Made by a program: the position numbers and the translations under genes. This document shows positions 1 through 64,000 of a DNA stretch of 64,000 bases, piece after piece. The stretch is from the NCBI GenBank assembly GCA_002748065.1, contig PDRJ01000027.1, forward strand, positions 1-64,000. Direction: 5' to 3'. The notes beneath the pieces were generated by a model, which did no database searches, had not been told where the DNA came from, and was given only the letters and a program-made list of their open reading frames with translations. The first letter of the stretch is position 1. Every line of letters begins with the position of its first letter. Source of the stretch: Bacteroidota bacterium. Lineage in GTDB: Bacteria; Bacteroidota; Bacteroidia; Bacteroidales; BM520.

Positions 1-840
1 TACGCTATCTATTTTTCCCGTAAATATGTTGAAGGCTTTGTCCTCATTCCCGTCTTTATCATAATAAGTATGCCTAAACGAATGAATAGATAATTGGGCA
101 ATTTTCTTGTTTGTATCAATTTTTAAGTCAATAGGCTGCTGGAATTCAGGATGTGTTATGGCGTTTTCGATAACGCTAAATGCCTTGGATGATGCGCCTT
201 TAACTCTTATGGTTTCCGTTTGATGGTTTTTTGTATTAAGGAGTTCGAGCGTATAGGTAGAGGTGTTTGTAAAGTAGTCTGTATAATAATAGGCTAAACC
301 CGAATAGTCAATTGTATATCGTAGTTTACCTGTTTTGATAAACCCATCGGCACATCTGGGGCTATAGCTAAATAGGACTTTAATAATACTATCTATCGAA
401 GTATTATTGATCTTAGTCAATATTTTTCCTTTGATATTGTAATGTTCTATATCATTCAGAATATATACTTTCTTATCCAATACTTTTACTATTATGGGCG
501 GTATAAGTGCCTTTTCATTAAAATATTCACCTATATCCTTTGATGAACCTATTCTACAATGCCCCTCTTTGGTAGCTGTCACAATTTTTGATGCTATTCG
601 GAAAAAATCGTATGAATGCATACCGTCTTTAATTTTGGCTCTTTCTTGAGCGCAGATACTATCAAATGTTGCCACAGATTGATACCAATACAATCCGGCA
701 TGTGCTTCTTTCAAAGCATTGACCATGAAGTCAAAATCGCTATACAATTCTTTGGAAGAGTACTTTTTTAGGCTAGTATGTTTTTGTGCAAAAGAAATTG
801 AACAGATGAATAGAAATAGTAGAGTTGCTTTGGTTTGCAT
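1..840 (-). CDS. Secreted protein resembling S41-family peptidases, C-terminus truncated by window start
   Basis: Open frame from ATG at 840 (minus) to window edge; translation begins MQTKATLLFLFICSISFAQKHTSLKKYSSKELYSDFDFMVNALKEAHAGLYWYQS, signal peptide plus S41-like N-terminal pattern; absent from ORF track because it runs off the edge. Confidence 0.55.
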   Translation of the reverse strand, partial: MQTKATLLFLFICSISFAQKHTSLKKYSSKELYSDFDFMVNALKEAHAGLYWYQSVATFDSICAQERAKIKDGMHSYDFFRIASKIVTATKEGHCRIGSSKDIGEYFNEKALIPPIIVKVLDKKVYILNDIEHYNIKGKILTKINNTSIDSIIKVLFSYSPRCADGFIKTGKLRYTIDYSGLAYYYTDYFTNTSTYTLELLNTKNHQTETIRVKGASSKAFSVIENAITHPEFQQPIDLKIDTNKKIAQLSIHSFRHTYYDKDGNEDKAFNIFTGKIDSV

Positions 841-853
841 AGTTGGTTTGTTT

Positions 854-1486
854 TTACATTGACAAATCAATAATACTTTCCATAGCGTTGATAATGCGTT
901 GTCGCCCTTCAGGTGTATTGAGGTCTATACCACAGAATAGACTTCCGTTAGATTTGGCATGAATAGATAAGTAATACAAACCGGCAATTTGCACGGCTAA
1001 AATGGCTCTTAAATCAAGTTTATTACCTTTATTATTGTCTAACGACAAAAATAGCCTCTCACCTAAAACTTCTCTTTCTCGTGCGACTTTCTTCATTATT
1101 TCAGCATCATCGCTCAATTCCCATAGCAATATCTTTTGCAATTCTTCACTATGAAAGACTTTGTCAAAAAGCGCATTTAAAACAAGTACAATATCAAATT
1201 TCGTAACTTCACGCTGTTGATTTACAAGTTCGTTAAGACGTTCGTTATTGAGCAATTGCCAAAAATCTTTTCGTTTCACGTACTCTTCTAGCAGATTTTC
1301 CAAGGAGCCGAAATATTTTTTTATAAGGGTATGATTTACTCCCGCCTCTTTGGTGATATTAGCATTGGTGAGTCCTGTATATCCCTTTTCTCTAAACACA
1401 ACTTCGGTAGCAGCAATAATTTTCTCCTTAGTTCGCTCTTTGTTGCGAATCAGCCCATCGGTTGTTTTGCGAGTGTTCATATACAA
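854..1486 (-). CDS. TetR/AcrR family transcriptional regulator
   Basis: N-terminal HTH pattern KIIAATEVVFREKGYTGLTNANITKEAGVNHTLIKKYFGSLENLL. Confidence 0.85.
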   Translation of the reverse strand: MYMNTRKTTDGLIRNKERTKEKIIAATEVVFREKGYTGLTNANITKEAGVNHTLIKKYFGSLENLLEEYVKRKDFWQLLNNERLNELVNQQREVTKFDIVLVLNALFDKVFHSEELQKILLWELSDDAEIMKKVAREREVLGERLFLSLDNNKGNKLDLRAILAVQIAGLYYLSIHAKSNGSLFCGIDLNTPEGRQRIINAMESIIDLSM

Positions 1487-1673
1487 TATGAATTTAAAAT
1501 AATTATCTGCAAAGATACAATTAATCTATAACGACACAATTAACACATATTATAAAACATATAAAAACTAACATTATACTGATAAACAGTGTTTTTTAAT
1601 TTTTTATCGCTATTGATACTAATTGGCGTATATCTATCAGCAACAGGAGCACTCACCGCTGTAAGCTCCTGTT

Positions 1674-1752
1674 CTTCAATCTTTGCAAGCCTCGAATTCG
1701 AACGTTCTATACAGCCTCTTCTTAAAAACGCTGACTTTATGGACAGATACTA
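1674..1752 (-). repeat. Partial copy of the interspersed MITE-like repeat (R1)
   Basis: ttgcaagcctcgaattcgaacgttctatacagcctcttcttaaaaacgctgactttatggacagatacta matches other copies. Confidence 0.8.
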
Positions 1753-1778
1753 TTTAATGAAACCCGTGAATATCCATT

Positions 1779-1807
1779 TTGACACCAGGATAAAAGTATT
1801 AACTTTG
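1779..1807 (+). promoter_or_regulatory. Bacteroidetes-type promoter for mazEF
   Basis: TTG (1779-1781), 18 nt, TAACTTTG (1800-1807); matches TTG/TAnnTTTG consensus. Confidence 0.5.
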
Positions 1808-1832
1808 TAATTACATTTTAATAGCTATACCA

Positions 1833-2078
1833 ATGGAATTACCAGTAATACAAATAGGGAATTCAAAAGGCTTGAGATTATCGAAGACATTACTAGACAA
1901 GTATCATATTAAGGACAAAGTAGAGCTAATCCTTGAAAAAGGCTATTTAATAATTAAGCCGATTTCAAGTCCAAGAAAAGATTGGGACAAGGCTTTTGAA
2001 CAAATGGCAAAGGAAGGAGATGACCAGCTTTTATTTGAAGATATTTTTGAAAATGAGGATTTTGAAGAATGGAAGTAG
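1833..2078 (+). CDS. mazE: AbrB/MazE-type antitoxin
   Basis: IQIGNSKGLRLSKTLLDKYHIKDKVELILEKGYLIIKP SpoVT/AbrB fold; overlaps downstream MazF start. Confidence 0.8.
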   Translation: MELPVIQIGNSKGLRLSKTLLDKYHIKDKVELILEKGYLIIKPISSPRKDWDKAFEQMAKEGDDQLLFEDIFENEDFEEWK

Positions 2079-2392
2079 TGCAGTATCAAATAGTGTTAGT
2101 CAACCTTGATCCGACCATTGGAAGTGAAATAAAAAAGACCCGACCATCTGTAATTATTTCGCCAGACGAAATGAATAAACATCTGCGGACAATTACCATT
2201 GCTCCAATGACAACGACTTCAAGAAAATATCCAACAAGAATAGAAGTAAAGCATAACAACAAAATTGGTTGGGTTGTTATTGATCAGATTCGGACAATTG
2301 ACAAACAACGAGTTATAAAGATTATAGGAAAACTCTCCAAACCTGAAATAAAGGAGTTAAAAGCGGTTATAAAAGAGACATTTGTTGATTAG
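2069..2392 (+). CDS. mazF: MazF/PemK family mRNA interferase toxin
   Basis: LVNLDPTIGSEIKKTRPSVIISPDEMN...IAPMTTTSRKYPTRI...GWVVIDQIRTIDKQRV, classic PemK/MazF motifs. Confidence 0.88.
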   Translation: MEVVQYQIVLVNLDPTIGSEIKKTRPSVIISPDEMNKHLRTITIAPMTTTSRKYPTRIEVKHNNKIGWVVIDQIRTIDKQRVIKIIGKLSKPEIKELKAVIKETFVD

Positions 2393-2394
2393 AA

Positions 2395-2574
2395 TAGCGT
2401 CCGCCTATAACGTCCGACTTCTTTATGATGCTTCTCTTTCAAATGGTTATTTCGGCGTTGCTCAATACATCACATTTACTTTAGTAAACGCCCATTTCTC
2501 GGCCTTCGCAAGCCTCGAATTTGAACATTCTGTACAGCCGCTGCTCAGCCCCTTGACTTTGTAGACAGGCCCCT
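2395..2574 (-). repeat. MITE-like repeat copy R2 (diverged, full-length)
   Basis: tagcgtccgcctataacgtccgacttctt ... gcctcgaatttgaacattctgtacagccgctgctcagccccttgactttgtagacaggcccc. Confidence 0.75.
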
Positions 2575-2640
2575 ATTTATCTCCTCCCTCGTTCCTGTTA
2601 CTTTGTTTCGTACTTTTGTAGCACAATTATTAGCGCGACC

Positions 2641-3486
2641 ATGAAATACCCCAAAAAACGTACACAAGGCCATTACGAAGATTCCAAGTCCGGAAATCGT
2701 CCCGACAGAAGGGGAGGGCATCCCGCCAAGAGAGCCTCCGGATCGAAAGAGCGCCCTCGTGGTGAAAAAGCAGAAGCCGAAGAGATCCGGCTCAACAAGT
2801 TTATCGCCGATAGCGGCGTCTGTTCGCGGAGGGAGGCAGACAAGCTTATTGCCTCCGGGGTGGTACTGGTTAACGGAAAAGTGGTAACAGCCCTGGGAAC
2901 AAAGGTGAGTTCTCGGGATAAGGTAACCATTGGAACGCAGTCGCTAAAGCGGGAAAAACTCCAATACGTCCTCCTCAACAAACCCAAGGGGTATATCACC
3001 ACCATGAAGGATCCTCAGGAACGAAAAACCGTGAGCCTCCTGATCCAACATGCCTGTAAGGAGCGAATCGTGCCGGTGGGGCGTCTTGACAGAAACACCA
3101 CCGGGTTGTTACTCTTTACCAACGATGGCCAGCTGGCAAAGAAGCTAACCCACCCCAAACATAAGATCAAGAAAATCTACCAAGTGGAGTTGGATAAACC
3201 CCTCACCAAAAGCGATCTGCTGGCTATCAGTGAAGGAGTCACGCTGGAAGACGGATTTATCGCCGCAGATAAGGTGGCCTACTTGGATCCGGAGCGGAAG
3301 AGCGTGGTGGGGATCGAGATTCATAGTGGAAAGAACCGAATTATCCGACGAATCTTTGCCCATCTGGGGTATAACGTCATCAAGTTGGATCGCACCGTTT
3401 TTGCAGGCCTCACCAAGAAGGATATCCCCCGGGGGAAATACCGTCACCTCACCACCATGGAGGTCAACTATCTTCGAATGCTGTAA
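2641..3486 (+). CDS. RsuA/RluB/E/F family pseudouridine synthase with basic N-terminal extension
   Basis: S4 domain RLNKFIADSGVCSRREADKLI and GRLDRNTTGLLLFTNDG catalytic motif. Confidence 0.88.
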   Translation: MKYPKKRTQGHYEDSKSGNRPDRRGGHPAKRASGSKERPRGEKAEAEEIRLNKFIADSGVCSRREADKLIASGVVLVNGKVVTALGTKVSSRDKVTIGTQSLKREKLQYVLLNKPKGYITTMKDPQERKTVSLLIQHACKERIVPVGRLDRNTTGLLLFTNDGQLAKKLTHPKHKIKKIYQVELDKPLTKSDLLAISEGVTLEDGFIAADKVAYLDPERKSVVGIEIHSGKNRIIRRIFAHLGYNVIKLDRTVFAGLTKKDIPRGKYRHLTTMEVNYLRML

Positions 3487-3745
3487 GCAATCAGGAACTG
3501 TCCAAAGGTCTCACCACCCTGCGGGATTCCGGTTATGGGGATGGTCATCGCTGTTACACTGGTATTGCCCAACTTCGGTCTTCCGACTTCCATTCCCATA
3601 ATTATTTCATAATGTATCCTTTAAGGGTCTTGAAAGATAAATCAGGTAAGCTGATCATAAAATAACGACTAATTGTTCAAAGAGTGCCCCCTTACATGCA
3701 TAACTCTAGTTGCAGACTTATAAATTGTTGATTTTTAGTTTATTG

Positions 3746-4390
3746 TTAACTTCCAATTGCCCAAAGATCACCATAAAAATAGAGCAGGGCAAATAACAAA
3801 AGGGTATATCCCACCCCTATCAGAAAGGGAATTTTTGCGGACTTTACCCGAAAGGCAAAATTTGCAGGAACACTCCTTCGCCAAAAGAAATCACGAAGAG
3901 CAAAGGCTCCGGCCAGGTTGTAAAGAAAGGGGAACATTCCTCCCACCTGAAACAAGGAGACGATTAGCACGCTGGACAAGGCAAAGAACACTGAAAAAGC
4001 ATACACCTGTAAACGAGCCTTCTTATTCACCTTCCCCAGGTTGTAGGCTAACATGAATCCTCCCAACAGGGTATTGAAGAAGAGGGAGAACCAAAAGATG
4101 GTCATGGGGCTAAAGAGCTCTGGCATGGCCGCATCACGCGCCTGTGCAGCCATAAATTCAGCCTCCTCTTCCTCACTTTTGAGGCGCATGGCCGCTTCGT
4201 AAAGCCCCTCATACTTCTCCTTTAACTTATCTAAACCACGGAACAAAAGCCCCCGCTTTTCTGCCTCCCAAACCGCTGCAAGCATAGCATCGTCGTGATA
4301 CAAGGAGGGTGCCAACAGCATCTCCTTTAAACGATCATCGGAGTAGGTGTGCATATTTAATCGATATTGTTCCGGATCCATCATCTGCAT
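3746..4390 (-). CDS. Hypothetical membrane protein (start set at MQMMDPEQY)
   Basis: ORF 3746..4480; the upstream extension is unlikely to be coding because a TACTTTTG box lies at 4395-4402. Confidence 0.6.
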   Translation of the reverse strand: MQMMDPEQYRLNMHTYSDDRLKEMLLAPSLYHDDAMLAAVWEAEKRGLLFRGLDKLKEKYEGLYEAAMRLKSEEEEAEFMAAQARDAAMPELFSPMTIFWFSLFFNTLLGGFMLAYNLGKVNKKARLQVYAFSVFFALSSVLIVSLFQVGGMFPFLYNLAGAFALRDFFWRRSVPANFAFRVKSAKIPFLIGVGYTLLLFALLYFYGDLWAIGS

Positions 4391-4490
4391 GCCACAAAAG
4401 TAATTTTTTTTAGCGCACCATGGGTTCACTTTAACAAAATTTGCATTAATCCATAGAACATGTATTGTCAAGATCTTCAATTATCATCCC

Positions 4491-7247
4491 ATGAAGAAAG
4501 TTAACCTACTGATAACCTGGATTATTAGCTCAATACCTCTCCTCTTAGCGGCGCAGGACACGCTGGTGCAACAAAGTTTCGAGGGGGCGGCCACCGCATG
4601 GTCTTACTTCGCTGACCCGCCGCCCTACAATATCACCGAAGACATCTGGGATACCGTTGCAGAGATAGAGGATCTTGCCCCCTACCAGGGGAGCCTTTTC
4701 TGGGGAATCCGGGACTTGGATAACAACAACGGAGGGGGGAACTTTTTCCATAAGCTTCTCTTTGACTCCGTCAATCTAGCCGGCTTCACCAACTGCTCCC
4801 TCTCCCTTCGCTACAATGCTGTGGCGTTTGATGCCGGGGATAAGCTTCACCTCGACCTCTTCCTGGATGGAGCGGAAGAACACATCGTACTGCTTAACGG
4901 TGCCTCGGGAGGGGTCTCTACCGATGGCTGGCAAGAGTTTCTGTATGCGATTCCCGATAGCATTGCGATATGCGCCGTGCACCTAAAAGCAAAACAGAAC
5001 GGAGGAACAGACAGGGCCGGATGGGATCAACTGATGATCACCGGCTTCCCGGAAGGAGCTGTCCCCCTTACGGCCTCTTTCTCTGCCGATAAAACGTTCA
5101 CCTTTTGCCACGAACTTGTGACTTTCGAAAATCTTACCTGGGGTGGCACGCCCCCCTATACACTATCCTGGGACTTCGATCACAACGGCACCATAGATGA
5201 CACAGTCCCCCATCCTCAGTATGGCTACGCAACCCCGGGGCGCTATTATCCCAAACTTTTTGTGGAGGATCAAGAGGGCGATACGGCCTCCTTCATCCTG
5301 CCAACTCCCATTGAAATCATCCCCCAACCCCGAGCCTGGATCAATGAGATCCACTACGACGACATGTCAAAAAAGGACCCTTCAAAAGACACCAATGAAG
5401 GGGTTGAGGTGGTAATCGGCGATACGACGTTCCTTCACCTGCCGAACTATACCCTCTCTCTTTACAACGGGCACAACGGAAAGGTGTACCAGTCGGAAAC
5501 CCTTGATCACTTCACGGTGGGGGATACACTGGAGGCCTTTCACTTTTTTCACCACTTCTTCGGTTCCCTGCAAAATGGGGCTCCCGACGGTGTGGCCCTG
5601 GATTATTTAGGAAAACCCCTCACTTTTCTCAGCTATGAGGGCACCTTTGAGGCTACCAACGGCCCGGCGGAGGGGCTTTGGAGCACCGATATAGGAGCCA
5701 CGGAGGATGCCTCTACCCCTGTGGGGAGATCTATCCAATGCCAAGGGGTTGGGGAGGAGGGCCACCACTTTTATTGGACATCGTTGGTGGAAGAGACCTT
5801 TGGCCATCCCAACATAGGCCAATTCCTTGCCTGGCCCGCCCAAACCACCTGGATAGGAACAACGCCCCATTGGCTTAGCGAGGCGAATTGGGACAACGGC
5901 ATCCCCGGCCCTGGCACAGAGGTATTGCTCGACGCAGGCGAAGCGGTATATCCTACGCTCAGTCAGCAGCAGTGGTGTAAAACCCTTACCCTCAATGAGG
6001 GGGCCTACCTCCTGGACAGCACGAGTTGCCTGCACCCCTCCCAGCAGATCACCGTAAACCGATGGCTTGCAGGTGGCACTTCCGCCACCAGCGACCCGGA
6101 TCATGCCATCTACCACTTTATTGGCTCGCCTCTCCCCCATTGCAAAGCCATCGACGTTCTTCCCCCCAACGCTTATGTACGGGCCTACCATGAACCCTCC
6201 CAAAGTTGGGTCAACCTCACGGGAAGCGACTTCCTGCTGCCGGGAAAGGGATACTCTGTCTATCTTCCTTCTGCCAATAACCAACTCACCTTCTCCGACT
6301 CCCTTCCCAATACAGATCTCTCCTTCCATAATCTCTCCCTCTCCGGGAGCAACTTAGACTACTCCGGCTTTCACCTGTTAAGCAACCCCTTCCTCTCTCC
6401 CATCGACTGGGATCTGCTCCCCAAGGAACAGGTCGCCCAAACGGTTTACCTCTGGCACAACGGCGACTACTTAGAGTGGAACGGACTGGTGGGGAGTCTC
6501 CCCGGTGGCATCATCCCGGTGGGGCAAGGTTTCTTCGTACAGGTGACGGATGCACAAAACCACATCGCCATACCTCCCACAGCCATGGTTCCGGATACCG
6601 CTCCCATCTACAAGAGCGAGGAACTTCCGGTGTTGACCATAGCGCTTCTTTGGGAAGAGCTGGAAGACAACGCTTTTCTGGCTTTTAAAGAGGACGCCAC
6701 AAGCGCCTTCGATCCCCCGTATGATGCGCTGAAACTAAGCGGACAGGCACATCATCCGGAGGTGTATCTCATACAAAACGACCTTCGCTATGCTATCTGT
6801 TTTACCCATACGGATAGCGTAGCCGAGTTCTATCTGGGCATTAAAGCCCCCCAGGAGGGGGATTACACCCTTCAGTTTGGGGGCCCCATCCTCTCCATGG
6901 AGTACCCCCTGTTCCTCAAAGACCTATATACCAATAACCTTTATGATATACGAAAGACCCCGGTGCATGAATTTTTCTCCTTTGAAGGCACCTTTGAAGA
7001 CCGCTTTGTGATTACACAGCAGCCGGTGGGTATACAAGAGGCCGAAAAGGAACCCATACGAATCACACAACACGAGGGCCTCTTGACCCTTCACACGTCC
7101 CAATGCATGGAGATAACTATCTTGAGCATCACAGGTCAGGTCGTAGAGCATCGACAACGGCACTGTGGAACCTACAAAATTCCACTCCCCCCGGGAATCT
7201 ACCTTCTCAAAACAGAGCGGTTTATCAGAAAACTTATCATCCTATAA
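4491..7247 (+). CDS. Large secreted protein with PKD-like domain and T9SS-type C-terminal sorting domain
   Basis: Signal peptide MKKVNLLITWIISSIPLLLAAQ; PKD-like FDHNGTIDDTVPHPQYGYATPGRYYPKLFVEDQEGD; C-terminus ITILSITGQVVEHRQRHCGTYKIPLPPGIYLLKTERFIRKLIIL. Confidence 0.8.
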   Translation: MKKVNLLITWIISSIPLLLAAQDTLVQQSFEGAATAWSYFADPPPYNITEDIWDTVAEIEDLAPYQGSLFWGIRDLDNNNGGGNFFHKLLFDSVNLAGFTNCSLSLRYNAVAFDAGDKLHLDLFLDGAEEHIVLLNGASGGVSTDGWQEFLYAIPDSIAICAVHLKAKQNGGTDRAGWDQLMITGFPEGAVPLTASFSADKTFTFCHELVTFENLTWGGTPPYTLSWDFDHNGTIDDTVPHPQYGYATPGRYYPKLFVEDQEGDTASFILPTPIEIIPQPRAWINEIHYDDMSKKDPSKDTNEGVEVVIGDTTFLHLPNYTLSLYNGHNGKVYQSETLDHFTVGDTLEAFHFFHHFFGSLQNGAPDGVALDYLGKPLTFLSYEGTFEATNGPAEGLWSTDIGATEDASTPVGRSIQCQGVGEEGHHFYWTSLVEETFGHPNIGQFLAWPAQTTWIGTTPHWLSEANWDNGIPGPGTEVLLDAGEAVYPTLSQQQWCKTLTLNEGAYLLDSTSCLHPSQQITVNRWLAGGTSATSDPDHAIYHFIGSPLPHCKAIDVLPPNAYVRAYHEPSQSWVNLTGSDFLLPGKGYSVYLPSANNQLTFSDSLPNTDLSFHNLSLSGSNLDYSGFHLLSNPFLSPIDWDLLPKEQVAQTVYLWHNGDYLEWNGLVGSLPGGIIPVGQGFFVQVTDAQNHIAIPPTAMVPDTAPIYKSEELPVLTIALLWEELEDNAFLAFKEDATSAFDPPYDALKLSGQAHHPEVYLIQNDLRYAICFTHTDSVAEFYLGIKAPQEGDYTLQFGGPILSMEYPLFLKDLYTNNLYDIRKTPVHEFFSFEGTFEDRFVITQQPVGIQEAEKEPIRITQHEGLLTLHTSQCMEITILSITGQVVEHRQRHCGTYKIPLPPGIYLLKTERFIRKLIIL

Positions 7248-7260
7248 CATACGTATTATT

Positions 7261-7488
7261 ATGAAAAAGACCCCCCTCATCATTACACTACTCCTTATCG
7301 CCCTGACCACCATAGGACAACCCGATCCCGGAAAAAATGGCGACGGCGAAGGCGTAGAGGGTGACCCCATTGGAGGAAGTGCCCCCATTGGCAATGGAAC
7401 CATTGCCGTCTCTCTCCTTATCATCGCATGGGTTGCAGGAAAGATCGTGTTAAAAAAAGGGACAACCCGAGCCACGGAGATTGATTGA
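7261..7488 (+). CDS. Small signal-peptide plus C-terminal TM protein with Gly/Pro-rich linker
   Basis: MKKTPLIITLLLIALTTIGQPDPGKNGDGEGVEGDPIGGSAPIGNGTIAVSLLIIAWVAGKIVLKKG; start at ATG 7261. Confidence 0.65.
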   Translation: MKKTPLIITLLLIALTTIGQPDPGKNGDGEGVEGDPIGGSAPIGNGTIAVSLLIIAWVAGKIVLKKGTTRATEID

Positions 7489-7535
7489 CCATAAGAAAAG
7501 CCTCAGGGATGTAGTTCATCGACACCCTTTTCGTC

Positions 7536-7564
7536 GCTTTTTTTGTTTCGATACAAAAAAAAGC
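7536..7564. terminator. Possible bidirectional A/T-rich hairpin between convergent genes
   Basis: GCTTTTTTTGT-TTCGAT-ACAAAAAAAAGC. Confidence 0.4.
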
Positions 7565-7592
7565 AATGAGAGGGATAGCAGTGCAACCGGAT

Positions 7593-9206
7593 CTACTTCC
7601 CGGAGCGCATTACAATGCCCCTCGCCACACTGGCCAGCAACATTATGAGGAAAGTGAGTACCGCAACCCGTGCGATATAATCGCCATGTTGTGCATAAAA
7701 CGTGATACGGTCGTTGGCATTGATCGTGTGTCTGATGGCCGTTCTTTCCCAGTAGGGTGTAGCTTTTATCACATCCCCCCGCTGGTTGATGAAACAGGAA
7801 GTACCGGTATTGGCAGAGCGGGCGATGGAGCGGCGCATCTCAATGGCACGCAGCCGGGCGTAGGAGGCGTGTTGGCGATACCCGGGCGTGTCCTTCCACC
7901 AACCATCGTTGGTCATCACAAAGATCGCCTCGGCACCGTTTCGTACAAATCCCGACAAAAACTCCCCAAAAATTGACTCGTAACAGATACAGGGAGCCAC
8001 CGATACCTCATGAAGGGTATTGTAAAAGGGCTTACGCTCCCGGTCAATCCCCAAACTGCCCACCGTTCCCCCCAGGTCCAACGCAAGATGCTCTATAAAC
8101 GGGAGGTACTCTATCAAGGGCATGACCTCCACGCCGGGAGTCAGCTTTGACTTATGGTACAGCTGAATCTCGGAGATATTATCCATATAGAACACCGTAT
8201 TGTAGGCATCGTAATACCAATCGGCATTGGGAACCAAGCGAGCCGTTGAGGTTAACGTTTCTCCCGGAAGAAAACGCTTATAGGTCGAAGCTCCGATACA
8301 GATTGCAGTCTGCGGATATTGCGACATATAGTCCAGCAGCGAGCGCACGCTACGGCTCTCCGTCAACTTCCGTTCAAAAAGACTTCCCTCCTGTATCACT
8401 GATTCCGGTAAAACGATAAAATCAACCAGGGAGTCCCCATGGGTATCGATTAAATCATACACATTGGAGAGGACCTCATCGGGCGAAAGTCCGTACTGCT
8501 CTGTATAGGGATCATTATTAGGCTGTATCACCAAAATATCCAGCGGATCTTCCCGCTCCTCGTAAGCATGATACATCCGATGGGAGAGAAAAACAGGTAC
8601 GGCGAAGACGAGCAGTGCCATGGCGACTATCCACAAGGGGTTATAGCCCTTTCGGCCGGAGAAGAGGCTCCGCAAGGCGGTAAATAATAACAAATTCACC
8701 ACAAAAACCCACAACGTTCCCCCAAAGGTTCCCGTATATTCATACCACTGAATCCAACGGGGATACATGGAGAATCCGTTCCCGATGTTCAACCAGGGCC
8801 AATTGAGCGACCAGTTTAGGTGGAGATACTCAAAGGCCATCCATGCCACGGGCAATATCCAATAGCCCCCCTTAAAACGAAAGACATTTTTCCGAATGAG
8901 GTGATAAATCTGTATCACAAAGGCCATGAACAAGCTGTTGAGCGCGATGGCAACAATACCGCCCACTGCCGTACTATTGTAGATCCAGTAAGTATCCAAC
9001 GCGTTCCAGAGAAGCATCCCCGGAAGGGCAAAAAGAAAGGGAGCCCATCCACTATAGGTCTTCTGTTTGACGGCAATCGCCTCTTCCATAAACAACAAGG
9101 GGAGAAAAGCGATGAATAACAATCCGGGAAATCCACTCTCCGGCCATGCCGCCACCAAAAGAAGCCCCGTCAAAGCCGATAATAGGATCAAATAACTCTT
9201 TTTCAT
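7593..9206 (-). CDS. lnt: Apolipoprotein N-acyltransferase
   Basis: Multi-TM N-terminus plus nitrilase domain (FIVLPESVIQEG, CICYESIFGEF, FVMTNDGWW). Confidence 0.9.
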   Translation of the reverse strand: MKKSYLILLSALTGLLLVAAWPESGFPGLLFIAFLPLLFMEEAIAVKQKTYSGWAPFLFALPGMLLWNALDTYWIYNSTAVGGIVAIALNSLFMAFVIQIYHLIRKNVFRFKGGYWILPVAWMAFEYLHLNWSLNWPWLNIGNGFSMYPRWIQWYEYTGTFGGTLWVFVVNLLLFTALRSLFSGRKGYNPLWIVAMALLVFAVPVFLSHRMYHAYEEREDPLDILVIQPNNDPYTEQYGLSPDEVLSNVYDLIDTHGDSLVDFIVLPESVIQEGSLFERKLTESRSVRSLLDYMSQYPQTAICIGASTYKRFLPGETLTSTARLVPNADWYYDAYNTVFYMDNISEIQLYHKSKLTPGVEVMPLIEYLPFIEHLALDLGGTVGSLGIDRERKPFYNTLHEVSVAPCICYESIFGEFLSGFVRNGAEAIFVMTNDGWWKDTPGYRQHASYARLRAIEMRRSIARSANTGTSCFINQRGDVIKATPYWERTAIRHTINANDRITFYAQHGDYIARVAVLTFLIMLLASVARGIVMRSGK

Positions 9207-9215
9207 ACCTGTATG

Positions 9216-10436
9216 CTACTCCTCTGTATCCGGCATCGGTGCTGAATACAGATAATCATTATAAGGATAACGTATCCGATGAATTTTATTGACCTCCGCA
9301 TACAACACTTCCCGGAACTCCTCCAAATAGTCCCTTTGGAGGGCGGAGATAAACAGCGAGGGGGTATGCTCTTTGGCCAAGAACATCTTTTTCAATGCCT
9401 CCAGAGAGATGTTCTCCCTGGTCTCCGGGGTAAGGTCTCCCTCCTCCTTGGGCGTCCATGTGTAGGCATCGGTCTTGTTGAAGACGAGAATGACGGGGAT
9501 CTCCGCGGCTCCTATTTCACTCAGCGTCTTTTTCACCACCTCCATCTGGTTTTCATGGTCGGGGTGAGAGATATCCACCACATGGACCAGCAGATCGGCC
9601 TCCCGCACCTCATCCAGTGTGGACTTGAAACTCTCTACCAAAGAGTGGGGAAGTTTACGAATAAACCCCACCGTATCCGACAGGAGAAAGGGTAAGTTTT
9701 GAATCACCACCTTTCGCACCGTGGTGTCCAGCGTAGCAAACAACTTATCCTCCGCAAACACATCCGACTTACTCAACAGGTTCATGATGGTGGATTTCCC
9801 CACATTGGTATAGCCCACCAATGCCACACGCACCATCTTTCCTCTGTTACCCCGTTGTGTCGTCATCTGCTTATCAATATGGGTCAGTTTTTTCTTTAAC
9901 AGGGCTATCCTATCGCGGATAATCCTTCGGTCTGTTTCGATCTCTGTCTCTCCGGGGCCGCGCATTCCGATTCCTCCTCGCTGCCGTTCCAGGTGGGTCC
10001 ACATCCTCGTGAGGCGAGGTAACAGGTATTGATACTGTGCCAACTCCACCTGCACCTTCGCGTGTGCGGTCCTGGCTCGAGAGGCAAAGATGTCGAGAAT
10101 CAAGTTAGTTCGATCCAACACTTTGATTTTAAATGCCTGCTCCAGATTCCTCACTTGTGAGGGGGAGAGCTCATCGTCAAAGACCACTACACTCACCTCA
10201 GAATCCGCCACATAGTGCTGAATCTCTTCCAGCTTTCCCCTCCCCACATAGGTTTTGGGGTTGGGAAAGTCTAACTTTTGAATAAACCGTTTTACCGTGA
10301 CACCTCCTGCCGTACTGGTGAGAAAAGCCAACTCATTGAGATACTCTTCTGTGCGTTCCAACGGTGTTTCGCGAGTGACCAAACCGACCAATACCACACG
10401 TTCCTGTGCGTATGTTTTTTTTAATGCTGTACCCAT
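9216..10436 (-). CDS. hflX: GTPase HflX
   Basis: KTYVGRGKLEEI, GPGETEIETDRR, GYTNVGKSTIMNLL. Confidence 0.95.
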   Translation of the reverse strand: MGTALKKTYAQERVVLVGLVTRETPLERTEEYLNELAFLTSTAGGVTVKRFIQKLDFPNPKTYVGRGKLEEIQHYVADSEVSVVVFDDELSPSQVRNLEQAFKIKVLDRTNLILDIFASRARTAHAKVQVELAQYQYLLPRLTRMWTHLERQRGGIGMRGPGETEIETDRRIIRDRIALLKKKLTHIDKQMTTQRGNRGKMVRVALVGYTNVGKSTIMNLLSKSDVFAEDKLFATLDTTVRKVVIQNLPFLLSDTVGFIRKLPHSLVESFKSTLDEVREADLLVHVVDISHPDHENQMEVVKKTLSEIGAAEIPVILVFNKTDAYTWTPKEEGDLTPETRENISLEALKKMFLAKEHTPSLFISALQRDYLEEFREVLYAEVNKIHRIRYPYNDYLYSAPMPDTEE

Positions 10437-10443
10437 ACTACGG

Positions 10444-10473
10444 CAAAAATACGAAAGAGTATCCGGTCTGCAA
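10444..10473 (-). promoter_or_regulatory. hflX promoter (-33 TTG, 19 nt, TATTTTTG)
   Basis: Minus strand TTG 10473-10471 and TATTTTTG 10451-10444; start codon at 10436. Confidence 0.6.
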
Positions 10474-10533
10474 TAGATTAGGTGCCAGAAAAGAATCCCT
10501 TAGGATAAGGTGGCAATGTGATCAGGCCAAATA

Positions 10534-10570
10534 CTCTTCTCAAAACGCTGACTTTATGGACAGACACTAA
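10534..10570 (-). repeat. Truncated MITE-like repeat end R3 at recG 3' end
   Basis: tcttctcaaaacgctgactttatggacagacactaa. Confidence 0.8.
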
Positions 10571-12687
10571 CTGATCTGGCTCCAACGGTGCCCCATCTGC
10601 GAGAGGTATTGAAGATAATGGGCAATGGGCGCATTGGCGGGTTTTTGCAGCAGTGGATCGTCGGCGATTATTTTTGAAGCAGCGGCATGGGCATACTTTA
10701 GGATGGGTTCATCATGGACAATGGAGGCCAGCTTCAGCCCCTCAAGGCCACTCTGCCGGGTGCCACCGATCTCTCCCGGCCCCCGGAGCTGCAAGTCCGC
10801 CATGGCAATGTGGAATCCGTCGTTGCTCTCCACCATGGTGCGGAGCCTCTTTTGGGCATCAGATGAGAGTTCGTTCCTGGAGACCAAAAGGCAGTAGGAC
10901 TGATCTTGTCCTCTCCCCACCCGTCCACGTAGTTGATGCAGTTGTGACAACCCGAACCGTTCCGCATTCTCAATAACCATCACCGTGGCATTGGGCACAT
11001 CCACCCCCACTTCAATCACAGTGGTAGCCATCAAGATATGGGTCTCTCCTTTGACAAAACGTTGCATCTCAAAGGCCTTATCCTTGGCCGACAGTCGTCC
11101 GTGGACAATACTCACCTGGTATTCGGGCATCTGAAACTCCCGTGAGATGGTCTCAAACCCATCCATCAAGTCTTTTAGGTCCATTTTACGAGACTCCTCA
11201 ATAAGCGGATAGACAATATATACCTGCCTGCCTTGGGCTATTTGGTGTTTCAAAAAGCGGTTGATCTCGATCCGCTGATGGTCGAAGAGGTGTTTGGTAA
11301 CAATGGGCTTTCTTCCGGGAGGGAGTTCATCGATGACCGAGTAGTCCAAATCCCCATAGAGCGACATGGCAAGGGTGCGGGGAATGGGCGTTGCCGTCAT
11401 CACAAGCACGTGGGGAGGGATGGTATTCTTTTTCCAGAGCCGGGCTCTCTGTTCCACCCCAAAACGATGCTGTTCGTCGATAACCACCATGCCCAGGTTA
11501 TGAAACTGCACCGTTTTTTCAATAAGCGCATGGGTACCGATAATGATATCGGCCTGTCCTGTTTGCAACTCCCGGTGAATATCTTTTCGATCTACATTTT
11601 TGGTGGATCCGGTGAGGAGATGGAGGTTAAGCCCCAGGCCCTCTGTCATGCGGGTAATGGTCTGGTAATGTTGTTCTGCCAGGATCTCCGTGGGAGCCAT
11701 CAAGGCGGCCTGATAGCCATTATCAATGGCCAAGAGCATGGTCATCAGCGCCACCAGTGTTTTTCCCGACCCTACATCGCCCTGGAGCAGCCGGTTCATC
11801 TGTTTTCCCGTTCCGGTATCCTGCCGAATCTCGCGAATAACCCGTTTCTGTGCTCCCGTAAGCTCAAAGGGCAAAAAGCGGTGAAAAAACTCGTTAAAAT
11901 ATTTTCCAACCTCTTTAAAGGTGTGTCCGGGTACATGCTGGCTGCGCAAGTACTTGGCCTGTAGAATTTGTAGTTGGATAAAGAAAAACTCTTCAAATTT
12001 GAGTCTTGCCTGTGCCGCTGCAATGGCTTTTCGATTTTCGGGAAGATGGATGTTGACAAATGCCGTCTCCTTTGAAACAAATTGAAAATAGTTGATGATA
12101 GAGGGGGAGAGCGACTCCGTTAGTTTTCCCCGTAATTGCTTCAGCAGGTTCTCCTGTATTTTTGCTAATCCTTTAGAATGAAGCCCCTTATTTCGGAGTT
12201 TCTCAGTAGAGTGATACACTCCTTGCCAGCGCCTTCTCTTCTGTTGTTGAAAGGCCTCCTTCGTCTCCAGTTCGGGGTGGGCCATATTGAGGCGTCCTTT
12301 GAAGAGGGAGGGTTTTCCAAAGGCCACAAACTCATCTCCCGTCTGCACCATTTGTCGAATCCATTTAAGGCCTTTAAACCAGATCAGCTCAATGGATCCC
12401 GAAGAGTCGGAGAGGATAGCTTGGAGGCGAGTCTGCTTTCCCGCCCCGGTGGTTTCTACCTGTACAATGGTTCCCACCACCTGCACCTCCGGCATCTCCG
12501 GGGTGATTTGAGCGATGGGAGTAATCTGCGTGCGGTCCACATAACGAAAGGGATAGAAAGTGAGAAGGTCGCCAAATGTGTGAATCTCCAACTCTTTTTT
12601 AAGAAGATCCGCTCTTGCGGGCCCTACCCCTTTACAATACTCGATGGGCGTATTGAGAATGTGATCTTGCATGGTCTGTTTATCCAT
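10567..12687 (-). CDS. recG: ATP-dependent DNA helicase RecG
   Basis: LLQGDVGSGKTLVALMTML, DEQHRFGVEQR, MTATPIPRTLAMSLYGDLD, LRGRVGRG. Confidence 0.96.
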   Translation of the reverse strand: MDKQTMQDHILNTPIEYCKGVGPARADLLKKELEIHTFGDLLTFYPFRYVDRTQITPIAQITPEMPEVQVVGTIVQVETTGAGKQTRLQAILSDSSGSIELIWFKGLKWIRQMVQTGDEFVAFGKPSLFKGRLNMAHPELETKEAFQQQKRRRWQGVYHSTEKLRNKGLHSKGLAKIQENLLKQLRGKLTESLSPSIINYFQFVSKETAFVNIHLPENRKAIAAAQARLKFEEFFFIQLQILQAKYLRSQHVPGHTFKEVGKYFNEFFHRFLPFELTGAQKRVIREIRQDTGTGKQMNRLLQGDVGSGKTLVALMTMLLAIDNGYQAALMAPTEILAEQHYQTITRMTEGLGLNLHLLTGSTKNVDRKDIHRELQTGQADIIIGTHALIEKTVQFHNLGMVVIDEQHRFGVEQRARLWKKNTIPPHVLVMTATPIPRTLAMSLYGDLDYSVIDELPPGRKPIVTKHLFDHQRIEINRFLKHQIAQGRQVYIVYPLIEESRKMDLKDLMDGFETISREFQMPEYQVSIVHGRLSAKDKAFEMQRFVKGETHILMATTVIEVGVDVPNATVMVIENAERFGLSQLHQLRGRVGRGQDQSYCLLVSRNELSSDAQKRLRTMVESNDGFHIAMADLQLRGPGEIGGTRQSGLEGLKLASIVHDEPILKYAHAAASKIIADDPLLQKPANAPIAHYLQYLSQMGHRWSQIS

Positions 12688-12727
12688 TCATACGGCAGCT
12701 TATTATTTATGACCCTCAAATATAGGT

Positions 12728-12761
12728 AAAAAAAAAACGGGAGACCTGAGAGCCTCCCGTT
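12728..12761 (-). terminator. Rho-independent terminator downstream of gldN
   Basis: Minus strand ACGGGAGGCTCTCAGGTCTCCCGTTTTTTTTTT. Confidence 0.85.
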
Positions 12762-12783
12762 AAATGTTTTTGCAATAGTTCGG

Positions 12784-13638
12784 TTAAAATGCCCAGAAGT
12801 CATATTCATACTGAAGAATTTCATTACTGATACGGTCCGATTCCAGCAACGCATCAATTCCTGTGGCATACTCAGAAATCCGTCGATCAAAACGGTTGGT
12901 CTCTTTATAGATGGTACTATGGAAGATTCGCTTCCAGAACACATCGTCATACGTGAGTTTCAAGGCGTCGTTTTGGGGGTTGTACACCTCCGCCTTTGCG
13001 AAGGTCTCCCGTGCTTCAGGATAGTATATCCAGAAGAGCGGATCGTAGCCCCTGAAGTTGCCATTTTCGTCAAGGTTGTCACGCACCGGACATACGCCCA
13101 GAATACGTACCTCCATAACGGAACGTTGTTTATCGAAGAACCAATCCTCTTTGATACGGATTCGTTTTACATCCTGGGGGTTGAACTCCGAGTGGATAAT
13201 GGTATCATAATAGTCATAAGGAGGATAGCTTCGCTGGAGTGTGGCCGTATCGGTACGCGCCAGTCGATTCATAATCTCCTCATAGGTTATGGGTACCAGA
13301 AAGTCATCACTGGGGGCAGAAGCATCATAGGCCGTAATCTGACCCTCTTTGAGGCCATCCATAATCACAGTCATCAAACTTCTCCATCCATTCTGTGGCA
13401 CTTCGGGGTAGTAGAAGGGTTGGTTTAGCTTCTCTCTCATGTCGATGACACGCCAAATCCGCTGAGACCATATAAGATCCGCTTCACGAACGAAGACGTA
13501 GGGGATAGGACGTTTATCTACGATATTAACCTTATCGTAAACGCCATCTCTTGGGGTGCTTACAACCTGCGCCTGCGTGGAGACGACTCCGGATATTGTA
13601 AGGCTTATAAAGGTAACTATTGCAAGAATTTTTTTCAT
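12784..13638 (-). CDS. gldN: Gliding motility / T9SS protein GldN (PorN)
   Basis: MKKILAIV signal peptide, VNIVDKRPIPYVFVREADLIWSQRIWRVIDMREKLNQPFYYP; operon position. Confidence 0.9.
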   Translation of the reverse strand: MKKILAIVTFISLTISGVVSTQAQVVSTPRDGVYDKVNIVDKRPIPYVFVREADLIWSQRIWRVIDMREKLNQPFYYPEVPQNGWRSLMTVIMDGLKEGQITAYDASAPSDDFLVPITYEEIMNRLARTDTATLQRSYPPYDYYDTIIHSEFNPQDVKRIRIKEDWFFDKQRSVMEVRILGVCPVRDNLDENGNFRGYDPLFWIYYPEARETFAKAEVYNPQNDALKLTYDDVFWKRIFHSTIYKETNRFDRRISEYATGIDALLESDRISNEILQYEYDFWAF

Positions 13639-13665
13639 GGTTTTAAACCTCCGGATATGCATTAA

Positions 13666-15279
13666 TTATTTAATTGTCAAGTTAATAGTTCCAAGACGAC
13701 GGCTTGATCCGTCGGGACCCTTGGCATAGATATTTTCGAGCCATATCTTATCTCCTCGACGTGAATTGCGGATATAGGAGAGCATCTCTTCCGAGAGTCT
13801 GTTTCCTTTTCCTTGCCGGGTGAACATATCACCTCCACGTTGAGTGGCCACAAAGTCATACTTGGTGATCTGAAAGTTCAGCTCAAACTCAAAGTCTTCG
13901 GGCATTTGAGGAATGATCGCGCCTGCGGTAGCGAGAAGGTTCTTGTCGATAGTTCCACCTTCTACCCCGCCAATTTTTGCCACGGGGCTGGGGACACGCT
14001 TGATACGGAACTCTGCAGATCCCATCTCAACCATCTTGCCATTCTGCTCTGCCGAAACGTTAATGGTTGTTGTACCTTTGGCATCATCGGGCAGGGTAAC
14101 CATCCACTCGTCAGAGTTAGGAATTTTCACAAGTTTTCCTTTGGTAATGGAAACCTTAAGCAGGTCGTTTCCAATTCCGGGAGAGGAGATAGACACCGGG
14201 TTTTCTACCCCTTTATAGAACACATTCATCTTGGTCGGTGCCACCGTGAGAGAGGGTTTAGCCACGATGTAGGTGTCATTGAACGGATAGGTGTTCACAC
14301 TTCCGTCCGGACCCCTCACCTCAACGATACCTGCATAAGATTGGATCCCTTCCGAGGTGGCGGGAAATTTGAGTTTTACCACACCATCTTTACCGGGGAG
14401 CACCTTAGCTCTGTTGATCATGTTAGGAGTGAGCTTATCAACACCTCTCATTACACGAACACTAGGTGCTTGCTTACTATCATAGGCAGCCACAAGGACC
14501 TCTGCTTCATACTCACCATTGAGAAATACATAGTTACTAACAGGGATCACCTTAGCGTCCACCATGTCGAACTTAAAGTCTTCCGCACTAATGTTATTAT
14601 AGAAGTGGTTAAGGACACCAAACTCCGCATTTTGCACATCCATGATGAGCTTGTTGAGGAATGTGACGTCGGCTGCGAGGATCGTATGGTAGAAGTGGTG
14701 CATCTCCCATGTCTGTTTTGCTCCATCAGCATCGACATATGTTTTGTCGGTAATTAAACCGAGATTGACACTTTCTCCCTCATCCCCTTCAAAGAGGTTC
14801 TGCATATGCTGCTTATACTCGTTGATTTTCCTCTTCAACTCGCCGGCTTTCCCTTTAGTCCCGTCAGGAGAGGATCCTATAAAGTAATTTGTGGGCTCGT
14901 CATAACTATCTCGGTTACCAATGTCCTCAAGTTTTACATCCTTAATCTCCTCAATGGGTTTCCCCTCTGTACGGGCAATCACCTCAAGTTTGAGACGCTC
15001 AATGTATGCGATCATCTCACCGGAGAGGGAGTCCGCCCGTTGGGCTTTATGCCAATAGGGGCCAACCTTTGCCTGGTTAATGTTGAATTGTTGTCGAAAC
15101 TTATCATAGATATTGTCAATCTTAGCTTCGAACGTTTTATTGGTCTGTTCAACGCTATCATTCACGGTAACAAAAGCCTCAAGGATTTCAACGGATACGT
15201 TAAGTGCTAACATAGCCGTGAGTACCAAGTACATCATCCCGATCATCTTTTGCCGTGGGGTTTCTTTATATCCAGCCAT
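13666..15279 (-). CDS. gldM: Gliding motility / T9SS protein GldM (PorM)
   Basis: MAGYKETPRQKMIGMMYLVLTAMLALNVSVEILEAFVTVNDS hallmark N-terminus. Confidence 0.95.
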   Translation of the reverse strand: MAGYKETPRQKMIGMMYLVLTAMLALNVSVEILEAFVTVNDSVEQTNKTFEAKIDNIYDKFRQQFNINQAKVGPYWHKAQRADSLSGEMIAYIERLKLEVIARTEGKPIEEIKDVKLEDIGNRDSYDEPTNYFIGSSPDGTKGKAGELKRKINEYKQHMQNLFEGDEGESVNLGLITDKTYVDADGAKQTWEMHHFYHTILAADVTFLNKLIMDVQNAEFGVLNHFYNNISAEDFKFDMVDAKVIPVSNYVFLNGEYEAEVLVAAYDSKQAPSVRVMRGVDKLTPNMINRAKVLPGKDGVVKLKFPATSEGIQSYAGIVEVRGPDGSVNTYPFNDTYIVAKPSLTVAPTKMNVFYKGVENPVSISSPGIGNDLLKVSITKGKLVKIPNSDEWMVTLPDDAKGTTTINVSAEQNGKMVEMGSAEFRIKRVPSPVAKIGGVEGGTIDKNLLATAGAIIPQMPEDFEFELNFQITKYDFVATQRGGDMFTRQGKGNRLSEEMLSYIRNSRRGDKIWLENIYAKGPDGSSRRLGTINLTIK

Positions 15280-15326
15280 TTATAATGAGCTTTTTTTATT
15301 TTCAAATGGATTTAATTAACCAAATC

Positions 15327-16232
15327 TTACTTGGCTTTTACATTCATAGCTGCGAGCATGTTACCATAAACAGTATTCAATGCAGCTACATTTTTCGTAA
15401 GGGCATCCGCCTGCTGTTTATAGTTCTCTGTTGTAGCAATTGATTCTTTCATGTTTTTCATGAAGGCATCAAGCGCATTACCCATTTGACTGGCTACTTT
15501 CGACTGTGAATCAGAGTTTTTGAGTTGCATTTCATAAACGGTATTCAGCGCAGCGAGATTCTTTGTAAGTTTCTCAAAGGTTTCGTCGTAAGCTTTGTTT
15601 TTGTGAGTAACAGCTTGAGCTGCTTTTTGGTAAGTCTCTGAAAGATTTCCCGCAGCTTTAGCAGCCTCCTGCACATTCTTGAGGAAAGACTCTGTACCGG
15701 CCAAATCTTTGTTCATGGAAGCAGCAGTATCCTGATACGCTTTAGAAAGTTTATCCGCTGATTCGGAAGCCGTATTCATACTCTTAGCCAACTTGTCTCC
15801 GGCAACTTTTGCATTGGAGACATCCGCCAAAGTGTTAGTGGTGTTGCTAAGATTCGTAAGCCCTTTGCCAAGATCTTCGATCAATTTTGAATCGATCTTT
15901 GCATTCTCCAACATTTTGTCGAGTTCCTTAACGGGGGAAGCACCTGTAGCAGCCTTTTCTCCTTTTCCTTTTCCTTTGCTCTTGCCATGGTACATTCCAG
16001 CCAGTTCGGGATACACCAGGCTCCAATCCGGTTCTACGTGAGGAGGTTCAAAGGCAGAAAAGAAGAAGATAATAGCCTCTGTTAACATTCCAATAAAGAG
16101 CATTTCATTTGCTCCGGATATGTGGGTAATCTTAAACAGTGCTCCTACGATAACGATTGCAGCACCCCATCCATAAAGCTTCGCCATGAAGCCTTTGTAA
16201 AATCTGCTCTGAACAAGCTTATTTAGTCCCAT
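15327..16232 (-). CDS. gldL: Gliding motility / T9SS protein GldL (PorL)
   Basis: FYKGFMAKLYGWGAAIVIVGALFKITHISGANEMLFIGMLTEAIIFFFSAFEPPH hallmark. Confidence 0.95.
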   Translation of the reverse strand: MGLNKLVQSRFYKGFMAKLYGWGAAIVIVGALFKITHISGANEMLFIGMLTEAIIFFFSAFEPPHVEPDWSLVYPELAGMYHGKSKGKGKGEKAATGASPVKELDKMLENAKIDSKLIEDLGKGLTNLSNTTNTLADVSNAKVAGDKLAKSMNTASESADKLSKAYQDTAASMNKDLAGTESFLKNVQEAAKAAGNLSETYQKAAQAVTHKNKAYDETFEKLTKNLAALNTVYEMQLKNSDSQSKVASQMGNALDAFMKNMKESIATTENYKQQADALTKNVAALNTVYGNMLAAMNVKAK

Positions 16233-16294
16233 AATGTGTAACTTAACTTTTTGTGATTTTTACTTTATAATTTCTTTAACGTTTTCTGAACATA

Positions 16295-17656
16295 TTATTT
16301 GTAAACCTTAGAAGCTTTTGAAGGATTATCGCCCTTTTGACGTCCCAGGTAATTCTGGACGCAACGGAATCCCACATAGCATTTTGCCGTATCCTGGTAT
16401 TCATAACCTCTGGAAGCCACTTCCAAATAGTAATGAACATCTTTCCACGATCCACCACGGACAACTTTCCGTTTAAGTGCCACCGGATCATCTTCACGAG
16501 CGTTGTATTTATAGCTCATGTTTAGATCCCAGGCAAAATTATAGGTGGACTCATCAAAAGCATCTACCGTCCACTCCGACACGTTTCCGGCCATATCGTA
16601 CAGACCAAAGTCGTTAGGAGGATAGTGCCCCACGATCACGGTATAAACGCCACCATCGTTGGCATAATCTCCACGCAACGGTTTAAAGTTTGCCAAGAAA
16701 CAGCCGTTCTCGTTCCATGTGTAGGGGCCTCCCCAAGGATAGGGGTTCAATTCATAGCCACCACGAGCAGCCCACTCCCACTCAGCCTCTGTGGGGAGTC
16801 TAATTTCATTAACAATTACTTCTTTATGCTTAGAAAGATACGAGTTCATATACTCTGTCCGCCAGATACAGAAGGCCTTTGCCTGCCTCCAGTTAACCCC
16901 CACCACAGGATAGTTGTCATAGGCCGGATGCCAGAAATAGCGGCGTGTCATAGGATCATTATACGAGTAACTATAGTCGTGGATCCAACATAATGTATCC
17001 GGATAGACATTGATCGTCTCTTTGCGTACATAGACAGAACGGTCTGTACGTCCCTGACGACGGTTGGCAAAAGCAGCATTTTTACTTACCGCATCAGGGT
17101 CTGAGTAGTTCTTACGTGCCGCAGCCTGAAGGTCAATCCAGTAATATTCGTAGAAAAGTTTTCTTGTATCGATCTCTTTCTTTCTAAAGTAACGCTCATG
17201 TTCGGGGAGATACATATCCTCAAGGGCTTCCCGCTCCTCTTCGCCTGTCCAGTCGATCTCCTTATCCCAATTCAACATGGGGGTATCATAGACCTCCTTC
17301 GTTTTCTCATTCTCTTCGATGAGATACTCTTCAGGATTCAGGTCACCCAAAAGCGTTCTTGCAATAGAGTCACGAACCCAATGAACAAACTGACGGTATT
17401 CGTTATTGGTGATCTCTGTTTCATCCATGTAGAAGGCAGAAACAGTAATAACACGGGGCTGATTAATCCGGGCGTAAGGCACATCTTGATCACCGGCACC
17501 CATTGTAAAGCTTCCCATGGGGATATAAGCCATCCCAAAAGGATCAGGCTGGTAGAAGGGCTTCCTACTCTTTACGCCTGTCAACTCTCCATTGCCCGAA
17601 TTGCTACATCCGGCAAGCATGAGAAGTACGAACGAATACAAGAATAATTTTTTCAT
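16295..17656 (-). CDS. gldK: T9SS lipoprotein GldK (PorK), SUMF1/FGE-like
   Basis: Lipobox LMLAGCSNSG; FTMGAGDQDVP..., LPTEAEWEWAARGGYE, MAGNVSEWTVDAF. Confidence 0.93.
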   Translation of the reverse strand: MKKLFLYSFVLLMLAGCSNSGNGELTGVKSRKPFYQPDPFGMAYIPMGSFTMGAGDQDVPYARINQPRVITVSAFYMDETEITNNEYRQFVHWVRDSIARTLLGDLNPEEYLIEENEKTKEVYDTPMLNWDKEIDWTGEEEREALEDMYLPEHERYFRKKEIDTRKLFYEYYWIDLQAAARKNYSDPDAVSKNAAFANRRQGRTDRSVYVRKETINVYPDTLCWIHDYSYSYNDPMTRRYFWHPAYDNYPVVGVNWRQAKAFCIWRTEYMNSYLSKHKEVIVNEIRLPTEAEWEWAARGGYELNPYPWGGPYTWNENGCFLANFKPLRGDYANDGGVYTVIVGHYPPNDFGLYDMAGNVSEWTVDAFDESTYNFAWDLNMSYKYNAREDDPVALKRKVVRGGSWKDVHYYLEVASRGYEYQDTAKCYVGFRCVQNYLGRQKGDNPSKASKVYK

Positions 17657-17722
17657 TTCCTTATTTGTTTTATTCAGAATAACGTTTTTTATCGAAAAAT
17701 AGTGCATTTTTTCTATAATTTT

Positions 17723-18673
17723 CTATAAATGTCGGGTATTTCGCAGCGTACGAATTCCCCGATCAACTTCAAACTTAAAACAGTATCCCAGCATCACTTC
17801 ATGGCTTCCCATACTTCCTCCCAGGTTCAACTTAGAGGTAGTAATATCATAGGAGTATCCCAACTTAAAATCTTTCCACCACAATCCAAAGAGCAGTCCC
17901 ACACCATCGCCAAACCGATAATTCACCCCTCCCCAAAACCGATCACGATATCGAAGCAAGGCATTAAAATCCACCTGTACAGCAGCAAGATCTGTTTTAC
18001 ATACCACAGAAGGTTCCACCTTAATAAAAGGCCTGGTAGGAAAACTCAACTGATATCCCCCGGCCACATAGTAGGCTCTGGAAAGTTTAAAAAGGGTATT
18101 CTGCCCTGCTGATTGAAAAAGATTCTGTACCGAGACCCCCAGCCAATACTCATCGGGAACCCGATAATAGACGCCCAAGTTACCATCAAAGATCATATCA
18201 CTCTCTTCACCGCTTCTTATTCGGAGCAACGGATCTTCATCAAGAGGTTTAAATTTGGAAAAATCCACCATGCTGTTAAAGAACATCAACTGTGCACCGA
18301 TACTCAAATCGCCAGCTCCCACAATGGTGTGATAAGCATACCCCAAATCAACATTAGTTTGCGTAAAAAAACCAATTTGATCTTGCAACACATTAATGCC
18401 AATCCCCCCATGCATGATCTTTACCGGCATATCGATGGAGAGCGAATAGGTCTTTGGCCCTATCTTTTCCCCTTCCATATCCGTAAATCCTACCCATTGT
18501 TGCCGCATAATTCCGGTGGCACAAATGGCATTTCGCAGCCCCGCATACCCGGGATTATAGTTAAGTTTGCTAAACATGTGCTGCGTAAAATGAGGCTCCT
18601 GCTGAGCCTGCGCACCCCACATATAACTCACCAACAATAGGATAGAGACTATTTTACAAACGCGTACCAACAT
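17723..18673 (-). CDS. porP: PorP/SprF family T9SS outer-membrane protein
   Basis: QEPHFTQHMFSKLNYNPGYAGLRNAICATGIMRQQWVGF hallmark; upstream of gldK. Confidence 0.92.
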   Translation of the reverse strand: MLVRVCKIVSILLLVSYMWGAQAQQEPHFTQHMFSKLNYNPGYAGLRNAICATGIMRQQWVGFTDMEGEKIGPKTYSLSIDMPVKIMHGGIGINVLQDQIGFFTQTNVDLGYAYHTIVGAGDLSIGAQLMFFNSMVDFSKFKPLDEDPLLRIRSGEESDMIFDGNLGVYYRVPDEYWLGVSVQNLFQSAGQNTLFKLSRAYYVAGGYQLSFPTRPFIKVEPSVVCKTDLAAVQVDFNALLRYRDRFWGGVNYRFGDGVGLLFGLWWKDFKLGYSYDITTSKLNLGGSMGSHEVMLGYCFKFEVDRGIRTLRNTRHL

Positions 18674-18861
18674 AAGGCCGTTATAAAGCGACGCTAAAGT
18701 AGTAAATTTTTTTAAATATGTATCCGGAAATGTTGTACATAAATTTTATATCGTAACATTCCTCCTAAAATCGCTGCAATGATCAATCACAAGATTTCAC
18801 CTATAATCCCTTTATGACAAATTTCTTATGAAGAAATCGTTAAAGATTATCGTTTTGCCTA

Positions 18862-18891
18862 TTGCCAATCTTTTTAGAAAGATTACTTTTG
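18862..18891 (+). promoter_or_regulatory. Bacteroidetes-type promoter for the YitT-like gene
   Basis: TTG 18862-18864, 19 nt, TACTTTTG 18884-18891. Confidence 0.6.
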
Positions 18892-18950
18892 CCCACCATC
18901 CTGAATTCGATGGATGAGATTTAGTGTGTAACTCATTAAAAATTATTGCT

Positions 18951-19877
18951 ATGTCTTTTATTACACGGGATAAGTTGTTTAGCGCAAAGTGGTTTCGTTC
19001 TTACGGACTAATCCTTATCGGTTCCATCATTATGGCCGCGGGATTTAGCTTTTTTATCTCTCCTTACAAGATCGTACCCGGTGGCGTGTATGGTATCGGT
19101 ATTGTCGTTCACTACCTCACAAAAGGCCTGTTTGATTTTGCGCCCGATGGATTTCCCATCGGACTGTTTGGGTTGATCCTAAACATCCCACTAACCTTAC
19201 TGGGGATTAAGATCTTAGGGCCTCGTTTCGGTGTAAAAACCGTGGTAGGATTCTTTGTCGTATCGGGGATCATGGATCTCTTGACCCTTCTCTTTGGAGA
19301 AGATCCTTTGCAAATCGGTGAGGACATCCTATTGGCTGCTGTTTTTGGCGGGGTACTCATTGGGCTCGGCTTAGGACTGATCTTTCGCGCTCGCGCAACC
19401 ACCGGTGGCTCCGATATTATCGCTATGATCCTTGCGAAATATACCCGAATGCCTCTCGGACAACTTATCATTATTGTGGATTCCATCATTGTCCTTCTTG
19501 GCCTGGCCGTATTCAAAGATTGGCGTATTCCTCTTTACTCCTGGATCACCATCTTCGTTACAGGAAAAGTTATTGATATTGTCGTAGAAGGTGTTTCATA
19601 CGAAAAATCGTTGATGATTGTTTCGGACAAACATGAAGAAATTAAACGCAAAATCCTGGTAGATATGAAACGGGGGGGCACCTGTCTGAGAGCGACTGGA
19701 CTCTACTCGGGGAAGGATAAAAACATCATCTTTACCGTGGTTACACGCCGAGAGTTGGCCATTCTTCAGGATTACATCAGCCAGATTGATTCCAAAGCTT
19801 TTATGACCGTCACAGACTCCAGCGAAGTGCTTGGAGAGGGGTTTCGATCACTAAAAGACAAGGTGGAGCAATCGTAA
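18951..19877 (+). CDS. YitT family membrane protein
   Basis: GSIIMAAGFSFFISPYKIVPGGVYGIGIVVHYL; C-terminal DUF2179-like GLYSGKDKNIIFTVVTRRELAILQDYI. Confidence 0.88.
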   Translation: MSFITRDKLFSAKWFRSYGLILIGSIIMAAGFSFFISPYKIVPGGVYGIGIVVHYLTKGLFDFAPDGFPIGLFGLILNIPLTLLGIKILGPRFGVKTVVGFFVVSGIMDLLTLLFGEDPLQIGEDILLAAVFGGVLIGLGLGLIFRARATTGGSDIIAMILAKYTRMPLGQLIIIVDSIIVLLGLAVFKDWRIPLYSWITIFVTGKVIDIVVEGVSYEKSLMIVSDKHEEIKRKILVDMKRGGTCLRATGLYSGKDKNIIFTVVTRRELAILQDYISQIDSKAFMTVTDSSEVLGEGFRSLKDKVEQS

Positions 19878-20105
19878 AAAGAAGGCATTGGCAATCGCTG
19901 TTACAAGGGCATCGTCTCTATAGAGCTTATATCAACCGTTAACTGTCGGTTCTTAGCCTTTAGTCGTTTCTTTTTCCCCTTCACCGTATCATCTCTACCG
20001 CAAAGAGCACAGAGAATGTGCTGTTTTTCCGGACTTCGACACAGGGATCCCAAGGATCAAAGGCAGGAAAAATCCGGAGAATTCAGGTACATGTAACGAG
20101 TTAGG

Positions 20106-20351
20106 TAGTGTCTATCCATAAAGTCAGCTTTGGGAAGAGGGCTGTATAGAACGTTCAAATTCAAGGCTTGCGAAGGCTGAAAGAAGGGAATTTTACGGGG
20201 ATAAAGCGATCCGTATTGAGCAAAACTGCCCCCCCTTTTGCCTAAAATCTGCACCTTGGTAAAAGATAAGCTTGCTTACATTCTGCTAAGGTGCAGCCTA
20301 CTTTAAAAGACAAGCGTAACGAAGAAGTCGGACGTTATAGACAGACGCTAA
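20106..20351 (+). repeat. MITE-like repeat copy R4, long variant
   Basis: tagtgtctatccataaagtcag ... gaagtcggacgttatagacagacgcta with about 90 nt extra central segment. Confidence 0.85.
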
Positions 20352-20352
20352 T

Positions 20353-20508
20353 TAGTGTTTGTCCATAAAGTCAGCGTTTTGAGAAGAGGCTGTATAGAAC
20401 GTTCAAATTCGAGGCTTGCGAAGGCTGAAATAGGTGAGTTTACTAAGGCAAATGACCATTTGGAAGACAAGCGTAACGAAGAAGTCGGACGTTATAGACA
20501 GCCTCTAA
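20353..20508 (+). repeat. MITE-like repeat copy R5, adjacent to R4 and overlapping rseP stop
   Basis: tagtgtttgtccataaagtcagcgttttgagaagaggctgtatag ... gttatagacagcctctaa. Confidence 0.9.
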
Positions 20509-21827
20509 TTAAAGAGTTTGATAATATCGTTCCCCGTAGCCAAAAGGAAGAGCCCCAACAGAAGGATCATCCCGATCATCTGAGCAATCTCCAAAAAGCG
20601 TTCGCCGGGTTTTCTGCCGGTGATCATTTCCACAAGCAGGAAGAGAACGTGGCCCCCGTCGAGCGCCGGAATGGGCAGCACATTGAGAATGGCAAGCATC
20701 ACCGAAAGGAAAGCTGTTAACCGCCAAAAGACCTCCCAGTTCCAGGTGGAGGGAAAAATACTTCCTATGGTAATAAAGCTACCAATGGATTCGTAAGCCT
20801 TGGTTTGGGGTTTTACCAAAAGTTTCAGCTGTTTCCAATAGGAACTTATCTCTTGAAAAGTTTTGGCAACTCCCCGGGGGATGGCTTCCAGCAAAGAGAA
20901 GCTGCGCTGATGAAGGTTAAAAAAGTAGGTGGTTTGGTTCACCGGAGCGACTCCGATCATTCCACTCTCTGTAACGGTCAGGGGGTATGTCAGGGTGTCC
21001 CTTTCCCGAAGCACTTTCAGTGTTACCTCTTGCCCTTTATAGTCGGCAATCGCCTCCTTAAATTGGTCAAAAAAGGGCGTTGGAATCTCATTAATGCCGA
21101 CGATGCGATCCTTTTCCAAAATTCCGGTTGCCTTTGCCGGTGACTCTTCGGCAAATCCGCCCACCACAAAGGGGATACGATAGGAAATAAAGGGTGTTTT
21201 GTGCTTCAAGAGCTTTGCCGTAATTCCCTCAGGAATCTGAATTTCATAGGGCTGCTCATTGCGATACACCTGAATAGTCTTTGCCTCGTCAAGGATCATA
21301 GCCTCGGGGATATGATTAAAATCTTCAACAGGATTACCATCAATGGCATAGATCTTATCCCCATTTCGCAATCCGATCTCATACCCAAGAGAGTCGACCA
21401 CAACCCCATACTTGAGTTCTGAAGTGGGGAGGTATTTCTCTCCAAAGACCGAGAGGAGAGCAATGTATATGACCATAGCCAGCAGGATATTTACCGTAAC
21501 ACCTCCCAACATAATGATAAGGCGTTGCCATGCGGGTTTGGTACGAAACTCCCACGGCTGGGGCGGTTGTTTCATCTGCTCTTTATCCATGGATTCGTCA
21601 ATCATCCCGGAGATCTTCACATATCCGCCAAGGGGAAGCCAACCAATACCATACTCGGTCTCTTTATATTTGTATTTAAAAAGGGAAAACCACGGATTAA
21701 AGAAAAGGTAGAACTTCTCTACTCGCACCTTAAAGATCCTTGCGGCCACAAAGTGTCCCATCTCATGCAGAACCACCAAAATAGAGAGGCTGAGGATCAG
21801 CTGTAATATCTTTATCAATACGCTCAT
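20505..21827 (-). CDS. rseP: Site-2 protease RseP (M50)
   Basis: VVLHEMGHFVAARIF HExxH and NVLPIPALDGGHVLF. Confidence 0.94.
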   Translation of the reverse strand: MSVLIKILQLILSLSILVVLHEMGHFVAARIFKVRVEKFYLFFNPWFSLFKYKYKETEYGIGWLPLGGYVKISGMIDESMDKEQMKQPPQPWEFRTKPAWQRLIIMLGGVTVNILLAMVIYIALLSVFGEKYLPTSELKYGVVVDSLGYEIGLRNGDKIYAIDGNPVEDFNHIPEAMILDEAKTIQVYRNEQPYEIQIPEGITAKLLKHKTPFISYRIPFVVGGFAEESPAKATGILEKDRIVGINEIPTPFFDQFKEAIADYKGQEVTLKVLRERDTLTYPLTVTESGMIGVAPVNQTTYFFNLHQRSFSLLEAIPRGVAKTFQEISSYWKQLKLLVKPQTKAYESIGSFITIGSIFPSTWNWEVFWRLTAFLSVMLAILNVLPIPALDGGHVLFLLVEMITGRKPGERFLEIAQMIGMILLLGLFLLATGNDIIKLFN

Positions 21828-21833
21828 TGTCTG

Positions 21834-22994
21834 TTATCTTAAGTCGTCAATATGCAACAGAGCCCGTGTTCTGGTTTCCCGGTCGGTTGCAAGCAAATCA
21901 TCCAACGAGGGGTTTTCCACGAAAGAGATCCTATCCATACAGTGCGCAACTAAGTCGGGCATTTGGGTAAAGGCTATCTGTTGTTTCAGAAAGGCCGCTA
22001 CCGCAATCTCATTGGCTGCATTAAGCACACACGGAATATTCCCACCCCTTTCCAACGCCTCATAAGCGAGGGCAAGATTACGAAATTTTTTTGTATCAGG
22101 TTTTTCAAAGGTGAGTTGCGGATGTTCAAAAATGTTAAAGTTTGTGAAATTGGCTCTCACCCTTTGGGGATAGGTAAGGGCATACTGTATGGGGACGCGC
22201 ATATCGGGGTCGCCCAACTGGGCTTTCAGGCTTCCATCTTCAAACTCCACCATGCTGTGAATGATGGATTGCGGGTGGATCACCACCTCTATGTGTTGAG
22301 GATGAACATTAAAGAGCCATTTGGCTTCAATCACCTCCAACCCTTTGTTCATCATGGAGGCACTATCTATGGTAATCTTACTTCCCATCTGCCAAGTGGG
22401 GTGCCGAAGAGCTTGTTGGGGCGATACCGTTTGAAGCTGTTCTACAGAGAACCCTCTAAAAGGCCCCCCGCTGGCGGTGAGCAGGATCTTTTTGATGGGG
22501 TTGGACTCTCCCGTGATGCACTGCATGATGGCGGAGTGTTCCGAGTCGATGGGATAGAGGTTAACTCCTTTTTTCTGAGCCGTTTGTGTAACCATCTTTC
22601 CAGCGACTACAAGGGTCTCCTTATTGGCCAGGGCAATGGGTTTCCCCGCCTCTATGGCAGCGAGTGTGGGCTCCAGACCGGCAAACCCCACTACGGCGGT
22701 AACGACGATATCAACGGTTCCCATTTCGGTAATCTGGGATAACGCTTTGGATCCTGCATAGACCTTTATGGGGAGGTCACTAAGGGCATCGGAAACGTTT
22801 TTATAATGCTGTTCATCGGCAATGACCACCGCATTGGGTACGAACTCCCGGGCTTGTTGAATAAGAAGTTCCGTATTGTGATGAGCGGTAAGGACTTCAG
22901 CGGTAAAACGGCCGGGGTTATTACGAACAACATCAAGGGTCTGGATACCAATGGATCCAGTAGATCCTAACAGGGCGATATGTTTCTTCTCCAT
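21834..22994 (-). CDS. dxr: 1-deoxy-D-xylulose-5-phosphate reductoisomerase
   Basis: ALLGSTGSIGIQTLDVV, LANKETLVVAGKMV, DSEHSAIMQC, SASMMNKGLEVIEAKWLF. Confidence 0.96.
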   Translation of the reverse strand: MEKKHIALLGSTGSIGIQTLDVVRNNPGRFTAEVLTAHHNTELLIQQAREFVPNAVVIADEQHYKNVSDALSDLPIKVYAGSKALSQITEMGTVDIVVTAVVGFAGLEPTLAAIEAGKPIALANKETLVVAGKMVTQTAQKKGVNLYPIDSEHSAIMQCITGESNPIKKILLTASGGPFRGFSVEQLQTVSPQQALRHPTWQMGSKITIDSASMMNKGLEVIEAKWLFNVHPQHIEVVIHPQSIIHSMVEFEDGSLKAQLGDPDMRVPIQYALTYPQRVRANFTNFNIFEHPQLTFEKPDTKKFRNLALAYEALERGGNIPCVLNAANEIAVAAFLKQQIAFTQMPDLVAHCMDRISFVENPSLDDLLATDRETRTRALLHIDDLR

Positions 22995-22998
22995 GGGA

Positions 22999-23907
22999 TT
23001 ATTTACTTAAAAAATGGATGGGATTTACGGGGATTCCTCGGTACCATACCTCAAAAAGAAAATGCGCCGAGGCAGCCTTACCTTCTGTCTTCTCCAACGT
23101 AGCCACAGCCTCTCCAATGGAGACATAATCCCCCACTCTTTTGAGAAGGGTGGTGTTGTGCCTGTATATGGTCACAAGGTCATGATCATGTTGAATGGCT
23201 ACGGTGTAGGATTTCTTACCCGTCTGTTGACTAAAGATAACCGTTCCAGGAGAAATGGCAAAGACAGAATCATACTCCGGAGTGACAATAGTAATGCCAA
23301 AATACGCTTCCTGAGGGTTGAAGCTATGAGCCACCACGCCCTCCACCGGCGGGTGAAAGCGGTCATTAAACTCGTGGACAATGGTATTGAACAAGGAATC
23401 CTCCTGCTGAGCAGATACGGTATGAGAAGTATCCCCATACATCAGAAGCAAAAGACTATCTTCATAAAAACGATACGTGCTGATATGACTGTACCTACTT
23501 CGAAGCGAATCCTCCTCCGTGTTTACCGAGTCTCCGGCATAAACGGTCTCAATGAGACTACTGTCACTCAAAATGATGCGAATATTACGAAGATAGGTAT
23601 CTTTCACCCTCATGGCCTTCTCCAAAGAGTCCGCTTTTTTAAGCAACCTATACATGTCCTGGCGGTAGGATGATTTGGTATATCCGGGAACCACCTCTCT
23701 CAAAGAGGTGTGTGAGATCAGGAAAAAGGTACCAATACTGATCAGGATGGCAGAAAAGAGCAGAAGAATAACCACATGAAGCCCAGAGACCCGGATGGCG
23801 AATCGCTCTTCGAAGGTCTCTCCATGCTGAAGAATCAGACGGTATTTGTTACGGGATCTTCTTAACAAAGCTCCTTTCCCTTTCTTATGTGCTTTCTTCT
23901 CTTTCAT
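22999..23907 (-). CDS. M23 family metallopeptidase, membrane anchored
   Basis: N-terminal TM; VAIQHDHDLVTIYRHNTTLLKRVGDYVSIGEAVATLEKTEG...HFLFEVWYRGIPVNP. Confidence 0.85.
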   Translation of the reverse strand: MKEKKAHKKGKGALLRRSRNKYRLILQHGETFEERFAIRVSGLHVVILLLFSAILISIGTFFLISHTSLREVVPGYTKSSYRQDMYRLLKKADSLEKAMRVKDTYLRNIRIILSDSSLIETVYAGDSVNTEEDSLRSRYSHISTYRFYEDSLLLLMYGDTSHTVSAQQEDSLFNTIVHEFNDRFHPPVEGVVAHSFNPQEAYFGITIVTPEYDSVFAISPGTVIFSQQTGKKSYTVAIQHDHDLVTIYRHNTTLLKRVGDYVSIGEAVATLEKTEGKAASAHFLFEVWYRGIPVNPIHFLSK

Positions 23908-24128
23908 TGTAAAGTAAGAAAATACCACACTTGGCAGCATTCTTCTGCAAAGATCGTAAAAAAAACCAACCTTACTAACAGCATAATGGGGCTCTCTCTT
24001 CAGGAAATCCCCACGCTTCCATCCTGGCCCCCATTACCCCATCACCACGCAAACAAATTCTCTTATAAAGGGATGGATAAAAGCACACCTCTGGGGAAAG
24101 ACAATATGGGTTTTCTAAAGCGATAAAT

Positions 24129-24169
24129 CCGAATATGTGCCACACATTCGGAAAAATAAAATATTTTTG
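24129..24169 (+). promoter_or_regulatory. Imperfect 11-bp inverted repeat followed by TATTTTTG box upstream of the sprE-like gene
   Basis: CCGAATATGTG-C-CACACATTCGG (24129-24151), TATTTTTG 24162-24169. Confidence 0.5.
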
Positions 24170-24209
24170 CAAGGAAGTAGTTAATCATATAGGACTAGAG
24201 ATTATTACC

Positions 24210-26885
24210 TTGAACAATAGAGATCGATTTTACAAGATTATAAAAGCATCCACGTTTGTGGTGATTACATTGATATTATTTTCATGTAGTACCAAGAAGA
24301 ACACAGCTTTTCGAAGAAGTTTTCACAACCTAAACACCCACTATAACGGTTATTGGAACGGCCGGGAGAGCTTTCGACAAGGCGTTTTGGAATTGGAGAA
24401 AGAGGGGCACGACAACTATTCGTTTATTTTGCCGGTAGTCTATTACGGTAACCGTCAAGAGGCCTCGTCCCTTGCCCCTTTCATGGACAAAGCCATTGAA
24501 AAATCGGGCATGATGATCAACCGCCACTCCATGGTTTTCAACAAAAAGGAACGGGTAAAATGGATCGATGATTGCTACTTGCTCATTGGAAAAGCCTATT
24601 TTTACAAACAGGAGTTTTTACGGGCACGTCGCACTTTCGAGTACATCACAAAAACCTACGAACCATTAGCTCCCGAAGCCCGCCTATGGATGGCTCGTTC
24701 GTATCACCAAACCGGTGAATTTGAAAAATCTTTAGCCATTTTGGAAGAGATGCAATCTTCCATTGATAAACGAGAGGTTCCCATCTCCATTCTCCGTCTC
24801 TACCCCTTAGTGTATGCAGAATATTACCTCATGCAGAATCGCTACGCCGAGGCTAAGAAACATTTGGAAAACGGTATCATCTTCAATAGGCAAAAGAAAT
24901 TGCGCACCCGATTATGGTATATCCTCGCTCAAATCTATCAGCAAGAGGGAGACTATAAGGCTGCCACAGACTACTTCTCCAAGGTAATTCGCAAGAACCC
25001 CAACTATGAAATGACCTTTAATGCACGCATTAGTCTGGCACAATCCTACGATACAGAGACCGGCAATAAATCCATGGTCTTAAAGCAGCTCCAGAAACTG
25101 CTCAAAGACATAAAGAATGAAGAGTACCGGGATCAGATCTACTATGCATTGGCAGAGATCGCCCGTCGTGATGGCGATTCAGCTCTTTTAATAAAACACC
25201 TCGCCAGTTCAGTAGCCTCCAGTGTAAGCAACAACTATCAATTATCAAAATCATCCCTTGAGATTGCCGATATCTATTTCCAACAAAAGGATTATCCCCT
25301 ATCACAAGCCTATTACGACACGGCCATGCAATCCATACCGGATGATTACCCCAACATTGATGCATTGCGCAAAAAAACAGATGTTCTCACGAATCTGGTG
25401 ACCAACCTTTCAGAGGTACAAACTCAAGATAGTCTTCAATATTTGGCTTCACTGCCGGAAGGAGAGCGAATGGAAATCATTCGTAAATTCATCAAGAAAA
25501 TTGAGGAGGAGGAGAAACGCAAAGCAGAAGCGGAACGGAGAAAACAGCAACAGTTGATGCAATCACGGCTCACTCAAATGGAGAACCGACGAATGCAAAA
25601 CCAACCGGGAATGGGAGGAGGCATAAAATGGTACTTCTATAACCCTCAAACGGTGAGTTTTGGAATGGCAGAATTTGAAAAGCGTTGGGGTAACCGAAAG
25701 CTGGAAGACCTATGGCGACTCTCCAACAAGGTGGTTGTAGACTTTGGAGACTTTACCGATGAAGAGAGCATGATGGCTGCAGATAGCTTAGCCGCAGGAG
25801 ATACCATCAAACGTTCCGTGGATCCCAAGGATCCCCAGACCTATTTGCAGGATATTCCCCTGACAGAAGAGATGATGGAAGCATCACACAAAAAAATTGA
25901 GCGTGCCCTCTTCAATGCCGGTTTTATCTACTATGACGGATTGGGGAACCTTGATGAAGCCATTGGCTGCTTCCAGGAACTACTAAAACGCTATCCCCAG
26001 TCGGATAACTGTTTGCTCGCACTCTACATGCTCTACAGAATGAACCTGGATTTGGGCAATACGGAGGCCTCAGAGAAATATAAACAGACCATCCTCAATG
26101 ACTTCCCGGATACAGATTATGCAAAGATCATTCGGGATCCGGAATACAACAACGTATTACTCGAAGAGTTGAACCGAAAATCTGCCCTCTACAAAGAGGC
26201 CTACCTAGCCTACGAAGAGGGCATGTATAACCTGGTGATGGTCTATGCCGAAGAGGGCATTAACGACTACACCCCAGACGAATTCACACCTAAGTTTAAA
26301 TACTTAAAAGCCATTGCTTTTGGAGCAAAACAGGAGCAGGATAGCCTCGTAAAGAACCTTCAGGAAATTGTGGCCATGTATCCCAATAGTGAGGTAACCC
26401 CTTTGGCACAAAATATCCTACAACAACTATTTAACCCGGATCTTGAAACAGAAGAAGAGGGTGAAACCGCAAAAGAAGAAGCCATTTCCGAAGAGTTATT
26501 GGAGATGATGAAGGAGTTCAACTACAGCCCGGATTCGCAACATTTTTATGTGCTTATACTGGATGGATCGAAGGTAAATGTGAATGCGACGAAAGTAAAG
26601 GTATCGGACTATAACGGTAAATTCCAAAGTCTCTCCCAGTTATCGGTAAGTTCGGTAATGTTAAAAGATAAAAAACAGATGGTCACCGTAAGCAGTTTTA
26701 ACAATGCTTCGGAAGCAAAGGATTATTTAACAGATATTTCCAGCAATGAGTATGTGTTTTCCCGCCTGAGTGCAGAGGACTATGTACACTTTATTATCAG
26801 TGCCGAGAATTATCCCACATTTTATAAAAACAAAAACATTGATGCCTATTTGATGTTTTTCAATACAGCCTACGAGAACGAATAG
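24210..26885 (+). CDS. sprE: SprE/PorW-like TPR lipoprotein
   Basis: Probable TTG start; lipobox TLILFSCSTKKNTAFRRSFHNLNTHYNGYWNGRESFRQG; TPR-like helices. Confidence 0.85.
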   Translation: MNNRDRFYKIIKASTFVVITLILFSCSTKKNTAFRRSFHNLNTHYNGYWNGRESFRQGVLELEKEGHDNYSFILPVVYYGNRQEASSLAPFMDKAIEKSGMMINRHSMVFNKKERVKWIDDCYLLIGKAYFYKQEFLRARRTFEYITKTYEPLAPEARLWMARSYHQTGEFEKSLAILEEMQSSIDKREVPISILRLYPLVYAEYYLMQNRYAEAKKHLENGIIFNRQKKLRTRLWYILAQIYQQEGDYKAATDYFSKVIRKNPNYEMTFNARISLAQSYDTETGNKSMVLKQLQKLLKDIKNEEYRDQIYYALAEIARRDGDSALLIKHLASSVASSVSNNYQLSKSSLEIADIYFQQKDYPLSQAYYDTAMQSIPDDYPNIDALRKKTDVLTNLVTNLSEVQTQDSLQYLASLPEGERMEIIRKFIKKIEEEEKRKAEAERRKQQQLMQSRLTQMENRRMQNQPGMGGGIKWYFYNPQTVSFGMAEFEKRWGNRKLEDLWRLSNKVVVDFGDFTDEESMMAADSLAAGDTIKRSVDPKDPQTYLQDIPLTEEMMEASHKKIERALFNAGFIYYDGLGNLDEAIGCFQELLKRYPQSDNCLLALYMLYRMNLDLGNTEASEKYKQTILNDFPDTDYAKIIRDPEYNNVLLEELNRKSALYKEAYLAYEEGMYNLVMVYAEEGINDYTPDEFTPKFKYLKAIAFGAKQEQDSLVKNLQEIVAMYPNSEVTPLAQNILQQLFNPDLETEEEGETAKEEAISEELLEMMKEFNYSPDSQHFYVLILDGSKVNVNATKVKVSDYNGKFQSLSQLSVSSVMLKDKKQMVTVSSFNNASEAKDYLTDISSNEYVFSRLSAEDYVHFIISAENYPTFYKNKNIDAYLMFFNTAYENE

Positions 26886-26945
26886 GATACTCTTTTGTGA
26901 AAAAGTGATACATTTGTGAAATATCGAACCTAAAAAAGATGTATT

Positions 26946-27347
26946 ATGGCAAAATCGACCAACATGGATACCTCTTCAGCCAACCTCATACAACAGGGAA
27001 CGGAGATAAAGGGAGACATTATTACCCAAGGGAATATCCGTATTGATGGGAAATTAACTGGTACATTAAACTGTAAAGGAAAATTGATTCTGGGAGAAAG
27101 TGGAGAAATCCACGGCTCTGTAGTCTGTGGTAGCGCAGAAATCCATGGGTCGTTGTATGCTTCTATAGAGGTAAAGGAGTTGCTAAGCCTAAAAAGTTCC
27201 TCCAAACATGTGGGAGATATCGTCGTGAAGACCCTGGCCATTGAGTCTGGAGCCTTCTTCTCCGGAAATTGTACGATGAGCGACGGACAAAATGCAACAA
27301 AAACCACCCCTCCTCCTTTTACGTCTAAATCAACTGTCAAGAAGTAA
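26946..27347 (+). CDS. Bactofilin / polymer-forming cytoskeletal protein
   Basis: GTEIKGDIITQGNIRIDGKLTGTLNCKGKLILGESGEIHGSVVCGSAEIHGSL. Confidence 0.93.
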   Translation: MAKSTNMDTSSANLIQQGTEIKGDIITQGNIRIDGKLTGTLNCKGKLILGESGEIHGSVVCGSAEIHGSLYASIEVKELLSLKSSSKHVGDIVVKTLAIESGAFFSGNCTMSDGQNATKTTPPPFTSKSTVKK

Positions 27348-27359
27348 TACAAAAGGTTT

Positions 27360-27785
27360 ATGTCGGAAAATATCGTCTATCTGACACGTCGCGAACGTTT
27401 TAATGCAGCACATCGTCTTTTTCGTCCTGAATGGACGGATGAGGAGAATCTTCGTGTGTTTGGAAAATGTTCAAACCCTCATTGGCATGGGCACAACTAC
27501 GTCCTGTTTGTTACCGTGAAAGGTAGTGTGAATCCCTTGACAGGGTTTCTTGTAAACCTCAAGGAGCTAAGTAAAGTGATTAGGGCATATGTAATAGAAC
27601 CCATGGATCACAAAAATCTTAATGTAGAAGTCCCTTTCTTAACGGGTAAAATAATCTCTTCGGAAGCCATTGTTGTAGCCATATGGAAGCAACTGGAAGC
27701 ACCCATTGCCAGGATGGGTGTCACGCTACACCGTATCCGATTGGAAGAAACAGAAAATAACTTTGTAGAATATTTTGGAGCATAA
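27360..27785 (+). CDS. queD: 6-pyruvoyl tetrahydropterin synthase / 6-carboxytetrahydropterin synthase family
   Basis: RERFNAAHRL, CSNPHWHGHNYVLFVTVKG, MDHKNLNVEVPFL. Confidence 0.88.
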   Translation: MSENIVYLTRRERFNAAHRLFRPEWTDEENLRVFGKCSNPHWHGHNYVLFVTVKGSVNPLTGFLVNLKELSKVIRAYVIEPMDHKNLNVEVPFLTGKIISSEAIVVAIWKQLEAPIARMGVTLHRIRLEETENNFVEYFGA

Positions 27786-27812
27786 ACACTCCCATAAATA
27801 GAATTGATAATT

Positions 27813-28421
27813 ATGGATGGCAGGGAAGGTATTGAATGCATACCACATTACAGCGAAGAGACAGTACAGGCAATGAAAGTGCATTATGAAGCGCTCTTGA
27901 AGCTGATGGGGGAGGATCCATCACGGGAAGGTCTGCTTAAATCACCCGAACGAGTGGCTAAGGCCATGTTATTTTTAACACGCGGATATCATATGAATCC
28001 TCAGGAGATTTTGCTATCGGCTCGTTTTAAGGAAGATTATCGCCAGATGGTTTTAGTGAAGGATATTGAGCTCTACTCCATGTGCGAACACCATATGCTA
28101 CCCTTCTTTGGAAAGGCACATGTGGCCTATATTCCCAATGGATACATTGTGGGGTTGAGCAAGATTCCCCGACTGGTAGATGCCTTTGCCCGCCGCTTGC
28201 AGGTACAGGAGCGTCTTACCACACAGATAAAGAATTGCATTGTGGAGACCCTGAACCCCTTGGGAGTTGCCGTGGTAATTGAAGCACAACACATGTGTAT
28301 GTCCATGCGCGGTGTGCAAAAACAAAATTCGGTGACCACCACCTCTGACTTTACGGGTGCATTCCTCCGCGAGGCAACACGGGAAGAGTTCATCCACCTT
28401 ATCGGCGCCAAACTGCATTAA
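27813..28421 (+). CDS. folE: GTP cyclohydrolase I
   Basis: [48 protein letters not shown]. Confidence 0.96.
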
Positions 28422-28500
28422 TATCGTAGAGAAAAAGGACGCAACTTCCCGACACTTTGCCCCATTCCAACAACCAATGGGTACGATAGTCTCGTATTCA

Positions 28501-28653
28501 GCCTCTGTCCATCACGTCAACGTTTTGAGAAGAGGCTGTATAGAACATTCGAATTCGAGGCTTGCGAAGGCTGAAATAGGTGAGTTTACTGGGGTAAATG
28601 ACCATTGGGAAGACAAGCGTAACGAAGAAGTCGGACTTTATAGACAGACGCTA
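28501..28653 (+). repeat. MITE-like repeat copy R6
   Basis: gcctctgtccatcacgtcaacgttttgagaagaggctgtatag ... ggactttatagacagacgcta. Confidence 0.88.
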
Positions 28654-28850
28654 AATAATCTTTCATGAAGGGAAAGGAGTAGGAACGGCGAGAAGAGCCC
28701 TCCCCCGTGAATAAGTTCTGCTCTTATAAGGTTTTTGTAAATTTATTGTTACTTTTGCGGTGCTTTTGGCGGCTAAAAAAGCACCTACATATAGGAAGGT
28801 GGGCATGAGTGTAGTTTGCTAATAGATTATTAAAAAAGAAGAGAAGCGCA

Positions 28851-29738
28851 ATGAAAGCATTTGTATTTCCCGGACAGGGAGCTCAATTTTCAGGAATGGG
28901 TAGTGACCTCTACGACAGTGGGGCAGTGGCGAAGGATCTTTTCTCCAAAGCAAATCAAATTTTGGGGTTTAAGATTACGGAGATAATGTTTGAGGGAAGT
29001 GAAGAGGATTTAAAGCAAACAAAGGTGACCCAACCGGCCATATTCTTACATTCGGTAGTAATGGCACGTGTAATGGGATCCAAACTCTTCGTTCCGGATA
29101 TGGTGGCAGGGCACTCTCTGGGAGAGTTCTCCGCTTTGGTAGCCTCTGGAGCAATCTCCTTTGAAGAGGGATTAAAACTGGTAGCACGACGGGCTCAACT
29201 AATGCAGGCCGCCTGTGAAGCCACCCCCTCTACCATGGCTGCCGTATTAAAACTCGCCGACAGCGATGTGGAGGCGGTACTTCGCACACTCTCCGGAAGC
29301 CATGTGGTGGTAGCGGCAAACTATAATTGCCCCGGACAAATTGTAATCTCCGGGACCATCGAAGGAATAGAGGTTGCTGGAGAGAAAATTAAGGAAGCCG
29401 GCGGACGCGTCCTTCCTCTAAAAGTGGGCGGAGCTTTCCATTCACCGCTTATGAACTCGGCAAAAATTGAACTGGAAAAAGCGATCCAGAAAACAGTTTT
29501 CAAAGAGCCTATCTGTGCCATCTATCAAAATGTAAATGCACAACCGGTAAAGAATCCGGATGTGATCAAAAGCAACCTTATCGCTCAACTAACCTCCCCG
29601 GTACGTTGGACACAAACCGTCCAAAATATGATTGCCGACGGCGTAACCTCTTTCGTAGAGGTAGGACCGGGGAAAGTCTTACAAGGCCTCATCAAGAAAG
29701 TTAAAAGTGATATAACGGCTGAAAGCGCCGTCTGGTAG
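28851..29738 (+). CDS. fabD: Malonyl-CoA:ACP transacylase
   Basis: FVFPGQGAQFSGMG, GHSLGEFSALVASG, VGPGKVLQGLIK. Confidence 0.96.
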   Translation: MKAFVFPGQGAQFSGMGSDLYDSGAVAKDLFSKANQILGFKITEIMFEGSEEDLKQTKVTQPAIFLHSVVMARVMGSKLFVPDMVAGHSLGEFSALVASGAISFEEGLKLVARRAQLMQAACEATPSTMAAVLKLADSDVEAVLRTLSGSHVVVAANYNCPGQIVISGTIEGIEVAGEKIKEAGGRVLPLKVGGAFHSPLMNSAKIELEKAIQKTVFKEPICAIYQNVNAQPVKNPDVIKSNLIAQLTSPVRWTQTVQNMIADGVTSFVEVGPGKVLQGLIKKVKSDITAESAVW

Positions 29739-29767
29739 ATCGTCACATACATCAACGATCACTCACA

Positions 29768-29810
29768 CAAAAAAACCACAGTCGAAAAAAATCTCACTGT
29801 GGTTTTTTTA
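29768..29810. terminator. Bidirectional terminator between fabD and rfbB
   Basis: AAAAACCACAGT ... ACTGTGGTTTTTT stem with flanking A and T tracts. Confidence 0.85.
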
Positions 29811-29847
29811 TGGTCAACCTGAAAGTCCGCTTTAATTTACCAGACTC

Positions 29848-30903
29848 TTACCGCCGTCCATATTGCTCCTCATAATAGGAAAGGTAATTGCCCGAGGTAA
29901 CATTGTTAAGCCACGCTTCATGATTAAGATACCAATCAACCGTCATGGCTAAACCCTCAGGAAAAGAGATCTTAGGCTCCCAATTAAACTCATTTTTGAT
30001 TTTTGAGGCATCAATGGCGTAACGCAGATCATGTCCGGCACGGTCTTTTACAAAAGTAATCAACTTCTCACTCTCCCCCTCTGCTCTTTGCAACCGCTTA
30101 TCCATAACCCTACACAACAATCGTATAAGATCTATATTTTTCCATTCATTATTTCCCCCAATGTTATAGGTCTCCCCACTCTTCCCCTCATGAAACAACA
30201 TATCAATGGCATCGCAATGGTCACCCACATAGAGCCAATCGCGCACATTCTCTCCCTTACCATACACCGGCAACGACTTACCATCACGAATACGGTGGAT
30301 AAATAACGGGAGAAGTTTTTCCGGAAACTGAAAAGGGCCATAGTTATTGGAACAGTTACTGATCACAACAGGGAGGCCATACGTATGAAAATAGGCCCTC
30401 ACCAAATGGTCGGAACTGGCTTTGGAAGCAGAATAGGGGCTATGTGGATCGTAAGCAGTTTTCTCCGTAAAAAAGCCCACTTCCCCCAACGACCCATACA
30501 CCTCGTCGGTACTCACATGGTAAAAGCGTTTCCCCCGATAATCTGCTCCCCAAAAAGAGCGTGCCACATTAAGCAGCGTAACCGTTCCCACAATATTCGT
30601 ATGGATAAATGCCATGGGATTACTGATGCTACGATCCACGTGAGACTCGGCAGCCAAGTGAATCACACTGTCGAAACGGTATTTCTCAAAGAGAGCAATC
30701 ATACGCTCGTTATCGATGATATCGGCCTTTTCAAAATGATAATTAGGTTGCTCCTCAATCGCTTTCAAATTCTCCAGATTCCCAGCATAGGTAAGTTTAT
30801 CCACATTGACAATGCGGTATTCCGGATATTTCTGAACAAAGTGCCGCACAAGATGGCTTCCAATAAAACCGGCTCCTCCGGTAATCAATAGGGTCTTTTT
30901 CAC
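29848..30903 (-). CDS. rfbB: dTDP-glucose 4,6-dehydratase
   Basis: ITGGAGFIGSHLVRHF, HLAAESHVDRSI, STDEVYGSLG, YSASKASSDHLVRAY. Confidence 0.95.
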   Translation of the reverse strand: MKKTLLITGGAGFIGSHLVRHFVQKYPEYRIVNVDKLTYAGNLENLKAIEEQPNYHFEKADIIDNERMIALFEKYRFDSVIHLAAESHVDRSISNPMAFIHTNIVGTVTLLNVARSFWGADYRGKRFYHVSTDEVYGSLGEVGFFTEKTAYDPHSPYSASKASSDHLVRAYFHTYGLPVVISNCSNNYGPFQFPEKLLPLFIHRIRDGKSLPVYGKGENVRDWLYVGDHCDAIDMLFHEGKSGETYNIGGNNEWKNIDLIRLLCRVMDKRLQRAEGESEKLITFVKDRAGHDLRYAIDASKIKNEFNWEPKISFPEGLAMTVDWYLNHEAWLNNVTSGNYLSYYEEQYGRR

Positions 30904-30916
30904 GATATTTACGATG

Positions 30917-31939
30917 TTATAAAGGGTTATTTTTTAACGCCAACTGCCATTCCCAGGCACTAGCCATCATCTCATCCAGTGATTTCTCGGCCCTCCATTG
31001 CAGTTCCCTTTGGGCAAGACTCGTTTCAGCCCATACCTTCTCCACATCTCCGGCTCTTCGTGGTGCAAAACGATAATTAAGCGGTTGCCCGGTGGCTTCC
31101 TCAAAAGCACGGATCACCTCAAGGACACTATAGCCATTTCCGGTTCCCACATTGAAGGTCTCAACCTGTTCTTTATTCCGGTTGTTAGCCATTCGTTCAA
31201 TGGCTTTGATATGAGCCTTGGCCAGGTCTTCCACATGGATATAATCACGGATAGCTGTACCATCAGGCGTATGATAATCATTCCCAAAAACGCTAAGCTG
31301 TTCCCGAATACCGGCAGCTGTTTGGGTAATATAGGGCACCAGGTTGTTGGGAGTACCCATGGGGAGTTCTCCTATTTTTGCACTCTCGTGGGCTCCTACC
31401 GGATTAAAATAACGCAGTAAAATAGCTTTAATGGGACTATTTTTTGCCGTATCACGGATAATCTCTTCACTAACCTGCTTCGTGTTACCATAGGGAGAGG
31501 TCGCCGGCTTGATGGGAGCCGATTCGGAGACAGGAAGCTCTTCCGGCTCACCATAAACGGTACAACTGCTGGAAAATACCAGAAAAGGAACATGGGTCTT
31601 TTCCATCCCCTCGAGCAAATTCATTAAAGAAACCAAGTTATTGCGATAATATTTCAGGGGCTTCTCCACAGACTCCCCCACCGCTTTATGGGCCGCAAAA
31701 TGAATAACTCCATCAAGGTTGTGATGGCGATAAAAAAACGCCTCGGTCTTCGCACGGTCAGAAAGATCAAACTCCTCAAAATGTGGCTTTTTATGTGTAA
31801 TGGAAGCGATCTGATCCATCACTGTACGATACGAATTGGAGAGGTCATCCACGACCACAACCTCATGTCCCTCCTGTTGAAGTGCTACAACCGTGTGTGA
31901 ACCAATATACCCGGCACCACCTGTAACAAGAATCTTCAT
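30917..31939 (-). CDS. galE: UDP-glucose 4-epimerase
   Basis: VTGGAGYIGSHTVVALQQEGHEVVVVDDLSNS, SSSCTVYGEPEELPV, YGNTKQVSEEII, LRYFNPVGAHESAKIGE. Confidence 0.95.
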   Translation of the reverse strand: MKILVTGGAGYIGSHTVVALQQEGHEVVVVDDLSNSYRTVMDQIASITHKKPHFEEFDLSDRAKTEAFFYRHHNLDGVIHFAAHKAVGESVEKPLKYYRNNLVSLMNLLEGMEKTHVPFLVFSSSCTVYGEPEELPVSESAPIKPATSPYGNTKQVSEEIIRDTAKNSPIKAILLRYFNPVGAHESAKIGELPMGTPNNLVPYITQTAAGIREQLSVFGNDYHTPDGTAIRDYIHVEDLAKAHIKAIERMANNRNKEQVETFNVGTGNGYSVLEVIRAFEEATGQPLNYRFAPRRAGDVEKVWAETSLAQRELQWRAEKSLDEMMASAWEWQLALKNNPL

Positions 31940-31943
31940 GACC

Positions 31944-32897
31944 TTATTTTTTTAAGAAAGGATGATAGTCACCTTCCGGGTTAACAGAAGCGGTATTACG
32001 AATATGGTGTACAATTTCAATGCTTTTTCTAGCCTCTTCCGCTGAGAAACCCTCTCCGGCGAGGATCTTCTGATAGGAGATGGTGTGAAGATCTGTAAAT
32101 CCACCACTGAACTCAACCTCTTCCCCCTCCACCGTGATGGAGCGGTATGTGCGTTGCCCTGCTTCCTTCACCTTTTGAGGGATAAGGTCATAATCCAGGC
32201 TAAGCATCCAACGGACACGCGCTCTTTCAAGCTGGAGAAATCCGGCAGCCTGCTCTCTAGAGGAGTGATGTACTCTATTTTCCTTTACGTCTCCAAAGAT
32301 CCAGGTTAACATATCAAAGAAATGAATTCCAATGTTGGTAGCTACCCCTCCCGACTTCTCTGGAGCTCCCTTCCAGGAGATCATATACCAACGTCCACGA
32401 CTGGTAATGTAGGTAAGATCCACGTCATATACCTTCTCTTTCGGTCCCTCCTCAACCCTCTTCTTAAGAGCTAAAATACTAGGATGATGACGAAGTTGAA
32501 GAATTACATTGATCTTTCTCCCCGCCTCTTTCTCTATCTCTTGAAGCGCATCCACATTCCAGGGGTTAAGTACCAATGGTTTTTCACAGATGGCATGGGC
32601 ATTATTTCGAAGTGCCAGGCGGATATGAGCATCGTGCAAGTAGTTGGGAGAACAAATACTCACATAGTCAATCTTGTTGTGGCCACTTCTCCGCAATTTA
32701 TCCAGATGTCGATCAAAACGCTCGGCCTCCAAAAAGAAGGCCGCTTCCGGAAAATACGAATCCATAATCCCTACACTGTCGGAATAATCAAGCGCTGCTT
32801 GCAGCACATTTCCTGTCTCTTTAATCGCTTTCATGTGGCGCGGAGCAATATATCCTGCCGCACCAATAAGGGCAAAGTTATTTATTTCTTTGTTCAT
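31944..32897 (-). CDS. Gfo/Idh/MocA oxidoreductase, WlbA/WbpB-like
   Basis: LIGAAGYIAPRHMKAIKETG, SICSPNYLHDAHIRLALRNNAHAICEKPLVLNPWN; next to acetyltransferase and aminotransferase. Confidence 0.88.
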   Translation of the reverse strand: MNKEINNFALIGAAGYIAPRHMKAIKETGNVLQAALDYSDSVGIMDSYFPEAAFFLEAERFDRHLDKLRRSGHNKIDYVSICSPNYLHDAHIRLALRNNAHAICEKPLVLNPWNVDALQEIEKEAGRKINVILQLRHHPSILALKKRVEEGPKEKVYDVDLTYITSRGRWYMISWKGAPEKSGGVATNIGIHFFDMLTWIFGDVKENRVHHSSREQAAGFLQLERARVRWMLSLDYDLIPQKVKEAGQRTYRSITVEGEEVEFSGGFTDLHTISYQKILAGEGFSAEEARKSIEIVHHIRNTASVNPEGDYHPFLKK

Positions 32898-32899
32898 GC

Positions 32900-33481
32900 T
32901 TATGCGTCAATAAGGGTTACGGTGTCATTGATAAGTTGATAACGTTGTCCTGACTCAGGGCAGGTAGCCAATCCCTCTTCATTGAAAATCAACTTATGTC
33001 CATAGCGGCTCATCCACCCCTTTTGAACTGCCGGGTTTCCCACCATTAGAGCATAAGAAGGCACATCACGGATGATGACGGCTCCGGCACCAATAAAGCA
33101 GTACTCCCCAAGCTCATGGCCACAAACAATGGTGGCATTAGCTCCAATGGAAGCACCCTTCCGGACAAGCGTTTTTGCATATTCTCCCCTTCTATTAACA
33201 GCACTTCTCGGATTGGTTACATTGGTAAAGACCATGGAGGGACCAAGAAAAACATCATCTTCACAGACTACCCCGGTATAGATCGATACGTTATTCTGAA
33301 CCTTAACATTCTTCCCCATTCTGACCTCCGGAGAGACCACCACATTCTGCCCAATATTGCAATTTTCTCCAATGATACAGTCTCTCATAATGTGACTAAA
33401 ATGCCAAATCTTCGTGCCTGCACCAATGGTACAGGGATCATCGATGACGGCTGTTTCGTGTGCAAAAAAATTTCTTTCCAT
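32900..33481 (-). CDS. Left-handed beta-helix N-acetyltransferase, WbpD/WlbB-like
   Basis: IGAGTKIWHFSHIMRDCIIGENCNIGQNVVVSPEVRMGKNVKVQNNVSIYTGVVCEDDVFLGPSMVFTNV hexapeptides. Confidence 0.9.
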   Translation of the reverse strand: MERNFFAHETAVIDDPCTIGAGTKIWHFSHIMRDCIIGENCNIGQNVVVSPEVRMGKNVKVQNNVSIYTGVVCEDDVFLGPSMVFTNVTNPRSAVNRRGEYAKTLVRKGASIGANATIVCGHELGEYCFIGAGAVIIRDVPSYALMVGNPAVQKGWMSRYGHKLIFNEEGLATCPESGQRYQLINDTVTLIDA

Positions 33482-33512
33482 GATGTATGAATAAAATTAC
33501 TGTTTTATCTTC

Positions 33513-34643
33513 CTATGAATTCACAAACTCCAATACCGAAGTTGTAATATAATTTAACTGCTCTTCATCCAATTCCGTATGCATGGGAAGGGAGATCACC
33601 TGATTGGAAAGCATCTCAGTAACAGGAAAATCCCCCTCTTTATAGCGTGGATCAAGATAGGCTTTTTGCAAATGTAACGGAACCGGATAGTAAATGGGAG
33701 CAGGAATACCCTTCTCTTGCAAATATTTTTGCAGTTCATCTCTATTCACATCATGCAAAACCAGCGTGTATTGATGAAACACATGGGTCGTATCCTCTCC
33801 AATAACCGGAGGTGTAAGTTTACTACAGTTGGCAAAAGCTTCGGAGTAAAACTTGGCCGCTTTTTGCCTCTTCTGGGAATATTCATCCAATTTTCGAAGC
33901 TTAATTCGCAAAATAGCCGCCTGTATGCTATCGAGTCGACTATTTACGCCAACATGATCATGGTAATAACGAATCGTCATCCCATGATTTACAAGCGATC
34001 TTAACCGTTTTGCAAGGAGATCATCATTGGTAAATATGGCACCCCCATCACCATAGCACCCCAGGTTCTTTGAGGGAAAGAAAGAGACTCCGGCCACATC
34101 ACCCATGGTTCCAGCTTTCTTTCGAGTTCCATTTTTAAAGGTATATTCCGCGCCAATAGCTTGACAGGTATCTTCAATAACGTAAAGATTATGGGTGTTG
34201 GCGATCTCAAGAATCTCCTCCATATCCGCACACTGTCCAAAAAGATGTACGGGAACAATGGCTTTTGTTTTGGGGGTAATGGCTTTTCTGATAGCCTCCG
34301 GATCGATGTTAAACGTATCAGGAAGCACATCCACCAATACAGGAGTAAGGCCCAGAAGGGCAATAACCTCTGCAGTAGCAATAAAGGTAAAAGAGGTTGT
34401 GATCACCTCATCACCCGGCTTCAAACCCAACCCCATCATGGCAACCTGAAGGGCATCGGTACCGTTTCCACAGGGAATCACGTGTTTTACATCAAGATAG
34501 GCCTCCAATTCACGACTTAAGTTATGAACCTCCGGCCCATTAATATATGCTGAACTGCCAATAACATTTAAAACAGCCTCATCAATCTCTTTTTTTATCT
34601 CCTGGTATTGAGTAACCAGATCTACCATCTGAATTTTCTTCAT
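33513..34643 (-). CDS. DegT/DnrJ/EryC1/StrS aminotransferase, WbpE/PorR-like
   Basis: CGNGTDALQVAMMGLGLKPGDEVITTSFTFIATAEVI, EDTCQAIGA, SFFPSKNLGCYGDGGAIFTND. Confidence 0.92.
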   Translation of the reverse strand: MKKIQMVDLVTQYQEIKKEIDEAVLNVIGSSAYINGPEVHNLSRELEAYLDVKHVIPCGNGTDALQVAMMGLGLKPGDEVITTSFTFIATAEVIALLGLTPVLVDVLPDTFNIDPEAIRKAITPKTKAIVPVHLFGQCADMEEILEIANTHNLYVIEDTCQAIGAEYTFKNGTRKKAGTMGDVAGVSFFPSKNLGCYGDGGAIFTNDDLLAKRLRSLVNHGMTIRYYHDHVGVNSRLDSIQAAILRIKLRKLDEYSQKRQKAAKFYSEAFANCSKLTPPVIGEDTTHVFHQYTLVLHDVNRDELQKYLQEKGIPAPIYYPVPLHLQKAYLDPRYKEGDFPVTEMLSNQVISLPMHTELDEEQLNYITTSVLEFVNS

Positions 34644-34715
34644 AAATATAAGTCTATAAATAGAATTTGTTATTCTTTATTAAGGAACGTGCTCCCCTTC
34701 CATTTTCGTATAAGC

Positions 34716-34967
34716 TGGCGTTCGTCCACAAGGTTCGACCTCTTCGTTATGCATATCTTCAAAAATAGTGCGAACCGAAAGCAACCGTAAGCAAGCTTAC
34801 TTTTTGCTAAGGTACAGCCTATTTTAGGCAAAAAAGGGATTTCAGCTTTGCCCAATGCAATTGCATTTAATGCCGTAAACGCCCCTTTTCCAGCCTCCGC
34901 AAGCCTCAAATTCGAACTTTCTATACAAACGCTTCTCAAAACCTTGATTTTATGAACAAGAACTAAT
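34716..34967 (-). repeat. MITE-like repeat copy R7, diverged long variant
   Basis: ttcgtccacaaggttcgacctcttcgttatgc ... gcctcaaattcgaactttctatacaaacgcttctcaaaaccttgattttatgaacaagaacta; central segment shared with R4. Confidence 0.75.
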
Positions 34968-35122
34968 TAAAATGCTTGAGGGGGTAAAGATAGAGATGTT
35001 TATTTATATAGTGACCACAAGAAAACGATCATTTTTTTAATTTTCTTTAGCAATAACCCTTCCAGAGGCTTCTTTTCATGGATTAAGGTTAATTCCCTAC
35101 CTTTGCATTTTAACAAGAACCT

Positions 35123-35884
35123 ATGAAAATCAAACGATCTTATCTCTTAATAGCTCTTCTTTGGCTAGGGATGTTCCCGGCAAAAGGACAACTGTGCGAT
35201 TCGACAATTAATGTGCACCTTGTGCGCGTAGGGATGGGAGGGTTCATACCCATGGGAGACCTTGCAAAGCGATTCGGAGCGAATGGGAGTGTGGAGGGAT
35301 CCTATATCTTTAAGACAAAAACAAACTGGCAGTTGGGGGTGGTAGGGAGCTACCTCTTTGGAGCAACAGTAAAAGAGGCTGATGCTATTCTGGATAATCT
35401 CACGGCTTCCAATGGAGAGATTATTGATGCGACGGGAGGAATGGCCCTGTTGGGAACCTATGAGCGAGGGTTTTCCTTTTTCGGCAAAGTGGGGAAAATC
35501 ATCCCCTTAAAAAACCGCTGTCCCAATAACGGCCTCCTGGTGATGGGGGGCGTCGGTTATCTAAGCCATCACATGCGAACGGAAGTATATATGAACCTGG
35601 CACCACAACTCTTTGGGGACTATGAGAAGGGGTATGACCGTTTGACGGGAGGCCCCGCCTACAGCCTCTTCATAGGCTATCAAAACATAGATAAAGGAAA
35701 TATCTTTAACTATTACATGGGAGTGAGTTTTATACACGCCTTGACCAAACCCCTGAGAAACTACCAATTTGATTTGATGGGACCGGAACCCAGAGATCTG
35801 CGACACGACCTCCTTCTGGGAATAAAATTTGGATGGATGCTCCCCTTCTATAAGAAAAATACCTCCTCCTACTATTACTATTGA
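35123..35884 (+). CDS. Hypothetical outer-membrane beta-barrel-like protein
   Basis: Signal peptide to AKGQ; alternating aromatic/hydrophobic strands; TACCTTTG box at 35098-35105. Confidence 0.55.
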   Translation: MKIKRSYLLIALLWLGMFPAKGQLCDSTINVHLVRVGMGGFIPMGDLAKRFGANGSVEGSYIFKTKTNWQLGVVGSYLFGATVKEADAILDNLTASNGEIIDATGGMALLGTYERGFSFFGKVGKIIPLKNRCPNNGLLVMGGVGYLSHHMRTEVYMNLAPQLFGDYEKGYDRLTGGPAYSLFIGYQNIDKGNIFNYYMGVSFIHALTKPLRNYQFDLMGPEPRDLRHDLLLGIKFGWMLPFYKKNTSSYYYY

Positions 35885-35886
35885 TT

Positions 35887-37116
35887 ATGCGTTTTTTATA
35901 CGAAATAGGTATTCAAGGTTATCGATGTGCAATCCTTTTAGCATCGCTCTTTAACCCTAAAGCAAAGAAATGGGTGAAAGGAAGGCAACAGTTATTTCGT
36001 CACTTGAAGACAGCTTTTCAAGGAAATAAGGAAGAAATTGCCTGGTTTCACTGTGCCTCACTGGGTGAGTTTGAGCAGGGAAGACCCATCATAGAGCGGT
36101 TTAAAGAGAGCTATCCCTCCCACAAGGTCCTGCTTACCTTTTTCTCCCCCTCCGGATATGAGATCCGTAAAGATTATGCGGGGGCAGATTATATTTTCTA
36201 CCTCCCCGCAGATACCTACCGGAACGCACGCAGGTTTTATGCAATCGTAAAACCAAGGGTACTCTTTCTCGTAAAATACGAGTACTGGTATAACTACCTT
36301 CATATTTTATCCCGCGCCGACGTACCCATCTATGTCATCAGTGCCGTTTTTAGAAAATCTCAACCTTTTTTTCGAGGATATGGTGCCTGGTTTCGGAAAC
36401 AGCTAAAAGGAATTCGCTGTTTTTTCCTACAAGATAAACAATCAGCAGCCCTATTGAACCAAATTGGCCTATCCCGCTATGTGATAACCGGAGACACACG
36501 GGTAGACAGGGTATTAGACATTGCAGCAAAGAGCGTAGTTTCCGAAAAGATCTCCGCTTTTTGTGCGCAACAAAGGGTGTGGGTTTGTGGTAGTACCTGG
36601 CCCATAGACGAAGCAATGATTGTAAAAGCGATCCCCCTTCTTCCCAAAGATGTGAAAATCATCATAGCTCCCCACGAAGTGGATCCAACCCATATCACCA
36701 CCATCTTGAATACCTTCGGAGAGGAGGCCGTTCGTTATGCAGATTATGACCCCCAAAAGAACCATCACCGGATCCTGGTTATAGACTGTATCGGCTACCT
36801 CTCGGCCACCTATCGTTGTGCCAATCTGGCCTATATAGGAGGGGGATTTGGCGCAGGAATCCATAATATTCTAGAGGCTGCCGTGTATGGAATCCCTGTT
36901 CTTTTCGGGCCCAATAATGCAAAATTTCCAGAAGCTGAAGGGCTACAAAAGACAGGAGGGGGATATGAAGTAAAAAATCAGGAGACATTAAACGTTTTAC
37001 TGGAGAGGTTGTTAAACCATCAAACCCACTACAAAGAAGCGTGCCAGGGTAGCTCCTCCTTCATACAAAAAAATAGAGGAGCAACGGCCAATGTTTTTAA
37101 AAATTTGAATTTATAA
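35887..37116 (+). CDS. waaA: 3-deoxy-D-manno-octulosonic acid transferase
   Basis: WFHCASLGEFEQGRPIIERF, LVKYEYWYNYL, YIGGGFGAGIHNILEAAVYGIPVLFGPNNAKFPEA. Confidence 0.93.
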   Translation: MRFLYEIGIQGYRCAILLASLFNPKAKKWVKGRQQLFRHLKTAFQGNKEEIAWFHCASLGEFEQGRPIIERFKESYPSHKVLLTFFSPSGYEIRKDYAGADYIFYLPADTYRNARRFYAIVKPRVLFLVKYEYWYNYLHILSRADVPIYVISAVFRKSQPFFRGYGAWFRKQLKGIRCFFLQDKQSAALLNQIGLSRYVITGDTRVDRVLDIAAKSVVSEKISAFCAQQRVWVCGSTWPIDEAMIVKAIPLLPKDVKIIIAPHEVDPTHITTILNTFGEEAVRYADYDPQKNHHRILVIDCIGYLSATYRCANLAYIGGGFGAGIHNILEAAVYGIPVLFGPNNAKFPEAEGLQKTGGGYEVKNQETLNVLLERLLNHQTHYKEACQGSSSFIQKNRGATANVFKNLNL

Positions 37117-37123
37117 CCAATCT

Positions 37124-38554
37124 ATGATAACCATTGAACTTGTGAACAAGCGAAACATGCAAGGACATGCCGCTTATGTAATCTCCTCCGTGGAGGATCT
37201 TCCTGAAAAACTATTCAGCCAGGAAGAAAAAGCTTTTATTCTCGAACAAAAAGCGATGAAACAGAAATGGGTTACCATAAACCGTTTCTCTCATCGTGAC
37301 TATATCGGTTTTCTTTCCGGAGAGGAAGAGGCCAAAGCCCTCGAGGAGTACCGCACCTCAGGCGATGAACTCTGGCTACTACTCAAAAAAGAGAAAGAGA
37401 GAGGCCTCTCAATAATCGATTGTGTAGGAAAAGAGAAGCCCATCCTTGCCCTTCTGGAGGGTTACCTTCTAGGCTCTTATACCTTCGGCCGCTACAAGGT
37501 GAAGGAGAGAGAAGAGATTAAACTCCCCGGAGACCTCGAAGTGGTAAGCAACAGCGTTTCAGAAAAAGAGCTAAACCTATTGAAAGTGGTCGTAAAAGCC
37601 ACAATGCGAGCCCGTGATCTGGTCAATGAACCGGTGCAAACACTGAATGCAACAGCCTTCGCTGAAGTCTTTATGCAAATGGCAACAGAATCAGGAATGG
37701 AGGTTGAGGTTTTTGGCAAGAAAAAGATTGAGGCTCTCCGCATGGGAGGACTTCTTGGGGTGAACCAAGGAAGCCCCGATGATCCCACCTTTACACGCCT
37801 GGAGTGGAAGCCGGAAAAGGCAGTGAATACACAACCCATTGTGCTTGTAGGGAAAGGGGTAGTCTATGATACCGGTGGAATGAATATCAAAACGGGAACC
37901 TACATGGAGGATATGAAATCAGATATGGGCGGTGCTGCCGCCATGGGATGCGCCATCTATGCAGCCGCATTGGCAAAGTTACCAGTTCATGTCATCGCAT
38001 TGTTGCCGGCAACCGATAACCGAGTGGATGGAAATGCGATAGTGAGCGGTGATATCCTCACCATGTACAGCGGCGCCACAGTAGAGGTCATCAATACCGA
38101 TGCTGAGGGTCGACTTATTCTTGCAGATGCTCTGGCTTACGCCAAACAATACAACCCGGAGGTGGTGATCGATGCCGCCACTCTTACCGGAGCGGCACAC
38201 CGAGCCATCGGTAAATATGCCACCGTAGGAATGCAGGCAAAAGCCACAAACTACTTCCAACAACTCAGCCATTCAGGAGACGAAGTGGGTGAACGTATTG
38301 TAGCGTTTCCCCTTTGGGATGACTATCGCGACCTCCTAAAATCGGAGATTGCTGATATTCGCAACATTAGCACAGCCCCCGAAGGGGGTGCCATTACCGC
38401 CGGGAAGTTCTTGGAATACTTCACCGATTACCCCTACATACATCTGGATATTGCCGGACCAGCATTTGTAACCTCTCGCTACAGCTATCGTGGTGTTGGA
38501 GGTACCGGTGTGGGCGTAAGAATGCTCTTTCACTTTCTCAGACATTGGAAATAA
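37124..38554 (+). CDS. M17 leucyl aminopeptidase family
   Basis: VGKGVVYDTGGMNIKTGTYMEDMKSDMGGAAAMG, NTDAEGRLILADAL. Confidence 0.93.
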   Translation: MITIELVNKRNMQGHAAYVISSVEDLPEKLFSQEEKAFILEQKAMKQKWVTINRFSHRDYIGFLSGEEEAKALEEYRTSGDELWLLLKKEKERGLSIIDCVGKEKPILALLEGYLLGSYTFGRYKVKEREEIKLPGDLEVVSNSVSEKELNLLKVVVKATMRARDLVNEPVQTLNATAFAEVFMQMATESGMEVEVFGKKKIEALRMGGLLGVNQGSPDDPTFTRLEWKPEKAVNTQPIVLVGKGVVYDTGGMNIKTGTYMEDMKSDMGGAAAMGCAIYAAALAKLPVHVIALLPATDNRVDGNAIVSGDILTMYSGATVEVINTDAEGRLILADALAYAKQYNPEVVIDAATLTGAAHRAIGKYATVGMQAKATNYFQQLSHSGDEVGERIVAFPLWDDYRDLLKSEIADIRNISTAPEGGAITAGKFLEYFTDYPYIHLDIAGPAFVTSRYSYRGVGGTGVGVRMLFHFLRHWK

Positions 38555-38668
38555 CGAAACGAAAGCCGAGAAAAACAAGGTAAACAATTTATTTACACAT
38601 AATTGTAAAATACCATTCGCTAAATCCTCAAACAGTAGTTGCTCACTGCCAATGGCTAAAGGCTAAAG

Positions 38669-38822
38669 AAATGTCTGTCCATAAAGTCAGGGGTTTGAAG
38701 AGGCTGTATAGAAAGTTCGAATTCGAGGCTTGCGAAGGCTGAAATAGGTGAGTTTACCAGGGTAAATGACCATTTGGAAGAGAAGCGTAACGAAGAAGTC
38801 GGACTTTCTATACAGCCTCTAT
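38669..38822 (+). repeat. MITE-like repeat copy R8
   Basis: aatgtctgtccataaagtcaggggtttgaagaggctgtatag ... gaagtcggactttctatacagcctcta. Confidence 0.88.
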
Positions 38823-38889
38823 TTAGGGTTCTCTTGTTGAGACTGTCCGTTTTATTTGATACCTTTGTTAAATTCTAACCCAGTGAATC

Positions 38890-39969
38890 ATGGAGAATCA
38901 AAAGTCTGCGCAACGAAAAACGCACAAGCCTGTTATTGGAATCACTCATGGAGATATCAATGATGACTCCTATGCCGTGTTGATAGAGACCTTTTCCGAT
39001 AGTCGGATCTTCGATTTTTTTACGCCGGTGGTATATGGTTCTTCAAAAGCAGCCAGCTACTACCGAAAACTCTTAAAACGAGAGAATTTTAATTTTAACC
39101 TTATCAAGAAAGCTGGTTTTGTGCATGCACAGCGAGCAAATATCATCAACATCACAGACAAAGAGATTCGCATTGAAAGGGGACGCGTAACCAAAGAGGC
39201 CGCTAAAATGGGAATTCTTGCACTGGATCTTGCCATGAACGACCTAACCGGGGGGATGCTGGATGCCCTCGTAACCTTTTCCGTAGGAAGTCGTGTTTTT
39301 AGGTTGGCAGAGACGACCTTTCATGCACTGGACGAATACCTTGCTTCGGTAATGCACACTAATGACTTCTTTATCTTCCTGGTAAATGATATGCTAAAAG
39401 TGGGATTTGTAACAGGTCATGTCCCCTTTAGGGAAGTACTACCCGCCATCCGAAAGGAGTTGGTAATAAAGCGTATTGAGCAGATGAGTAGAAGTTTGCA
39501 ACGAGATTTTGGCATAATATCTCCCTCCATTGCAGTATTAGCCCTGAACCCCCATTGTGATGTGCTTAATGAGATCGGAGAGGAGGAGCAACAAGAAATT
39601 ATACCAGCTATCAATCATTGTAAAAACACAGGGATACAGGTGGAGGGTCCTTTCGATGCAAGCCGCTTTTTCAGTTCTGAAAGCTATCGGAAGTTCGATG
39701 CCATATTAGCCATGTATCATAACCAAGGGTTTTTGCCCATGCGCACTTACGCCTCTACGAATACAACCCTCTACTTCGCCGGGCTTCCCCTTGTGATCGT
39801 TCAACCAGTTTTTGATAAAAAAGGAAACATCTTAACCCACACTCCCTGGATGGTAGAACGTCTTCGTAATGCGTTCTTCTTAGCGCAAACAGTTGCTCAA
39901 AACAGAAAACAGTATGACGAAGAGCACCCCTCCTACCAAATCCCCATGTATCGTGATCGCAAAGATTAA
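38890..39969 (+). CDS. PdxA-like protein, strongly diverged
   Basis: PdxA-like VTGHVPFREVLPAI, LALNPHCD, LAMYHNQGFLPM, but several family motifs replaced. Confidence 0.75.
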   Translation: MENQKSAQRKTHKPVIGITHGDINDDSYAVLIETFSDSRIFDFFTPVVYGSSKAASYYRKLLKRENFNFNLIKKAGFVHAQRANIINITDKEIRIERGRVTKEAAKMGILALDLAMNDLTGGMLDALVTFSVGSRVFRLAETTFHALDEYLASVMHTNDFFIFLVNDMLKVGFVTGHVPFREVLPAIRKELVIKRIEQMSRSLQRDFGIISPSIAVLALNPHCDVLNEIGEEEQQEIIPAINHCKNTGIQVEGPFDASRFFSSESYRKFDAILAMYHNQGFLPMRTYASTNTTLYFAGLPLVIVQPVFDKKGNILTHTPWMVERLRNAFFLAQTVAQNRKQYDEEHPSYQIPMYRDRKD

Positions 39970-42476
39970 TGCCAAAACCGATGACGCATAACTACCCTAT
40001 TTCCACAGTAGCTCGTCTTGTGAAAGGAGCGCTTATTACAAACGGTAACGGTGACAATCAACGTTCAATTGCGGATATTTTAACGGATTCACGGAAATTG
40101 ATGACCCCGTCAATCACTCTTTTCTTTGCGCTACGAGGCCTCTCCAATGATGGTCACCACTATATTCAACCCCTTTATGAGAAAGGGGTTCGAAACTTTG
40201 TGATCTCTGACAAACGTTTCGCCACCAAAGCATTTGAAAAAGCCAACTTTATAGTTGTAGAGGATACCCTGAAAGCATTGCAAAAACTAGCAATGGCTCA
40301 CCGTCGTCGTTTTTCCTACCCGGTAATAGGAATTACCGGCTCCAATGGGAAAACCGTTGTAAAAGAGTGGCTCTATGAATTACTGTCAAAGGATTATCAT
40401 ATTGTCAGAAGCCCTAAAAGTTATAACTCACAAATCGGCGTCCCTCTATCTGTTTGGCAGATGGACAAAACACATCAAATAGCCATCTTTGAAGCGGGAA
40501 TTTCCGAGCCGGGAGCCATGGATACACTACAAGAGATCATTCAGCCCACCATGGGAATCTTTACCAACCTGGGGCATGCCCACGATGCTAATTTTCGGAA
40601 TGAAGCTCAAAAAACCCAGGAGAAATTTAAACTATTCCGAGATACCTCCACCCTGATCTACTCCAAGGATTACCCCTCCATCCCTCAAGTGCTAGCCCAA
40701 CCGGAATACAGAGGGAAAAAAGAAATCATTGCATGGGCTCAACACCAAACAGCCGACATAAAGGTACAAGAGATCAAAAAACAGGGCTCCTACCTTCGCA
40801 TTACGACAGCAATCAATGGCAATACCGAATACATTGAAATCCCTTTCTTTAGCGCTGCAGATGTAGAGAATGCTATGCACTGTTGGATGGTAATGCGCAC
40901 ACTGAATTACCCCATTACCGTGATAAGAGAGCGAATGCGGCATCTTCACCCTGTAGAGATGCGACTGGAATTGAACGAAGGGATTCACCACTGTACAATC
41001 GTCAATGATAGCTACAGCCTGGACATGGATTCCTTAAAAATAGCATTGGATTTTCTCAACCAGAATTTCCCCCGTAAACGTAAGGTCATCATTCTTTCTG
41101 ATATTGTGCAAAGCGGACGCCCCGACAGAGAACTGTACCAAGAAGTTGCTCAGTTAATACAAGACAAAGGCGTGGACAAAGTGATTGCTATCGGTGACGC
41201 TATAAGCCATTTCTCAACACTATTTGCCGACAATACGACCTTTTTCCCCAAGACAGAAACATTTATTCGGGATTTCTCTTTTTCCGATCTTAATGATGAC
41301 GTAGTGTTAGTGAAAGGAGCCAGGATATTTGGTTTTGAACGAATTAATCAGATTTTACAAAAAAAAGATCACGAAACAGTTCTCCAGGTAAACATGGAGG
41401 CCATTGTTCATAACCTAAACACTTACCGAGAAAGGCTAAACCCCGGAGTAAAAATCATGGCAATGGTAAAAGCATTCTCCTATGGAAGCGGCAGTGTGGA
41501 GATTGCCTCATTACTTCAAAATCAACGAGTCGACTATCTAGCCGTTGCATTCACCGACGAAGGCATTGAACTGAGGGAGAGTGGGATTACACTTCCCATC
41601 CTGGTATTAAACCCGGAACAGGAGAGCTTCCACGCACTGCTCGACTATCAGTTAGAACCGGAAATCTATAGCTTCTCCTCCCTGGAAAGGCTGTTGAAGG
41701 CCGTAGACGAAAAAGGAAACATCAAAGCAAATAACCCGGTAGCAATTCATTTGAAAATTGATACGGGAATGCATCGCTTGGGATTTCTCCCACAAGATAT
41801 TCCTCAACTGATCTGTCAATTAAAAGAGCACCCCCAGGTGGTAGTACGTTCCATCTTCAGCCATCTTGCCGCCAGTGGCAACGATGCGGAAGACGATTTC
41901 ACAAGGAGACAGATTGCCCGCTTCTCTTCGCTCTCCCGTACCATCACAGAAGCGTTGGGATATACGGTTATGCGTCATATCCTGAACTCCGACGGAAGCA
42001 TCCGGTTTCCGGAGGCACAATTTGAGATGGTACGCCTTGGCATCAGCTTGTACGGGATCTCCAGCCTCCGGGAATTTGACAAATCATTAGAGAATGTCTG
42101 TGCGCTGAAATCAACCCTGTCTCAAATAAAACGAGTCTCACCCGGCGAAAGCGTAGGGTATGAACGCTCCTTTGTGGCCCAGGAAGAATCGCTTATTGCC
42201 GTGGTACCCATTGGCTATGCCGACGGGTTGAGCAGAGCCTTTTCCGATGGCGTTGGCATTTTTTATGTGAATGGAAAAGCGTGCCATGTGATAGGAAAAA
42301 TTTGCATGGATATGTGCATGATCAATGTCACAGGGATCGATTGCCGCGAAGGCGATGAGGTGGTTATCTTTGACGAAAACCACCGCTTAACCACATTGGC
42401 CTCCCTCATTCAAACAATCCCCTATGAAATACTCTCCTCAATCTCACAAAGGGTAAAAAGAGTCTATTACCACTAA
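39969..42476 (+). CDS. Bifunctional MurF / alanine racemase
   Basis: GITGSNGKTVVKEWLYELL (Mur ligase) then MAMVKAFSYGSGSVEIASLLQ, KIDTGMHRLGF (alanine racemase); TAATG overlap with upstream gene. Confidence 0.93.
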   Translation: MPKPMTHNYPISTVARLVKGALITNGNGDNQRSIADILTDSRKLMTPSITLFFALRGLSNDGHHYIQPLYEKGVRNFVISDKRFATKAFEKANFIVVEDTLKALQKLAMAHRRRFSYPVIGITGSNGKTVVKEWLYELLSKDYHIVRSPKSYNSQIGVPLSVWQMDKTHQIAIFEAGISEPGAMDTLQEIIQPTMGIFTNLGHAHDANFRNEAQKTQEKFKLFRDTSTLIYSKDYPSIPQVLAQPEYRGKKEIIAWAQHQTADIKVQEIKKQGSYLRITTAINGNTEYIEIPFFSAADVENAMHCWMVMRTLNYPITVIRERMRHLHPVEMRLELNEGIHHCTIVNDSYSLDMDSLKIALDFLNQNFPRKRKVIILSDIVQSGRPDRELYQEVAQLIQDKGVDKVIAIGDAISHFSTLFADNTTFFPKTETFIRDFSFSDLNDDVVLVKGARIFGFERINQILQKKDHETVLQVNMEAIVHNLNTYRERLNPGVKIMAMVKAFSYGSGSVEIASLLQNQRVDYLAVAFTDEGIELRESGITLPILVLNPEQESFHALLDYQLEPEIYSFSSLERLLKAVDEKGNIKANNPVAIHLKIDTGMHRLGFLPQDIPQLICQLKEHPQVVVRSIFSHLAASGNDAEDDFTRRQIARFSSLSRTITEALGYTVMRHILNSDGSIRFPEAQFEMVRLGISLYGISSLREFDKSLENVCALKSTLSQIKRVSPGESVGYERSFVAQEESLIAVVPIGYADGLSRAFSDGVGIFYVNGKACHVIGKICMDMCMINVTGIDCREGDEVVIFDENHRLTTLASLIQTIPYEILSSISQRVKRVYYH

Positions 42477-42695
42477 GCATAAAGCTCAACACAGCTGCAC
42501 ACGCCCCCAAATAAACATTGTTTAACAGCCACTCGATTAAACCAAATACAGACAGCACAACGACCAGAGAGGATCTATCGGCAGCAACAAAAGATCATAG
42601 AAACCTCTGACCAACTCTTGATAGAAGCATTACAACAAGGAAGTTAATGACACACCTCTATCCCTTATATTCCTAGCACCCACAGAAGAACAGCC

Positions 42696-42983
42696 CTAAC
42701 TCTTTGGCAAATAATCTTTGATCGCCTCAACATACAGATCAAAGGCTTCTAAGCCGATAGGCGTTAATGCAACCTCGGTATGGGGATAATTATTCTTAAA
42801 CGATTTCTTAACCGTGAGGTATTTCGCCTTCTCTAATTTCTGTATCTGCACACTAATGTTCCCCGATGTCGCTTCTGTAACCTCCTTAATCCTGTTAAAA
42901 TCAGCCTTCCCCTCGGAGACGAGCAGCGACATAATGGCCAGACGCAAGCGAGAATGCAGTAAAGGATCCAACGGCTTAAACAT
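42696..42983 (-). CDS. Winged-helix transcriptional regulator (MarR/ArsR-like, about 95 aa)
   Basis: LDPLLHSRLRLAIMSLLVSEGKADFNRIKEVTEATSGNISVQIQKLEKAKYLTVKKSF. Confidence 0.85.
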   Translation of the reverse strand: MFKPLDPLLHSRLRLAIMSLLVSEGKADFNRIKEVTEATSGNISVQIQKLEKAKYLTVKKSFKNNYPHTEVALTPIGLEAFDLYVEAIKDYLPKS

Positions 42984-43560
42984 GCGTGCGCTTTTTGTGG
43001 TGAATAAACAGTTGCACGCCGGGGATCAGAAACAGCAACAGAGCTATGGCCGCAGAGATCAAAGAGTGGTACTTCCACGCCATAAAGACAGAACCATAGG
43101 CAATAACGGTAGCCAAAAGACTCAACCCCACCCACAGATAATTCTTAAGACTCAGAGCCGAAGCCATGGCAACCACGCAAAAAGGAAGATAGATCATCGC
43201 GGTGAATGCCGCACCAAATCTTCCCCCAAAAAAGAAACCTGTGGCCAGCGCCAAGCCCCCTGCCATGGCCCACAGCCACCCCAGGAGATCCGTACCTTTT
43301 TTCGCTCTCCCCCTCTTATACCCCGAAACGAACTTGCTGATAAAAGTAACCACAAACCCCGGCACCATGGTAAAAATCCACACCCATCCCGAATGCTCCC
43401 CCCTACCCATATGTATCATCACATACTGTCCAAGGCCTGCAATCACAACCAACGCCCCCCAAAGAAGAAGAAAAATACCATTCTCTTCATACGCTTGCCT
43501 CCGCTGCTCAATAACCGTACGAATAATCCGTAAACTGTCTTGTGTGTCTAAACGTTCCAT
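42976..43560 (-). CDS. Hypothetical multi-TM membrane protein, coupled to upstream-reading regulator
   Basis: About 5 hydrophobic segments; overlaps regulator start. Confidence 0.7.
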   Translation of the reverse strand: MERLDTQDSLRIIRTVIEQRRQAYEENGIFLLLWGALVVIAGLGQYVMIHMGRGEHSGWVWIFTMVPGFVVTFISKFVSGYKRGRAKKGTDLLGWLWAMAGGLALATGFFFGGRFGAAFTAMIYLPFCVVAMASALSLKNYLWVGLSLLATVIAYGSVFMAWKYHSLISAAIALLLFLIPGVQLFIHHKKRTHV

Positions 43561-43733
43561 AATTGTCTTTTTTTGATTTGTTAATACCCTGCAAATATAA
43601 AGTAGTTTATGTTACAAACCAAATTAAAACCACAAATACATAAAAATCACTATTTATAGGGATTGTTATTACTAGAAAAATAGCATTATTTTGTGGTCCT
43701 ATACAGGAAAAGTTATTTTTTTGAACAGGAAAG

Positions 43734-43744
43734 GAACATTGTTC
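43734..43744. promoter_or_regulatory. Palindrome GAACATTGTTC (candidate TetR operator, site 1)
   Basis: Perfect 5-1-5 palindrome 101 bp upstream of first methyltransferase; same core at 53560 and 54309. Confidence 0.55.
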
Positions 43745-43844
43745 TTTATTGAAAAGGGGAAATAAGACCTCATCACATGAAGTCACACGTTAAACAGATT
43801 TTTGAAGGGACGAGCAATTAAAACCTTAATACCAGCCAAAGGCG

Positions 43845-44489
43845 ATGACAAGCGATAAACAATTTTGGGGAAGCAAGGCAAAGGCGTATGATAGAATCAT
43901 AACGCTACTCTCCCACAAGGGGTATCGATTGATCTATGAGTTTATAAAAGCACCCTTAACAAAGGAGATGCAAGTCTTGGAGGTAGGAACAGGTACAGGG
44001 CTTATTGCCAAAAAGATCGCCGACCGGGTTCAACACGTTGAAGCCACGGATTTCTCGGAAGAGATGATTGCAACAGCCCAAAAAACAGCGTATCCCTCAA
44101 ATATTCATTTCTCCTGTGCTAATATCTTTAAATTACCCTTTGATAACCAAACCTTTGATGTCGTAGTTGCCTCCAATATGCTGCACATTATTCCCGAACC
44201 GGAAAAGGCAATGACAGAGATAAAACGAGTTTTAAAACCAAACGGATTATTGATTGCACCCACTTTTTTGTGGAAAGAATTACGTTTTTTCGGCAAAATA
44301 CAGCGGTTTTTTATGCTACTAAAAAGATTCCCGTTAAAAACAGAATGGAACGAAGAAACATTCAAAAGTTTTATTACGGATAATGGTTTTACGATTACTA
44401 AATTCGAAATTATAAATTTAAGTTTTGCAATAGGTTGTGTTACAGCAACATTAAAAGATAAAAGTTATAAATTAAAAGGTAAAAAGTAA
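43845..44489 (+). CDS. Class I SAM-dependent methyltransferase
   Basis: VLEVGTGTGLIAKKIADRV motif I; MLHIIPEPEKAMTEIKRVLKPNG. Confidence 0.9.
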   Translation: MTSDKQFWGSKAKAYDRIITLLSHKGYRLIYEFIKAPLTKEMQVLEVGTGTGLIAKKIADRVQHVEATDFSEEMIATAQKTAYPSNIHFSCANIFKLPFDNQTFDVVVASNMLHIIPEPEKAMTEIKRVLKPNGLLIAPTFLWKELRFFGKIQRFFMLLKRFPLKTEWNEETFKSFITDNGFTITKFEIINLSFAIGCVTATLKDKSYKLKGKK

Positions 44490-44592
44490 AAGATAAAACA
44501 TAGTCGATTTTACCTGTTACCTCTTAAATTTTAACCTATAGAGGTCTATAACCGGTCAAGAGCTAACAGTTAATGGCAAAAAGCTAAAAAAA

Positions 44593-45222
44593 ATGGAAGA
44601 AAAAGAAATATTCTGGTCGAAAACCGCCAAAGATTTTGAAGAGAAAAACAATCAAATTATCGGTAAGGAAAGTATGCAAATAATCTTAGATGCACTTGCC
44701 AGAGAAACCGATTTAGGCAAAACATTAGAACTTGCTTGTGGCAATGGCACATACTCTAAAATATTAGTTACAAATGCCGAGAATTTAACCTGTACCGATT
44801 GGTCAGAAGAGATGGTAGCAGAAACCAGACAACGATTAAAAGATTTTCCAAAGATACAAATAGAACAAGCGAACTGTTTTCAGTTGCCGTATGCCGATAA
44901 TAGTTTCGATACTATTTTTATGGGAAATCTCTTGCATATCATACCAAATCCTGAAAAAGCACTTGCCGAGGCCAAACGGGTATTAAAGCCTAATGGACAG
45001 GTAATTGTTCTGGATTTCACAAGCAAAGGGATGAAACTTTTTGATAAAATACGAATGGTTTCTTTGTTTCTGAAATTCTATGGCAAACCACCCCAAGGCG
45101 GTCAAAATATCGATGATAAGAAACTGAAAGCAATGTTTGAAAACACAGGGTTAAAAGTGGAATATTCAGAAATAATCGGTGCGCGATCAAAAGCAGTCTT
45201 TGGAAAAGCCTTTAAAAGGTAA
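44593..45222 (+). CDS. Class I SAM-dependent methyltransferase, paralog of preceding gene
   Basis: TLELACGNGTYSKILV; LLHIIPNPEKALAEAKRVLKPNG. Confidence 0.9.
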   Translation: MEEKEIFWSKTAKDFEEKNNQIIGKESMQIILDALARETDLGKTLELACGNGTYSKILVTNAENLTCTDWSEEMVAETRQRLKDFPKIQIEQANCFQLPYADNSFDTIFMGNLLHIIPNPEKALAEAKRVLKPNGQVIVLDFTSKGMKLFDKIRMVSLFLKFYGKPPQGGQNIDDKKLKAMFENTGLKVEYSEIIGARSKAVFGKAFKR

Positions 45223-45303
45223 ACGTCAAAAAGGGAAAGACCAAACATGGCAAATTTACCTTTTAACTCTTAACTTTTACCTTTAGTACCCCCAAATAGC
45301 GAA

Positions 45304-46125
45304 ATGAAAAACGTGGAAACAATAAGATCGAATTTAAGCAATGTGCCCGAAACAATGTTGATCCCATTAAGGGCAAGAAGCAATGAAACAAAATTGCAAA
45401 ACGGTATCATCAGCGACCCTAAATCTACTGAGATTATCGATAAAATAGCGTCGAATGTTTCAGAAAAGGGCGAAGTATCGTTATGGTCACAAAAAGGAGT
45501 TGCCGTACGCACGGAGATTTTAGATGAATTAACGCATGTTTTTCTGCAAGAACACCCTGACTGTGTTGTAGTAAACCTGGGTTGCGGATTAGACACCCGA
45601 TATTATCGTCTGAATAACAATACCGTACAATGGTTTGACCTGGACGTTCCCGAAGCCATTGAGCTCCGGAAAAACTTTTTCCAGGAAACGGACAATTTTC
45701 ATTTTATCAGCAAATCAGTATTGGATTTCTCGTGGAACGAGCAAATCCCCCCCCACAAGCCGACCCTATTTATCGCGGAAGGTTTATTAATGTACTTTAC
45801 CGAAGACGAGGTAAAGTCCATCTTAAAGAATATTGCAGATAATTTTCCCAATGCCGAGATGATTTTTGAGGCCATGTCGCCCTTTGTTGCTAAAAATTCA
45901 AACAAACATGCTGACGTAAAGAAGTACGATGCTGTTTTTAAATGGGGCATCAAAAGTGGAAAAGAGATAGATAATTGGAACATAGGCGCAACATTCATCA
46001 ATGAGCATTTTTACAATCGCCATTTGGATAAAATGCCTTTTATGTTACGGATGATGTACCGTTTACTACCCTTCTTTATAAAATCGATGAAAATAGTGCA
46101 TCTAAGATTTGAAGTTAAAAAGTAA
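45304..46125 (+). CDS. TcmP/LCM-like SAM-dependent methyltransferase
   Basis: CVVVNLGCGLDTRYYRLNNNTVQWFDLDVPEAIELRKNFF; LFIAEGLLMYFTEDEV. Confidence 0.9.
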   Translation: MKNVETIRSNLSNVPETMLIPLRARSNETKLQNGIISDPKSTEIIDKIASNVSEKGEVSLWSQKGVAVRTEILDELTHVFLQEHPDCVVVNLGCGLDTRYYRLNNNTVQWFDLDVPEAIELRKNFFQETDNFHFISKSVLDFSWNEQIPPHKPTLFIAEGLLMYFTEDEVKSILKNIADNFPNAEMIFEAMSPFVAKNSNKHADVKKYDAVFKWGIKSGKEIDNWNIGATFINEHFYNRHLDKMPFMLRMMYRLLPFFIKSMKIVHLRFEVKK

Positions 46126-46273
46126 CCGTTACAAACATCACCAATAGCCAAGGGCTAAAGCCTTATCAAAAAGGAGTATCCAAACGGTCAAAGAAAGAAA
46201 ATTTACTAAAAAATCCAGACACGTTCAATAGTTAAGAGATAACATTTAATTAAAACCCTAAAAAACAACAGAT

Positions 46274-47104
46274 ATGGAGAATATGGAAGAGATATATGTA
46301 GAAGCATTAAAAGTTTCTAATAAAATTAGCGAAAGAGCGATTAGAGAAGCCATTAAAGATTTAGGTCTTTTTGCGGGTGCAAAAGTTTTAGATGTTCCTT
46401 GCGGCATTGGAAATCATATTTCCTGGATGCTGGATGAAAACGATAAAATATCTATTACCGGTATCGACATTGGCAAAAAGCAACTAGCCTATGCGAAAAA
46501 TTTACTTGCGGAAAAACACCCCGATGCCAACTATAAATTTCAAGAAAACGACATAAATAAACTCGAATTAGAGGATAACTACTTTGATTTTATTTGGTGT
46601 TGTGATGGTTTATGGCCGGGTCCACCGGAAATGGGTTGCCTTGCAGAAGAGCCTTATGATATTTTGAAAGATTTTATAAGAATTGCAAAACCAGGGGCAA
46701 AAATAGTCGTTGTATTTTGGTCCTCACAAAAAATACTTTCCGGTTATCCCTATTTAGAGAGTGCCTTAAATAATACCAGGACAGCTAATAGACCCTTTAG
46801 GGAGAAGGGGAACCCTGACTTGCATATTTTAAGAACGCCCGCCTGGTTTAAAAAAGTAGGCTTAGATAAAATTACGGTCAAAAGTTATGCGGCCGACATT
46901 TATAATGTAAATCCGGATATGTTTTCCGTGATGCCTCTACTTTTCAAGATGTTCTGGAGTCAAGCAAAATCAGAAGTCAGTGAGGAGATTTGGCAACAAT
47001 ATACCGATATTATAAACCCAAAGTCTGAAAATTACCTTTTAAAAGATGATTGTTATACAGGATTAATGACCTACACAACTTACATTGCAACCGTAGAGAA
47101 ATAA
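46274..47104 (+). CDS. Class I SAM-dependent methyltransferase
   Basis: VLDVPCGIGNHISWML; GIDIGKKQLAYAK. Confidence 0.88.
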   Translation: MENMEEIYVEALKVSNKISERAIREAIKDLGLFAGAKVLDVPCGIGNHISWMLDENDKISITGIDIGKKQLAYAKNLLAEKHPDANYKFQENDINKLELEDNYFDFIWCCDGLWPGPPEMGCLAEEPYDILKDFIRIAKPGAKIVVVFWSSQKILSGYPYLESALNNTRTANRPFREKGNPDLHILRTPAWFKKVGLDKITVKSYAADIYNVNPDMFSVMPLLFKMFWSQAKSEVSEEIWQQYTDIINPKSENYLLKDDCYTGLMTYTTYIATVEK

Positions 47105-47132
47105 CAGATAACCAGCCAAAGGCTAAAAAATC

Positions 47133-47684
47133 ATGGAATTAAATATTGACCTGAGAATAGGTTTATGGAACGTGTGGTTACCCTTCCTTTTTTATATGGT
47201 ATTTACGATGATATCGGCCTTTTTATTAAGTAAAGAAGGATTCAAACGAGGCGGCGACAGGTCGTGGCTCACGAAGAAGGAGACATTGGTAACCACCGTT
47301 ACGACTCTTTCATTTTATGGGACATTAATTTGGGGAATATGGATACCCTTACAAACAGGCAGTAACCTATTTTACATTGGTTTAGGCATCTACGTTATCG
47401 GCATTATCTTATCGATATGGGTAGGGATCAGTTTTCTTAAGGCACCTCCGGGAAAATTAATCACCAAAGGAGCGTATCGCTTTTCAAGAAACCCCATATA
47501 CATGGTTAATATTTGGATAGCTATTTCGATGGTCCTAATGTCGTCATCATGGATACTCGTTTTAATGTTGGTGGTTTACCTTTCCTTTAATCATTTGGCA
47601 ATTTTAGCAGAAGAACGCTTTTGCTTAGAAACATATGGAGAAGATTTTGAAGCATATAAAAAGAAAGTGAGGCGGTATTTGTAG
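47133..47684 (+). CDS. Isoprenylcysteine carboxyl methyltransferase-family membrane protein
   Basis: TKGAYRFSRNPIYMVNIWIAISMVLMSSSW ... EERFCLETYGEDFEAYKKKVRRYL. Confidence 0.88.
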   Translation: MELNIDLRIGLWNVWLPFLFYMVFTMISAFLLSKEGFKRGGDRSWLTKKETLVTTVTTLSFYGTLIWGIWIPLQTGSNLFYIGLGIYVIGIILSIWVGISFLKAPPGKLITKGAYRFSRNPIYMVNIWIAISMVLMSSSWILVLMLVVYLSFNHLAILAEERFCLETYGEDFEAYKKKVRRYL

Positions 47685-47827
47685 GAAGATGGAGCTCCGA
47701 AGATGGAAGAAAGAAATTGGAATAGGAAAACCCAAAGTAGCGATAAACCTACCTGTTTCTCCTTGCAATGCACCTTTAAATGCTATTTCTTTTTTAACCT
47801 TCACCATCTAAAAATTAAAAACAACAA

Positions 47828-48355
47828 ATGATAAAAATTAAAAGCAATAGTAGAGATGAAAGGTTATTCTCCATGACCTGGGAATTATATAGAAAATCGT
47901 TCCCCGTAGAGGAGCAACGTCCTTTAAATAAACATTTGCAAGCAATGTGCAACAGCAAATTCCATCCCTATATTTACACAACAGAAGAAGCCGATTTATT
48001 GGCTATCTGTTTTTATTGGGATTTTCACGATTTTAAGTATTTAGAACATTTTTCCGTTAACCCCAATTACAGGAATAGGGGTATTGGCTCGGAAATCATC
48101 CGTTCGTTCAATGAGGATAAATACCCTGTAATATTGGAGATAGAACCTCCTATTGATGAAATCTCAAAACAACGACTGAAATTTTACGAACGCAATAATT
48201 TTAAAGAGACAGGGTATATTTTTAAACAGTTAAAGTATCAGAAAAACAACAAGGATGTCTTGCTGGAGCTATTATGCAACAAAGAGATGAATGGTGATTT
48301 TTTTCAGAAATTCCAGCACACTATTTATCATGAGCTAGCAATCTATTGTGACTGA
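47828..48355 (+). CDS. GNAT family N-acetyltransferase
   Basis: HFSVNPNYRNRGIGSEIIRSFNED acetyl-CoA motif. Confidence 0.85.
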   Translation: MIKIKSNSRDERLFSMTWELYRKSFPVEEQRPLNKHLQAMCNSKFHPYIYTTEEADLLAICFYWDFHDFKYLEHFSVNPNYRNRGIGSEIIRSFNEDKYPVILEIEPPIDEISKQRLKFYERNNFKETGYIFKQLKYQKNNKDVLLELLCNKEMNGDFFQKFQHTIYHELAIYCD

Positions 48356-48372
48356 ACATAAATATCAAAAAT

Positions 48373-49203
48373 ATGGGAACAAAAATAAAAGTAAAAAAAG
48401 GAACCGTTGAGGAGACCCTATTACTCCCATTATGGGGCAGAGCTTACGAAACGCAAAAGAAGAACCCTCGTATCATTGACAACAAAGCTGTAGAAATTAT
48501 GAGCAAACTTGATTATGATTTCTCAGATATTGCAAAAACACAAACGATATCGCAACACGGCTGGGTAGCACGCTGTATGCATATGGATAAACTGGTGGAG
48601 GAGTTTATCACAAAATATCCCGAAGCCACTATTGTAAATATCGGTTGCGGGATGGATACCACTTTCAGTCGTGTTGACAATGGTCAAATACGGTTTTACG
48701 AACTTGATTTACCCGATGTCATAGCATTGAGAAAGAATTTTTATGCGGATAGCGAGAGGCATCAAAGTATCGCCTCTTCCTTTTTAGAGACCGAATATTT
48801 CAAACAAATAGCAGTAAAGAAAGGACTATTATTTCTGGCGGGCGGCGTATTTATGTATTTCACGGAAGAGCAAATGAAAACATTCTTTAAGCAAGTAGCT
48901 GATTCCTTCCCCAAATGCGATTTCTATTTTGACGCTTTAACACCCAAAGGTTTTAATATAGCCAAAAAACAAGTGCTAAAAAAAGGAGGAATGAGTATGG
49001 CATTAGATGGAGGATGGAGTTTAGCAGATGCCAAAGACCTAGAAGAGTGGGACAAACGCTTTCATTTGATAAAATACAAGCCTATGTACAAAGGAACAAA
49101 AAAGCACATCCCCTTAATGCACAAAATAATTTTAACCATAACAGATACCATAAATATGGGCGGAATGATTCATTTAAGGATTAATGAAGAAGATAAAAGG
49201 TAA
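48373..49203 (+). CDS. TcmP/LCM-like SAM-dependent methyltransferase, paralog of 45304..46125
   Basis: TIVNIGCGMDTTFSRVDNGQIRFYELDLPDVIALRKNFY; LFLAGGVFMYFTEEQM. Confidence 0.9.
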   Translation: MGTKIKVKKGTVEETLLLPLWGRAYETQKKNPRIIDNKAVEIMSKLDYDFSDIAKTQTISQHGWVARCMHMDKLVEEFITKYPEATIVNIGCGMDTTFSRVDNGQIRFYELDLPDVIALRKNFYADSERHQSIASSFLETEYFKQIAVKKGLLFLAGGVFMYFTEEQMKTFFKQVADSFPKCDFYFDALTPKGFNIAKKQVLKKGGMSMALDGGWSLADAKDLEEWDKRFHLIKYKPMYKGTKKHIPLMHKIILTITDTINMGGMIHLRINEEDKR

Positions 49204-49306
49204 AAGGTATAAGTTAAAATACCTCCCAATGCACTTTTAACTCTTAACTTAAAACATCGCCCAATGCAACCTTTTAACTTTTAACTCTTAACTTTTAACT
49301 TAAAAA

Positions 49307-51094
49307 ATGAATAAAAAAGACCATCAGCCAAAGGCAAAGAAGCAGTCAATACTAAAAAAATTGACCCCCTATGCCGAGAATAAAAAATATCTGTTCTCAC
49401 TATCGTTATTCTTGTCAGCACTGTCCGCTGTACTCGGATTGTTGCCCTTTGTGTTTATTTGGCTTATTGCCAAAGAAATCTTTACCGATACGCAGAATGT
49501 CACATTCCAAAGTGTCAGCTTTTATGCGTGGATGACGCTCGCATCTGCCTTTGCAAGCATGTTGGTTTATTTCTTTGCCCTAATGTCGTCGCATTTGGCA
49601 GCATTTCGCGTAGAGGTGGGAATGCGCAAATTCGGAATGCAACGGATTATCAATATGCCCCTTGGGTTTTTCGATAAAAATCAGAGTGGAAAAATGCGTA
49701 AAATCATAGATGATAACGCCAGCCAGACCCACACCTTCCTGGCACATCAACTGCCCGATTTGGCATCAACCGTTATCGCTCCACTGATAATTCTTGTGCT
49801 GATGTTTATTGTGGATTGGCGTATGGGATTAATATCGCTTATTCCTATCGTTTTGGGGTTGATTAGTGCAAGTTTTATGATGAGTAAAGCAGGTAAAAAG
49901 TTTCAACAGGAATATATGAACACGTTGGAAGAAATGGGTAGCGAAGCTGTGGAGTATGTGCGAGGTATTCCTGTTGTAAAAACTTTTGGTCAAAGCGTAT
50001 ATACCTTTAAGCGTTTTGTTAGAAGCATTACGCGTTACCGCGATATAGTTACGGCTTTCACTATCATGTGGCAAAGACCCATGTCATTTTATACCGTTAT
50101 TATGCAAAGTACCGCCTTTTTCCTTGTTCCTTTTGCCATGCTGTTTATTACCAATGGAGGCGAAATAACTGCAGTAATTACCGACTTTATTTTTTATCTT
50201 CTTATTGCTCCGAGTTTTACGCTCTTGTTTATGCGAAGCATGTATTTTCAAAATTATGCCAATATGGCTAAGGAAACCATCAACCGTTTCGATGCGATAT
50301 TGGATTATCCCGAGATGACGTTTAAAGAAGCTGGCGAAAAACCTCAAACTTACGATTTAGAATTTAAGAATGTCAAATTTGCCTATCCCAATGCCAAAGC
50401 CAATGCGGTGGACGGCATCAGTTTCAAAATAAACGAAGGCGAAACTGTTGCTTTGGTAGGCGCTTCCGGTGGCGGAAAAACCACTATTGCCCGTCTGGCC
50501 GCTCGCTTTTGGGATATTCAGTCGGGCGAGATAACGATTGGCGGGCATAATATTAAAGATCTATCGCGTAAAAACCTGATGGACAGCGTATCATTTGTAT
50601 TCCAGAACACAAAATTGTTCAAGAAATCCTTACGAGACAATATTACCTATGGCAGAGAAAATGCCGATGAAAAAAGGATACAGCAAGCAATAGACCTCTC
50701 GCAGAGTCGCGAAATTATTGATAACCTGCCCGAAGGATTGGAAACACATATCGGTAAAGAAGGCACCTATTTATCGGGAGGCGAGCAACAGCGTATCGCA
50801 TTGGCTCGTGCCATTTTAAAAGATGCACCCATTGTGCTGTTAGACGAGGCAACCGCCTTTGCCGACCCCGAAAATGAACATCTAATTCAAGCGGCATTGC
50901 AGGAATTGAGCAAAAACAAAACAACCTTAATGATAGCCCACCGATTAACCAGTGTTCAAAACGTGGATAAAATTCTGGTTATCGATAACGGTAAAATCGC
51001 CGAACAGGGCACACACGATGAATTATTATCGGCTAACGGCATTTACAAACAGATGTGGGAGGAGTATCAGAAATCTGTTGCGTGGACGGTGTGA
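49307..51094 (+). CDS. ABC transporter, fused permease/ATP-binding subunit (first of pair)
   Basis: Walker A GASGGGKTT; YLSGGEQQRIALARAILKDAPIVLLDEATAFADPENE. Confidence 0.95.
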   Translation: MNKKDHQPKAKKQSILKKLTPYAENKKYLFSLSLFLSALSAVLGLLPFVFIWLIAKEIFTDTQNVTFQSVSFYAWMTLASAFASMLVYFFALMSSHLAAFRVEVGMRKFGMQRIINMPLGFFDKNQSGKMRKIIDDNASQTHTFLAHQLPDLASTVIAPLIILVLMFIVDWRMGLISLIPIVLGLISASFMMSKAGKKFQQEYMNTLEEMGSEAVEYVRGIPVVKTFGQSVYTFKRFVRSITRYRDIVTAFTIMWQRPMSFYTVIMQSTAFFLVPFAMLFITNGGEITAVITDFIFYLLIAPSFTLLFMRSMYFQNYANMAKETINRFDAILDYPEMTFKEAGEKPQTYDLEFKNVKFAYPNAKANAVDGISFKINEGETVALVGASGGGKTTIARLAARFWDIQSGEITIGGHNIKDLSRKNLMDSVSFVFQNTKLFKKSLRDNITYGRENADEKRIQQAIDLSQSREIIDNLPEGLETHIGKEGTYLSGGEQQRIALARAILKDAPIVLLDEATAFADPENEHLIQAALQELSKNKTTLMIAHRLTSVQNVDKILVIDNGKIAEQGTHDELLSANGIYKQMWEEYQKSVAWTV

Positions 51095-51152
51095 TGAGTC
51101 GGAAGTCGGAAGTCCGAAGACGGAAGACCAAAGTTCGAAGCTGAGTGACAGA
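51095..51152 (+). repeat. Heptamer-periodic tract AGTCGGA/AGTCCGA/AGACGGA
   Basis: agtcgga agtcgga agtccga agacgga agaccaa agttcga agctgag. Confidence 0.75.
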
Positions 51153-51191
51153 AATCAGGAGACAAGAGTACAATTAATAACAAACACGAAT

Positions 51192-51545
51192 ATGAACTTT
51201 AAATTTGAAAAATTAATAATTTGGCAAAAAGCAATGGATTTTGGAGAAGATATTAATAATTTATCTAAAAATTTTCCCAAAGAAGAAATGTTTAATTTGA
51301 GTTCACAAATTAGACGGGCCATTGATTCCATTGCGTTAAATATTTCAGAAGGTTCTATCGGACAATCAAACCCTGAATTTAAAAAGTTTATGGGGTATGC
51401 TATTCGTTCTCTTGCGGAAGTTGTAACATGTTTACATAAAGCAAATAGAAGAAAGCACATATCCGAAGATGAATTTACGGAGTTTTATAAAAACGCATAC
51501 AATCTTATGAATATGATGATTGCATTCAAAAATAATATTAAATAA
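51192..51545 (+). CDS. Four-helix-bundle protein (23S rRNA IVS-type family)
   Basis: MNFKFEKLIIWQKAMDFGEDINNLSKNFPKEEMFNLSSQIRRAIDSIALNISEGSIGQSNPEFKKFMGYAIRSLAEVVTCL. Confidence 0.9.
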   Translation: MNFKFEKLIIWQKAMDFGEDINNLSKNFPKEEMFNLSSQIRRAIDSIALNISEGSIGQSNPEFKKFMGYAIRSLAEVVTCLHKANRRKHISEDEFTEFYKNAYNLMNMMIAFKNNIK

Positions 51546-51565
51546 AAGAGGATATCTGAATACGG

Positions 51566-51658
51566 TAAACTGAACTTCGGTCTTCCGACTGACGAATAAA
51601 GGAGGTCTAAATACGACGACCCGAACTTCGGTCTTCTGTCTTCGGTCTTCCGACTAAT
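51566..51658 (-). repeat. Inverted heptamer-periodic tract (complement of 51095-51152 type)
   Basis: cttcggt cttccga ctgacga ... cttcggt cttctgt cttcggt cttccga ctaataa. Confidence 0.7.
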
Positions 51659-51676
51659 AATAAAAACATAAAAATC

Positions 51677-53404
51677 ATGATAACATTCTTTCAAACCAAA
51701 TTCGCACTATCAAAAGAAGGCGCAAAAGACCTGCGAACAGCGATCATTGCTCATACATTACTGAATCTTAGTTTTATATTGCCCATAATCGTAGCATTTG
51801 CATTTTTAGAGGATTATATCCAACATTGGCAAACAGGTAATCCGTTAGAACGCAGTATATGGTTTTACGTCATTTTTATAGTGATAGCATTTGTAGTGAT
51901 GTTTGTAATCGCATATATAGATTACGAAAAGACCTACACTAAAATTTACAAAGAGAGTGCCAACAGACGTATCAAGCTGGCGGAAACCTTGCGAGAATTG
52001 CCTATGGCGTTTTTCAGCAAAAAAGATATGTCCGACTTGAGTGCCACCATAATGGAAGATGCTACCCAAATCGAACAACTGTTTTCACATGCCGTACCAC
52101 AAATCTTCGCCTCTATTATCAGCATGTTTCTAATGATTTTAGCCATGTTCTTTTACAATTGGCAAATGAGTTTAGCCATGTTTTGGGTGGTTCCGATTGG
52201 CTTTTTCGTGTTTTTCTTATCCAGAAAATTGATGAAAAAAGGTCATCTAACCATTTACAATCAAAAACGAGTAGTTACCGACCGCATACAAGACGGCATG
52301 GATATGGTACAAGAAATAAAATCGTACAATAACGAACACACATATTCGACTGAATTGAATGCGGAATTAGATAAGTACGAGAAACAATTAATAAAAAGCG
52401 AACTCATAGGAGGTTCGTTAATTAACATTTCGTATTTTATGCTAAAACTCGGATTGCCAAGTGTTATTTTTGCAGGAGCCTATTTCTTTTCACAAGGGAC
52501 AATCACGCTGTTTACCTACCTGGTATTTCTTATCATAGTAGGAGCTATTTACAACCCGTTTATGGATGCGATGAACAGTATGGCCATACTGTTATATTTG
52601 AATGTTCGTATCAAACGAATGAAAGAGATGGACAATATGCCTCGTCAGACAGGACGAAAAGATTTTGCCCCAAAGCATTTCGATATTGAGTTTAAAAATG
52701 TTGATTTTTCGTATGAGGAAGGGCAACAAACGTTACAAAACGTAAGTTTTATTGCCAGACAGGGCGAAGTAACCGCCCTGGTAGGCCCCTCGGGAGGCGG
52801 TAAAAGTACTTCAGCAAAGCTATCAGCACGCTTTTGGGATATTGACAAAGGTCAAATCACCCTTGGTGGCGAGGATATTTCAGAAGTTGAACCCGAAACT
52901 TTATTAAAAAACTTCGCTATTGTATTTCAAGATGTAGCCTTATTCAATACCAGCGTAATGGAAAATATCCGTTTGGGACGCAAAGATGCCACCGACGAAG
53001 AGGTAAAACAAGCCGCAAAGTTGGCGCAATGCGAAACATTTATCCATCAACTTCCACAAGGCTACGACACCCTCATCGGCGAGAATGGAGAGAAGATCTC
53101 GGGCGGCGAACGGCAACGAATATCCATTGCACGGGCCTTGCTGAAAGATGCCCCTATCATCCTGTTGGATGAAGCCACCGCCAGCCTTGACGTAGAGAAT
53201 GAAACCAAAATACAGGCCGGAATATCAGAACTGATTAAAAACAAAACGGTGTTGATTATTGCTCACCGAATGCGAACCGTAGCCAACGCCCATAAGGTGG
53301 TGGTATTAAAAGAGGGAAAAGTATTGGAAATGGGCACCCCCTCCCAATTGATGAAACAAAATGGTGAATTTGCCCAAATGGTAGAACGACAAAAAGTAAG
53401 CTAA
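51677..53404 (+). CDS. ABC transporter, fused permease/ATP-binding subunit (second of pair)
   Basis: Walker A GPSGGGKST; ISGGERQRISIARALLKDAPIILLDEATASLDVENE. Confidence 0.95.
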   Translation: MITFFQTKFALSKEGAKDLRTAIIAHTLLNLSFILPIIVAFAFLEDYIQHWQTGNPLERSIWFYVIFIVIAFVVMFVIAYIDYEKTYTKIYKESANRRIKLAETLRELPMAFFSKKDMSDLSATIMEDATQIEQLFSHAVPQIFASIISMFLMILAMFFYNWQMSLAMFWVVPIGFFVFFLSRKLMKKGHLTIYNQKRVVTDRIQDGMDMVQEIKSYNNEHTYSTELNAELDKYEKQLIKSELIGGSLINISYFMLKLGLPSVIFAGAYFFSQGTITLFTYLVFLIIVGAIYNPFMDAMNSMAILLYLNVRIKRMKEMDNMPRQTGRKDFAPKHFDIEFKNVDFSYEEGQQTLQNVSFIARQGEVTALVGPSGGGKSTSAKLSARFWDIDKGQITLGGEDISEVEPETLLKNFAIVFQDVALFNTSVMENIRLGRKDATDEEVKQAAKLAQCETFIHQLPQGYDTLIGENGEKISGGERQRISIARALLKDAPIILLDEATASLDVENETKIQAGISELIKNKTVLIIAHRMRTVANAHKVVVLKEGKVLEMGTPSQLMKQNGEFAQMVERQKVS

Positions 53405-53559
53405 AAGAACAAAAATACGGAAACCCCTCAATAGAAGCATTACAAAACGCCCCCCTAAACACAAGAGGGCTGCTTCCCAATGAAATGAGAAGAAAAAGAG
53501 GAAAAATAGCACGTTATTGGTGATAAGAAGTGGTAAAAATACCCATTTATAGGGATTGT

Positions 53560-53570
53560 GAACACTGTTC
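53560..53570. promoter_or_regulatory. Palindrome GAACACTGTTC (candidate TetR operator, site 2)
   Basis: Lies between TTG (53556-53558) and a CATCTTTG box about 20 nt downstream, upstream of the TetR gene. Confidence 0.6.
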
Positions 53571-53651
53571 TCTATTTGCATCTTTGCAAGAAGAAACTTA
53601 AGAGGCAACAACCACTTCTAAAAATGAATGGTTAAACGTTGAGAAGATCAT

Positions 53652-54266
53652 ATGCAAATAAAGAAAGAAGACATACGCAAAACCATCCTGAAGGTAGCCC
53701 GGGAGTCTTTTTTAGAAAAGGGATATCGAAAAACCTCCATGCGAACCATCGCAAAAGAGGCGCATGTAACCCTGAGCAATATTTATAACTATTTCAAAAA
53801 TAAAGATGAAATATTAGAGGTGATTATACAACCTGCTCTTCAAGAAATGGAACAATTGTTTAACCGCCATAATGAATCACACTCTATTACAAGCAGCTGG
53901 TTCAAAGCAGAAGACGTAAGCGAGATAGAGGAGTTTAATGACCACGTCAAGTTTATTATTACCTACCAAAAAGAACTTAATTTGCTACTTTACAAATGTT
54001 CAGGATCAAAATATGAGAATGTAAAAGACTTTTTTATTGATAAATACACCGAGTCAGCAAGAAAGTACCTACAACTAATGAAAAATAAATATCCTCAAGT
54101 AAATAAAGAGATCTCCGATTTTTTTCTTCATACAGTAGCGGCTTGGTGGATACAGATTGTATCAGAAATTGTATCACACAACCTCAATGAAGAGGAGATC
54201 TTACATTTTTTGAAGGAATACATGACCTTCGGCACCGGAGGATGGCAACGATTGATGAACTTATAG
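53652..54266 (+). CDS. TetR/AcrR family transcriptional regulator
   Basis: DIRKTILKVARESFLEKGYRKTSMRTIAKEAHVTLSNIYNYFKNKDEIL. Confidence 0.92.
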   Translation: MQIKKEDIRKTILKVARESFLEKGYRKTSMRTIAKEAHVTLSNIYNYFKNKDEILEVIIQPALQEMEQLFNRHNESHSITSSWFKAEDVSEIEEFNDHVKFIITYQKELNLLLYKCSGSKYENVKDFFIDKYTESARKYLQLMKNKYPQVNKEISDFFLHTVAAWWIQIVSEIVSHNLNEEEILHFLKEYMTFGTGGWQRLMNL

Positions 54267-54308
54267 AGAAAATGGGAAGGGAAAAGGGATATTTTTTTGA
54301 ACGAAACA

Positions 54309-54319
54309 GAACAATGTTC
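54309..54319. promoter_or_regulatory. Palindrome GAACAATGTTC (candidate TetR operator, site 3)
   Basis: Flanks also resemble site 1: ATTTTTTTGAAC...GAACANTGTTC(A/T)TTATT. Confidence 0.55.
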
Positions 54320-54390
54320 ATTATTAAATAACGAACCGAAGGGAGAACAGCGAAAAAACATTTATAACTATCAAATAAACAAATACTTAT

Positions 54391-54540
54391 AAACTTTAAT
54401 TTTAAGAAATTAATACTTTGAGGGAAGGCCATGGATATGGAAGAAGCGATATGCAATCTAAGGTCTCAAATTAAAAGAGCTGTAAACTCAATTGCTTTAA
54501 CTATTTCGAACGATTCCATAGGTCAAGCCCATCCCGAATT
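54391..54540 (+). pseudogene. Decayed four-helix-bundle (IVS-type) gene fragment truncated at a MITE-like repeat
   Basis: aactttaattttaagaaattaatactttg and LRSQIKRAVNSIALTISNDSIGQAHPEFE align to 51192..51545; in-frame coding lost. Confidence 0.75.
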
Positions 54541-54640
54541 CGAGGCTTGCGAAGGCTGAAATAGGGGAGTTTACTGGGATAAATGACCATTTTGAAGACA
54601 AGCATAACGAAGAAGTCGGACTTTATAGACGGACGCTAAA
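54535..54640 (+). repeat. MITE-like repeat copy R9, 5' truncated
   Basis: cgaattcgaggcttgcgaaggctgaaataggggagtttactggg ... ctttatagacggacgcta. Confidence 0.88.
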
Positions 54641-54798
54641 TAGTGTCTGTCCATAAAGCCAGCGTTTTGAAAAGAGGCTGTATAGAAAGTTCGAATTCGA
54701 GGCTTGCGAAGGCTGAAAAATGTGAGTTTACTGGAGTAAATGACCATTTTGAAGACAAGCATAACGAAGAAGTCGGACTTTATAGACGGACGCTAAAT
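54641..54798 (+). repeat. MITE-like repeat copy R10, complete, tandem to R9
   Basis: tagtgtctgtccataaagccagcgttttgaaaagaggctgtatag ... gaagtcggactttatagacggacgcta. Confidence 0.93.
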
Positions 54799-54850
54799 AA
54801 TTTATCTAACAGCTAACGGTCAAAGGCCAACAGCTAATAACCCAAAAACG

Positions 54851-57220
54851 ATGAAAGTACAAAGAATCAACAATCAATTTCGGAAATTCGGAGAGTTTCA
54901 GATGAGAAACAGGGGTTTATTGATCGTCATTGCCATTCTCTTTGCAACGATAGGTATTATGGGCCTCAGGTATCTTAAACCACACAATTCGCGAGAGTCG
55001 TGGTTTATGGAGGATGACCAAATTGAGATCAACACGAAAAAGTTTGAAGCACAGTTTGGGAATAACGATAACATATTGGTATTAATTACCGCCAAAGACG
55101 TATTCAACCCCGAAGTACTAAAGATGATGCAACGTCTTGGGAATGAACTCTTAGATAGCATCCCCTATGCCGATGAAGTAACCTCATTGGTGGATATAGA
55201 GATATCGGTAGGCACAGCGGAAGGCATTCAGGTAATTAACCCTTTTGAGAACGGCATCCCCGAAGACCCTGCCACGCTAGACAGTATCCGCAAGCTAATC
55301 CTCTCCAGGAACGCATTGGCCAACAAAGTTGTATCGAACGATTGCACCGAGACCCTCTTAATGCTGTCGCTCCAAGAGTTCCCCCCCGAAGAGGTTTGGA
55401 GTCAGGAGACCCTCCTGGACCCCATCTATCAAGCGGGCGAACCGGCCGTGCGAATCATCACATCGGAGCGTTACCAAAGCGACCTGTACGACTTAAACCC
55501 CGCCGGATTACCCTACACCGAAACCGAAGAGCGTGATTTCTTTGGCCCCGAAATGGCAAAACGCATTATGATCATATTCGTATGCATGATTTTATTATTG
55601 GTATTCATGGTGCGCTCCTTTAGAGGGGTTATTGCTCCAGTCTTCACCATCTTTGTAGCGGGAAGCTCTGTATTCGGGTTTATGGGATGGTTGGGCATCG
55701 GCTTCGACCAAAATATGGTCATCTTGCCGGCACTATTGCTCATCGCACTGTCTGTGGCCTACTCCATTCACCTGATCAACGCCTTTAAACGATTTTTCCG
55801 ACAAACAGGAAACAGGAAAGAGGCGACAATCCTCGCAGTGGAAGAGACCGGCTGGCCCCTCCTATTTACGGCTATCACAACCATTGGTTCGGTAGTCTCC
55901 TTTGTCACTGTAGGCATTCCCACTATTACCTGGGTAGGAATGACTTGCGGAGCAGCCGTATTGGCAAACTACCTGTTTGTAATCGTGTTACTACCCGTTA
56001 TTCTAAGTTTTGGGAAAAACAAAGAGGCACAGGAAGAGGGATCCCAATCCAACCGATGGCTCGATAACCTTTTGTTCGCCATGGGAAAAGGAGTTATCAA
56101 AAGGAAGGGATCCATCCTACTTCTCTATGGAATTGTGGTAATACTCTTAATCCCATCGCTATTCAAAGTATACGTAGACATGGATATATTTGAAGGAATG
56201 GGACGAAAAATCCCTTATATCGACAGAGTATATAACCTCACACAGTCTCAATTGGGATCTTATCTATCATACAACATCTCCATTGATTTCAACGAACCGG
56301 ATGCCATCAAGTCACCCGAAGTGCTCAAGAATTTAGATATCCTGGTGGATTCCATCAGTCACTTTGAACTTACCAAAAAAGTGACGAATAACTCTCCCAT
56401 CTTTTCGCTCTTGGATATCATCAAAGAGATGAATCAAACCCTCCATAGCGACAGCATTGCCTATCACTGCGTACCCAATACACGGGAAGAGATTGCCCAG
56501 ATACTGTTATTATATGAAATGTCTGGAGGTACAAAATCATTTAATTGGATGGATGAAGAATATAGCATGACGCGCGTACAAGTTCCCCTCTATAAATTTC
56601 AAGCAAAAGAGATCCCCGTGGAACTGGGAGCTATCAAACGCATCAGTAAACGATTATTTCCACAAGCTACCATCACAGTAGTGGGCAGTGCAGTTCAATT
56701 TGCTGAGATCGCATTGAAAATTGTAGCCGGAGAGCTAAAATCGGTCATTCTGTCGCTGATTGTCATCAGTATATTGCTAATATTGGTGTTCTCCAGTATC
56801 AAAACAGGACTGATCGGATTAATTCCAAACCTCGCCCCCATGCTAGTCATTGGAGCATACTTAGGCTATTTTGGCGTGCCCTTAAACATGATGACCATGA
56901 CCATTATCCCAATGATGTTGGGTATAGCTGTGGACGACACCATTCACTTTATCAACAGCATAAAGTACGAGTTTGAGAAATGCGGTAACTATCAACAAGC
57001 TACCCTCACCGCTTTTGCAACGGTAGGCCGCTCACTCTTGATGACCACCATCGTATTGGCCGTCAGTTTTGCCACCTACTTACTTTCACCTGTAAAAATG
57101 ATCGGAGACATGGGATTATTGGCATCCATCGGTTTGCTCGCCGCCTTAATCACCGACTTTTTGATCACTCCGGCACTGATGGTGATCACGAAACCATTTG
57201 GAAAAGAAATAGAGAAGTAA
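54851..57220 (+). CDS. RND superfamily / MMPL-type transporter
   Basis: Two TM/periplasmic halves; GIAVDDTIHFINSIKYEFEKCGNYQQATLTAFATVGRSLLMTTIVLAVSF. Confidence 0.92.
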   Translation: MKVQRINNQFRKFGEFQMRNRGLLIVIAILFATIGIMGLRYLKPHNSRESWFMEDDQIEINTKKFEAQFGNNDNILVLITAKDVFNPEVLKMMQRLGNELLDSIPYADEVTSLVDIEISVGTAEGIQVINPFENGIPEDPATLDSIRKLILSRNALANKVVSNDCTETLLMLSLQEFPPEEVWSQETLLDPIYQAGEPAVRIITSERYQSDLYDLNPAGLPYTETEERDFFGPEMAKRIMIIFVCMILLLVFMVRSFRGVIAPVFTIFVAGSSVFGFMGWLGIGFDQNMVILPALLLIALSVAYSIHLINAFKRFFRQTGNRKEATILAVEETGWPLLFTAITTIGSVVSFVTVGIPTITWVGMTCGAAVLANYLFVIVLLPVILSFGKNKEAQEEGSQSNRWLDNLLFAMGKGVIKRKGSILLLYGIVVILLIPSLFKVYVDMDIFEGMGRKIPYIDRVYNLTQSQLGSYLSYNISIDFNEPDAIKSPEVLKNLDILVDSISHFELTKKVTNNSPIFSLLDIIKEMNQTLHSDSIAYHCVPNTREEIAQILLLYEMSGGTKSFNWMDEEYSMTRVQVPLYKFQAKEIPVELGAIKRISKRLFPQATITVVGSAVQFAEIALKIVAGELKSVILSLIVISILLILVFSSIKTGLIGLIPNLAPMLVIGAYLGYFGVPLNMMTMTIIPMMLGIAVDDTIHFINSIKYEFEKCGNYQQATLTAFATVGRSLLMTTIVLAVSFATYLLSPVKMIGDMGLLASIGLLAALITDFLITPALMVITKPFGKEIEK

Positions 57221-57267
57221 GGAGTTAGACTCTCCACTTTCAACGTTACAAAACTAAACAAAAATGA
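57214..57267 (+). repeat. Direct repeat copy A flanking the 57264 gene
   Basis: TTAGACTCTCCACTTTCAACGTTACAAAACTAAACAAAAATGAA. Confidence 0.75.
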
Positions 57268-57665
57268 ACACAAAAGTAAAAATTTCAATGTACTGGTTAT
57301 TCATAGGTATAACCATGATTTTACACACTGTATTAGCAACAATGGGTCTCATGTTTGGGAAAGATATTATAATGCCTGATGCTACGGGCGAAATCCCAAC
57401 TTATATGTATGTAATGATAATACTGACAATGATATTACCTTTTATTTTGTCTTTTATACAATTACATACAGAGGCAAAATGGTTTAAATATTCTACATAT
57501 ATATGGAGTATTATCCTTATTTTGCTTAATGCTTTTCACTTTTATTCCGCAGCATTTTTAGAAAAAGAAGGCATAGACCAGATTGTATTGTTATTGTTTG
57601 TTTTGATAATCAATGTATTTTTAACCAGAGAATTATATCGCTTTATAAAAAATAAAAATGTATAA
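57264..57665 (+). CDS. Hypothetical small membrane protein (about 4 TM)
   Basis: 133 aa, hydrophobic segments, AT-rich relative to flanking genes. Confidence 0.65.
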
Positions 57666-57727
57666 CGGGAAGTTGGAAGAGGGAAGTAGACTCCCCACTT
57701 CCAACTTTACAAAACTAAACAAAATGA
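57666..57727 (+). repeat. Direct repeat copy B with internal hairpin, flanking the 57264 gene
   Basis: GTAGACTCCCCACTTCCAACTTTACAAAACTAAACAAAATGAA; AAGTTGGAAG ... CTTCCAACTT stem. Confidence 0.75.
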
Positions 57728-58500
57728 AAATTAAATTATTCGCAGTAGTATTAGTAGTCTTAATGGCAACAAGTGCACTGTTTGCACAAACAGGACGAGA
57801 AATCATGCTACAGGCTGAGAACCGTCCGGAAGCAAAGACCAATAAATCGGAAGTTACCCTAAGAATCATCAACAAAAGAGGAAAAGAGCGAGTCCGTAAA
57901 CTGACCTCCTACTCTATAGAGCTGGGAGAAAACGGGAAAACGTTGATGTTTTTTGAGTATCCCGGCGATGTCAAAGGCACCGGCCTCTTAACGTGGGATT
58001 ACGACAAGATTGGCAAAGACGATGACAAATGGCTGTACCTCCCTGCCATGAAAAAGACACGTCGTATCAGTGGCTCATCAGCCAAAAAAGATTACTTCAT
58101 GGGAACCGATTTCACCTACGACGATATGGGCGACCGCAACATCGACGAAGATACCCACAAACTATTGGGCGAGGAGACCATAAACGAACATCCCTGTTGG
58201 ATGATAGAATCCACCTCCAAGGACAAACGAGACCTCTTCTCCAGAAAAATCATCTGGTTACGAAAAGACATCCTGATTCCGGAAAAAGTGGATTACTATG
58301 ACCGAATGGGGAAATTGCACCGTCAGATGGTCATCGAGAAGGTTGAGAAGAAGAAAGACTACTGGGTGATCCTAAAAATGACCATGTCCAACGTACAAAC
58401 CAATCACAAAACCATTATAGAATTTAACAATATGGAGTTGGATATCCCCATGGAAGAGAGCAAATTCACCGTACAAACGCTAGAGAAAGGGAGAATGTAA
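57724..58500 (+). CDS. LolA-like outer-membrane lipoprotein-sorting family protein
   Basis: Signal peptide; [55 protein letters not shown]. Confidence 0.88.
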
Positions 58501-58503
58501 GTG

Positions 58504-58659
58504 GTGCCTCTGTCCATAAAGTCAAGATTTTGAGCAACGTCTGTATAGAACGTTCGCGTTCGAGGTTTGCAAAGGCTGAAATAGGGGCGTTTACTAAGGT
58601 AAATGACCATTTTGAAAACCAGCAATGAAGAACGCGGACGTTATAGACGGACGCTAATT
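58504..58659 (+). repeat. MITE-like repeat copy R11
   Basis: tgcctctgtccataaagtcaagattttgag ... gcggacgttatagacggacgcta. Confidence 0.88.
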
Positions 58660-58778
58660 GGTCCACTAATAGCTATCAAACCAAAGACGGAGGACGGAAG
58701 TCAATTTTTTGTGAACATTGCCATTAACCCAAGCCAAAGGCGAACAGCTAAAAGTCAATGGCTAGAAAATAAAAACAG

Positions 58779-60008
58779 ATGAAATCATATCTCCTACTAA
58801 TAGCCACTTTGCTACTGCCCATATTGGCATTATCGCAAAGTGAAGAAAACAAGCTACAAATCAGTGGATTCGTAGACACTTACCATGCGGTACGGAGAGA
58901 ATCGCCCCAGGACTTTATGAGTTCACGCACACGCTTTAGGGGTGAACTCCAAAAGGCATTTGGCAAGTCCTCCATGTTTGTATCCTTCAACTTGAATCAG
59001 AACAGCATACTCAAAGAACAGAACGGATTTGAGCTACGAGAGGCCTATTTTGATTATGCCACAACCCATTGGAGCCTGCGAGCCGGCCGCCAGTTGATCA
59101 TTTGGGGAACCGCCGATGGTCTACGTATCACCGACCTGGTATCCCCCATGGATATGACCGAATTCCTGGCACGCGACTACGATGACATTCGTATGCCCGT
59201 GGAAGCCCTGAAGTTCCGATACTTCACAGGAGCAATGAGTTTAGAATTACTCTACATCCCTATTTTCAAGGGGTTTATATTGCCCATGAACCCCAAAAAC
59301 CCCTGGGCCCTACGGATGTCGGCACCCCCTCCCATGCACCTTATCATGTTACCCGAACAAAAGCCCGAGTTAACGTTAAAAAACAGTGAATTTGGTGGAC
59401 GTTTAAGGTTTACCTTGCCAGGTATTGATTTTTCATTAGCCGCCCTACACACCTACGACAAGATGCCTATCTTTACCCAACACATACAGGCAGACAATAT
59501 CATCATTACCCCCAAGTACTATCGAATGAGTTTCGTAGGGGGAGATTTCTCAAAACCCTTGGGACAGTTCGTCTTCAAAGGAGAAGTGGCTTTTAATCTC
59601 AACAAACAGTTAGTGCTCCAACAGATCCCAACCCAACTGGAAAAGCACCATACCACCTACGCTCTATTGGGCCTCGACTGGTACGCCTCCAATCAATGGA
59701 TGTTCGGGATACAGGTAGCTAACGAAACCATCATGAATTACAAGAGGGAACTGCTCCAAGAGGAGCATACGGGGCTATTGACGTTCCACGTATCAAAAAG
59801 TCTACTGAACAGCACCCTGAAATTATCGGATTTTATCTACACTGACCTGAATAACGGAGGCTTTTTTAACCGTTTCTCCGCCAATTATTTGCTCAGCGAC
59901 CAGATTCAGTTATGGGTAGGTTACGACCATTTTGAAGGAGAGAAAGGCATGTTTGCCCTATTCAAACATAACGCTGAGATATGGATCAAAGCAACATATA
60001 ACTTCTAA
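58779..60008 (+). CDS. Outer-membrane beta-barrel / porin-like protein associated with the MMPL module
   Basis: Signal peptide; LQISGFVDTYHAVRRESPQDFMSSRTRFRGELQKAFGKSSMFVSFNL; aromatic C-terminal residue (ATYNF). Confidence 0.65.
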   Translation: MKSYLLLIATLLLPILALSQSEENKLQISGFVDTYHAVRRESPQDFMSSRTRFRGELQKAFGKSSMFVSFNLNQNSILKEQNGFELREAYFDYATTHWSLRAGRQLIIWGTADGLRITDLVSPMDMTEFLARDYDDIRMPVEALKFRYFTGAMSLELLYIPIFKGFILPMNPKNPWALRMSAPPPMHLIMLPEQKPELTLKNSEFGGRLRFTLPGIDFSLAALHTYDKMPIFTQHIQADNIIITPKYYRMSFVGGDFSKPLGQFVFKGEVAFNLNKQLVLQQIPTQLEKHHTTYALLGLDWYASNQWMFGIQVANETIMNYKRELLQEEHTGLLTFHVSKSLLNSTLKLSDFIYTDLNNGGFFNRFSANYLLSDQIQLWVGYDHFEGEKGMFALFKHNAEIWIKATYNF

Positions 60009-60018
60009 TGCTCTTATT

Positions 60019-60975
60019 ATGACAAGCAACAATCACCACCATCACGGACATCACCACCACCATCACCCAGACACAAGCAGGATGAGTAACAGGAAACTCC
60101 TATGGGTTACCCTACTAAACTTCTCCATTACGCTCATTCAGGTCATCGGCGGGCTCATCTCAAACAGCCTCTCCCTACTCTCCGATGCCCTACATAACCT
60201 CGGTGACTCCTCCGCCATATTTATTGCCTTTCTCGCAGGAAAAAGGAGCCAAAAGGGGCCTGACCCCCAACACACATTTGGATATAAAAGAGTGGAAATA
60301 CTCGCCGCACTCTTCAATGCGGTAGTACTTATCGCTATTTGTATCTTCCTCTTCTTTGAAGCCTACGAACGATTCATCAATCCCCAACCCATTAAAGGTC
60401 TAATTATGTTGGTGGTTGCCCTATTTGGATTGTTAGCAAACCTGATCTCTGTGTTTATATTACATAAAAGCAAAGACCAAAACCTCAACATCAGGTCAGC
60501 CTACCTGCACCTTATGGGCGACACCTTATCCTCTGTAGCCGTCATTCTTGGTGGAGTCGCCATATGGCAATGGAATATTTACTGGATCGATCCGGTAATC
60601 ACGGTCTTGGTAAGCCTTTATATTATCTACCACACTTGGGGCGTAGTGAAACAAACCGTTGATATTCTTATGCAGGCAACCCCAAAAGATATTGATCTTA
60701 AGGCCATAAAAGAGCGCGTCGAAAGCATCCAGGAGATCGAAAACATACACCACGTACACGTGTGGAAATTAGATGATCATCAGACACACCTTGAAGCACA
60801 TATCAACCTGAAAAAGGATATCACCATGAGTCAGATGATGGAAATAAAAACGGATGTAGAGCACCTTTTAAGGACAGAATTCCTGATTAAACACCTCACA
60901 CTACAATTTGGATACCACTGCTGTGAAGGAAACCAACGACTCATTCATGACACCCCAAAGCATGCGCACCCCTAG
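60019..60975 (+). CDS. Cation diffusion facilitator family transporter with His-rich N-terminus
   Basis: MTSNNHHHHGHHHHHHPDTS; NSLSLLSDALHNLGDSSAIFIAFLAG, HTFGYKRVEILAALFNAV. Confidence 0.93.
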   Translation: MTSNNHHHHGHHHHHHPDTSRMSNRKLLWVTLLNFSITLIQVIGGLISNSLSLLSDALHNLGDSSAIFIAFLAGKRSQKGPDPQHTFGYKRVEILAALFNAVVLIAICIFLFFEAYERFINPQPIKGLIMLVVALFGLLANLISVFILHKSKDQNLNIRSAYLHLMGDTLSSVAVILGGVAIWQWNIYWIDPVITVLVSLYIIYHTWGVVKQTVDILMQATPKDIDLKAIKERVESIQEIENIHHVHVWKLDDHQTHLEAHINLKKDITMSQMMEIKTDVEHLLRTEFLIKHLTLQFGYHCCEGNQRLIHDTPKHAHP

Positions 60976-61031
60976 TGAAACCTGTGCAAAAAGACGATTA
61001 ACAACCAAAACCTACTACACTTCCGGGGAAA

Positions 61032-62405
61032 CTACCGATGCTTGGGAATATCGAACCCAAAAGCATTGCGATAAAACTCCGTAGCATAAAGGTCAGTCAT
61101 CCCACTGATATAGTCCAATACAAGCCGCACATCGTCATAGGCACTCTGTCCCAATGGACGATAGTGTTCAGGAAGCATCATAACGATCGTCTTCTCTTTA
61201 GAGCTACGACTCCCCTCTGGGGAGAGCACCGCAGGAACAAAGAGATCCAGGATGCTGGAAAGCACGTGATAACCGGCCAACTCAATATGTGCTACCGTAT
61301 CATGACTATAGATCTGCTCAACACTCAGTTTCTCAATATGATCAAGCACGGGGTGAGATCGTGCCACCTCCTTCATTAACGTATTATTCCAAGTTCCTTG
61401 CAAAATCGCCTCACGATGATCCAGGAAGACTTCCGAAGAGGCTTGAACGAGGTAATTTACCACCTTTGCCCGCAGATAACCGGCCTTTTCATTCTTATCC
61501 CCAATACGTTTAAGCTCCCCTTTAATTCGCTCGAAATCCCCCCTCTTGCCAAAAGAATTCAATAGTGACAAAAAGAGCTCTTCCGTGACACGATAGGAGA
61601 CAATACCCAAACGCTGGGCATCCTCCAAATCGATGATCCGATAACAGATATCATCGGCAGCTTCGGTCAGATAAACAAAAGGATGGCGAAAATAGACCAG
61701 GGGATCTTCCTCCTGCGGCAGCATCCCCACCTCTTGCGCTAACGCACGCATGGTGTCACGCTCGCTCAGGAATACACCATACTTCTTCCTATGAGCGGAA
61801 GCCCTATTCACTGCTGCCTGTTCACAAGGATATTTCAATACCGCCGCTAGGGTAGAGTAAGTCAAGCGATACCCGCCTGTACTCTTCCCCTGAAAATGGT
61901 GTGTAAGGATCCGAAAAGTATTAGCATTCCCCTCAAAATCACACAACTCAGCCCACTCCACTGCCGAGAAGTAGGATTTCAAAGAGGCCTCTCTCGTGCG
62001 AAAATAATCGGAGATGGCATCCTCCCCGGAGTGGCCAAAAGCAGGATTCCCTATATCGTGTGCCAAGCTTGCAGCGGCAATCACATTGGCCAGATCATAC
62101 CGGTAAAACAGTTGTGCCTCACCGTTCAAGCAATGCTCCTTTGCAATTACAGTGCCCACCATCTTGCCCAGTGACCGTCCCACACCAGCTACCTCCAGGG
62201 AGTGAGTCAGACGATTGTGCACAAAGGTACTGCCGGGAAGAGGAAAAACCTGTGTCTTGTTTTGAAGTCGACGAAATGCACTGGAAAAGATAAGCCGATC
62301 ATAATCGCGCTGAAAATCAGTACGCTGCTCCTCTTTCATGCTTAACGAACCGGTACGTCGATGAGAGATGATATTCTCCCAAGTCATAAAACCTTGATTT
62401 GCCAT
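61032..62405 (-). CDS. dgt: dGTP triphosphohydrolase (HD domain)
   Basis: RDYDRLIFSSAFRRLQNKTQVFP, FVHNRLTHSLEVAGVGRSLG, SLAHDIGNPAFGHSGEDAI; start at MANQGFMTW. Confidence 0.92.
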   Translation of the reverse strand: MANQGFMTWENIISHRRTGSLSMKEEQRTDFQRDYDRLIFSSAFRRLQNKTQVFPLPGSTFVHNRLTHSLEVAGVGRSLGKMVGTVIAKEHCLNGEAQLFYRYDLANVIAAASLAHDIGNPAFGHSGEDAISDYFRTREASLKSYFSAVEWAELCDFEGNANTFRILTHHFQGKSTGGYRLTYSTLAAVLKYPCEQAAVNRASAHRKKYGVFLSERDTMRALAQEVGMLPQEEDPLVYFRHPFVYLTEAADDICYRIIDLEDAQRLGIVSYRVTEELFLSLLNSFGKRGDFERIKGELKRIGDKNEKAGYLRAKVVNYLVQASSEVFLDHREAILQGTWNNTLMKEVARSHPVLDHIEKLSVEQIYSHDTVAHIELAGYHVLSSILDLFVPAVLSPEGSRSSKEKTIVMMLPEHYRPLGQSAYDDVRLVLDYISGMTDLYATEFYRNAFGFDIPKHR

Positions 62406-62477
62406 GCCACAAAGGTAACAAAGAGTGCTACTTCTTCCATGGCAGAAAGCAAAAACAGACGTTCCGTCCACAAGAAT

Positions 62478-62517
62478 AAAAAAAAGCACTCATAACAAAA
62501 CCGTTAAAGTGCTTTTC
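62478..62517 (-). terminator. Rho-independent terminator downstream of tRNA-Leu
   Basis: Minus strand AAAAGCACT...AGTGCTTTTTTTT. Confidence 0.8.
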
Positions 62518-62525
62518 TCTACCTG

Positions 62526-62609
62526 TACCCGGAGCCGGGATCGAACCGGCACGGGAATTACCCCATCGGTTTTTGAGACCGACGCGTCTACCAATTCCGC
62601 CACCCGGGC
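62526..62609 (-). tRNA. tRNA-Leu (anticodon CAA)
   Basis: GCCCGGGTGGCGGAATTGGTAGACGCGTCGGTCTCAAAAACCGATGGGGTAATTCCCGTGCCGGTTCGATCCCGGCTCCGGGTA; acceptor, D, anticodon, variable and T arms visible; CCA not encoded. Confidence 0.96.
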
Positions 62610-62686
62610 AACAATCAGGCTGCAAAGGTAATATATTTTTTAAATAATCCTCATAAAGAAGGCAGCAAAAGATCTCATCCCAAAAA

Positions 62687-62717
62687 TTGGGATACAGAAA
62701 TTTAATCACTACCTTTG
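62687..62717 (+). promoter_or_regulatory. Promoter of prs (TTG, 20 nt, TACCTTTG)
   Basis: TTG 62687-62689; TACCTTTG 62710-62717. Confidence 0.75.
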
Positions 62718-62763
62718 CAGCCGTCAAAACAGGGGTACATAAAATCAGTAAATAACATCAATA

Positions 62764-63696
62764 ATGTCAACCCACGTAAAAATATTTGCGGGCCGTTCTG
62801 TGGAAAAAATGGCCACAGAGATTGCCAAAAGCTTTGGTATCTCTTTAGGAAACGTGATCTTCAACGATTTTGCTGACGGGGAGTTTCAACCCTCCTTCGA
62901 GGAAAACGTCCGGGGGAGCCATGTCTTTATTGTTCAGTCGACTTTCCCTCCTGCGGATAATCTAATGGAGCTATTAATGATGGTAGACGCTGCCAAACGT
63001 GCATCGGCCAAGCAGATCATTGCGGTGATGCCCTACTACGGTTATGCCCGTCAGGATCGCAAAGACCGGCCCAGGGTATCCGTTGCCGCCAAACTTGTTG
63101 CCGATCTGCTTATCACCTCCGGTGTTGACAGAATTATCACCATGGATCTTCATGCGGATCAAATCCAGGGTTTCTTCAATGTTCCCGTGGATCATCTCTA
63201 CGCCTCTTCCATCTTTATCCCTGTGTTGAAAGAGCTTAACTTACCCAACCTCACCATGGCCTCGCCGGATACGGGAGGAACTCGCCGCGCAGCCGCCTAT
63301 GCAAAATCACTGAATCGTGATTTTGTCATCTGCTACAAACAGCGGGCTAAGCCCAACGAAGTGGCCAAGATGGCACTGATCGGCGACGTTGAAGGAAGGG
63401 ATATTATCCTGGTGGATGATATCATCGATACCGCAGGAACCATTACCAAAGCAGCTCAATTAATGATCGACAATGGAGCCAACTCGGTACGCGCCTTTGC
63501 AACACATGCGGTCTTCTCAGGTCCCGCCTATGATAGAATCAACAACTCTGTCTTCGATGAGATCTATGTCACCGACTCCATACCTCTCAAAGAGCAATGT
63601 GAAAAAATTAAAGTCGTCTCTGCGGCACACCTCTTTGCCGAGGTTATTCGTCGTGTGATCGACTGTGAATCGATAAGTACTCTATTTGAATTTTAA
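62764..63696 (+). CDS. prs: Ribose-phosphate pyrophosphokinase
   Basis: VFIVQSTFPPADNLMELLMMVDAAKRASA, VMPYYGYARQDRKDRPR, ILVDDIIDTAGTITKAA. Confidence 0.97.
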   Translation: MSTHVKIFAGRSVEKMATEIAKSFGISLGNVIFNDFADGEFQPSFEENVRGSHVFIVQSTFPPADNLMELLMMVDAAKRASAKQIIAVMPYYGYARQDRKDRPRVSVAAKLVADLLITSGVDRIITMDLHADQIQGFFNVPVDHLYASSIFIPVLKELNLPNLTMASPDTGGTRRAAAYAKSLNRDFVICYKQRAKPNEVAKMALIGDVEGRDIILVDDIIDTAGTITKAAQLMIDNGANSVRAFATHAVFSGPAYDRINNSVFDEIYVTDSIPLKEQCEKIKVVSAAHLFAEVIRRVIDCESISTLFEF

Positions 63697-63711
63697 TTAA
63701 ATCTTAACAAC

Positions 63712-64000
63712 ATGAAAGTAGTATCATTGAGCGGCTCTCTCCGCGAGAGCGTAGGGAAAAAAGATGCGAAGAATCTTCGGAACAAAGGACTTGTCCCTTG
63801 TGTCATCTACGGAGGTGAAAAACAAATCCACTTTGCGGTAAAGGCAATAGAGTTGGATAAAATTCTCTTTACCCCTTATGTGTATCTCATCGACGTTGTC
63901 ATTGATGGCCAATCATACCGCACCCTTATCCAAGACGTGCAGTACCATCCGGTATCGGATAAATGCCTTCACGTGGACTTCCTTCAAATCATCGAAAATA
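63712..64000 (+). CDS. rplY: 50S ribosomal protein L25/Ctc, 3' truncated by window end
   Basis: MKVVSLSGSLRESVGKKDAKNLRNKGLVPCVIYGGEKQIHFAVKAIELDKILFTP. Confidence 0.9.
   Translation, partial: MKVVSLSGSLRESVGKKDAKNLRNKGLVPCVIYGGEKQIHFAVKAIELDKILFTPYVYLIDVVIDGQSYRTLIQDVQYHPVSDKCLHVDFLQIIEN

Follow-up and report, generated by a model that had tools for sequence, protein, structure and literature searches.

A MITE-like repeat at gene ends in a Bacteroidales genome and its apparent preservation of stop codons

The 3' end of rseP

The stretch of DNA analysed here (hereafter the window, 64,000 nucleotides) comes from a 2.33-Mb Bacteroidales draft genome of 55 contigs. On its minus strand it carries rseP (20505-21827), encoding a site-2 protease of 440 amino acids with Peptidase_M50 and PDZ domains. 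The gene ends ...CTC TTT AAT TAG, and this TAG, at 20507-20505 of the minus strand (CTA when read on the plus strand), overlaps the right end of a full-length, 153-bp copy of a repeat (20354-20506, plus strand), as the initial annotation had proposed. The same annotation took the stop codon to be the terminal TAG of the repeat, which holds for two of its three bases. The repeat proper terminates at 20506 (...GCCTCT), and its right end, ...GACAGCCTCT, gives the AG of the stop codon; base 20507, which reads T on the minus strand, opens the right copy of a 4-bp target duplication, AATT (20507-20510). The T of the rseP stop codon is target DNA, and only the AG comes from the element. The left copy of AATT (20350-20353) doubles as the spacer of a tandem array, in which an older copy of the repeat (20107-20349, plus strand) lies upstream; the outer duplications of this two-copy array, AGGT and AATT, are unlike.

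Did the insertion shorten rseP? In the closest relative (locus L047, 76% identity), RseP stops at the corresponding codon (LKLFR TAA), and the protein ends in the other relatives compared vary by a few residues only. Joining the flanks of the rseP insertion, which reconstructs the empty site, yields TAA at the present stop codon. Because relatives stop at the same codon, rseP was not shortened, and the element restored a pre-existing stop.

A second case is recG (706 amino acids; 10567-12687, minus strand), whose TAG (10569-10567) lies, as first annotated, on a 36-nt left-end remnant of the repeat (10533-10568, minus strand). Its relatives in two genomes of the same genus have the identical end residue (...WSRIS TAA). 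We made the same comparison for a ribonucleotide reductase gene carrying an insertion, which matches its same-genus relatives in length and in the position of the last residue (SKCS versus their SKCG), and for a 629-amino-acid gene with an insertion, which has the end residue and the length of its same-genus relative. For these four genes, the relatives used, which are about 55-83% identical, have the matching end codon or differ from it by one residue. Judging from these alignments, the repeat preserves stops and did not create those of the four genes.

Two further copies, annotated at 2-4 nt beyond a stop codon, measure 3 nt from that of mazF (2069-2392, plus strand, stop at 2390-2392; copy at 2396-2573, minus strand) and 4 nt from that of a LolA-like gene (57658-58500, plus strand, stop at 58498-58500; copy at 58505-58655, plus strand). 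The target duplication of the latter copy has decayed beyond recognition.

Anatomy of the repeat

Two-ended copies are typically 153 bp long, starting with AGTGTCTGTCCATAAAGTC and ending with GACTTTATAGACRGACGCT; single two-ended copies span 131-246 bp and have no transposase gene inside. The terminal inverted repeats, of about 19 bp, read AG[T/C]GTCTGTC[C/T]ATAAAGTC. This 19-bp end pattern, searched genome-wide with up to three mismatches, gave 349 matches against one for the reversed control, from which we estimate roughly 200 copies in the genome; 163 copies or fragments were counted in the 1.47 Mb sampled below. The target duplication is 4 bp long: flanking 4-mers are identical in 23 of 54 two-ended copies, where shuffling predicts 4.3, and agree at three of four bases in another 14. 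The consensus of the insertion site is T-ANNT-A, with ANNT as the duplication. Short, with inverted ends and a fixed 4-bp duplication, present in high copy number and mostly intergenic, the repeat is MITE-like. We regard it as a new, apparently uncatalogued MITE family; a search of openly available literature returned no account of the repeat or of stop-restoring MITE insertion, an absence that is weak evidence.

Further inside the left end lies another sequence similar to the terminal repeat (AGAGGCTGTATAGAACGTT, at about positions 32-50, for instance 20385-20403 in the window), whose partner in the predicted fold is the right end. For the copy next to rseP, the predicted plus-strand fold does not surpass that of shuffled sequences (z -0.7), and the minus-strand fold does so modestly (z -2.2); given these values, we claim no terminator role for it. 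Rfam models run against the window at gathering thresholds matched a single tRNA only, and the repeat had no structured-RNA match.

About a dozen copies or fragments of the repeat lie in the window. Among them are full copies at 28500-28652 and 38670-38820 (both plus strand), a copy carrying an internal insert at 34717-34964 (minus strand) and one without its right part at 1641-1750 (minus strand). An internal insert, of about 90 bp (within 20200-20300), is also present in the older member of the rseP pair and contains a hairpin-like inverted repeat (CTGCACCTTGG...CTAAGGTGCAG), and inserts of about 20-90 bp are present in further copies. Degenerate short direct repeats of the type GACTTCGGTCTTCCGACT occupy intergenic DNA at 51544-51641 in the window, and also intergenic DNA in G000:C30.

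Placement relative to stop codons

The repeats were removed from the sequence before genes were called, with a simple home-made hexamer-based caller, in two samples: a first of 815 kb and, for replication, a second of 657 kb from other contigs, amounting to 1.47 Mb or about 63% of the genome. Empty sites were rebuilt by joining the sequences on either side of a copy rather than seen as alleles, apart from the gene ends compared with relatives above. Over both samples, 84 of the 95 two-ended insertions lie outside coding sequence, and insertion per coding TANNTA site is 27 times below that per non-coding site.

Twenty-one of the 84 non-genic insertions stand in an exact register with a stop codon, whereas uniform placement predicts 1.15 (P ~1e-20), and the enrichment was replicated: 13 of 47 in the first sample (0.7 expected) and 8 of 37 in the second (0.42 expected). 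Two registers are seen. In 12 of the 21 cases the duplication ends with the T of the stop codon, and the AG belongs to the element (T+AG); in the other nine, the stop is followed by 2 nt and then by the element. All 12 reconstructed empty sites of the T+AG register have TAA or TAG where the gene stops today; with the copy in place, the stop codon is TAG except for one TAA, in a copy with a mutated end.

How much of this enrichment follows from the target motif? Since TAA and TAG contain TA, the motif by itself raises the number of hits on stop codons. TANNTA sites in non-coding DNA predict 9.97 copies in the exact registers (6.2 in the first sample and 3.8 in the second, the latter with P 0.03), which leaves the 21 observed about 2.1-fold in excess (P 0.0007). 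The T-ANNT-A motif is thus responsible for about 9-fold of the roughly 18-fold excess.

The remainder could mean that gene ends or stop codons are recognised as such, through translation termination or the DNA structure of 3' ends, and form hot spots beyond their sequence. The motif-corrected excess, 21 against 10.0 and about 2.1-fold in both samples, is what such recognition would give, and convergent spacers are likewise over-represented (19 insertions against 10.0, 1.9-fold). However, a similar excess extends past the stop codon: relative to the TANNTA expectation, insertion is raised 2.3-fold at the stop codon itself and 1.9-fold in the bin 5-20 nt past it (13 insertions against 6.9; P 0.6 for the difference from the stop bin), and is at about 1 at 21-100 nt. 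Moreover, the 0-20 nt upstream of starts are depleted (4 insertions against 14.4), which suggests that selection alone moves copies toward 3' ends. Because the residual excess is common to sites 5-20 nt past stops and is accompanied by depletion on the start side, recognition specific to stop codons is not needed, and we consider it unlikely. The preference for gene ends put forward in the initial annotation is therefore real as an enrichment, with the motif as its main cause and no need for the stop codon to be recognised. In a genome from another family (G051), 4 of 15 non-genic insertions occupy the exact registers, a count in the same direction that is too small to carry weight.

The annotation had offered a second reading, in which insertions that supply a new stop are selected for a useful shortening or ending of genes. 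Called genes contain eleven two-ended insertions. In seven, most of them near the gene end, the reading frame meets a TAG at once; in four it reaches a TAA after 12 nt of the element; and no insertion has the third phase, in which reading would continue deeper into the element. This skew toward immediate stops is in the direction that such selection predicts, but from the phases in which TANNTA occurs in coding DNA, 41%, 39% and 20% are already expected for the three outcomes, so that 7 of 11 is not a significant departure (P 0.12). Four of the seven TAG-giving insertions have poor target duplications, which makes their reconstructed frame doubtful, and rseP, recG and the two further genes compared above keep their native ends and lengths. 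Selection for stop-supplying insertions is unsupported by these data and in our view very improbable. As for plain coincidence between stops and repeat ends, single cases are likely given some 200 copies and the TA in intergenic DNA, but finding 21 of 84 insertions in two exact registers where uniform placement gives 1.2 leaves it a negligible chance.

Head-to-tail arrays

Fourteen pairs of copies adjoin each other, usually across a 4-bp ANNT spacer. Two are in the window, namely the rseP pair (20107-20506) and a second pair (54534-54794, plus strand) made up of a truncated older copy (54534-54637), the spacer AAAT and a full copy (54642-54794); the other 12 are elsewhere in the sampled contigs. 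All 14 pairs are head-to-tail (two-sided P 0.0001), and in 13 of them the better-preserved copy stands at the right end of its partner (P 0.002). The copy adjoining rseP is the better-preserved member of its pair. Local tandem duplication is rejected as the origin of the arrays, since the two members of a pair are not the copies most similar to one another: in the seven pairs comparable by length, the mutual similarity of the partners ranks from 21st to 107th of 109. This organisation suggests that arrays arise by orientation-specific insertion at the end of an older copy. In G051, the repeat has the same anatomy and also forms arrays (loci L255-L279), one pair being in the opposite orientation.

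Distribution and candidate source element

The exact 19-bp end was found in 31 of the 295 Bacteroidales genomes sampled, representing 26 genera, with no match for the control. The family is widespread but patchy; no copy was detected in two genomes of the same genus (G001 and G002), and the repeat had no match in the viral contigs and plasmids in which it was sought. Searches for PF01609 and PF13751 transposases in the source genome and in the carrier genomes revealed no partner with these ends, and no autonomous element bounded by the ends of the repeat was found. In one carrier (G255:C11; L232 1501-2996 / L292), an intact IS4-family transposase gene (NF033592, E 3.5e-54) follows the exact 19-bp end at a distance of 125 nt. 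We did not accept this IS4-type transposase as the parent: it is without a matching right end, it has inner inverted repeats of its own, and its relatives in other carrier genomes are without the 19-bp end. The sole PF01609 match in the source genome is a decayed remnant of a DDE transposase (L171, G000:C34, 1055-1584), itself interrupted by a copy of the repeat at 1232-1384.

Several known systems resemble the repeat in part. RUP of pneumococcus and the Correia/NEMIS elements are also shorter than 200 bp, with terminal inverted repeats, high copy numbers and TA in the target, and RUP is thought to be mobilised in trans (PMC2229807). The repeat differs from these elements (PMC2229807) in its 4-bp ANNT duplication, in its AG...CT ends and in that no parent element was found for it. 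The MITEs of Porphyromonas gingivalis (BrickBuilt, MITEPgRS/464, MITE239 and MITE700) are likewise short, non-coding and hosted by a member of the Bacteroidales. Their terminal repeats are of the GAGACCTTTGCA and ACGTCAGTTCGA types, matching IS5-family ISPg elements (PMC4596501); we did not assign the repeat to these families, as the published ends (PMC4596501) bear no resemblance to AGTGTCTGTCCATAAAGTC.

The tendency of copies to gather at gene 3' ends is shared with QMITE2 of Coxiella, which is reported to lie for the most part in 3' untranslated regions (cited in PMC10969869), although the organism is different and the review's account of QMITE2 (PMC10969869) shows no exact stop-codon register. 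IS30 of E. coli has a dual targeting, toward palindromic hot spots and toward its own inverted repeats (PMC9333248), and the repeat is like it in its palindromic target and in the dimers formed beside the end of an existing copy. However, IS30 is autonomous and makes a 2-bp duplication, whereas the repeat is non-coding and makes one of 4 bp, with no homology shown between the two; the 4-bp duplication argues against membership in an IS30-type group.

A model for insertion at stop codons

We think it very probable that the target motif, purifying selection and stop-restoring ends together explain the placement of the repeat, and that it is a non-autonomous MITE moved in trans. The element would be a DNA transposon mobilised by a DDE-type transposase that the searches of this genome did not reveal. 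The enzyme would cut T^ANNT^A with a stagger of 4 bp and so produce a new copy reading T-ANNT-[AG...CT]-ANNT-A and, as TAA and TAG contain TA, such stops could lie within the target in two registers. In the first, of which rseP and recG are examples, the T of the stop would be the last duplicated base and the AG of the element would complete a TAG; in the second, the whole stop would lie in the flank and the duplicated target, 2 nt ahead of the element. Either way the gene would end at its original codon, so that the insertion may be nearly neutral and survive, while copies landing in coding sequence or just upstream of starts would be purged. We infer the class of the transposase, its action in trans and the purifying selection that may underlie the residual excess of about 2-fold.

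More speculatively, the repeat may belong to a Bacteroidales transposon family for which the combination of a T-ANNT-A target with AG...CT ends makes insertion into TAA or TAG harmless, and whose transposase adds copies, always in one orientation, to the end of a copy already in place; the AG...CT ends might even have been kept because T+AG regenerates stops. We hold this wider picture to be rather improbable as a whole. The head-to-tail arrays of unrelated copies are nevertheless a testable clue to an unusual targeting of the element's own ends. A stop codon supplied by a repeat, moreover, need not mean that a gene was truncated or that the insertion was selected. The mechanism proposed here would give a transposon a route to occupy important genes such as rseP harmlessly, their stop codon being overwritten and rebuilt in place.
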